DNA of 37,017 nucleotides from Cyanobacteria bacterium REEB459 (GTDB lineage Bacteria > Cyanobacteriota > Cyanobacteriia > Phormidesmidales > Phormidesmidaceae), in assembly GCA_018970085.1 (NCBI GenBank), contig JAGWXD010000031.1, forward strand, positions 1-37,017, read 5' to 3'. Under the pieces are notes generated by a model, which was given only the letters and a program-made list of their open reading frames with translations, was not told the DNA's origin and made no database searches. Shown piece after piece: positions 1 to 37,017 of this stretch (position 1 is its first letter; each line of letters starts with the position of its first letter). Both the position numbers and the translations under genes were made by a program.

Positions 1-407
1 CCAGTCAGGCCTATACCCCCGGCTATGACTACCTCAAGGCCAAGGTAATCGCCACCCACCTCAGCCCCGATGACCAGGTGCAGGGGTGCCTACTGGCCCC
101 GGTGGTGGATCGGGCCAAACGCGATCGCCTGATGGCCACCCTCGACCACCTCAACCGTCGCCTCCGCCCCGATGCGGTGAAATTTGGTGCCCTGGGCCTC
201 AACCCCACCTGGACCCCCCGAGCTAACTACGCCTCCCAGCGTTACACCACCCACTGGCAGGAACTACCCACAGTGACGCCCTGGCGATCGCCGGAAACAC
301 CGCTCACTCCACAGCCCTTGGGTCAAACTATAGACATATCCCCCTCAGGACATCCGCCCTGCCACCCACCACCATGGACCCCATCGCCTATACCGCCCAG
401 ATCGTAG
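1..407 (+). CDS. umuC: UmuC-like Y-family DNA polymerase, C-terminal part (5' end outside window)
   Basis: Only the 3' end is present; the open frame runs from base 3 without a start. The peptide is the C-terminal domain (DUF4113) found at the end of UmuC, the catalytic subunit of translesion polymerase V. Diagnostic pieces are YDYLKAKVIATHLSPDDQVQG, the basic stretch DRAKRDRLMATLDHLNRR, and SQRYTTHWQELPTV, which matches the family ending SxRYTTrWdELP. The polymerase catalytic domains lie upstream of the window. A Pro-rich tail of about 25 residues follows the usual domain end, so the true end may be slightly abnormal. Its last 34 bases overlap the next gene. umuD would be expected upstream and cannot be seen. 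SOS control is usual for the family but no operator is visible here. Confidence 0.85.
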   Translation, partial: SQAYTPGYDYLKAKVIATHLSPDDQVQGCLLAPVVDRAKRDRLMATLDHLNRRLRPDAVKFGALGLNPTWTPRANYASQRYTTHWQELPTVTPWRSPETPLTPQPLGQTIDISPSGHPPCHPPPWTPSPIPPRS

Positions 408-1243
408 CTGCCAAGCGAGCGATCGAGCAGACCCTACCCCAGCCCCTGGGCCAGGACCCCTACGCTCTGACCCTGGCTGGCCATGAAGTTGATCACCTAC
501 TGGCCAAATGGCAACGGGTAGCCGATCAACAGGGGCGATCGCTCCAGGACGTGATCCTCAAACGCACCCGTTACATTGCCATCCGCACCTACTTTTTTGA
601 TCACCTGCTCACCACCACCCTGCCCCGACTGTCTAACCCCCAAGTGGTGATCCTGGGCTCAGGCTTGGACACCAGGGCCTACCGACTAGCCTGGCCCCCC
701 TCAACCCACTGCTATGAGGTGGACCTACCCACGGTATTAGACTACAAAACCAATCTTCTCCAGCCGCTTACCCCCACCTGCTACCACCACCTAATTGCCG
801 GGGACCTAGACCAGCCCCAGGGCGGATGGATCCGAAGACTACGGGCTGATGGATTATCCCCTCATATCCCCACCGTTTGGATTCTGGAAGGTGTCCTCAT
901 GTACCTACCGGAAGCCAGCGTCCACTCCCTGCTCAGAACCGTCACAGCCCTCAGCAGCCCCGGCAGTGTTCTGGGAATAGATGGAGTCTCCCAGGGATCC
1001 ATCCTGGCCGCCCAGCATGCCCAGAAATTAGACCGAGGCCGGGTGGTACGCCATTGGCAATTTGGCTGTAATCAGCCTCAGGAACTACTGGCCCGCTACG
1101 GTTGGAGCAGCGAAGTCAACCAACCCCAGGACATCGGCAAAGCCCATGGTAAATACCCAGAGGCCCTCCCCATCACCGCCGAGGTGGGGGGAGACCAGCC
1201 CAACCGAGGTGTCTGGTTGGTAAAGGCCAGAAAGACCCGGTAA
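374..1243 (+). CDS. Class I SAM-dependent methyltransferase, leucine carboxyl methyltransferase-like (TIGR00027/PF04072 type)
   Basis: This 289-aa protein looks like the bacterial branch of the leucine-carboxyl-methyltransferase family. The early region has KRTRYIAIRTYFFDHLL, matching the RTRFIDD-type segment. SAM-binding motif I follows at about residues 92-105 (VVILGSGLDTRAYRL), then the acidic strand YEVDLPTVLDYK. A later motif, WILEGVLMYLPEASVHSLL (about residues 170-190), is typical of the family. The ATG at 374 lies inside the end of the upstream umuC frame, a 34-base overlap, so the two are probably co-transcribed. The substrate is unknown: relatives act on small-molecule or peptide carboxyl or hydroxyl groups and are often annotated only as putative methyltransferases. 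No signal peptide or membrane segment is seen. Confidence 0.88.
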   Translation: MDPIAYTAQIVAAKRAIEQTLPQPLGQDPYALTLAGHEVDHLLAKWQRVADQQGRSLQDVILKRTRYIAIRTYFFDHLLTTTLPRLSNPQVVILGSGLDTRAYRLAWPPSTHCYEVDLPTVLDYKTNLLQPLTPTCYHHLIAGDLDQPQGGWIRRLRADGLSPHIPTVWILEGVLMYLPEASVHSLLRTVTALSSPGSVLGIDGVSQGSILAAQHAQKLDRGRVVRHWQFGCNQPQELLARYGWSSEVNQPQDIGKAHGKYPEALPITAEVGGDQPNRGVWLVKARKTR

Positions 1244-1301
1244 CTTTCGCCTGAACATCCTCAATTCACTCCGGCCAAAGTGCCAGAACCAGGTTATAGC
1301 T

Positions 1302-1318
1302 CTAGACATCGAGTCTAG
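1302..1318 (+). promoter_or_regulatory. Small hairpin overlapping the ribosome-binding site of the next gene
   Basis: CTAGAC (1302-1307) pairs with GTCTAG (1313-1318) around a 5-base loop. The right arm runs into AGGAG (1317-1321), placed 8 bases before the GTG at 1330. The spacing supports GTG 1330 over ATG 1336 as the start and raises the possibility that the hairpin partly hides the ribosome-binding site. Confidence 0.35.
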
Positions 1319-1329
1319 GAGATGTAGGG

Positions 1330-1860
1330 GTGGCTATGATGGCTCTATCTGTCTTGCTGCCTATCCAAATGGTGTTTCCCCCACGCTATCTGCTCCTTGG
1401 TATTTTCCTGGTCTTCTACACATTGCCCATTGTCTATGGGCTAATGAACCACCATTCCCTGATGGTCATTGTGCCAGCCCTGGGAATAGCAGCACTGCTG
1501 TTTGGCCTATGGTTTGGATCCAGGCTTATCAACCAGGTTTTGCTGCAGGAGAGCGACACTGCCACCCTGACAGCATCAGAAAGATGGGTGGTGCTGGTGA
1601 CCGAGTTCCTAAACCCCCTGGTGGTCGGAGCCTTTTACTACCACAGATGGAAGAAGAAGTTTCCGAACAAAGCTACCCAGGCAGGAAACTATGGCATGGG
1701 TATATTTCTATTCCAGATTTTTGCATTTTTCTTTATCGATAGTATCTGGAGGGAAGGTTACGCGTTCCTTTGGCATATGCTGCTAGGGGGAGTTCTGACA
1801 GTTTTATTCCGATATTTGACAATTTTGCTTCGGAAAATACTTCAGGAAATTTGGCGGTAA
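1330..1860 (+). CDS. Hypothetical membrane protein (176 aa)
   Basis: I do not recognise this family. The protein is strongly hydrophobic. Likely membrane segments are at about residues 15-35, 42-62, 125-142 and 145-165, separated by a basic loop containing YYHRWKKKFPNK that probably faces the cytoplasm. The GTG at 1330 is preferred because AGGAG sits 8 bases upstream; an in-frame ATG at 1336 is the alternative. It lies about 86 bases after the methyltransferase gene on the same strand, and a stem-loop follows it directly, so it ends its transcription unit. Base composition is somewhat AT-richer near its end than in the neighbouring housekeeping genes. No function is proposed. Confidence 0.7.
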   Translation: MAMMALSVLLPIQMVFPPRYLLLGIFLVFYTLPIVYGLMNHHSLMVIVPALGIAALLFGLWFGSRLINQVLLQESDTATLTASERWVVLVTEFLNPLVVGAFYYHRWKKKFPNKATQAGNYGMGIFLFQIFAFFFIDSIWREGYAFLWHMLLGGVLTVLFRYLTILLRKILQEIWR

Positions 1861-1870
1861 TCATCAGCCA

Positions 1871-1894
1871 CCAGGGCAATTGTTAGTGCCCTGG
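1871..1894 (+). terminator. Stem-loop terminator after the 176-aa membrane protein gene
   Basis: CCAGGGCA (1871-1878) and TGCCCTGG (1887-1894) form a perfect 8-bp stem with an 8-base loop. A T-rich stretch (TTTTCTTTTC) follows within about 10 bases. It starts 10 bases after the stop codon. Confidence 0.65.
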
Positions 1895-2047
1895 ATGGGG
1901 GCGTTTTCTTTTCTGAAAGCGTTTTGATGCTTGGCTAGAACCCCTGGGTACCCATTCCCTGTCCTACTGTCCACAATTGAGGACACAGTGATAGCTGCCA
2001 ACCCGCGATCGCGGTTCCCTCCGGCCCCCTTAATACCGATTTCCTGG

Positions 2048-2080
2048 GGAATGCGATCGCTACCCCAGAGATCGCATTCC
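2048..2080. repeat. 11-bp perfect inverted repeat containing HIP1 sequence
   Basis: GGAATGCGATC (2048-2058) and GATCGCATTCC (2070-2080) are exact reverse complements separated by 11 bases. The left arm runs into a full GCGATCGC octamer. It lies in non-coding DNA, so it may fold in RNA or be a remnant repeat. Confidence 0.6.
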
Positions 2081-2179
2081 TTACTTCGCCCCAGCCTGGG
2101 ATCCTCCTGGCCACTTATTCTCTGTCCCCAGAACAGACTACCCCTGCCTTGGGTGGCCCTACCTGATAAAAACTTAGAT

Positions 2180-2205
2180 GTACCCATTTGTCCCCAAATA
2201 GGTAC
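2180..2205. repeat. 11-bp inverted repeat with one mismatch, 4-base loop
   Basis: GTACCCATTTG (2180-2190) and CAAATAGGTAC (2195-2205) pair over 11 positions with one C/A mismatch around TCCC. It could be a protein-binding site or the end of a lost element. No gene is adjacent. Confidence 0.5.
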
Positions 2206-2449
2206 TAAAATAACTCTAGCCATTCTTAGGTTTTCTTTCCTAAGCACCGGTCCAACTTTTTGCTAGAACCCTTGATCTATAAGCTTTTGGGCCGCAGATA
2301 ATTGGATCAACATAGCTCAAGGATATAGTGGCTCCCAAATTCCTAAATATTAAGAACGCTTAAGAAAGTGTACTTGGTAGTGTCCGAATAGTTTGTTTTC
2401 GACCTTTTTTCTCACCTATAGCTTAAGCAAACAATGCCCATTATTTATT

Positions 2450-2524
2450 GGTACAAAACTGGTACATACAAATAGTACACAAGCCAGGAAAACCTTTAAT
2501 AGCAAGACTTTTATGATAGTACAC
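2450..2524. repeat. Four GTAC-type short direct repeats beside a tRNA fragment
   Basis: GGTACA occurs at 2450-2455 and 2461-2466, and AGTACAC at 2474-2480 and 2518-2524, all on the same strand. The cluster directly precedes the tRNA-Pro 3' half. Such arrays next to a tRNA end resemble the arm-type sites bound by tyrosine recombinases, but no integrase gene is visible in the window. Confidence 0.4.
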
Positions 2525-2526
2525 TG

Positions 2527-2573
2527 TCACTTTGGGGTAGTGGGGGTCGTGGGTTCAAATCCCGCCGCTCCGA
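2527..2573 (+). pseudogene. 3' half of tRNA-Pro(GGG); 5' half lost or replaced
   Basis: An anticodon arm can be drawn: stem 2527-2531 with 2539-2543, loop 2532-2538, anticodon GGG at 2534-2536. A five-base variable loop (2544-2548) follows, then a canonical T arm (GTGGG, loop TTCAAAT, CCCGC; 2549-2565), the acceptor strand CGCTCCG (2566-2572) and discriminator A2573. CCA is not encoded. Acceptor strand and anticodon match tRNA-Pro. No complementary CGGAGCG and no convincing D arm precede it; 2499-2526 only vaguely resembles them. It is either a decayed gene or the 3' copy left by an element that integrated into a tRNA-Pro gene. Confidence 0.6.
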
Positions 2574-2579
2574 TAGGCT

Positions 2580-2605
2580 GAAACCTCCCAGTAATGGGGG
2601 GTTTC
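2580..2605 (+). terminator. Stem-loop following the tRNA-Pro fragment
   Basis: GAAACCTCCC (2580-2589) pairs with GGGGGGTTTC (2596-2605), ten pairs with one T-G wobble and a six-base loop. It starts seven bases after the tRNA discriminator base, where a tRNA terminator is expected. No clean T tract follows. Confidence 0.5.
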
Positions 2606-2853
2606 ACTGTTTCAGGGGATAGGAGTTATGGCCCTACTGGGTACGGGCTAACCCGATATTTAACGAGAGCATCAGGGTTTTGGCGATAGAATTGGTACGT
2701 ATAGGCTGACCGGAGCAGGAACCTGCCACCACCAGGGAATCACCGAAACAAGAGAGTTGCCAGTGGGCTACGGAAAAATGCCTTAGCGAACCGTTGAAGA
2801 TTGCATACCTGACTAATCGGCCTGGCAACACCAAATGACATCCGATTAAATAA

Positions 2854-2879
2854 CCCCTGACGCAAATGAGCGCCAGGGG
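2854..2879. repeat. 10-bp stem-loop with one mismatch in non-coding DNA
   Basis: CCCCTGACGC (2854-2863) pairs with GCGCCAGGGG (2870-2879) apart from one A/C mismatch, with a 6-base loop. No gene is next to it. Confidence 0.4.
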
Positions 2880-3215
2880 CTGGTTTAGTTATAGGGAGAT
2901 TACAAATAAGAGGCTTTAGAGGAGCTAACAAGATCATCTTCCCCCCATTACCCCTGCCGCGATAGGGATCTGACCCCAGATTTACCGGATGTTAACAAAA
3001 GTTGCTCCTATGCAAACATTTGATGTTTTGTGGCCAAAGATTGCGGATGATTGCAAATTCCTTAATACCCTAGAGCCCTTCCCCGACATGGCCGATCCGA
3101 CTTCCCCAGATCGGCTATGGGAGGAGCGATCTCCGCAGGTGCGACCGGCATTATCTAGATCGTAGGGACAATCACAGCGGCCCCGTTAGGGCTCTCGAAT
3201 CGGTACTGGAGTGAC

Positions 3216-3232
3216 GGGGGCAGCTAGCCCCC
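3216..3232. repeat. Short GC-rich stem-loop
   Basis: GGGGGC (3216-3221) and GCCCCC (3227-3232) form a perfect 6-bp stem around a 5-base loop. It stands alone in non-coding DNA. Confidence 0.4.
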
Positions 3233-3435
3233 ATCAACCTGTCAAAGCCTGAAAATCAGTTATCCCCAGACCAGCAAAGTCGTTAAGATTTGAGGATGAT
3301 AGATGAAAAAACGGATTCTAATCGTTAGATTAGAGCCGCTCCCTATCCAGTTTGCTGACGCTAGTTTAGCTAGACCCTCAAATAGATGGCTGGGATTCGA
3401 GGCTAATTCAGCCCCTATCCATGACCCCGGCAGGC

Positions 3436-3528
3436 TTAGGTCTGGCCGTCTCCCTGGCGATCTCGGGCGGGGTAGATGACCAGGTCGTCAGCCTTCACTT
3501 CATGGACAAAGTAAAAGAGGTAAGCGTC
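3436..3528 (-). pseudogene. Fragment resembling the N-terminal domain of an Mrr-type restriction protein
   Basis: The minus strand reads a 30-residue stretch containing FYFVHEVKADDLVIYPARDR, bounded by stops on both sides. It resembles the segment FVhEmkvGDLVvyPsk.DR near the N terminus of restriction-system proteins with an Mrr-like nuclease domain. No nuclease domain or start codon is present, so this can only be a remnant. The match rests on one motif recalled from the family. Confidence 0.38.
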
Positions 3529-3588
3529 CTAGGAAATTTTAAAGAAGATTTAGGGATTTTGGGCCAGAAATCTGGATAGCTTGAATTC

Positions 3589-3672
3589 ATGAGCGACGAG
3601 ATTGAGGTAGCTGGCATTAAAGTCCCAAGAGCAGATTGGGAGGTGACCCCCTGGTTGACTGACAAGACTTAG
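3589..3672 (+). pseudogene. N-terminal remnant of an IS66-type transposase
   Basis: An ATG at 3589 opens a 27-codon frame containing GIKVPRADWEVTPWL and ending in TAG. IS66-type transposases often begin with a similar segment (P.aDWE.TP.SV), followed by a coiled coil and then NSxNSSxPPSSD. Nothing after the stop continues the similarity, so only the beginning survives. Confidence 0.38.
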
Positions 3673-3980
3673 CCAGAAGTATCCTGGTAGGTGTGTATTT
3701 TTAACTCAATTCGATAGATGCGTTCACTATGTCGCTTTTGAGATGCCATCGCCGGTTGAGTGTGCTTGGCGTGAGTAGAACAAACTGAGTCAATCAGGAG
3801 TAGTTATAGTAAATGCCAGGAGTTAAGTTAATCTCAGTCCTTGAGATCAATCCTACAGATAACGTGGCCGATCTTCGAGGGCAATGATGTGATCTTCGTC
3901 ATTCCTAAGTCAACAATTGGCAATCCGATCAACCGCCATCTGGCCTCACCTCCCTAAAGCTAGACACGCAAAGCCAAGCG

Positions 3981-4018
3981 AGATCGGGGCCTGCCGCCAC
4001 GGCGGCAGGCCCCGATCT
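3981..4018. repeat. Perfect 18-bp GC-rich inverted repeat
   Basis: AGATCGGGGCCTGCCGCC (3981-3998) is exactly reverse-complemented at 4001-4018, with two bases between the arms. The arms would form a very stable hairpin in either transcript. There is no T tract and no gene immediately upstream on either strand. Confidence 0.8.
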
Positions 4019-4078
4019 GGGTAACATCGCCATTCCCCCGGCAAAAGACATAACGATAGAGTAGTCAGTGGCCAGTAA

Positions 4079-4213
4079 TCAGCGGTGCATCAGGCCGTTG
4101 CCCTGGAACTGGCTGCGATTAGCTTCGAAGATGTTCGTCACTGGTTCGCCCATTACTACTACCCCATTGCTACCACTGTGATTGATTCACCTGCACACTG
4201 CTATAGCGGTTAG
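4079..4213 (+). pseudogene. C-terminal remnant of an IS630-type transposase
   Basis: The frame reads ALELAAISFEDVRHWFAHYYY before a TAG at 4211-4213. Cyanobacterial IS630-type transposases commonly end with ...aI...D...WF.HCgY, which this resembles with the cysteine lost. A stop (TAA at 4076) directly precedes the fragment, and the DDE catalytic part is absent. Confidence 0.42.
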
Positions 4214-4300
4214 CTTGCCCTATTCCAGGGCGATCGCCGGTGACTAATCCCTGCCAATTCCTATAGCTGACTCCATTCTCCATTGAACTCAGCCCAGCGA

Positions 4301-6961
4301 TTAAGGGAGGAGACGGCGGCGGTAGGGATGGCGGTAGAGTTCGTAGGCCGCCAGCAAGGCTACCCCCACCAATAGGGGGGTGAGATAGTAAATCACCCGG
4401 TACATCAGTAACGCCCCTAGCAGGGCATCGGAGCCCAGGGGTGGAGAAACCAGCAGGATCAGCACTGTTTCAAACACTCCCAGCCCCCCGGGCACATTAC
4501 TGAGTACCCCGGCTATTTCAGCCAACAGGTAGCTACTAAAAAAAGCCAGATAGGGCACACCGGCATCCGCTGGTAGCAACACATAGAGAATGGCGGCGGC
4601 CAGGGCCCAGTCGCAGGAGGTCACTCCAATTTGAGCCAAAGAAAGCCTCAGGGGTAAGCGGGGGATACTCCACCCGCCAATGTTGAGGGAACGGCGACTC
4701 CAACTGCTGAGGCCCAAGTAGGTGGCAATCACCACCAGAAAAATCATGCCAAGGGGATAGACCGTATCAAAGGGGAGGTGGAGCATGGCAGGAATCTTCA
4801 GGGGTTCCAGGGCAAACACCAAGCCCCCCACCGCCAGCAGACCTATCCAAAAGCTCAGGTTGCAAAAGGCAATAATTTGGGCAATCTGTCCAGGGCTGAG
4901 GCCCCAGGCAGCATAGAAGCGGTAGCGAATAGCGCTGCCGCTGAGCAGGGCAAACCCTACACTATTACTGATGGCATAGCTAATGGTGGCCACCAGAGCG
5001 GTTTTCAAGTAGGGCAGCCGATGGCGGACAAAAAAACGAGCCAGGACGTCGTAGCCGCTTAAAAATAGATAGTTGAGGCCGGTCAAACCTAGGGCCAGCA
5101 TTAGGGTAGGGCGAGGAATAGCCCGGATATGGTTAATAATCACCTGGGGCTGGTATTTGTGCAGTTCATGGATAATTGCCCAGATGCAGAGGCTAAACAG
5201 TCCCAGGCTGAGGAGGGCTGGCAGCAGCCGAGAGCAGGCTTTGACCCAGCCAGACAGGGCGTTACTAAAAAATTGGGCTCCCAGGTACTCCTGCAGGAGA
5301 TCGCCGGAATCAATCCGCACCAGGGCAATGATAATATCTGGCAAGCTCACCCGGTGGGAATAAACCAGGTAACGGGGCTGCCAGTGGGGCTGGAACTTTT
5401 CCTTATAGGCCCGTAGACCCTGAAAATTATAGAGTTGGTTGAGATGGTTATAGAGATAGCGAATGCCCCTTTGTAACCGGGAGGGATGGGTTGTGCCCAC
5501 CAGATCACTCAGGGCCACCAGTCCCAAATTAAAATTATCATAGCCTTGCTGCTGGCAGTATTGCAGCAGCGATACCAGCAGGTAATCCATGGTGCCTGGT
5601 AAGGCCTCATGGTGGTAACGCATCAGGTCAATGGTGGCCTCGTTTAGCTGGTATTCAGAAATCAGGTTGGCAAAGGCCAGCGCCTTGCCCTGGCTATCTT
5701 CGACCACTGCAATTACCGAGGTTTCTAAGTAGTCAGGGTCAAACCAACCCAGGGAAAATCTTTTTTCTACCCCCTGGCGGCGATAGCGCAGCCAGTCATC
5801 GCTGACGGCCCTCAACTCGGCCAGCAGAGCTTCCCCCAGGGGGGGCTGGTAGACCTGCACCCGGTAACCCTGGCCTAGACATTTATTAACCGCTGAACGC
5901 AGACTGCGACCGGCTCTGCCCTTAAGGGTAAACCGGTGTAAATCAATGATCGCTTCCTCACCAATTTTCAGCAGGCGAAAGCCCAGGGCTTCATATAGGT
6001 CTAGGTGTTCGGCCAGGGTTTGATAGAAGGCAGGATGCCAATCATTAAGTTGGCAAAAATCCCTAAAACCGACAACGGCCGCTGTCAGGTCCGCTGGCGG
6101 ACCGATGGGATCCCCCAGGGCGATCGCCCCCCGGCCCCTGGCAATATAGGCAACCACCGTTTGGCCAGAGGGGCTAAAGTAGTAAGACTTATCCTCCAGC
6201 AGGGTGATGCGGGCCAGAGAAGAGTGGCCGTATTGTTCAACAATCGCCCGGGCTCGCTGCCGCTCAGCCGGGCTGGCGGTTTCCCGTAAAATTACTGGCC
6301 GAAATAGCATCCACAGGCCGTAGCCGAGGGTGCCTGCCCCCACCCCGTAAATCGACCGGGCAAAATAGGCTCCAAAGGCGGTGGTGGGTCGCAGGCCCCC
6401 ATTATCAGCGGTGAAAAACATAGCCAGGGTCTGACTCAGGGCCCCAGGCAAGCTGAAGGGAGTGGCGTAATGGTAGTCTAGCCACCAGAATCCCAGGGTG
6501 CCGTAGGCCAGGGTAAACACCAGAGCCCCCAGCAATACCCTGACCCCTTGAATGATCGAGGGGCGATCGGACCAGGCTACAAAGGCGGGCCTTAACCACA
6601 GTAGCAACCCCAGCAAAGCCAGACAGAGTAAACTCTGCTGGTAGTGCAGTCCCCGAATCAGGTGGCTAAGGCCCGATAAACTCAGCAGGCCAACGGTTAA
6701 CCACCAGGCTACGCGTTTGCGCCGCCCCAGATTAGTTGCCAGGCTGAGCAAAAAAAAACCACTCAGGGCTGAAAACAGACGGGCCCCCACCCTGACCGGC
6801 ATTGGCCATAGAGATAGAAACCAGGACTCAGGCCCTGGTGAACTGGGGATAATAGCTGAACAGAGATTGACCAGGGCCACGATCGCCGTCAGCACCACAG
6901 CAATACCCAGGCCCAGGGAACTGAGTCTCGAGTCTGACCTTGCTGGCGCACCACTGACCAC
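4301..6961 (-). CDS. mprF: MprF-like bifunctional aminoacyl-phosphatidylglycerol synthase/flippase, domains in permuted order
   Basis: MprF proteins transfer an amino acid, often lysine, from tRNA to phosphatidylglycerol and flip the product across the membrane. Both halves are present in 886 aa, but in reverse order. Residues 15-222 hold about six membrane segments. Residues 235-545 are the soluble DUF2156 synthase domain (GDPIGPPADL at 283-292, HPAFYQTL, YEALGFRLLKIGEEAIIDL, and FNLGLVALSDLVG near 477-489). Residues 575-880 are a flippase (LPG_synthase_TM/UPF0104) domain with SGYDVLARFF, GSAIRYRFYAAWGLS (675-689) and SNVPGGLGVFE (821-831). In well-studied MprF the flippase comes first and the synthase last. 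The gene stands alone between the decayed island and small genes. The transferred amino acid cannot be told from sequence. Confidence 0.85.
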   Translation of the reverse strand: MVSGAPARSDSRLSSLGLGIAVVLTAIVALVNLCSAIIPSSPGPESWFLSLWPMPVRVGARLFSALSGFFLLSLATNLGRRKRVAWWLTVGLLSLSGLSHLIRGLHYQQSLLCLALLGLLLWLRPAFVAWSDRPSIIQGVRVLLGALVFTLAYGTLGFWWLDYHYATPFSLPGALSQTLAMFFTADNGGLRPTTAFGAYFARSIYGVGAGTLGYGLWMLFRPVILRETASPAERQRARAIVEQYGHSSLARITLLEDKSYYFSPSGQTVVAYIARGRGAIALGDPIGPPADLTAAVVGFRDFCQLNDWHPAFYQTLAEHLDLYEALGFRLLKIGEEAIIDLHRFTLKGRAGRSLRSAVNKCLGQGYRVQVYQPPLGEALLAELRAVSDDWLRYRRQGVEKRFSLGWFDPDYLETSVIAVVEDSQGKALAFANLISEYQLNEATIDLMRYHHEALPGTMDYLLVSLLQYCQQQGYDNFNLGLVALSDLVGTTHPSRLQRGIRYLYNHLNQLYNFQGLRAYKEKFQPHWQPRYLVYSHRVSLPDIIIALVRIDSGDLLQEYLGAQFFSNALSGWVKACSRLLPALLSLGLFSLCIWAIIHELHKYQPQVIINHIRAIPRPTLMLALGLTGLNYLFLSGYDVLARFFVRHRLPYLKTALVATISYAISNSVGFALLSGSAIRYRFYAAWGLSPGQIAQIIAFCNLSFWIGLLAVGGLVFALEPLKIPAMLHLPFDTVYPLGMIFLVVIATYLGLSSWSRRSLNIGGWSIPRLPLRLSLAQIGVTSCDWALAAAILYVLLPADAGVPYLAFFSSYLLAEIAGVLSNVPGGLGVFETVLILLVSPPLGSDALLGALLMYRVIYYLTPLLVGVALLAAYELYRHPYRRRLLP

Positions 6962-7128
6962 AACTACCTGCCTGGACCTGTGTTTTTAAGTATAGCCATA
7001 GTCTCCAGTGCCCACCAGCGGCACCTTTACGCCGGGCCTGTTAGCGGCTACCTTCAGATCTACCATGGCGGGGCTTAGCAAGGCTGCCCACCGGGGCTGG
7101 CACCGGCAGTTGTTACCGCGGTCGAGCG

Positions 7129-7431
7129 TCAAAGGTTAGGGTTCAAATGCTTAGGAGAGCGGTGTTTCACCTGAAACCACATAATGATGCCCGTAACCAC
7201 CAGTAGCAGCAGGCCCAGGGAATTTAAAAAGGGATAGATGGCCTCCAGATTGAGGGGCCCAAAGTGCCCCTTGTGGGCGTCCAGGATCCAATCAAAGGAG
7301 TCTCCGTGACCAGTTATATCAGCTAGTTGATAAAGGGAGCCCGTCAAGACCGTCAGGATGATGGGCAACAGCATAATCGGAGCAAAAAAACGGTGGACGT
7401 GGCGGAGGGTCTTAAACTTGAGCATAGACAT
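7129..7431 (-). CDS. PepSY-associated transmembrane protein (100 aa)
   Basis: The open frame extends further upstream, but the convincing protein starts at the ATG at 7431. From there HRFFAPIMLLPIILTVLTGS gives the first membrane segment (about residues 14-34), with the HR..APi.LlP..lT..TG pattern of PepSY-associated membrane proteins. A loop containing DWILDAHKGHFGPL follows, then a second membrane segment at about 66-87 (FLNSLGLLLLVVTGIIMWF) and a short basic tail. Larger family members belong to iron-uptake-linked reductases; this is a minimal two-helix version. The adjacent 65-aa gene ends 40 bases upstream on the same strand. Specific function unknown. Confidence 0.75.
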   Translation of the reverse strand: MSMLKFKTLRHVHRFFAPIMLLPIILTVLTGSLYQLADITGHGDSFDWILDAHKGHFGPLNLEAIYPFLNSLGLLLLVVTGIIMWFQVKHRSPKHLNPNL

Positions 7432-7471
7432 TGACGTCGCTGGGGGGATAAGGTCTAAGCCAATCAGGGAT

Positions 7472-7669
7472 CTAAGGCCGCTGCCGGGAAGCCAGTTTCT
7501 CCATATCTGCCTGGGTTTGGCGCAGCAAACTATGGCGGCTATCTGCCTGGCTGGTGAAGGATGGCACCAGATTGCGGGCCTGCAGGGCCATGTGCAACTG
7601 TAAATGGGCGACGTAATCAGAAAAGTCTTCGCGCCCCTCAGGCTCAACGGAGCTGGGTTTTTCGGCCAT
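7472..7669 (-). CDS. Hypothetical small protein (65 aa)
   Basis: I do not recognise this protein. It starts at an ATG at 7669; a TTG two codons upstream is an alternative. It is soluble and polar, with an acidic N-terminal part (MAEKPSSVEPEGREDFSDYV), then a probable helix (AHLQLHMALQARNL) and a Gln/Arg-rich helix to the end. It precedes the PepSY-type gene on the same strand by 40 bases, suggesting a two-gene unit. The unit diverges from mutS across a region with a perfect 16-bp tandem repeat. Confidence 0.55.
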   Translation of the reverse strand: MAEKPSSVEPEGREDFSDYVAHLQLHMALQARNLVPSFTSQADSRHSLLRQTQADMEKLASRQRP

Positions 7670-7684
7670 GGTCAATAATTTTCC

Positions 7685-7716
7685 TGCTGTTAAACATTAA
7701 TGCTGTTAAACATTAA
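7685..7716. repeat. Perfect tandem duplication of 16 bp between divergent genes
   Basis: TGCTGTTAAACATTAA occurs at 7685-7700 and again, head to tail, at 7701-7716. It lies between the start of the 65-aa gene (7669, minus) and mutS (7767, plus), where both promoters must be. It may double a regulator or promoter element. Confidence 0.85.
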
Positions 7717-7766
7717 TGAAATGTGCAACGATATCGAAATTACCACAGGCGGCCTAGGCTACCTGG

Positions 7767-10469
7767 ATGACGCAACGAAGCTTAACGGTTTTCTTGCCCA
7801 TGGCTGCTTCTTCCCCTGTTGACGCCTCTGCCTCCCTGCCCGATCGCCTGGTTAAACAAACCATTCGTTATGCCGACCATGGTTCGGTAGACCGGGCCGA
7901 TCTGACTCCGATGATGCAGCACTATGTGGAGATTAAGGACCAGTATCCCCATGCTCTGGTGCTTTATCGAGTGGGGGATTTCTTTGAGACCTTTTTTGAA
8001 GATGCCATTACCATCGCTCGAGAACTGGAGCTGGTGCTGACCGGCAAGGAAGCTGGTAAGCAGGTGGGGCGAGTGCCCCTGGCGGGTATTCCTCACCATG
8101 CTCTGGATCGCTACTGTACGCTGCTGGTGGAAAAAGGCCTGGCGATCGCCATCTGTGACCAGGTAGAAGACCCAGCGACGGCCCAGGGGTTGGTTAAGCG
8201 AGAGGTAACCCGGGTGATTACCCCTGGCACGGTGCTGGAAGAGGGCATGCTCAGCGCCAGGCAGAATAACTTTTTGGCCTCGGTGGTGGTGGCCGGAAAG
8301 CACTGGGGTCTGGCCTACGCCGATGTTTCCACTGGCGAGTTTCTCACCACCCAGGGAGACAACCCCGATCACCTCAGCCAGGAACTGCTGCGCCTGCAGC
8401 CAGCTGAAGTGTTGTTTCCCACAGAAGCGGCGAATTTGGGGGCGATGATTCGCCCTGGCGAGGTGTGTGACCACCTGCCGGGCTGTTTACCGCCCCAGTT
8501 TTGCTATACCCTCAGGCCCCAGGGCGGCTACAGCCAGCCAGAGGCGCGGCAGCGATTGCTGCAGCGGTTCCGGCTGCGATCGCTAGAGGGGCTGGGCTGC
8601 GAACAACTACCCCTGGCGGTGCGAGCGGCGGGGGGGCTGCTGGCCTACCTGGAAGACACCCAGAAGACGGTACAAGCCCCGCTTCAACCCCTGACCACCT
8701 ATACCCTATCGGCCTACCTGGTGATCGACCATCAGAGCCGCCGTAACCTGGAGATTACCCAAACCGCCCGGGATGGCACCTATGCTGGCTCCCTGCTGTG
8801 GGCCCTGGACCGCACCGTCACCGCCATGGGAGGGCGCAGTCTGCGCCGCTGGCTGCTCCAACCCCTGTTGCAGGTGGGGGCGATTCAGGCCCGCCAGGCC
8901 ACTATTCAAGAACTGGTGCAGCAGGGCAGCCTGCGGCAGACCCTGCAGCAACGGCTGAAGCAAATCTACGATCTAGAGCGGCTGGCGGGGCGGGCCGGTT
9001 CGGGTACAGCCAATGCCCGCGATCTGGTGGCCCTGGCTGACTCCTGCCTGCGCCTGCCAGAGCTGGCGGCCCTCACCGCTACCGCCCAGTCTCCCTATTT
9101 AGTGGCGTTGCAGGAGGTTCACCCAGAACTGGAGCAGTTGGGCCAGACCCTGCGATCACATCTGGTGGAAAACCCGCCCCTATACCTGACCGAGGGCCAT
9201 CTGATTCGAGATGGGGTAAACCCCGACCTTGATCACCTGCGCCAGCAAGCTTTAGATGACCAGCGCTGGATTGCCCAATTGGAACCCAGGGAGCGCGATC
9301 GCACCGGTATTGCCACCCTTAAGGTGGGGTTTAATAAAGCCTTTGGCTACTACATCAGCATTTCCCGGGCCCGGGCTGACCAGGCCCCCGCCGACTACAT
9401 TCGCAAACAAACCCTGACCAACGAGGAGCGCTACATTACCCCCGACCTGAAGGAACGGGAGGCCCGCCTGTTTACCCTGGAGGCCGAAACCCACGCCCTG
9501 GAATACGAAATCTTTAACCGCCTGCGGGAACAAGTAGGGGCCCAGGCCGAGGTAATTCGCCAGGTGGCCCGAGCCGTAGCCGCCGCCGATGTTCTGTGCG
9601 GCCTAGCGGAGGTGGCTCTGTTGCAAGGCTACTGTTGTCCCCTGGTGGACGATTCTCGCACCCTTGCGGTGGTAGAAGGGCGTCATCCGGTGGTAGAGCA
9701 ACGATTGCCCAGTGGGTTCTTTGTGCCCAATTCTACCTACCTGGGAACCACTGCCCTCGATCGCCCCACTCCCCAGGCCCAGGATTTAATTATTCTCACC
9801 GGTCCCAACGCCAGCGGTAAAAGCTGTTACCTGCGCCAGGTGGGGTTAATTCAACTGATGGCTCAGGTGGGTAGTTTTGTGCCTGCCCGGTCCGCCCATT
9901 TGGGGGTTTGCGATCGCATCTTTACCCGGGTAGGCGCAGTGGATGATCTGGCCACCGGGCAATCCACCTTCATGGTAGAAATGAACGAAACCGCCAATAT
10001 TCTCAACCACGCTACCGGTCGTTCCCTGGTGCTGCTGGATGAAATTGGCCGCGGCACTGCCACCTTCGATGGTCTGGCCATTGCCTGGGCAGTGGCTGAG
10101 TACCTGGCCCAAACCCTTCAATCCCGCACTATTTTTGCTACCCATTATCACGAACTGAACCAACTCGAAACCCTGATTACCAATGTTGCCAACTACCAGG
10201 TGACGGTTAGGGAAATGTCCGATCAAATTATTTTTCTACACCAAGTCCAGCCCGGTGGAGCCGATAAGTCTTACGGCATCGAGGCCGGACGCCTGGCCGG
10301 TCTACCCCCAGTGGTGATTCAGCGAGCCCGCCAGGTGATGACCAACATTGAGGGGCACAGCGCCATTGCGGTCACCGTTGAGCCCCCCCCACCGGGGCGG
10401 CGTCGCCCAGATCGCAGTCAGGGTGCCCCCCAGGCGGAGCCCACCGACCAAATGAATCTGTTTGCCTGA
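7767..10469 (+). CDS. mutS: DNA mismatch repair protein MutS
   Basis: MutS binds mismatched DNA as a dimer and couples recognition to ATP hydrolysis. The mismatch-contacting F-x-E motif is intact (GDFFE; F72, E74). The connector, lever and clamp regions follow, then the ATPase: Walker A GPNASGKS at about residues 679-686, the [12 protein letters not shown] segment, Walker [15 protein letters not shown] (D758, E759) and the signature histidine region ATHYHEL. The length of 900 aa is normal for cyanobacterial MutS. The extreme N terminus is not conserved, so an ATG at 7800 is also possible. A low-complexity tail ([17 protein letters not shown]) precedes the ending QMNLF. It converges on holB with 10 bases between the stops. 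No mutL lies in the window. Confidence 0.97.
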
Positions 10470-10479
10470 TCTGTCCAGC

Positions 10480-11445
10480 TTATGGGTGACAAGGGACCAT
10501 GGCCATCAGGGTGACTTCCCACACCAGGCGGGGGGTGACAAAACGGCGCAGGTAGCCCTTGGCTGCTTCAAATCCCGCCAGCCAACTGGTGAGTTGGGGC
10601 TGCTGGGGGTAGGTGTGCCAGTACCAATGCAGTAAATAATCCAGTAACCACAACTGGGCTTCTGGGTCCAGGGCTTTAGCGATCTGACGACCCAACTCCA
10701 GGGCTTGGCGCAGGCTGGCAGGGGGTTGGTGCAAACCGGCGATCAGCTCTGCCGACATGGCCTGGAGCTGAGTGTAAGCCGCGATCGCCTGACCCGGACT
10801 ACCCTGGGCCAGGGCCATTACCTGGGGGTGGTGGAGAATGTCTGGCTGACCGGCCTGGCTTAACACCCTGGCCATATCCTCTGCATTGAGGCGCTGAAAG
10901 GGAATCACCTGGCAGCGAGACACCAGGGTAGCCAGCAGGGCCTGGGGACCAGGGGCAAGCAGCACCAGGGTAGCCCGGCCCGGCTCTTCCAGGGTTTTTA
11001 GCAGGCCGTTGGCGGCGGCTTCGGTCATGGTTTCGGCGGCTTCCATCACCACCATGGACCGATCAGCTTCCAGGGCTGGGCGGCTAAGGAATTGGGCAAT
11101 CTGTCGGACCTGCTCAAGGCGAACCTGGGGTGGAGTTTTGCGACTGACACCCTGGTCAGCGCCGGCGGAAACAGGTACCAAGCGCCCCTGGTGTAGATAG
11201 GTGGGCTCCACCCAGAGCAGATCAGGGTGGTTGCCCTGACCAATGCGGCGCTGGTGTACCGGGTCTGGCCCTGGCTGGCGACTGAGCAGACTTTCTGCCA
11301 GCCTCAGGGCTGCCCGTCGCCGCCCCACCCCCTCTGGCCCAGCAAACAGATAGGCAGGGGCTAGGCGGCCCTGGTCCAGAGCCCGGCAAAGCAGGGTAAC
11401 GGCCGTGGGCTGGCCAATCAGGTCGCTAAATCCTTCGGGTACCAT
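10480..11445 (-). CDS. holB: DNA polymerase III delta' subunit
   Basis: Delta' is a clamp-loader subunit that helps open the sliding clamp. The 321-aa protein begins with FSDLIGQPTAVTLLCRAL, the usual AAA+ start. It has a Walker-A-like loop GPEGVGRR (residues 36-43) in which the catalytic lysine is replaced by arginine, as expected for a subunit that does not hydrolyse ATP. Further on are AANGLLKTLEEP (sensor 1) and the SRC motif in LVSRCQVIPF, then a helical C-terminal collar domain. The zinc-binding cysteines of many bacterial homologues are missing, as is common in cyanobacteria. Its start overlaps the end of tmk by 28 bases, the classic tmk-holB arrangement. Confidence 0.93.
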   Translation of the reverse strand: MVPEGFSDLIGQPTAVTLLCRALDQGRLAPAYLFAGPEGVGRRRAALRLAESLLSRQPGPDPVHQRRIGQGNHPDLLWVEPTYLHQGRLVPVSAGADQGVSRKTPPQVRLEQVRQIAQFLSRPALEADRSMVVMEAAETMTEAAANGLLKTLEEPGRATLVLLAPGPQALLATLVSRCQVIPFQRLNAEDMARVLSQAGQPDILHHPQVMALAQGSPGQAIAAYTQLQAMSAELIAGLHQPPASLRQALELGRQIAKALDPEAQLWLLDYLLHWYWHTYPQQPQLTSWLAGFEAAKGYLRRFVTPRLVWEVTLMAMVPCHP

Positions 11446-12101
11446 TGTTCCAGGTAGATTTCTACCACGCTAAGAATGGCGGCACTCACCGCTGTTGGGC
11501 TACCGTTGGCTTCAATCCTAGCCCGGTTTTGGGGATACTGCTGGGCCAGGGTCTCAAATCCGTGCTGCACCCGCCGATGAAAGGCCAGGTCGGCCCGTTC
11601 TATGCGATCGCCGCCGCCCTGCTGCCGGGCTCGGGCTAACCCCTGCTCCACCGGTAACTGGAGCCAGAGGGTGAGGTCTGGAGCCAGGCCAGCGGTGGCC
11701 AGGCGGTTGAGCTGGTGAATCAGGTCTAGATCTAACCCCCGACCATAGCCCTGATAGGCCAGGGTGGAATCAATAAAGCGATCGCACAGCACCCAGCAGC
11801 CCCGGTCGAGGGCGGGCTTAATCACCTGATCGACGTGCTGGGCGCGATCGGCGGCATACAGCAATAGTTCGGCGCGGGGGTCAATGCTAACCTGGCTATC
11901 CTGGTGTAGCAAGAGGTGCCGTAACCTTACCCCGAGGTCCGTACCCCCGGGCTCCCGACTGGTTAAAATAGGCGGCGTCGGTAACTGCCGCCGTACCCGC
12001 TGAAATGACTGACTAGCGGGCAAATGACGGGCTAAAAGCTGAAGCTGGGTCGATTTACCACAGCCCTCCACACCCTCTAGAACAATAAACTTACCGGCCA
12101 T
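11418..12101 (-). CDS. tmk: Thymidylate kinase
   Basis: The enzyme phosphorylates dTMP to dTDP for DNA synthesis. Visible motifs are the P-loop FIVLEGVEGCGKSTQ at residues 5-19, TSREPGGTDLG, the DRY-like motif CDRFIDSTLAYQGYGRG, and a lid region RARQQGGGDRIERADLAFHRRV. At 227 aa it is slightly longer than the usual 205-215 because of a loop between the P-loop helix and the REPGG motif. Its end overlaps the holB start, so translational coupling is likely. Confidence 0.96.
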   Translation of the reverse strand: MAGKFIVLEGVEGCGKSTQLQLLARHLPASQSFQRVRRQLPTPPILTSREPGGTDLGVRLRHLLLHQDSQVSIDPRAELLLYAADRAQHVDQVIKPALDRGCWVLCDRFIDSTLAYQGYGRGLDLDLIHQLNRLATAGLAPDLTLWLQLPVEQGLARARQQGGGDRIERADLAFHRRVQHGFETLAQQYPQNRARIEANGSPTAVSAAILSVVEIYLEQWYPKDLAT

Positions 12102-12200
12102 AGTTGACTGCTGGTTGCTGCCAAATTATAGCCCCAGCCTACGGCCCTATACCGATTAACCTACCAGGCTGTGGCCGAGGGCAGCCTCAAAGCCCTGGCC

Positions 12201-13244
12201 TCAGGCCGTATAATTCTGACCCAGACCCAGGGCCGCCAGCTGTTGCCGATAGCAAATAGAACTGCGATCGGCGCGGATATGCACCTCCTGGGACAGGGTC
12301 AGGGGTAGATCCAGGGGGTATTGCTGCTCTACGATTTGCTGGTCTTCGGCAAAAATCTGATGGTTAAAGTCGAGGGTATCCTGCAGCGGCGCATCCCGGT
12401 CAAAATTACGGCAGATCGGCACAAATACCCGGGTCTGCCGGGCTGATAGGGGACAGGCCGCATTGAGTATGTGCAGTTGACCCTGATCGGGGAAAAATAC
12501 CGTTAACCGGGCGCTAAAGGGTAGAAACACCTCAAATAGCCGGCGCCATTGGAAACCAGGGGGATTGAGATGGTTAAGATGGACCGGATAGTTGCTGACG
12601 GTGCTGATGTAGTCGGCCCGAAACCCTGTGGCTGTGGGGGTGACCGGATAATCAGGTACCTCAGGACTACTGCCCTGACCAAAACTCTGGCGATGCACAA
12701 AGGCAAAGTGACTAACGTCTAAAAATCCCTCCACCTGCCTCCCGGCAGAGGCCTTTAGGGTGACACTATCAGGGAGCACCTGCAGATAATCGGGATCATC
12801 CCACTCTGGGAACTCCGGTAGAGGCCTGGGGCCATCCTCTAGGAGTCTTACCCAGACCAGCCCATAGCGCTCCTGCACAGCATAGGTGGGCAGCTTCAGG
12901 CGAGCAGAAATGGTGGCCTCAGGATGGGAGGGAATGCTGACGCAATGACCCCTCGGGCCGTAGCGCAAACCATGGTAAGGGCAGACTAAATCCTCCCCCT
13001 CTAGCCATCCCCGGCTCAGGGATACGCCCCGGTGGGGGCAGCGATCCTGGGCTGCGGTTACCGCTCCGCTCTGCAGCCGATAAAGCACCAGGGATTGGTC
13101 GAGTAGTTGGGCGGCAACGGGGCCGGGATTAAGCTCGCGGCTAAAGGCTACGGGGTACCAAAAGACTGCCAGCGATCGCCAATCCGAAGGTGTGAAGGTG
13201 CAATGGGGCGGTAGGGGGACCGCAGCGGCATCATGGTGTTCCAT
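12201..13244 (-). CDS. Rieske [2Fe-2S] non-haem iron oxygenase
   Basis: The N-terminal Rieske domain has CPHRG (C69, H71) and CPYHG (C88, H91), the four ligands of the [2Fe-2S] cluster. The catalytic domain has FLDVSHFAFVHRQSF, where H179 and H184 bind the mononuclear iron and D176 lies in the electron-bridge position. The 347-aa length and overall form match single-component cyanobacterial oxygenases related to the PaO/TIC55/CAO group and to aromatic ring hydroxylases. The substrate cannot be read from the sequence. It is an isolated gene, with tmk about 100 bases downstream and a 13-bp tandem repeat about 45 bases upstream. No reductase gene is adjacent, so a general ferredoxin probably supplies electrons. 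Confidence 0.9.
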   Translation of the reverse strand: MEHHDAAAVPLPPHCTFTPSDWRSLAVFWYPVAFSRELNPGPVAAQLLDQSLVLYRLQSGAVTAAQDRCPHRGVSLSRGWLEGEDLVCPYHGLRYGPRGHCVSIPSHPEATISARLKLPTYAVQERYGLVWVRLLEDGPRPLPEFPEWDDPDYLQVLPDSVTLKASAGRQVEGFLDVSHFAFVHRQSFGQGSSPEVPDYPVTPTATGFRADYISTVSNYPVHLNHLNPPGFQWRRLFEVFLPFSARLTVFFPDQGQLHILNAACPLSARQTRVFVPICRNFDRDAPLQDTLDFNHQIFAEDQQIVEQQYPLDLPLTLSQEVHIRADRSSICYRQQLAALGLGQNYTA

Positions 13245-13287
13245 CCTTCGTACCCCTCCTGAACGGTTACCGAAGATCTAAAGAACA

Positions 13288-13313
13288 GAGCTCTAGTTTA
13301 GAGTTCTAGTTTA
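13288..13313. repeat. 13-bp tandem repeat upstream of the Rieske oxygenase gene
   Basis: GAGCTCTAGTTTA (13288-13300) is followed directly by GAGTTCTAGTTTA (13301-13313), one mismatch in 13. It sits 44-69 bases before the ATG at 13244, a position suited to a promoter or operator. Confidence 0.7.
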
Positions 13314-13424
13314 AATTAGACCAGGTCCGGAAATGGCAACCAGCGCTACAGCTTGGTTCAGAGCCCATGGACCGCTAAGGCAGGGCGCTGGCCCCAGGAG
13401 ATCAGCCCCAGAAGATCACAAAGG

Positions 13425-13649
13425 CTACTGAAAGGACTCGAAAATCACAGCGCACCCCAGGGTAAAAAAGCTACCCAGGGCTAATCGCCACCACCAGTCC
13501 ACTACTACAGTGATCCAGGCCAGGGCTAGCAATGGCTGGGCAAAGAGGCTGGCTAGAAGAAAGCTAGCCATGAGGCCAACGGTGGTCAGAAAGAAGTACT
13601 TGATAAAACCACTGATGGATCGAAATAAAAGACTATGACGAGGTAACAT
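13425..13649 (-). CDS. Small membrane protein (74 aa)
   Basis: I cannot name the family. The sequence has a basic N terminus (MLPRHSLLFR), a first hydrophobic stretch at about residues 13-33 (SGFIKYFFLTTVGLMASFLL), a second at about 36-50, and a third short one near the end before the charged ending FESF. The tryptophan cluster VVDWWWRLALG lies at a probable membrane edge. It is separated from the Rieske gene by about 180 bases and diverges from dapL. Length and composition are like those of many conserved small cyanobacterial membrane proteins. Confidence 0.65.
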   Translation of the reverse strand: MLPRHSLLFRSISGFIKYFFLTTVGLMASFLLASLFAQPLLALAWITVVVDWWWRLALGSFFTLGCAVIFESFQ

Positions 13650-13835
13650 AGGCGATCTCTGGTTGAACAGCGGTAGGCATAGCCTATTTATAACGAACCT
13701 GAAGCCAGAGCCCTGCCCTGCAGAGGACCAGTTTGTGGGTTGGTCCCTGGGGAAGGACAGTTTCTAAGTTAATCAATAGGCCAGGATGCCCCCCGGGGCG
13801 GTAGGCTTGATTAAGCAATGTACCGGGCACGCTCC

Positions 13836-15059
13836 ATGGCTACCATCAACGACAACTACCTGAAACTCAAGGCGGGCTACCTATTTCCAGAAATTGCCCG
13901 GCGGGTAAACGCCTTTGCTGAGGCCAACCCCACCGCTGCCATCATCAAACTCGGGATTGGCGATGTCACCGAACCATTGCCCGCTGCCTGCCGGGCTGCC
14001 ATGGTGGCAGCGGTGGAGGATATGGGCGATCGCGATCGCTTCCGGGGGTATGGTCCAGAACAGGGGTATCTATGGCTGCGGGAGAAAATTGCCCAGCATG
14101 ATTTCCAGGCCCGGGGTTGCCAGATTGACCCCAGTGAGATCTTTATTTCCGATGGTTCGAAGTGCGACTGCGGCAACATTCTAGATATCTTTGGCAACAC
14201 CAACTCCATTGCCGTCACCGACCCGGTCTACCCGGTCTACGTTGACACCAACGTGATGGCGGGCCACACGGGCCCGGTCAACGACCGGGGGGAGTACGGT
14301 CAGCTGGTCTATCTGCCGATCCAGGCTGAGAACAACTTTACCGCCCGCATCCCTGACCAACCAGTGGATTTAATTTACCTCTGTTTTCCCAACAACCCCA
14401 CTGGTGCGGTCGCCAGCCGTGCCCACTTGCAAGCCTGGGTTAACTACGCCCGAGCCCACGGTTCGATTATTTTCTTTGATGCCGCCTACGAAGCTTTTAT
14501 TACCGACCCTGAGTTGCCCCACTCGATCTACGAAATTGAGGGGGCGCGCGACTGTGCGATTGAGTTTCGCTCCTTTTCTAAAAATGCCGGGTTTACCGGC
14601 ACCCGTTGCGCCTTTACCGTGGTCCCCCAATCTCTCCAGGGCAAAGCTGCCGACGGTAGCGCCGTCTCCATCCACAGCCTTTGGAATCGGCGACAATCAA
14701 CCAAATTTAATGGGGTTTCCTACATTGTTCAGCGGGGGGCAGAGGCGGTCTACTCTGCCGCCGGTCAGGAGCAAATCCAGGCCCTGATCAGCTTCTATAT
14801 GGAAAACGCCCGGATTATTCGCGAGCATCTCTCCGCCGCCGGTCTTCAGGTCTACGGGGGCGTCAATGCTCCCTACGTCTGGGTACGCACCCCCGATGGC
14901 ATCTCCAGTTGGGATTTCTTTGATAAACTACTGCACAACTGCCATGTGGTAGGCACCCCAGGTTCCGGGTTTGGCGCGGCCGGAGAGGGCTACTTTCGGA
15001 TCTCAGCCTTTAATAGTCGGCAAAACGTCCTCGAGGCCATGGCCCGGATTACCACCTAA
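13836..15059 (+). CDS. dapL: LL-diaminopimelate aminotransferase
   Basis: DapL converts tetrahydrodipicolinate directly to LL-diaminopimelate, the short route to lysine and peptidoglycan precursors used by cyanobacteria, plants and Chlamydia. The start ATG at 13836 gives [20 protein letters not shown], the usual beginning; an ATG six codons earlier is less likely. PLP-enzyme features are [37 protein letters not shown] and the lysine motif [15 protein letters not shown], with K249 as the probable Schiff-base residue. The later motif [17 protein letters not shown] supplies the carboxylate-binding arginine. The length of 407 aa is typical. The PPK2 gene starts 11 bases after the stop. Confidence 0.96.
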
Positions 15060-15070
15060 CCCCCCCGACT

Positions 15071-15964
15071 ATGGATGAAAACACCTTTGCCAAGGCCCTC
15101 AACCTCGAGGCCATGACCGCCCCACCGGGGCAAGCAATTAGTCTTAAGGACTTTGATCCTGGTGAGCGGGGCGGCTTCACCAAAGAGGAGGCTAACGTCT
15201 ACCTAGAACAGGGCATTGAACAACTAGCCCGTTACCAGGATGTACTCTATGCCCAAAACACCTACGCCCTGCTATTAATTTTTCAGGCTATGGACGGGGC
15301 TGGTAAAGACAGCACCATCAAGCATGTGATGTCGGGGGTAAACCCCCAGGGTTGCCAGGTCTTTAGTTTTAAGCAACCCTCCGCCGAGGAACTCGACCAT
15401 GACTACCTGTGGCGCTCCTATAAGGCTCTGCCCGAGCGCGGGCGGATTGGAATTTTTAACCGCTCTTACTACGAAGAGGTGCTGGTGGTGCGGGTTCACC
15501 CCGAGAGTCTAGACCAGCAGCAACTACCGGTCCACACCAGGGGTAAGCAAATCTGGCGGCAACGCTTTGAAGACATTAATGGCTTTGAGCGTTACCTGGC
15601 GAACAACGGCATTGTGGTGATGAAGTTTTTTCTGCACCTATCGAAACAGGAGCAGAAAAAACGTTTTTTAGAACGGATTGAATCCCAGGAAAAGAACTGG
15701 AAGTTTTCCATTGCCGATGTCAAAGAACGGGGCTTTTGGGATGACTACATGGCAGCCTACGAAGACATGATCAGTCATACCAGCACTGACTGGGCCCCCT
15801 GGCATATTATTCCGGCGGACCACAAATGGTTTACCTGTCTGGCGGTATCGAGCTTGATTTGCCGCCGCCTTAAGTCCCTCAACCTGGCCTACCCAGTACT
15901 CCAGGACAGCCACCTGAGGGCACTAGAGGAGGCTCGCCTGATGCTGGAAACAGAGGCTGGTTAG
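15071..15964 (+). CDS. Polyphosphate kinase 2 family protein (polyphosphate:nucleotide phosphotransferase)
   Basis: PPK2 enzymes move phosphate between polyphosphate and nucleotides, usually phosphorylating AMP or ADP. The 297-aa single-domain protein has the P-loop FQAMDGAGKDSTIKHVMSG (D75-S81), the catalytic-lid segment FNRSYYEEVLVVRVHP, and KFFLHLSKQEQKKRFLERI. Further on are WKFSIADVKERGFWDDY and TDWAPWHIIPADHKWF. The pattern is that of the TIGR03709 type, which includes nucleotide-synthesising class III enzymes; the class is inference. It follows dapL by 11 bases, suggesting co-transcription, and converges on the pentapeptide-repeat gene. Confidence 0.93.
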   Translation: MDENTFAKALNLEAMTAPPGQAISLKDFDPGERGGFTKEEANVYLEQGIEQLARYQDVLYAQNTYALLLIFQAMDGAGKDSTIKHVMSGVNPQGCQVFSFKQPSAEELDHDYLWRSYKALPERGRIGIFNRSYYEEVLVVRVHPESLDQQQLPVHTRGKQIWRQRFEDINGFERYLANNGIVVMKFFLHLSKQEQKKRFLERIESQEKNWKFSIADVKERGFWDDYMAAYEDMISHTSTDWAPWHIIPADHKWFTCLAVSSLICRRLKSLNLAYPVLQDSHLRALEEARLMLETEAG

Positions 15965-15971
15965 GCAACTA

Positions 15972-15985
15972 AGCCCGGTCGGGCT
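15972..15985. terminator. Small stem-loop between convergent genes
   Basis: AGCCC (15972-15976) pairs with GGGCT (15981-15985) around GGTC, between the stop of the PPK2 gene and the stop of the opposing gene. It is short and has no T tract, so it is only a weak candidate for a shared terminator. Confidence 0.3.
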
Positions 15986-17192
15986 ACCGCCCTAGCTGAT
16001 CAGCAATGTCGTCGCAGCCTCCTGGGACGGTGGCGCGGGTGGCCGACCCGCCCCAGGCACAGCAGTACCAGCGTTGGTCTTCAGAGAGACGCTCTACGGC
16101 GGTCAGGTTGATACCCTCTACCACTGCTCCGGTATAGGCACCAGTGGCGTAGTCAGGGGCATCGGTGCGGCTGCGGGGGCAAGCCTGGGCGCGATCGCCG
16201 TAGAAAAAACGAGCCCCCATCAGGTCGGCTCCGCTCAGGTTGGCCTGATAGAGAATGGCCCGGGACAAGTTAGTTTTGGCCAGATCGGCCCGCTGTAGAT
16301 TAGCCTGAATCAGGTTGGCCTCAGTTAGATCGGCCCAGCGCAGATCGCTGCCAGCTAAATTGGCCACCGCCAGCATGGCGCCTAGATCAATTACCCGGAC
16401 GCCGTTGCATCGGTCCTCTTCGTAGCCCCCTTGACCGTCTAAGATAGCTCGTCCCAGGCGACTATCGCGGCGTAGGGGGGTGAGCAGCTTAGACCGAGAT
16501 AGGAAGCCGATTACCTTGGCTTTGCCGGCGGCATCCACACTGCTAAGAATGGCGGCGGTACGGGCTTCGGCAATCATGCGTTCCTGGGGCCAGTCCTCCA
16601 GTAACCCGTTGTCATCCAGCACCAACTCTGAAATTCCCTGAAAGTAGGCATCAATAGTTTGTTGCTGGGTAATCAGATTTTGTTGCAGGGTCAGGTCCCG
16701 GGAAATAATATATTGTCGCCAGGCCACAAATAGGGCCAGAAAGGCGATGAAGATTTGTCCGATCGCCCCTAGAAAATCTCCCAGAGACCCCAGTACATCC
16801 CAGGGCAGAGTCTGGCCCCAGCTAACCAGACGGGCACTTAGACCAGTGGCCTGCATCAGCCCCAGTAGCCCAATCAGCAAACCGGGTAGGGCCACAGCCA
16901 AACCTTGCTGGGCGGGGGATAGCTTTGCCACCCACAGCTTGATATAGGGTCCCAGCAGCTGCAGAGAAACCCCGATCGCCACCACCGACCCGGCTAACAG
17001 CAGCCAGCTACTACCAAGCCACAGCCCCAGGGCAATCACCCCCAGGGCGATCAAGGTGGTGAGCCCGGATGGAGGAGACATCGGTGCCTGGAGCGGCAAA
17101 GCTGGTTCTGGAGAGGCCACCCCAGGGGCGATCACCAGGGAGGGGTCGGTCCCAGGCGATGGAGAGTCGGGACTGGAATCAGAAAGGGCCAT
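15984..17192 (-). CDS. Membrane-anchored pentapeptide-repeat protein
   Basis: The 402-aa protein has a Pro/Ser-rich N terminus of about 40 residues. Membrane segments follow at about residues 43-80 (probably two), 96-116 and 142-160. A linker (about 165-270) comes next, then a run of pentapeptide repeats at 277-328 (DLRWADLTEANLIQANLQRA, continuing ADLAKTNLSRAILYQANLSG), which form a right-handed beta helix. The tail contains YCCAWGG and TVPGGCDDI, so conserved-looking cysteines C377, C378 and C393 follow the repeats. Related membrane pentapeptide proteins are common in cyanobacteria but their role is unknown. It faces the PPK2 gene and diverges from panB. Confidence 0.85.
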   Translation of the reverse strand: MALSDSSPDSPSPGTDPSLVIAPGVASPEPALPLQAPMSPPSGLTTLIALGVIALGLWLGSSWLLLAGSVVAIGVSLQLLGPYIKLWVAKLSPAQQGLAVALPGLLIGLLGLMQATGLSARLVSWGQTLPWDVLGSLGDFLGAIGQIFIAFLALFVAWRQYIISRDLTLQQNLITQQQTIDAYFQGISELVLDDNGLLEDWPQERMIAEARTAAILSSVDAAGKAKVIGFLSRSKLLTPLRRDSRLGRAILDGQGGYEEDRCNGVRVIDLGAMLAVANLAGSDLRWADLTEANLIQANLQRADLAKTNLSRAILYQANLSGADLMGARFFYGDRAQACPRSRTDAPDYATGAYTGAVVEGINLTAVERLSEDQRWYCCAWGGSATRATVPGGCDDIADQLGR

Positions 17193-17493
17193 AGCTATAG
17201 AGATCAGCCAAGCAAACCCGCTGAGTTCAAGCCAGGGGGCTAAACCCGAGGGGTGCCTTAAACGATATCATTGAATTGGCTAAAACCCATGATAGAGCTT
17301 TGGTCAGACCCTTCAAGGTGCAGTTAATGAGTTGATCGCACCCCAGGGCGAGATTGGCTCAGGGTAGCTAACTGGTCCCGGGCAAGGCCGCCAAAGCCCG
17401 GCTTTACCCTGGTATGCTAACTCGCCTGCCCGGCTAGGGGTAGGCGCTAAGGGCCTGGCATTGGCCTGATCAAATCCGCTGCAGGCATTCTCT
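17193..17493. other. Divergent intergenic region between the pentapeptide-repeat gene and panB
   Basis: Promoters for both flanking genes should lie here. The only structure I see is a possible stem of CCGGGC (17378-17383) with GCCCGG (17396-17401), and a TATGCT box near 17414 upstream of panB that lacks a clear partner. No gene or RNA is recognised. Confidence 0.4.
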
Positions 17494-18291
17494 ATGGCAG
17501 TTACGGTACAGCAAGTTTTTCAGTGGAAGCAAACCGGCCAACCTACCCCAGCGATCGCTGTGCTGACCGCCTGGGATACCATGTCGGCCCACATTGTCGA
17601 TCAGGCTGGAGCCGATATTGTGCTGGTGGGGGATTCCCTGGCCATGGTAGCCCTGGGCTATGAAACAACCCTTCCCCTCACCCTGGAGGAAATGCTTAGC
17701 TCTGCCCGGGCGGTGCGGCGAGGGGTGAAAAATGCCCTGATGGTTGTAGATCTGCCCTTTCTTACCTATCAAATCAGCGTTGAAGAGGCGGTCCGCACCG
17801 CCGGCCGTATCTTTAAAGAAACCGGTGCCCAGGCGGTAAAGCTGGAGGGCGGCCACTCGGGAGTAATCGACATTATTCGCCATCTGCGCCAGTGGGATAT
17901 GCCGGTGATGGGCCATGTGGGCCTAACTCCCCAGTCAGTAAATCAACTGGGGGGGTTTCGACAACAGGGAAAGTCCCCAGCAGAGGCTGATCGAATTCTG
18001 GCGGAGGCCCTGGCTCTGCAAGAGGCAGGGGCTTTTGCAGTAGTTCTAGAGCATATTCCCGCCAGTCTGGCCGAGGCCATTAGTACGGCTCTGGCTATTC
18101 CTACCATTGGGATTGGGGCCGGCCCTGGGTGCGATGGGCAGGTGCTGGTGACCGCCGATGTATTAGGGCTGTCTACCTGGCAACCTCCTTTTGTGAGGGT
18201 GTACGCCCAGTTGCGAGAAACGGCGATCGCGGCAGCTCAGCAATTTTGTGACCAGGTACGCACCGGAGAGTTTCCTGGGGCCAACCCTTAG
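17494..18291 (+). CDS. panB: 3-methyl-2-oxobutanoate hydroxymethyltransferase
   Basis: PanB adds a hydroxymethyl group from methylene-tetrahydrofolate to alpha-ketoisovalerate, giving ketopantoate, the first committed step to pantothenate and coenzyme A. The TIM-barrel motifs are clear: [32 protein letters not shown] (metal-binding aspartate), [10 protein letters not shown] (second metal-binding aspartate), AVKLEGGH (substrate lysine and glutamate), [16 protein letters not shown] and [16 protein letters not shown]. The 265-aa length is standard. No panC is adjacent. A broken oxygenase gene lies just downstream on the other strand. Confidence 0.96.
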
Positions 18292-18322
18292 GGTCTGGCC
18301 AGGGTCTGGTCAGTCGGCTGAG

Positions 18323-18600
18323 TTACTGGTTGACTCGGCCTCCGGTTGGGCTAGCACCAGCAACCAAGGTACCCGGACGCCAGGCGAAGCGGGCGTTGAA
18401 GGCGACCGAGATGCGCTCGCCATTGCCGTTGTTGGGGTACACCTAGTGCCTCAGGTAGGATGGGAACAGCACCAGGGTCCCGGCGACTGGGCAATGGATA
18501 TACTTGCCCATGAAACAGGTGGCGCCGGCAATGGTGATCGCCCGCAGGTTGGTACGGGAGTCCAGGAATTCGATACACCCGCTGCGCCCTGGTGAGACCC
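18323..18600 (-). pseudogene. Broken 2OG-Fe(II) oxygenase gene (TIGR02466/PF13759 type), C-terminal part
   Basis: The minus strand reads CIEFLDSRTNLRA, then VAGTLVLFPSYLRH, an in-frame TAG, and then VYPNNGNGERISVAFNARF to a TAA at 18323. The family signature is P..GtLvlFPSwLrH.V.PN...eRiSiaFN, in which the LRH histidine binds iron and the arginine binds 2-oxoglutarate. Here the TAG interrupts the codon right after that histidine. The N-terminal half with the first HxD ligands is missing, because cobW begins on the opposite strand at 18665. It is both truncated and interrupted, so it should be inactive. Similarity on both sides of the stop is still high, so the loss looks recent. Confidence 0.78.
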
Positions 18601-18664
18601 TGGGGGCCAAGGGTCTAAATACCCTCTATGATCAAAGCAATTACCCATCCCCCTAACTACCCCC

Positions 18665-19711
18665 ATGCATAAAATTCCCGTTACGGTCATCACTGGCTTT
18701 CTGGGGTCAGGCAAAACCACCCTACTGCGCCATCTGCTTCAGAACCATCAGGGGCGACGGATTGCGGTGCTGGTGAATGAGTTTGGCGAGGTGGGCATTG
18801 ATGGAGAGTTGCTGCGATCGTGCCAGGTGTGCGATCTAGAGGAGGGGGCTGGCGATCCGATTAATATTGTCGAACTGGCCAACGGATGCCTTTGTTGTAC
18901 GGTGCAGGAGGAGTTTCTGCCCACCATGGAAGCCCTGCTGAAACGACGCCAGGATATTGACTGCATTTTGATTGAAACCTCTGGCCTGGCCCTGCCCAAA
19001 CCCCTGGTGCAGGCCTTTCGCTGGCCAGAAATTCGCAGTGGTGCCACCGTGGATGGGGTGGTAACGGTGGTGGATGGGGAAGCCCTGGCCCAGGGCGAGC
19101 TGGTGGGAAACCTGGAAGCCCTAGAGGCCCAGCGCCAGGCCGATGATAGTTTGGATCACGAGACCCCGATCGCAGAACTGTTCGAAGATCAGCTGGCCTG
19201 CGCCGATATGGTGCTGTTGACCAAGGTGGATACCCTCAGCCCCGATGGCCGAGATCGGGTACAGCAATGGCTACAGGATCGGGTTGCCGCCGGGGTACAG
19301 ATTCTACCCTGCCACCACGGCCAGGTGAGCCCCGATCTCTTGCTGGGGTTCAATGCCGCCGTTGAAGATGACCTCCACCATCGCCCCAGCCACCACGACC
19401 ACGAGGATGACCATGATCACGACGACCACATTACCTCGGTTTACCTGGAGTTAGACCAGACCTTTAACCCTGCGGATTTAGTGGAGCGCCTACGCACCCT
19501 GGTGCAACAGCACTCGATTTACCGCATTAAGGGCTTTGTAGCCGTCTCTGCCAAACCGATGCGGCTGGTGATCCAGGGGGTAGGGCAACGCTTTGACCAT
19601 TTCTACGATCGCCCCTGGGGCACCGATGAACCCCGCCAGACCCGGTTAGTGTTTATCGGCGAAGACCTGGATGGGGCCTCCCTGCGGTTATCTCTGGAGT
19701 CCCAGGGTTAG
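18665..19711 (+). CDS. cobW: CobW, COG0523 GTPase associated with cobalamin synthesis
   Basis: COG0523 proteins are G3E-family GTPases that load metals into targets. Visible are the P-loop GFLGSGKT (11-18), VNEFGEVGIDGELL, the metal-binding CLCC motif (C75, C77, C78), the switch region IETSGLALPKPLVQAF and the base-recognition motif LTKVD. The DPINIVELANGCLCC context, QADDSLDHETPIAELFEDQL and overall length match the CobW subgroup (TIGR02475), linked to cobalt insertion in B12 synthesis, rather than the YeiR or YjiA types. A histidine/aspartate-rich stretch, residues 238-255 (HHRPSHHDHEDDHDHDDH), probably binds metal. The C-terminal CobW_C domain follows. No cob genes are adjacent, and no B12 or zinc regulatory element is recognised in the 64-base upstream gap. 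Confidence 0.88.
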   Translation: MHKIPVTVITGFLGSGKTTLLRHLLQNHQGRRIAVLVNEFGEVGIDGELLRSCQVCDLEEGAGDPINIVELANGCLCCTVQEEFLPTMEALLKRRQDIDCILIETSGLALPKPLVQAFRWPEIRSGATVDGVVTVVDGEALAQGELVGNLEALEAQRQADDSLDHETPIAELFEDQLACADMVLLTKVDTLSPDGRDRVQQWLQDRVAAGVQILPCHHGQVSPDLLLGFNAAVEDDLHHRPSHHDHEDDHDHDDHITSVYLELDQTFNPADLVERLRTLVQQHSIYRIKGFVAVSAKPMRLVIQGVGQRFDHFYDRPWGTDEPRQTRLVFIGEDLDGASLRLSLESQG

Positions 19712-19863
19712 GATCAGGACCCCAAGGATAAACCTAACCGGGGCCCACCCACCGAAGACCGGGGCGATCGGCCTGGGTGAGCCTTCCGACTCGCCTGCAT
19801 CCTGGAAGCATGGCTACGGCTATACTTGAGCTAGCGAATTTTTTCGATTTTAGTCTCTCCATC

Positions 19864-22305
19864 ATGCGTATCTCCCTCAACTGGCTGAATCAACTGGTGA
19901 CTGTCCAACTTTCCCCAGAACAACTGGCAGACGCCCTCACCATGGCCGGCTTTGAGGTAGAAGATATCGAAGACCGCCGCACCTGGGCCGATGGGGTGGT
20001 GGTGGGCCGGGTGATGGATCGGACGGCCCATCCCGATGCCGACAAACTCAGCGTCTGCCAGGTAGACATCGGTGCCGGTGCTTTGTCCACCATTGTTTGC
20101 GGCGCGGCCAATGTTCGAGCTGAGGCCTGGGTGGCGGTGGCCACGGTGGATACCTACCTGCCCCGGGTCGATCTCACCATCAAACCGCGCAAACTGCGGG
20201 GGGTAGCCTCGGCTGGGATGATCTGCTCCCTGGCCGAGTTGGGGTTGGAGAAAGACTCGGCGGGCATCCACATTTTCCCTCCCGATCACCTCACCCCCGG
20301 GCAAGATGTCCGGCCCCTGCTGGGTTTGGATGATGTGATTCTAGATGTCACCTCCACCGCCAACCGGGCCGATGCCCTCAGCATGGTGGGGTTAGCCCGG
20401 GAAGTCGCGGCCATTACCGCCGCCCCCCTGCACCTGCCAGTGATTCAGCCGCCCCAGATCCCTGACGGTGGTCCAGCCCCCACCGTTACCCTCAAGGATG
20501 AAAAAGCCTGTCCCCTCTACATGGCCACCGTCCTCGATCGGATCACCCTGGCCCCTTCGCCCCTGTGGTTGCAGCAACGGCTACAGGCGGCTGGCACCCG
20601 GCCCATCAACAATGTGGTAGACATTACCAACTACGTCCTGCTGGAGTGGGGGCAGCCCCTCCATGCCTTTGACGGAGAACGGTTGGGGCAGACCGGCGGG
20701 ACCTCCCTAAACCTGGGGGTACGCTACGCCAACTCCCCAGAAACCCTAAAAACCCTAGATGGCCAGGACCGGCGGCTAGAGCCTGAAACCCTACTGATTA
20801 CCGCCAACGATCAGCCCGTGGCCCTGGCCGGGGTGATGGGGGGAGAGGCTACGGAGGTTTACCCAGGCACCACAACCGTGGTGCTGGAGGCGGCCTACTT
20901 TGATGCGGCGGCCATTCGTAAGTCGGCCCGCAGCCAGGGCCTGCGCACCGAAGCCTCGGCCCGTTACGAACGGGGGGTCAACCCGGCGGAGCTAGGGCTG
21001 GCCTGTCAGCGAGCGATTAGCCTGCTGCAAGAGCTGGCGGGGGCGCGGGTGGTGGCCCAAACCACTGCCGCCACCTCCCTGGGGCAGGCGATGCCGGAAC
21101 GGGTCCTAGAGTTGCGGTTATCTCGAGTCCACCAGGTGTTGGGCTCGGTGCTGGATCGCGGCGATCGCCCCAGTCCCCTACCGCCCCACCGGGTTGAGGA
21201 AATTCTCACCAGCCTGGGCTGTACAGTCACCCCCCTGGATCAGGGGCAAACCTGGTCGGTACAGATTCCCCCCTACCGCTACCGCGATCTAGAGCGGGAG
21301 ATTGACCTGATCGAGGAAATTGCCCGCCTCTACGGCTATAACCATTTTGCCGACACCCTGCCCCAAAAGTCGGCGGGGGGCTACCTGTCGGTGGAAACCG
21401 CCCTGGCCCGTCGCCTGCGGGAGGCCCTGCGGGCAGCCGGTCTAACGGAGCTGTTGCACTACTCCCTAACCAAACCCAGTAGCGATCGCCAGGTGGTGCT
21501 GGCCAATCCCTTGTTTCCCGAATATTCTGCCCTGCGCCAGGATTTGATCGATGGCCTGCTGGAGGCCTACGCCTTTAACTTGAACCAGGGTAATGGGTCC
21601 CTCAACGGGTTCGAACTGGGCCATATCTTTTGGCAAGATGACCAGGGCATCCACGAGGCGGAGGCGATCGGCGGAATCCTGGGGGGTGACTGCCGCTCCA
21701 GTCAGTGGCCCACCAGTGGCCAGCCCCAACCCCTGACCTGGTTCGAAGCCAAGGGATTACTGGAGTCGGTGTTTCAGCGTCTGGGGCTAAGGGTCGATTA
21801 TCGCGCCGACGCCAGCGATGCCCGCTTCCATCCCGGTCGTACCGCCTCCCTATGGATTCGGGGTAGCCTGGAACTAGGGCGGTTTGGGCAGATCCATCCC
21901 CAACTGCAGCAGCAGCGCCAGCTGCCTGCCGAGGTTTATGTGTTTCAACTCAACTGGTCCGTATTAGAGACGGCGCTGGTGCCACTGCTGCGGAAGGCCA
22001 TCAAGTTTACGTCCTACTCCTCCTTCCCCGCCAGCGATCGGGACCTGGCCCTCTACGCGCCTCTGGCGGTAACCGTGGCCGATCTGGAGGCCGTCATAGA
22101 ACGGGCTGGGGGCAAGCTACTGGAGTCCGTCGCCCTGTTTGATCAGTACCGGGGCGAATCTGTCCCAGCCGGGCAACGTAGCCTGGCCTTCCGGCTGGTC
22201 TATCGATCGCCGGATCAAACCCTCACCGATGACCTGGTAGAGCCGGTTCATCAAAAGATTCGGACAGCCCTGGCAAAACAGTTTGACGTTACCCTGCGTA
22301 GTTAG
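19864..22305 (+). CDS. pheT: Phenylalanine--tRNA ligase beta subunit
   Basis: PheT pairs with PheS to charge tRNA-Phe. The start ATG at 19864 gives [12 protein letters not shown], the standard beginning; the frame is open 29 codons further upstream but that part is unlike the family. Domains in the 813 aa are the EMAP/tRNA-binding-like domain (about 39-150, with [20 protein letters not shown]), the B3/B4 editing domain ([18 protein letters not shown] and onward), the B5 domain, the catalytic-like domain ([16 protein letters not shown]) and the C-terminal ferredoxin-fold anticodon-binding domain ([16 protein letters not shown] to the end). No pheS is adjacent, which is usual in cyanobacteria. 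It converges with the 123-aa gene. Confidence 0.97.
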
Positions 22306-22307
22306 TT

Positions 22308-22334
22308 TGGGCAGTGAGTTTGTAGCTTTGCCCA
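22308..22334. terminator. Possible shared terminator between pheT and the 123-aa gene
   Basis: TGGGCA (22308-22313) pairs with TGCCCA (22329-22334), extendable by wobble pairs. An A-rich stretch follows on the plus strand and TTT on the minus side. It fits in the 34-base gap between two convergent stop codons. Confidence 0.4.
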
Positions 22335-22339
22335 GAAAA

Positions 22340-22711
22340 TCAAAGGTCTAGTCGTCGCCAGAGCGGATGGCTGGGTCCTCGCTGGCGTACCCGATCAAGG
22401 GACTTGCCTAGTCGTCGCCGTTCTCCCCTGGAGAGGCCAAAAAGAATATGTCGACTTTCCGCCAACAGCAGCGCCAGGGTAAGACCGATACACAAGCCCA
22501 ACCCTAGGGCGGCAAGGCGATTATAGGCCAGAGCGTAACGCAGGGCAGTCCAGGTAAAATACTGGTGCATCTGGGCGATTTCCCGACGCAGACTGATCAA
22601 ACTCAGCCCCCCCAGACTCAACCACAACCCAGCTGTACCCCACCACCAGCGACGCATTAGTACTAATCGCAGTCGCTCCAGGCGGTAATCATCTCTGGAA
22701 TCACTGGCCAC
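22340..22711 (-). CDS. Hypothetical membrane protein downstream of secF (123 aa)
   Basis: I do not recognise a named family. The protein has a charged N terminus (MASDSRDDYRLERLRLVLMRR), a membrane segment at about residues 22-43, a loop (RREIAQMHQYFTWTALRYALAYN), a second segment at about 67-87 (LAALGLGLCIGLTLALLLAE), and a basic C-terminal tail rich in arginine. It begins 11 bases after the secF stop on the same strand, so it is probably the last gene of the pdh-sec block. The arrangement suggests, but does not show, a role near the membrane translocase. Confidence 0.7.
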   Translation of the reverse strand: MASDSRDDYRLERLRLVLMRRWWWGTAGLWLSLGGLSLISLRREIAQMHQYFTWTALRYALAYNRLAALGLGLCIGLTLALLLAESRHILFGLSRGERRRLGKSLDRVRQRGPSHPLWRRLDL

Positions 22712-22722
22712 AGGTAGAGTCT

Positions 22723-23712
22723 CTACTGAAGGGAATCAGAGGCATTATCCCGACGGACAATCTCAGCCGGGGCAGATACCACAGTACCATAGGCATGGCC
22801 GCGCCAGTCCCGCCATAGGGCCAGTAGGGAACTGGCAATAAAGATACTGGAATAGGCACCCGCCACGAAGCCGATAATCAGGGCCAGGGAAAAGTATTTC
22901 AGGGTGGGGCCACCCAGCAGGAAAATCGCCACCAGGGGCAGGGTAGCGGTCAAGCTGGTATTAATGGAACGGGTCAGGGTTTGGTTAACGGCATTTTCGA
23001 TAATGTCATTGATATGGGTTTGGGGAGAAAGCTTGATGTTCTCCCGTACCCGGTCATAGATAACCACTGTATCGTTGACGGAAAATCCCACAATGGTTAA
23101 GAGGGCTACGATGAATAGGCTATCCACCTCGACCCCAAACCCAAGCCCCAGTACGGCAAAAATACCCACTGTAATCAGAACGTCGTGAAACAGGGCAATA
23201 ATGGCGAACACGGCGTAGTCGAGCTCAAACCGCAGACTCAGGTACACCACAATGCCAACAAAGGAGAGTAGCAAGGCCAGCAAGCCAGAGGCCAAAAGCT
23301 GACGGCCAATGACTGGACCCACCGAGTCAATTTGGGTGCTGCCCCCATCGAAGGGACCAATGGCCTTGTCTAGAGCCCCTTGCAAGGTAGTCCGTTCCTG
23401 CACCTCTAGGGGTCGGGTACGAATGGACAGGATCTGCAGGGCCGGATCGAGGACTTGAATACTGCTGGACTCCAGTCCCTGGGTAGCCAACACCTGACGC
23501 ACCTGACCCAGATCGATATCCCCACTACAGGACTGACTGAGGGCGCAACTGCGGGTCAGTTGGAGACGGGTTCCCCCGACAAAGTCTAAACCTGGCCGCA
23601 GGGGGCTGCCCAACTGTTGCCAGGAAAGCAGCATCGCCCCAAAGCCCACGATAATAATAAGGCTGGAGAACCACCACCACCATCGCCGTTGTCGAATAAC
23701 CTTTAGCTTCAT
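22723..23712 (-). CDS. secF: Protein translocase subunit SecF
   Basis: SecF works with SecD to pull exported proteins across the membrane using the proton gradient; in cyanobacteria it may serve plasma and thylakoid membranes. The start ATG at 23712 (MKLKVIRQRRWWWWFSSLII) overlaps the secD stop as ATGA. Features are the first membrane segment (about 14-33), GLDFVGGTRLQL, the periplasmic P1 domain, and the C-terminal five-helix block with LRFELDYAVFAIIALFHDVL and VGFSVNDTVVIYDRVREN, then NQTLTRSINTSLT. The length of 329 aa is normal. Confidence 0.96.
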   Translation of the reverse strand: MKLKVIRQRRWWWWFSSLIIIVGFGAMLLSWQQLGSPLRPGLDFVGGTRLQLTRSCALSQSCSGDIDLGQVRQVLATQGLESSSIQVLDPALQILSIRTRPLEVQERTTLQGALDKAIGPFDGGSTQIDSVGPVIGRQLLASGLLALLLSFVGIVVYLSLRFELDYAVFAIIALFHDVLITVGIFAVLGLGFGVEVDSLFIVALLTIVGFSVNDTVVIYDRVRENIKLSPQTHINDIIENAVNQTLTRSINTSLTATLPLVAIFLLGGPTLKYFSLALIIGFVAGAYSSIFIASSLLALWRDWRGHAYGTVVSAPAEIVRRDNASDSLQ

Positions 23713-25139
23713 GGTTTGCTCCTTAGGACAGGGGTACTTAGTCCGGGGCAAAACCAGGCAGGTTTGCGTAATTGAGGCATCCCTAAGACCACAAACAAAA
23801 ACGTGCGGCTACAGGTGAGGGCGGTAAACATACTGATCACCACCCCCAGCCCCAGGGTCAGGGCAAACCCCTTTACCAGTCCTGCCCCTAACCAGAAGAG
23901 GGCCGCGCAGGCAATTAGGGTGGTGACATTGCTATCTAAAATGCTAGCAAAGGCTCGATAGAAGCCAGATTCTACTGAGCGATAGAGGGTTTTGCCAGCC
24001 CGCAGTTCTTCCCGAGTGCGTTCAAAGATTAGGACGTTGGCATCAACGGCCATGCCAATACTGAGGATAAACCCAGCAATACCGGGCAGGGTGAGGGTAA
24101 CCCCCAGTAGGTTAAAGGCCGCCCAGGTCAATAGGGCGTAGATCACCAGGGCGATATCCGCCACCATACCCGGTAGGCGATAGTAGATCGCCATAAAAAG
24201 TAAGACTAAAATCAGACCGCCAATCCCTGCGTAGAGGCTGCTTTGAATACTATCGCGGCCCAGGGTGGGGCCGACGGTACGATTCTCCACCACCTTCACC
24301 GGTAGGGGCAGGGCTCCACCCCGGAGTTGTACCTCCAGATCGCGGGCGGATTGGGCGGTAAAATTACCGGAGATTTCGGCGTTACCACCAGCAATGCCGG
24401 TTTCGGCGTACTGCACATCCACCCGGGGGGCACTGAGGAGGCGGTTATCGAGAAAGATACCCAGGCCCCGTCCCGTCCCCGCCAGGGATCGGGTCAATTC
24501 AGCAAACCGTTCGCCCCCCTGCTTGTTAAAGGTAATCTTGACCACCCATTGGGTACCCCCACCAGGGGCGGCCAGGGCATCGGTAAGCTGGTCCCCGGTG
24601 AGTTGGCTGGGTTCAAACAGGGCCCCAATAGCATTTTCACTGGCCTTAATATCGGCCTTGAGTTTATCGATTTTGCCCTGGGTCTCGGCATCAAGGGTGG
24701 TATTTTTTCGCAGATTGACCTGTAGGGCCGCCAACTCTGCTACGTGGGCCTGCAGTAGCTGCTGCTCGATAGGCAATTGCCCCTCCGTTCCCGGCTTTTG
24801 GCTGCGGAATTCCAGTTGGGCGGTACCCCCCAGGATCCGCTCAGCTTCTTCAGGATCGCTAACACCGGGTAATTGAATCAGCAGTTGGTTGTTGCCCAAT
24901 TGCTGGACCACAGACTCAGAGACCCCCAGACCATTCACCCGGCCTTCTACCACCTTCTGAACAGCGGCCATTTCCCGTTCGCCAACGGTGGTAATGGTGG
25001 CTGTGGGCTGAACCTGCAAAGTCAGCTGGGAACCGCCCCGCAGATCCAGCCCCAGCCGGGTAGGCAGCTGGGTAATTACGAAGATGGCCGCTAAGGTAAG
25101 GGCCAGAATCAACCCCAGCCAGGCTTGGTATTTCGCCAT
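23709..25139 (-). CDS. secD: Protein translocase subunit SecD
   Basis: SecD carries the large periplasmic domain of the SecDF motor. The preferred start is ATG 25139 (MAKYQAWLGLILALTLAAIF), two bases after the pdhB stop; a TTG two codons upstream would overlap pdhB. Features are LGLDLRGGSQLTLQV, the P1 base and head domains including VNGLGVSESVVQQLGNNQLL and LPGVSDPEEAERILG, and the membrane block with LGVTLTLPGIAGFILSIGMA, DANVLIFERTREEL, and RAFASILDSNVTTLIA. A Gln/Lys/Asp-rich helical insertion (about residues 125-170) is the most variable part. It is translationally coupled to secF. Confidence 0.96.
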   Translation of the reverse strand: MAKYQAWLGLILALTLAAIFVITQLPTRLGLDLRGGSQLTLQVQPTATITTVGEREMAAVQKVVEGRVNGLGVSESVVQQLGNNQLLIQLPGVSDPEEAERILGGTAQLEFRSQKPGTEGQLPIEQQLLQAHVAELAALQVNLRKNTTLDAETQGKIDKLKADIKASENAIGALFEPSQLTGDQLTDALAAPGGGTQWVVKITFNKQGGERFAELTRSLAGTGRGLGIFLDNRLLSAPRVDVQYAETGIAGGNAEISGNFTAQSARDLEVQLRGGALPLPVKVVENRTVGPTLGRDSIQSSLYAGIGGLILVLLFMAIYYRLPGMVADIALVIYALLTWAAFNLLGVTLTLPGIAGFILSIGMAVDANVLIFERTREELRAGKTLYRSVESGFYRAFASILDSNVTTLIACAALFWLGAGLVKGFALTLGLGVVISMFTALTCSRTFLFVVLGMPQLRKPAWFCPGLSTPVLRSKP

Positions 25140-25141
25140 GA

Positions 25142-26125
25142 TCAAACCTTAAGAGCGAGCATTTTTTCTACCGCCGCCTCAATTTGCTTGGGCTGGACGA
25201 TGGTCAGGCTTTCCAGTTTGCCATTGTAGGGAGTGGGAATATCCTGGGAAGAAAGCCGCAACACGGGGGCATCCAACTCGTCAAATAGGCGATCGTTGAT
25301 GGAGGCAATAATTTCAGCTCCAATCCCACCGGTTTTCATACACTCTTCCACCACAATGACCCGGTGGGTTTTGCGAATGGAAGCCCCAATGGTCTCAAAA
25401 TCTAAGGGTTTTAGAGAAATCAGATCGATGACCTCTGGATCAATGCCCTTGGCCTCTAAGCCCTTAGTGGCCTGCATAACGTGGTGTCGCATGCGGGAGT
25501 AGGTCAGGATGGTCACGTCCTTACCAGGCCGTACTACCTCAGCCTTATCCAGGGGTAGGATGTACTCGTGGTTGGGCAGATCGTCCTTGAGGTTATAAAG
25601 CAACACATGCTCGAAAAATAACACCGGATTGTCATCGCGAATCGCCGCTTTGAGCAGCCCCTTGGCATTATAGGCGGTGGAGCAGGCCACAATTTTTAAG
25701 CCCGGCACCGCCTGAAAGTAGGCCTCTAATCGCTGGGAGTGCTCTGCTCCTAGCTGTCGCCCTACCCCACCCGGGCCCCGAATCACCATAGGGATTTTAA
25801 AGTTGCCGCCAGAGGTGTAGCGTAGCATGCCGGCGTTGTTAGCAATCTGGTTAAAGGCCAGCAATAGAAAGCCCATATTCATGCCTTCAATAATTGGCCG
25901 TAGCCCCGTCATGGCTGCTCCGACCGCCATACCGGTAAAGCTGTTTTCGGCGATCGGGGTATCCAGCACCCGTAAATCACCATACTTTTGGTGGAGGTCC
26001 TTAGTGACCTTGTAGGATCCACCGTAATGGCCCACGTCTTCCCCCAGAACAAAGACGGTTTCGTCTCGGGCCATTTCTTCGTCGATGGCCTCCCGCAGAG
26101 CGTTAAACATCAGAGTTTCTGCCAT
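25142..26125 (-). CDS. pdhB: Pyruvate dehydrogenase E1 component, beta subunit
   Basis: PdhB pairs with PdhA to decarboxylate pyruvate with thiamine diphosphate, feeding acetyl-CoA to lipid synthesis and the TCA cycle. Recognised segments are [78 protein letters not shown] and [20 protein letters not shown]. The length of 327 aa is standard. secD starts two bases after its stop, so export genes ride on the pdh transcript. pdhA lies 122 bases upstream on the same strand; no strong terminator is seen in that gap. Confidence 0.96.
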
Positions 26126-26247
26126 AGTTTTAAACCGTATAGGGTTGGCGATTAGGGGTAAACAATTGAGAAAAGTGAGGGGAATGGGCTCAACCCAATA
26201 GCTCGACGAAAAACCTAGCCTGGAATACCAAACCGAGATCGGAGGGG

Positions 26248-27276
26248 CTAGTCTTCGGCAAAAATATATTTGTAGAGATCGACTGGGTTGGGTTCAGGGC
26301 TCCCTTCCGCAAAGGTCAGGGCCTCGTCAATACTGGCCTGGATGCGATCGCGAATGTCCTTCAAGTCCCCCTCACTGACCAGCTTTTGCTCCAGCAAATA
26401 GGCTTCAAAGCGTTTGATCGGGTCCCGCGCCAGCCAGACTTCCTTCTCTGACTTTGAGCGCAGTTCATCGGGATCAGCCAACGAGTGGCCGCGAAAACGG
26501 TAGGTAAGACACTCAATTAAGGTGGGGCCTTCTCCTGCCCGGGCCCGGGCTACCGCTTCCTGGGCGACAGTGCGCACCGCCATCACATCCATGCCATCTA
26601 CCTCCACTCCAGGCATGCCAAAAACCGAGGCCTTGCGATAGATTTCGGGCTGGGAAGTGGCCCGTTCATGGGCCATGCCAATGGCCCACTTATTATTTTC
26701 CACTACAAATAAAATGGGCAGTTTCCAGAGGGCCGCCATGTTCAAGCACTCAAAGAACTGCCCATTATTGCTGGTACCATCGCCAAAGAAACTAGCGGTC
26801 ACCTGGTCGGCCCCAGCCTGCCCCAGGGCATCTCGCCGGTAGCGCGACTGAAAGGCGGCTCCCAAAGCTACCGGAATGCCCTCACCGATAAAGGCAAAGC
26901 CCCCCAGCATATTGTGTTCACTGGAAAAAAGGTGCATCGAGCCGCCCCGCCCGCGGCTGCAGCCGGTTTCCTTACCAAACAACTCAGCCATGACGTTGCG
27001 AGCTGGTACCCCAGCACTGAGGGCATGGACATGGTCGCGGTAGGTACTGCAAACGTAGTCGTCACTACGGAGGGACTTAATCACCCCGGTGGAAACGGCC
27101 TCCTGGCCGTTGTACAGGTGAACAAAGCCAAACATTTTGCCACGATAATACATCTCGGCGCATTTATCTTCGAACAGCCGCCCCAAGGTCATATCCTCAT
27201 AGAGCACCAGGGCATCTGCTGCCGTAATTGGGGCGATCGCAGCCTGAAACTGGGGTAGCGTTCTTTCTTGAACCAT
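26248..27276 (-). CDS. pdhA: Pyruvate dehydrogenase E1 component, alpha subunit
   Basis: This is the thiamine-diphosphate-binding subunit of the pyruvate dehydrogenase E1 heterotetramer. The cofactor motif runs [12 protein letters not shown] to VVENN at residues 165-195. Other family marks are [41 protein letters not shown] and [14 protein letters not shown], part of the loop that closes over the active site. At 342 aa it has the usual bacterial/plastid size, without the mitochondrial leader. It diverges from ftn2 over nearly 500 bases that contain repeated AAAGTTAT motifs. The E2 and E3 genes are not in the window. Confidence 0.96.
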
Positions 27277-27410
27277 GTCCGCTGGGTCCTATGCCACAAT
27301 GTCCAACAGTTGACTATAGCGAAAAACCTACCCCAATAGCCAGGGTAAAGTTATAGGCTTATCATACCGAGGGTTGGGATGTTATTAACCAGCGGCGATC
27401 GCGGGTCGGC

Positions 27411-27428
27411 ATAACTTTATAAAGTTAT
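27411..27428. repeat. Perfect 18-bp palindrome
   Basis: ATAACTTTATAAAGTTAT reads the same on both strands. It lies about 135 bases upstream of the pdhA start and overlaps the first copy of the 16-bp tandem repeat. The form suits a dimeric repressor or activator. Confidence 0.8.
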
Positions 27429-27449
27429 TTGAATATAAAGTTATTTGAA
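27418..27449. repeat. Perfect tandem duplication of 16 bp
   Basis: TATAAAGTTATTTGAA occurs at 27418-27433 and 27434-27449 head to tail. The core AAAGTTAT also appears at 27347-27354, and AAGTTAT again right after the second copy. Confidence 0.85.
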
Positions 27450-27666
27450 AGTTATGGGTCTGTCTGGGCCCCTTTGCCGGATCGGAGCCAGTCGGCCAGG
27501 GATCAGACCCAGGGCAAATCTTGACCTTGCTGGGAGTCAACCAATTCTCCCTAAAGTGGCCTGGCTAGAGCCCTAAGGGGCTGTGGTAAAATGCAAAACT
27601 CGCCTTAGCTTTGCCACTCAACCGGCAAAGCCTGGCTCAAGTTAGCCTGATGGAGTTTGTCTCTAT

Positions 27667-27702
27667 AAGGTGACAATGCTAGGCAAGGTAACAATGCTAG
27701 CC
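27667..27702. repeat. 18-bp tandem repeat upstream of ftn2
   Basis: AAGGTGACAATGCTAGGC (27667-27684) is followed directly by AAGGTAACAATGCTAGCC (27685-27702), two mismatches in 18. It ends 70 bases before the ftn2 start. Confidence 0.8.
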
Positions 27703-27772
27703 AGGATTATCGCTATCAGGTTTTTTTAGCTACCATTGCGGGTGGGTGAATTCGCGACTGGGGACGGTAACT

Positions 27773-30166
27773 GTGCAAATTCCACTAGATTACTATCGGG
27801 TGCTGGGGCTGCCGGTTCAGGCAACGCTGGAGCAGCTACAGCAGGCCCATCGTGATCGCGCTCTACAGTTACCCCGTCGAGAGTTTTCAGAGGTCGCCAT
27901 TGAGGGCCGTAAGCACCTGATTGATGAAGCCTACGGGGTGCTATCTAATCTTGATCGGCGGCGGCAATACGACAGTAAATTTCTTACCCATATCTACGGC
28001 ACCGAGGCTGCCGCCACTACCACCCCGGCGGCAGAGGAGCAGGCCAGCGCCGACCTGGGGGAGGCCACCCTGCGATCGCTGGCTACAGACGTCCGGATTT
28101 CAGAAGACTCCCCCTCCACCATCGAGGTGGAGGCTCAGCATCTAACCGGAGCCCTGCTAATTTTGCTGGAGATGGGGGAATACGAACAGGTGATTGACCT
28201 GGCTCGTCCTTTTTTTAATGCCCATGCGGGGGCTGGTAGGGGCACTCAGGCTGGCGGCGGCCAGAACCCTCAATCCGATTTGGCCCTGGCCCTGGCCCTG
28301 GCCTATCTAGAATTGGGCCGGGAGCAATGGCAGCAACGGCAATACGAAGTGGCCGCCAACTCCCTGGAAAAGGGCCAGGAGTTGCTGGTACAGCAGAATT
28401 TGTGCGCCCCGATCCGAGCTGAAATTCAAGCTGAACTGTATAAGCTGCGGCCCTACCGAATTCTAGAACTGGTGGCTGGATCTCTGGACCAAACCAGGGA
28501 GCGGCGGCAGGGATTAAAGCTATTGCGGACCATGTTGGAGGACCGGGGCGGCATTGAAGGAGGGGAGGACGACCTGTCGGGGCTGGCCATTGATGACTTT
28601 TTGCGATTTATTCAGCAACTCCGGGATTATCTAACCACCACCGAACAACAGGAACTGTTTGAGCAGGAGGTGCGACGCCCTTCTCCGGTGGCTATCTATC
28701 TGACGGTTTATGCCTTGCTGGCCCGGGGATTTGCCAGCCATCAGCCAGCCTTAATTCGCCGGGCTAAGCAATTGCTGATGCGTCTGGCCAGACACCAGGA
28801 TGTGCACCTGGAACAGGCGGTTTGCGCCATGCTGCTGGGCCAAACGGAGGAAGCTAGCCACGCCCTGGAACTGAGTCAGGAGTACGAACCCCTGGCCTAT
28901 ATTCGAGAGCATTCTCGCCATAGCCCAGATCTATTGCCAGGGCTGTGTCTGTACACTGAGCGCTGGTTGAAGGAAGAACTGTTTCCCCACTTTCGTGACC
29001 TGAAGGATCAAACCGCTACCCTGAAGGATTATTTTGCCGATTCCCAGGTCCAGGCCTACCTGGAATCAATGGTGGCCGGCCCCGATCGCAGTGGCTGGAG
29101 TGGATCTGAGCAGTCCCAGCCTGAGGTTAACTCCAGCTCGACTCCGGTGCCCCCCCCGACTGCTACCTACCGATCTGGGGCAACCCCGCCCGGTCCACCT
29201 CCCCTGCCCCTGGTGCGGGTTCGGGATCGTCCAGACCGGCCAACGGCGACCATTGACTACGGCGGTGGCGTAGTCAATGGTCGCTCCGGGATCGGGGCAG
29301 CTGCTGCCACCCCAGCCCAGGGCCAGGTCGACCCGATCCTGGCCCCTGAGGCTGACCTGCCCGGGCTGTCAGTGGCTGAACGGGTAGCCCGCCTATCTCC
29401 CGAAGGGATGCTGGGCTCCGCAACGACTGCCGCCCCCAGGGGAGACCGCCGCCGCGGTCGGAGAAAACCCCCTGCCTCTGGTCGAGATGCCCGGTCTGTA
29501 GCCACTCTGGCCCCTGGCCAGGCCTTTCCATCGGCCTCTGGGCCTGGCGGGCGGGCTCAAGGCAGAACCGGTTCCCTGCATTGGGGGCGGCTAGCCCTGG
29601 TAGGGTTAGTGGGGCTGCTGGGTCTTGGTGGCTTGGGCTTTCTGACTATGCGCACGGCTGGTTGGGCCCTGGGAAGTTTCAGTGGCCCGCGACTCACGGG
29701 TACGCCTCTGGATATTAGTGTGGCTGAACCAGCTATTGACATTCCTCCCCTGCCTGCCCCTGAGCAGCAGATTGGGGTGAAGGATATGGCCAAGCAAGCG
29801 ATCGAAGATTGGTTGACGGTGAAGCAAGCGGCCCTTGGTAAGGATCACAAAACCGATGGACTGGCGGGTATTTTGCTAGAACCGCTGTTGAGCCAGTGGC
29901 GGCGGCGGGCGGAGACCTGGGCCCAGAAAAATAGCTACTGGGAGTATGACCACCAGGTGGAAATTGCCTCGGTAACCCCCGATGATCCCACCGCCGCCAC
30001 GCTACAGGTGACCGCCAGGGTGAAGGAAAGGGCCCGATTATTTGAGTACGATGTGGAAAATACCAACGGCTCTTACGACGATCAGCTAACTATGCGCTAC
30101 GATCTGGTGCGCCAGGAGGGCAAGTGGTATGTCCAAAATATGGGTAAACTGGCTAGTGGCAACTAA
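27773..30166 (+). CDS. ftn2: Ftn2/ZipN (ARC6-type) cell division protein
   Basis: Ftn2, the ancestor of plastid ARC6, anchors FtsZ to the membrane in cyanobacterial division. The GTG at 27773 gives a start with IPLDYYRVLGLP, as in the family; a GTG nine codons upstream is the alternative. Domains in 797 aa are a J-like domain (about 3-65, ending DEAYGVLSNLDRRRQYD) without the HPD motif, a long helical repeat region (about 110-430), and a Pro/Gly/Ala-rich linker (about 440-600). One membrane segment follows at about 607-632, then the C-terminal IMS/DUF4101 domain (about 671-797, with AIEDWLTVKQAALGKDH and WEYDHQVEIASV). The family topology puts the J-like end in the cytoplasm and the C-terminal domain in the periplasm. 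DUF3038 follows after 142 bases. Confidence 0.94.
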   Translation: MQIPLDYYRVLGLPVQATLEQLQQAHRDRALQLPRREFSEVAIEGRKHLIDEAYGVLSNLDRRRQYDSKFLTHIYGTEAAATTTPAAEEQASADLGEATLRSLATDVRISEDSPSTIEVEAQHLTGALLILLEMGEYEQVIDLARPFFNAHAGAGRGTQAGGGQNPQSDLALALALAYLELGREQWQQRQYEVAANSLEKGQELLVQQNLCAPIRAEIQAELYKLRPYRILELVAGSLDQTRERRQGLKLLRTMLEDRGGIEGGEDDLSGLAIDDFLRFIQQLRDYLTTTEQQELFEQEVRRPSPVAIYLTVYALLARGFASHQPALIRRAKQLLMRLARHQDVHLEQAVCAMLLGQTEEASHALELSQEYEPLAYIREHSRHSPDLLPGLCLYTERWLKEELFPHFRDLKDQTATLKDYFADSQVQAYLESMVAGPDRSGWSGSEQSQPEVNSSSTPVPPPTATYRSGATPPGPPPLPLVRVRDRPDRPTATIDYGGGVVNGRSGIGAAAATPAQGQVDPILAPEADLPGLSVAERVARLSPEGMLGSATTAAPRGDRRRGRRKPPASGRDARSVATLAPGQAFPSASGPGGRAQGRTGSLHWGRLALVGLVGLLGLGGLGFLTMRTAGWALGSFSGPRLTGTPLDISVAEPAIDIPPLPAPEQQIGVKDMAKQAIEDWLTVKQAALGKDHKTDGLAGILLEPLLSQWRRRAETWAQKNSYWEYDHQVEIASVTPDDPTAATLQVTARVKERARLFEYDVENTNGSYDDQLTMRYDLVRQEGKWYVQNMGKLASGN

Positions 30167-30259
30167 TCTCTGGCAAGTAATCTATAGTTGATGGAGATAG
30201 TGGCTGGAGATTTGGTTGGTTGAGGTTCAGCCGGACTAACCCCCTAGCTCCAGGATTAC

Positions 30260-30285
30260 TGTTTGCTGTTTAATGTTTGCTGTTT
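30260..30285. repeat. Exact 12-bp direct repeat upstream of the DUF3038 gene
   Basis: TGTTTGCTGTTT occurs at 30260-30271 and 30274-30285, separated by AA. It ends 23 bases before the ATG at 30309, so it would overlap a promoter or leader. Confidence 0.75.
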
Positions 30286-30308
30286 GAAGAGTTATAACGC
30301 AGGATTGA

Positions 30309-30914
30309 ATGCCAGTAGATAGCCCACCCGGTTTCCAGTCGCCGTTGATTTTAGAAGCCCTGCCCACCCCCGCCCTACCTGGCGATCAGTGTCCTCGCCG
30401 GGCTAAAACCCAGCTTGATCTGCTGCTACTGGCCATTGAAGCCCTGGATTTAACTAGCAGCGAAGTGATGCTGGAGATTGCCCGAGAACTGGGGCTGGAG
30501 TCGGTGATTAAGGGGCGTGTCAACCTCTGGCTATTGCGGAGCACCAATCCGATGCGGCGCTATAGTCAACGTCGGCCTATGCAGATCGAAGAAGCCAAGG
30601 CTTTGGTCATCCTCACCGCTCACCAATGTCGCCGCCTGACGGTGTTAATGCGGCAATTGTTAATGGGCTACCACCAGTTACAGGAACAGCAGCTTTCCCC
30701 CCATCATCACCTGCGGTTGGCCGATTACCTGAACCGCTTTCGCAGCCATTTTCGATCGCGGATGAATCCGCAGCGGGCTGGGGTGATTGTCTATAACACC
30801 GATGAAAAGCTGGACCAATTAGCGATCGCCCTACTGGAGCAGATGTTACTGTGCTCTGGGGTTTTAGGCCCCCAACGGCTGTGGAGCAGTTTGTTCGACG
30901 GAGAAGTGCTATGA
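30309..30914 (+). CDS. DUF3038 family protein
   Basis: A cyanobacterium-specific family of unknown function. The 201-aa protein is soluble and mainly helical: RAKTQLDLLLLAIEALDLTSSE, then VNLWLLRSTNPMRRYSQRRP, EEAKALVILTAHQCRRLTVLM, and a C-terminal helix DQLAIALLEQMLLCSG. There is no signal peptide or membrane segment, so it should be cytoplasmic. Its stop overlaps the next start as ATGA, a strong sign of joint translation with the DUF4335 gene, its usual genomic partner. Confidence 0.85.
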   Translation: MPVDSPPGFQSPLILEALPTPALPGDQCPRRAKTQLDLLLLAIEALDLTSSEVMLEIARELGLESVIKGRVNLWLLRSTNPMRRYSQRRPMQIEEAKALVILTAHQCRRLTVLMRQLLMGYHQLQEQQLSPHHHLRLADYLNRFRSHFRSRMNPQRAGVIVYNTDEKLDQLAIALLEQMLLCSGVLGPQRLWSSLFDGEVL

Positions 30915-32248
30915 CGGTAAAGCGCCAGTATACTCTGCCCTACTGCCAGTTAATTCTGGAGGGATTAACCGCTAGCGGTAACGACTCCCACTCGCCTCTA
31001 ACGGTTTTAATGAATGTGGAGTGCTACCTGCCCGGGACTACCCAGGGCAGTCTCAGTGGTGGTCGGGAATTTTTAGATAGCCTGGTGGCCGCCGTCAGCC
31101 GCTATGGCCAACAGTTGTTAAGTGGCGTCACCGTCCCTGCTAAGGCCGCCCCAACCGAGCCCCCCTGGGTTGATCTAAAGTCTGGACCGGATAGCTGCCA
31201 TCACTTGCTGGTGCGGTCCCAGCCCCTGGATCACTCCCCCCTGGTTTCCCCTGAGGATTTGATCCCAGTGGATATTCCCCTCAGTACGGTGCAATTCCAT
31301 GACCTGATGGAAGCGGTGGATCAGTTGCTGGCGGATACCCAAACTCTGCCGGATTTAACCGCCCAGTTTCAAGCCTTGCCCCGCCGCTTGGTGAAGCCTT
31401 CCATCGCTTTCAGCCAGCAAGCCCTACCGGCTACCCTGGGGGCGGTGGCCCTGGCGGCGGCTGGACTAGCCTTTTTCTTTATCCCCCCCCCTCAGATCAA
31501 ACCAGCCAAGTCTAGTCAACGCCAGTCCCCAGCTCTGGTCAGTACCGCCTCGGGTCAGCCCCCGGCCCTGGCCGCTGCCAGTAGCCCTGCCATTACCGCT
31601 CCAGAGCAGTTGGCCCTACTCCAGAGGGACTTAACCCAGCGGCTCCAGTCTAACTGGAAACCCCATCCGGCCCCCAGTCAAAACCTGGTCTATCGGCTGT
31701 CGGTGGCAGCAGACGGCGATATTGTGGCCTATAAGTACACCACCCACCAGGCCCTCCAGGAGGTAGACCGTACCCCCCTTCCCCAGCTTAGCTTTGACCC
31801 GGTGGCGACCGCCAATCCCAGCCAGGAACCCACCGCCCAATTTCGAGCCACCTTTACCCCGACGGCGGCGGTCAGGGTGGAACCCTGGTCTGCGGCTGGC
31901 ACCCTGACCCCGGTGGCGAAAGCGGAACTCCCTGAAATTACCAGCCCCCTTAAAGCCGGCGATCGCATTCGTCAGCTCAACGCCGGTCTTTACGATCAAT
32001 TATTGGCCAGGGCCAAGCCCCTATCCACCAGTGAACCCCTCACCTATCGGGTTCGATTAAACCAAACCGGCATCATCGTGGCCTACCAACCTGTGACTGC
32101 GACGGCGGGTCTACTGGCCAGAGAAACTCCCTTGCCGGCTCTAGCGGCGGCCCCAGACCAGGCCAGCAGCGATCCCCAGGCTGACTTTAAGGTGGTTTTT
32201 ACCGCCACCGGAGTACCCCAGGTGAATCCTTGGGACGGGTGGCCCTAG
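30911..32248 (+). CDS. DUF4335 family protein, single-pass membrane protein with a duplicated C-terminal domain
   Basis: The start ATG at 30911 (MTVKRQYTLPYCQLILEGLT) overlaps the DUF3038 stop and matches the DUF4335 opening. In 445 aa, residues 1-165 are a soluble domain, about 168-192 a membrane segment (SQQALPATLGAVALAAAGLA and onward), and 193-230 a Pro/Ser/Ala linker. Two copies of one domain follow at about 233-327 and 350-442. Aligned landmarks are LVYRLSVAADGDIVAYKY with LTYRVRLNQTGIIVAYQP, TPLPQL with TPLPAL, FRATFTPTAAVRVEPW with FKVVFTATGVPQVNPW. The order suggests a cytoplasmic N-terminal domain and periplasmic repeats. The function is not known to me. Confidence 0.85.
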   Translation: MTVKRQYTLPYCQLILEGLTASGNDSHSPLTVLMNVECYLPGTTQGSLSGGREFLDSLVAAVSRYGQQLLSGVTVPAKAAPTEPPWVDLKSGPDSCHHLLVRSQPLDHSPLVSPEDLIPVDIPLSTVQFHDLMEAVDQLLADTQTLPDLTAQFQALPRRLVKPSIAFSQQALPATLGAVALAAAGLAFFFIPPPQIKPAKSSQRQSPALVSTASGQPPALAAASSPAITAPEQLALLQRDLTQRLQSNWKPHPAPSQNLVYRLSVAADGDIVAYKYTTHQALQEVDRTPLPQLSFDPVATANPSQEPTAQFRATFTPTAAVRVEPWSAAGTLTPVAKAELPEITSPLKAGDRIRQLNAGLYDQLLARAKPLSTSEPLTYRVRLNQTGIIVAYQPVTATAGLLARETPLPALAAAPDQASSDPQADFKVVFTATGVPQVNPWDGWP

Positions 32249-32336
32249 GCTAGCCTGCCGGGGATGAGCCTCCAGGGATGAGCCTAATTTGCTAGCCTGA
32301 GGTTATCCTGTAGGGGAATTTAGCTCTGCCTCTACC

Positions 32337-33302
32337 ATGTCTGACTCCCCGCGCCCCATTTCAGCCCCGCCAGCCTCTCAGCCCCAATCCCGGCCATCCC
32401 GCTCTGCCGCGGCCAGTCCCGGGCCTGGGTATCCGGCCTTTGGTCGACCACGTTGGGGCTGGCTAGTGGGGGTCATATGGCTGGGGGGCAGTCTCAGCCT
32501 AGGCTGGGTCGTCGGCCTGCTGGTGGCTCAGCTATGGCCTGCTCACAGCCCCGCTATGCCAGCCCAGGAGCGGCTGATGCGGCAAGCCAGTCGCAGTCTG
32601 ACTAAGCTTCGCCAGTTACCCCAGTGGTGGCAGCAGGAGGGCGCTCTGCCGTCGAGTGGGATCGCCTCTCGGGAGTCCCGGGGGGCACCGCCGTCCCCCA
32701 CGCCGGGGTCTTCCCTGAACCAGCCGGTGGAGGAGCTACAACAGACCTTAGACACCTGGAAAAGTCGCCTGGTCACCCTGGAAAAACAGTTCAACCAACC
32801 GGCTGTAGGCACCCTGGAGCAGCGTCTCAGCAGACTCCAGCAGCGAGTCCGTCAGTTCTCGGCAACCGCTCCGGTGGTCAGGCCCGTCCCTCCCCAGGGG
32901 GGCAGTCAGGTTATCCCTGGTCCGCCGCCCGATCGCGACCCAGACCTTTCCCCCATGGGCGATCGCATCGTCCTCCCTGGCCTGGCCCTATTTGAACCCG
33001 GCAGTAGTACTCTGACCCGCTCTGGCCAACACCTACTGGCCACCATCCAGCCCGATCTCAGGCGCTATGGTCCGGCCACCGTGGTGGTGGCCAGCCATAG
33101 CCAGAGTTTTGATCGCCCCGAACAGGCTCGTCAGCTCAGCTTTGCCCAGGCCCTAGCGGTTCGTACCTACCTGGCCCAGCAATTACCCCAGGCTCAATTT
33201 CGTTGGCTGGTGGTGGGGTTTGGGGCCAGCCGTCCGCTGGTGGTTAACCAGGTCGATAGCCAGAACCGTAACCAACGCATAGAAATTGGGATTGTGCAGT
33301 AG
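32337..33302 (+). CDS. OmpA-domain envelope protein with N-terminal membrane anchor
   Basis: The 321-aa protein starts with a Pro/Ser-rich cytoplasmic tail of about 38 residues. One membrane segment follows (about 42-66), then a flexible part, a helical, probably coiled-coil stretch (about 128-175), a Pro-rich linker (176-205) and an OmpA/MotB-type peptidoglycan-binding domain (about 210-320). That domain shows LALFEPGSSTLTRSGQHLL, VVVASHSQS, FAQALAVRTYLAQQL and NRNQRIEI, the NR..R motif. The anchor is at the N terminus as in MotB or similar stators, not an outer-membrane barrel. It follows the DUF4335 gene by 88 bases on the same strand. No exbB or motA homologue is adjacent. The exact role is unknown. 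Confidence 0.85.
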   Translation: MSDSPRPISAPPASQPQSRPSRSAAASPGPGYPAFGRPRWGWLVGVIWLGGSLSLGWVVGLLVAQLWPAHSPAMPAQERLMRQASRSLTKLRQLPQWWQQEGALPSSGIASRESRGAPPSPTPGSSLNQPVEELQQTLDTWKSRLVTLEKQFNQPAVGTLEQRLSRLQQRVRQFSATAPVVRPVPPQGGSQVIPGPPPDRDPDLSPMGDRIVLPGLALFEPGSSTLTRSGQHLLATIQPDLRRYGPATVVVASHSQSFDRPEQARQLSFAQALAVRTYLAQQLPQAQFRWLVVGFGASRPLVVNQVDSQNRNQRIEIGIVQ

Positions 33303-33319
33303 AGTGGAGCCCAGCAGTG

Positions 33320-34318
33320 ATGCGCGTAGTCTTTTTTGGTACTCCTGAGTTCGCTGTACCCAGTCTGGCCCGGCTACTGGCAGAGCCTGATCTAGCCGTG
33401 GTGGGAGTGGTGACCCAACCCGATCAGCGGCGGGGTCGGGGTAGCCAGGTGGAGGCTTCCCCCGTTAAGCAGCTCGGTTTGCAGGCAGGCTGTCCTATCC
33501 TGCAGCCCCAACGCCTTAACCGAGACCAGGCCAGCCTTAAGAGCCTGGCGGAGTTTCAAGCCGATGTGTTTGTGGTGGTGGCCTATGGTCAGATTCTCTC
33601 CCAGGCCCTACTGGCCCTACCCCGATGGGGATGTATTAATGGCCACGGATCGCTGCTGCCCGCCTATCGGGGAGCAGCCCCCATTCAGCGCTGTATTGTT
33701 GATGGCCAAACCCTGACCGGCATGACCATCATGCAGATGGACCGGGGCATGGATACCGGCGCCATGCTGCTGAAATCCTCTTTTCCCATTGGGCTGCTGG
33801 ATAATTTTGTGGATGTGGCCGAAGCCCTGGCCCACCAATGCGCTGATTTATTGGTGGCCACCCTGGCCGGGCTGGAGGCCCAGACCCTGGTTCCCGAACC
33901 TCAGGATGGGGCTCTGGCCAGCTACGCCCCCCTAATTCAAAAAGAGGAGTATGGTCTGGACTGGAGCCGCCCAGCGATCGCCCTGCATAACCAGATTCGA
34001 GGCCTGTATCCCCACTGTGTCACCAGCTTGCGGGGCCAGCCCCTGAAGATCATGGCCACTGCTCCCCTGCTCCAGCCCTACTGGCAAGCCCTACCGCCAG
34101 AATTGGCGGCCCTAGAGCCTTGGGTAGCCAGCCTGGAGAGCACCGCCCCCGCCGGCACCCTGGTGGGCTTACTGAAGGGCCACGGGCCCGTGGTACAAAC
34201 CGGCCATGGCTATCTGCTGTTGCGGCAGGTAAAACCCAGCGGCAAACAGGTGCAGCGGGGGGCCGATTTTCTGAACGGCAGTCACCTACGCCTGGGGGAG
34301 CGGATGGGGATAGCCTAG
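33320..34318 (+). CDS. fmt: Methionyl-tRNA formyltransferase
   Basis: Fmt formylates initiator Met-tRNA with 10-formyl-tetrahydrofolate. The ATG at 33320 gives MRVVFFGTPEFAVPSLARLL; the GTG just before it is less likely. The catalytic region has CINGHGSLLPAYRGAAPIQR, including the essential Asn and His, and TGMTIMQMDRGMDTGAML, with the essential Asp. The C-terminal tRNA-binding domain starts near residue 205 and ends with GADFLNGSHLRLGERMG. The length of 332 aa is normal. It starts 17 bases after the OmpA-like gene, so it probably ends that operon, and it converges with the antiporter gene with a 14-base gap. No def gene is adjacent. Confidence 0.96.
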   Translation: MRVVFFGTPEFAVPSLARLLAEPDLAVVGVVTQPDQRRGRGSQVEASPVKQLGLQAGCPILQPQRLNRDQASLKSLAEFQADVFVVVAYGQILSQALLALPRWGCINGHGSLLPAYRGAAPIQRCIVDGQTLTGMTIMQMDRGMDTGAMLLKSSFPIGLLDNFVDVAEALAHQCADLLVATLAGLEAQTLVPEPQDGALASYAPLIQKEEYGLDWSRPAIALHNQIRGLYPHCVTSLRGQPLKIMATAPLLQPYWQALPPELAALEPWVASLESTAPAGTLVGLLKGHGPVVQTGHGYLLLRQVKPSGKQVQRGADFLNGSHLRLGERMGIA

Positions 34319-34332
34319 GGGACTGGTCAGCT

Positions 34333-36486
34333 TCAGCCCTGCAGTAGGGAGGCTAGATGGGGGGTGGCGATCTGGCTATATTTGCGAGTAATTAGCAGAG
34401 AAGAGTGGCACTGGTTGGCCAGGGCGTCGGCATAACGGCCCAGGGTTTGGCGTTCTAGGCCCCAGGCTCGACTCGCCCCAGCAATGGTCAGATCGGCAGA
34501 ACGAGATGCCTCGACCACCGCTGCAATGGGGTCGGAGGTAGTAATCAGAGGGGTTTCAATCCGGCTGCCCACCGCTGGATCAAGCTGATTCAGCAGCACC
34601 CTAAACTCCCGGCTTAACTCTGAGTCACCATAGGCATCGCTGGCTAGCCTGAGTACCTTGAGATGGCAGTCAGGCAAGTTCAGCATCAACCGCAGAGCAA
34701 TTTCCACTGCCAGGTCATTATGGACACTGGCGACATAGGGCACCACCAGCTGGTTGAGGATAGTCAGATTTTGATCAACAAAAACGGCGACATCCTTGGG
34801 GGCAAAGCCTAGCATTTTGCCCACCCGTCCCCCTAGACGATTTTGATCAAATACAGGCCGGTGCCAGCCCATCAAAATCAGATCTATGCCCTCCATCTGG
34901 GCAATGGCAGCGGTTTCCCGGGCCACATCATTGGTAACCCGGACAATGGATCGAATGCTGGCCTCTGACTCGGCTGGCAGAGTGGTTTGAAAAGTGGTTT
35001 GAATTAACTGATTGAGGTCCTGTTGACGTTGGTTGAGAAGGCGATCGACTTCGCCTGGGGTGCTAGAAAAGGCGTAGTCCTCTTGCATTTCCACCAGGTT
35101 CAGGAGGTTGACCTGGGCTAGAGGCCCCTGGCCAACAATTTTTACCGCCAGTTTCAGCAGTCCTTCCTGACTATGGGGGTTGGCGACGGGCACCAGGACC
35201 CTATAGGTAATTCCCTGGGGAGAGTCTTCCTGATCGGGTTCCATCACATCCAGGGAGATTAAGCGTTTAGGATAAATCCGTTCTAGCAGGGGAGAGGTTA
35301 GGAAGGTGGTCACCAGGGCCATGATGACCAGCATGGTAAACAGCAAGGGGGTAATGACCTTGAGTTCTAACCCAATGTTTAAGACGATTAACTCCGTCAG
35401 GCCCCGCGTATTCATCAACCATCCCAGGGCCGATGATTCTCGATGATCAATACCAGAGACTCGGGCGGCGACGTAGGTGCCCAGGTATTTCCCCAGGATG
35501 GCCACCCCAATCACGGCAAAACAGAGTAGCCATTTATCCAAACTATTCAACAAGCCCACCTGGGTCTTCAGGCCACTGTAGGCAAAGAAAACGGGTAGGA
35601 GAAAAACCAGTACAAAGTCCTCGGTTTTTTCCGCTAGTTCTCGGGCCAGATTGCCCCTTTTGGGCATTACTGCCCCCAGCAAAAAGGCTCCGAAAATGAA
35701 GTGAATGCCAATCACTTCGGTGATCAGGGCAGAGGCAACCACCGATATATAGATAGCGGCGACCATTAATTGGGAGAGCTTACCGGTGCGATCGTAGTAC
35801 TTGGAGAGTTTGGTGAAGAACCGCTGGCCCACGGTTACCATAAATAGGATGTAGGCCAGGGACCAGATGACTGTTGGTACCGCTGCCACCATCTGGTTAG
35901 TGCGGGTAACCGCAATGGCCAAGGCTAACACGCACCAGGCGGTAACATCATCAACGGCGGCGCAGGTGAGAGCCAGGGTACCTAAACGGCTACGCTGCAG
36001 GTTGTTCTCGGCAATAATCCGGGCCAACACAGGAAAGGCCGTAACGGCCATGGAGGCCCCCAGGAAGAGGGCAAAGGCCGTAAAGGAAACCTCCCCGTTA
36101 GACACCTGGGGAAACAGCAGCAGGGCCAGAATCCCCCCCAGGGAGAAGGGCACCAGAATACTGACATGGGAAATTAAAATGGCTACGTCTAGATTACCCT
36201 TGAGATACCTAGGGTTGAGTTCCAGCCCAATTAAAAACATGAAGAAAATTAAGCCCACCTGGGCCAGTAGGTAGAGAGAAGGCATGATTTCCCCAGGAAA
36301 GAGGCTGGCCTTCCAGTCGGGGGCTAACCAGCCCAACAGAGAAGGACCCAGCAGAATGCCGGCAATAATTTCTCCAATTACCAGGGGTTGATTGATGCGA
36401 TCGCAAGCGTAACCCACCAAGCGTGATAGGGCTATAACGATTAAAATCGCCACCAGGACGTGAATCACAATGTCCGTTGAACTCAT
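34333..36486 (-). CDS. CPA2-family cation/proton antiporter with C-terminal universal-stress domains
   Basis: The 717-aa protein begins with a CPA2 exchanger domain of about 12 membrane segments (residues 5-400). Marks are NQPLVIGEIIAGILLGPSLL (32-51), FLIGLELNPRYL (84-95), ASMAVTAFPVLARII, and TCAAVDDVTAW with D179 and D180 at the ion-binding site. Two universal-stress-type domains follow in the cytoplasm at about 425-570 (YRVLVPVANPHSQEGLLKLA) and 572-710 (LVVPYVASVHNDLAVEIALR, then LTIAGASRAWGLE). Such fusions occur in cyanobacterial Na+(K+)/H+ exchangers; the domains may sense nucleotide or stress state. The transported ion cannot be fixed from sequence. It stands alone between fmt and argH, transcribed away from argH. 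Confidence 0.9.
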   Translation of the reverse strand: MSSTDIVIHVLVAILIVIALSRLVGYACDRINQPLVIGEIIAGILLGPSLLGWLAPDWKASLFPGEIMPSLYLLAQVGLIFFMFLIGLELNPRYLKGNLDVAILISHVSILVPFSLGGILALLLFPQVSNGEVSFTAFALFLGASMAVTAFPVLARIIAENNLQRSRLGTLALTCAAVDDVTAWCVLALAIAVTRTNQMVAAVPTVIWSLAYILFMVTVGQRFFTKLSKYYDRTGKLSQLMVAAIYISVVASALITEVIGIHFIFGAFLLGAVMPKRGNLARELAEKTEDFVLVFLLPVFFAYSGLKTQVGLLNSLDKWLLCFAVIGVAILGKYLGTYVAARVSGIDHRESSALGWLMNTRGLTELIVLNIGLELKVITPLLFTMLVIMALVTTFLTSPLLERIYPKRLISLDVMEPDQEDSPQGITYRVLVPVANPHSQEGLLKLAVKIVGQGPLAQVNLLNLVEMQEDYAFSSTPGEVDRLLNQRQQDLNQLIQTTFQTTLPAESEASIRSIVRVTNDVARETAAIAQMEGIDLILMGWHRPVFDQNRLGGRVGKMLGFAPKDVAVFVDQNLTILNQLVVPYVASVHNDLAVEIALRLMLNLPDCHLKVLRLASDAYGDSELSREFRVLLNQLDPAVGSRIETPLITTSDPIAAVVEASRSADLTIAGASRAWGLERQTLGRYADALANQCHSSLLITRKYSQIATPHLASLLQG

Positions 36487-36501
36487 GGTGTTTGATTAAC
36501 C

Positions 36502-36535
36502 CTATGGGGGCCTAATTGTTATGAAATGCCCATAG
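36502..36535. repeat. 7-bp inverted repeat upstream of the antiporter gene
   Basis: CTATGGG (36502-36508) and CCCATAG (36529-36535) are perfect complements 20 bases apart, 16-49 bases before the antiporter start. It could be an operator or leader hairpin, or chance. Confidence 0.35.
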
Positions 36536-36712
36536 CCTACCATGGTGGTTATCTTCCTGTTGCTCTGGTCAAGGGACTACAAGCGGCTATGGCGGCACCA
36601 ATTAGCAGCGCCAGGCAGACCTACCTCGCTGGCGGGGGGTGGCGATTCCGGCAACAGTCTGTGGTAAGGTTTGCCTGTGGAGGTTGGTGTAAAGGCTTGG
36701 AAGGGTAGCTAG

Positions 36713-37017
36713 ATGGCCCCGCTAGGGCGGCTGAGCCAGTTGAGCTCTGGTCTTCCTGGGGCACAGTTTAGGGATACTCTCACGCTTTTTGACCACCGGC
36801 TGAAACAACTTTCCATCGTTCAAGGGTTAGTACCGTTGACCGCCCCCTCTTCCCCAACCTGGAGCCAGCGCTTCGAGTCGGCCCTGCATCCAGCCATCGC
36901 TCAATTTAACGCCAGCATTGGCTTTGATATCGAGTTACTAGAGTACGATCTGACCGGATCGGTCGCCCATGCCAAAATGCTGGTGAAAACTGGCATTATC
37001 AGTCCCCAGGAGGGCGA
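36713..37017 (+). CDS. argH: Argininosuccinate lyase, N-terminal part (3' end outside window)
   Basis: ArgH splits argininosuccinate into arginine and fumarate, the last step of arginine synthesis. The recognisable part starts with [20 protein letters not shown] and continues [20 protein letters not shown], then [12 protein letters not shown], typical of the ArgH N-terminal domain. The frame is open back to ATG 36713, directly after a TAG. This gives about 45 residues before the WSQRF motif, more than usual. An in-frame TTG at 36836, with AAGGG about 10 bases before it, would give a normal-length N terminus ([12 protein letters not shown]). The start is therefore uncertain; the gene identity is not. 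Confidence 0.9.

Follow-up and report, generated by a model that had tools for sequence, protein, structure and literature searches.

The window, the whole stretch of 37,017 nucleotides analysed here from Cyanobacteria bacterium REEB459, is contig C31 of a draft genome of 3.24 Mb in 102 contigs. Towards its left end lies a displaced 3' part of a tRNA-Pro(GGG) gene, preceded by paired short repeats and followed by decayed DNA that has a collinear counterpart on another contig of the assembly, C52. From position 4301 the window encodes proteins with LPG synthase, MutS, DNA polymerase III delta' and thymidylate kinase domains, and this part is read as chromosome. The features of the locus are as follows, A and B being two proposed mobile elements and DGR standing for diversity-generating retroelement.

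1-2448, no strand assigned: presumed right end of element A, presumed from the arm pair only, with a DUF4113 fragment, an LCM methyltransferase and a 176-aa ORF
2449-2465, plus strand: paired arm-type site TGGTAC-AAAAC-TGGTAC at 11-bp spacing, 79 bp left of the core, presumed to belong to the right end of element A
2475-2478 and 2519-2522, plus strand: two further GTAC words in ATAGTACAC contexts, outside the 11-bp pair
2528-2573, plus strand: displaced 3' part, positions 29-74 of tRNA-Pro(GGG), 100% identical to C52:9052-9097, with no tRNA called
2528-2543, plus strand: presumed attachment-site core, the anticodon stem-loop CACT-TTGGGGT-AGTG, where identity to the intact copy begins
2574-2702, plus strand: left end of relic B; its homologue, C52:9098-9227, lies between the tRNA and the integrase
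2579-2606, plus strand: terminator-like hairpin (arms 2579-2590 and 2595-2606), 3' of the tRNA end and also present in C52
2693-2698, plus strand: TGGTAC, the one arm site remaining in relic B, 120 bp to the right of where the tRNA ends; the second site of the pair was lost at the deletion junction
2698-2702, plus strand: deletion junction, a jump from C52:9227 to C52:10978 (1.75 kb), where the BLAST blocks overlap
2698-3494, plus strand: relic B blocks 2698-2783, 2833-3213 and 3245-3494, collinear with C52:10978-11063, 13456-13838 and 14585-14854
3105-3218, minus strand: 38-codon stub of an SNase-type nuclease gene in relic B, with 87% identity to its C52 counterpart (E 8e-19)
3418-3474, plus strand: stub in relic B of 19 codons that match the DGR-target gene of C52 close to its start (E 0.001)

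The preliminary description had recognised a 3' half of tRNA-Pro(GGG) without its 5' part, and had placed it correctly: 2528-2573 corresponds to positions 29-74 of the tRNA-Pro(GGG) at C52:9024-9097, spans the anticodon arm to the discriminator, and is 100% identical to the intact gene from the anticodon stem onwards. The anticodon arm, T arm and following terminator-like hairpin that had been described are all present in the minimum-free-energy fold of 2525-2615, in which the hairpin occupies 2579-2606 (-40.5 kcal/mol, z -3.77); the centroid structure retains the hairpin and loses the anticodon arm. Similar 3' flanks, covering the hairpin region, occur in some relatives among the matches listed. 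A full-length tRNA at this position, which would have counted against the reading, was called neither by ARAGORN, which reported no tRNA in the window, nor by an Rfam scan of the window, which gave nothing at gathering score. A permissive Rfam scan of 1900-3300 returned four sub-threshold matches, the best of which by E-value was a T-arm-like stretch at 2548-2565 (tmRNA model, E 0.0063). The missing 28-nt 5' part was sought across the window, where its best match had 10 mismatches vs 11 for a reversed control.

When the genome was searched at the DNA level, the query matched twice, in the window itself and at C52:9052-9134 (99%). The latter sits within an intact tRNA-Pro(GGG) at C52:9024-9097, the only intact copy found in the draft genome, and disposes of the other case raised in advance against the reading, that the genome might hold no second tRNA-Pro(GGG). 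Starting 144 bases downstream of this tRNA is the full-length ORF, free of internal stops, of a 362-aa tyrosine integrase with Pfam domains PF00589 (1.5e-18) and Arm-DNA-bind_2 (7.5e-06), in which the Arg of TGCRTGE, the stretch RHTFISH and the Tyr of NYAG are motifs that we take to be catalytic. Searched against its own genome at E 0.001, the integrase matches itself alone. An intact target tRNA and a displaced fragment of it therefore coexist in one genome, with a tyrosine integrase adjoining the restored tRNA. It is exceedingly unlikely that the fragment is instead part of a working or split tRNA gene, whose 5' half would lie elsewhere or beyond an intron. In favour of such a gene, the 3' half carries no mutations; against it, the search of the window for a 5' half gave nothing beyond the chance level, the genome has an intact tRNA-Pro(GGG), and neither ARAGORN nor Rfam calls a tRNA at the fragment. 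Judged from its sequence, the broken proline tRNA is most likely the footprint of mobile elements that inserted into a working tRNA-Pro(GGG) gene.

Repeats of one kind, which are putative arm sites, flank the core on both sides, at 2449 in the window and at C52:9218. The C52 counterpart, TGGTAC-GTATT-TGGTAC at 9218-9234, lies between tRNA and integrase, 121 bp right of the intact tRNA. The pattern TGGTAC-N5-TGGTAC occurs four times in the 3.24 Mb genome (on C9, C22, C31 and C52), with no occurrence of a reversed-pattern control, and two of the four pairs flank the two tRNA-Pro(GGG) copies. The earlier proposal that four GTAC repeats left of the fragment are arm sites thus stands for two of the words, those at 2451 and 2462, which form part of the pair, and not for those at 2475 and 2519, which lie outside it. 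The four are the tightest group among the 95 GTAC words of the window, but 291 of 5000 uniform placements match this cluster, and bare clustering was accordingly set aside as weak evidence and the spaced pair motif used instead. Two exact 6-mer repeats of period 11 occur in the 200 bases to the left of the core, a number reached by 42 of 2000 dinucleotide shuffles. We infer that the C52 integrase binds TGGTAC pairs. An inverted repeat around GTAC is also present left of the core (2364-2374 and 2518-2528, 11-nt arms, 91% complementary), possibly as a further protein-binding site.

To the right, the feature extends beyond the limits given in the preliminary description, to about 3494. The window is 92% identical to C52:9052-9227 over 2528-2702 and 74-90% identical to C52 in the relic B blocks, and 2528-3494 as a whole is collinear, with gaps, to C52:9052-14854. 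The DNA immediately right of the 3' half is thus the left end of an element (2574-3494, collinear with C52:9098-14854). Since the alignment jumps from C52:9227 to C52:10978, the integrase region is missing from relic B, and a search of window 1-4300 for an integrase remnant gave nothing significant (best E 0.67). The C52 counterpart of the nuclease stub matches Pfam SNase, and the DNA around the DGR-target stub matches C52:14585-14854. A second displaced 3' half, expected at the far end of B, was sought in the window and not found; this and the undetectable integrase are the reasons for naming the inner member a relic rather than an element.

These results divide the earlier proposal that the fragment is an attachment-site scar at the far end of an insertion: the attachment-site part holds, whereas a plain far end gives way to a junction between two elements, which fits better. 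A single island at tRNA-Pro(GGG) whose scar borders ordinary chromosome would explain the displaced 3' half, the intact tRNA with its integrase elsewhere and the arm pair on the left. It is nevertheless improbable, because what follows the fragment on the right is not chromosome: the next ~920 bp are collinear with the left end of the C52 element, of which they form a decayed copy that includes an arm site and the DGR-target stub.

On the left, no similarity to C52 was found, and the sequence differs from the left flank of the C52 tRNA, where an AraC-type gene is located. Window 1-2448 contains no gene that by itself would be proof of a mobile element. At 1-407 the contig starts within an open frame that encodes a DUF4113 domain, which is also found at the end of UmuC. 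The UmuC N-terminal domain (IMS, PF00817) was sought in the assembly at E 0.001 as a contig bridge and gave no match; the rest of the UmuC-like gene may therefore lie in an unassembled gap. A peptide-pattern scan of viral sequences gave no relatives of the LCM protein. C31 is not joined to C52 in the assembly, and its first 300 bases match elsewhere in short stretches only (best 29 bases, E 4.4e-4). A direct link between the two contigs, which are presumed to be physically joined, is missing because the assembly breaks there.

Taken with the comparisons below, the fragment is probably the inner junction of a former tandem, in the order tRNA, element A, 3' half and relic B, made by integrases that target tRNA-Pro(GGG). 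Element B would have entered the tRNA gene first, the 3' part that it brought making the gene whole again; element A, a relative of B that shares its arm specificity, would then have inserted at the restored tRNA and displaced B. The resulting order would begin with the intact tRNA, followed by A's left end and integrase (all on C52) and the rest of A, which is partly unassembled, and would continue with A's right end and its arm pair (to 2527), the 3' half (2528-2573), an eroded B without integrase (2574-3494) and chromosome from 4301. The N-terminal arm-binding domain of the integrase would bind paired TGGTAC on both arms, with strand exchange in the anticodon loop. The sequence of events, B and then A, and the exact crossover are given here as we infer them.

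Comparable layouts occur in other genomes. Some match to the tRNA query was obtained in 76 of the 76 genomes searched, own genome included; in five of them (G003, G005, G031, G034 and G045) the match was weak and is probably another tRNA. At least seven further 3' parts, starting at tRNA positions 27-33, are present in at least six genomes: G027 (two), G029, G037, G040, G048 and G069. One contig of G027 carries, in one orientation, an intact tRNA at 3113281 and 3' halves at 3098578 and 3037211, with an integrase relative beside each of the three tRNA sites, the farthest of which is partial (query residues 5-211). This contig is an array comparable to the tandem proposed here.

The agreement between the two flanks of an element was assessed in eight element pairs, hand-picked among the matches listed where a genome had an intact copy as well as a 3' half, the pairing of 3' halves to elements in G027 and G040 being the analyst's assignment. 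Right-flank and left-flank repeats match better within than across elements, and in a permutation over the eight pairs the observed sum is reached by 5 of 40,320 arrangements, counting the observed one. This result rests mainly on G029, G037 and G048, where identical stretches of 19-22 nt with 11-bp spacing are found at both element ends; the flank repeats of G000 and of both G027 elements match more weakly, and a clear shared pair is absent from two of the eight (G069 and G040_1). A single-genome arm score for G000 was also tried and rejected as evidence, its own value of 11 vs 13 against the left flank of G029 not being decisive.

The position of these repeats also bears on the possibility that element B integrated at a secondary, non-tRNA site, where its attP would have brought the 3' half and the left flank would be plain chromosome. 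Such an attP would likewise give a 3' half followed by the left end of the element, and the left flank of the fragment is indeed unlike that of the C52 tRNA. The arm pair at -79 is, however, close to the -67 to -83 at which matching repeats lie left of other 3' halves, and would be unexpected in a chromosomal half-site, which makes this explanation quite improbable.

Relatives of the integrase were found at E 1e-20 in 51 of the 76 genomes. At 24 of 30 examined integrase loci ARAGORN called an intact tRNA within about 320 bp of the integrase, the kinds being Pro-GGG, Val-GAC, Ala-CGC, Pro-CGG, Gly-CCC, Arg-CCG and Thr, and two of the remaining six (L128 and L129) adjoin tRNA-Pro(GGG) 3' halves. 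In G029, G037 and G048 the integrase gene is oriented toward the tRNA, rather than away. The closest integrases after that of G021, those of G002, G012, G007 and G001 (L122-L125), are 65-69% identical to the C52 integrase and belong to the same family, but lie beside tRNA-Val(GAC), a target different from Pro(GGG). A reading of arm pairs, which covered the plus-strand integrases of G001 and G012, found the pair GGGTAC-N5-GGGTAC before the integrase start in G012 (L123) and G001 (L125). This suggests that arm sites may follow the integrase while the target tRNA can change.

The comparison of the locus in related genomes that the preliminary description had called for was run, and yielded no empty site from the loci examined. 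Twenty-two non-integrase proteins of the window and C52 were sought at E 1e-8 in 49 tRNA-Pro(GGG) or 3'-half loci, of which 20 were regions of 9-20 kb and 29 were shorter loci of 1.6-3.1 kb, with some genomes represented more than once, and none was found. A scan for the LPG synthase of the window gave six loci, of which five are cyanobacterial (one in a Leptolyngbyaceae assembly, 67%) and one is from Thermomicrobium, the nearest relatives being at most 68% identical. An empty site could thus not be shown.

Viral sequences carry the same kind of fragment. A search of IMG/VR with the last 23 bases of the tRNA gave 42 stretches, and in 38 of the 42 viral contigs with this tRNA end only the 3' part is present by BLAST, a count that includes L187, where ARAGORN called a 72-nt tRNA. 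The 3' parts in these 38 start at tRNA positions 26-46, 35 of them at 26-35, and the crossover point would probably fall within the anticodon loop. Four of the 42, which match from tRNA position 1, and then 9 of the 38 as near-duplicates were set aside, leaving 29. The same period-11 6-mer is found on both sides of the 3' part in 6 of the 29 non-redundant viral contigs (L153, L158, L159, L169, L180 and L181) vs 7 of 812 cross pairings, and these six probably carry attP sites. The exact two-sided pair is absent from 23 of the 29, and from 20 under a looser rule. Period 12 gave 2 of 29 (3 of 812 in cross pairings) and the other periods from 7 to 16 none; the looser rule gave 9 of 29 for period 11 (cross rate 0.014) and 3 of 29 for period 12 (cross rate 0.011). 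In L159, L169 and L180 the left and right pairs lie at -78 and +106, which is near the -79 and +121 of this genome. A relative of the C52 integrase is present in only 6 of the 42 viral stretches, and a peptide-pattern search for viral relatives of this integrase gave none.

The Planktothrix phage PaV-LD (HQ683709) encodes an integrase, PaVLD_ORF018R, that shares 43% identity with the C52 integrase. Its genome contains, at 3772-3816 (L192) and thus about 120 bp upstream of the integrase gene as annotated, a tRNA-Pro(GGG)-like 3' half corresponding to positions 30-74 (84%), which on sequence grounds is likely the attP of the phage. The record's feature table has no entry for 3772-3816. PaV-LD, as a free phage genome, resembles the present locus in having a 3' half from the anticodon stem, then a hairpin (by eye) and then the integrase. 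It differs in its right-hand repeat GATTAGAC, an octamer present in three copies at 10-bp spacing, and in that no 11-bp pair was found in the 200 bases left of the 3' half. The integrases of the Leptolyngbya phages Lsp-JY17 and Lbo402-yong5 are 29% identical; Lsp-JY17 has a tRNA-Gly annotated beside its integrase. In a plasmid collection, the integrases among the ten matches listed are at most 33% identical to that of C52. In a literature search, none of the titles or abstract openings listed gave tRNA-Pro(GGG) as a target of cyanophages or cyanobacterial islands, which is a statement about titles and abstract openings and makes no claim on the print record.

The recurrence of 3' parts that start near the same place in other genomes and viral contigs also argues against an origin by segmental duplication of the C52 tRNA region, or by an assembly artefact, with later decay. 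Such an origin could account for similarity to C52 that is collinear over several kilobases, but the match begins at the anticodon stem, the DNA to its left is unlike that of C52 and has its own arm pair, and the copies diverge by 8-25%, arguing against a recent or assembly duplication; we regard it as very improbable. A former tandem of elements A and B is the reading retained in what follows.

The cargo of the C52 element is a diversity-generating retroelement with RT, Avd and a TR/VR pair with adenine-specific differences, located at C52 14727-19545 (L033), downstream of the integrase at tRNA-Pro(GGG). Between the TR (19416-19545) and the VR (17549-17678) of C52, 19 of 22 differences are at a template A. 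By Pfam, the genes of the element include SNase, a 984-aa protein with NCH4, HEAT and FGE domains, bAvd and RT (PF00078), and further genes are repressor-, methyltransferase- and Sak4-like. Among 10 C52-side proteins, PHROGs gave matches for the integrase, the repressor-like protein, the methyltransferase and the Sak4-like protein (the last second to an unknown family) and no virion gene; the rest of the element is unassembled, and it may be a prophage or an island. In the available text of PMC10907252, similar DGR targets are proposed as antigen sensors. Like the DGRs described in that text, the C52 element has Avd, RT, TR/VR and a target that combines NCH4 (NACHT C-terminal helical) with FGE domains; unlike them, so far as the same text describes them, its DGR lies downstream of an integrase at a tRNA gene, and Pfam gave no match to a NACHT core domain. 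PADLOC models gave no match to the 984-aa DGR target.

The explanation given here is an already known kind of event at an unusually readable site. The available text of the Islander study (PMC4383910) describes an intact tDNA and a displaced 3' fragment as marking the ends of an island, an anticodon-centred class of sites with 2083 islands, and tandem arrays. A table of 3919 islands there includes 125 tandems with at least two members, and each member of a tandem is required to have an integrase and a displaced fragment. The present locus resembles these islands in its intact tDNA and displaced 3' fragment, its presumed anticodon-centred site and its proposed tandem configuration. It differs from the tandems in that text (PMC4383910) in that the tandem would extend across two contigs and the inner member has neither an integrase of its own nor its own fragment. 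What is apparently added here are the legible arm pairs, the relic of a second element, a target apparently shared with cyanophages, and the DGR cargo.

It is an unlikely though conceivable extension that elements carrying DGR-diversified putative antigen sensors (NCH4/FGE) share the apparent tRNA-Pro(GGG) anticodon-loop site of PaV-LD-type cyanophages and pile up there in tandem, that their occupation of the site may counter prophages, and that the site may be a loading dock for adaptive-looking defence genes. If the tandem reading is true, the target-gene stub in relic B would imply DGR-target cargo in no fewer than two successive elements, and the site would be a legible record of repeated integration at one cyanobacterial tRNA gene. 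If the sharing of the 11-bp pair between element ends holds, it could serve to link such ends across contigs and help to predict cyanophage attP sites. In the C52 element itself, the integrase beside the tRNA gene is followed downstream by a DGR whose target is a putative antigen sensor.
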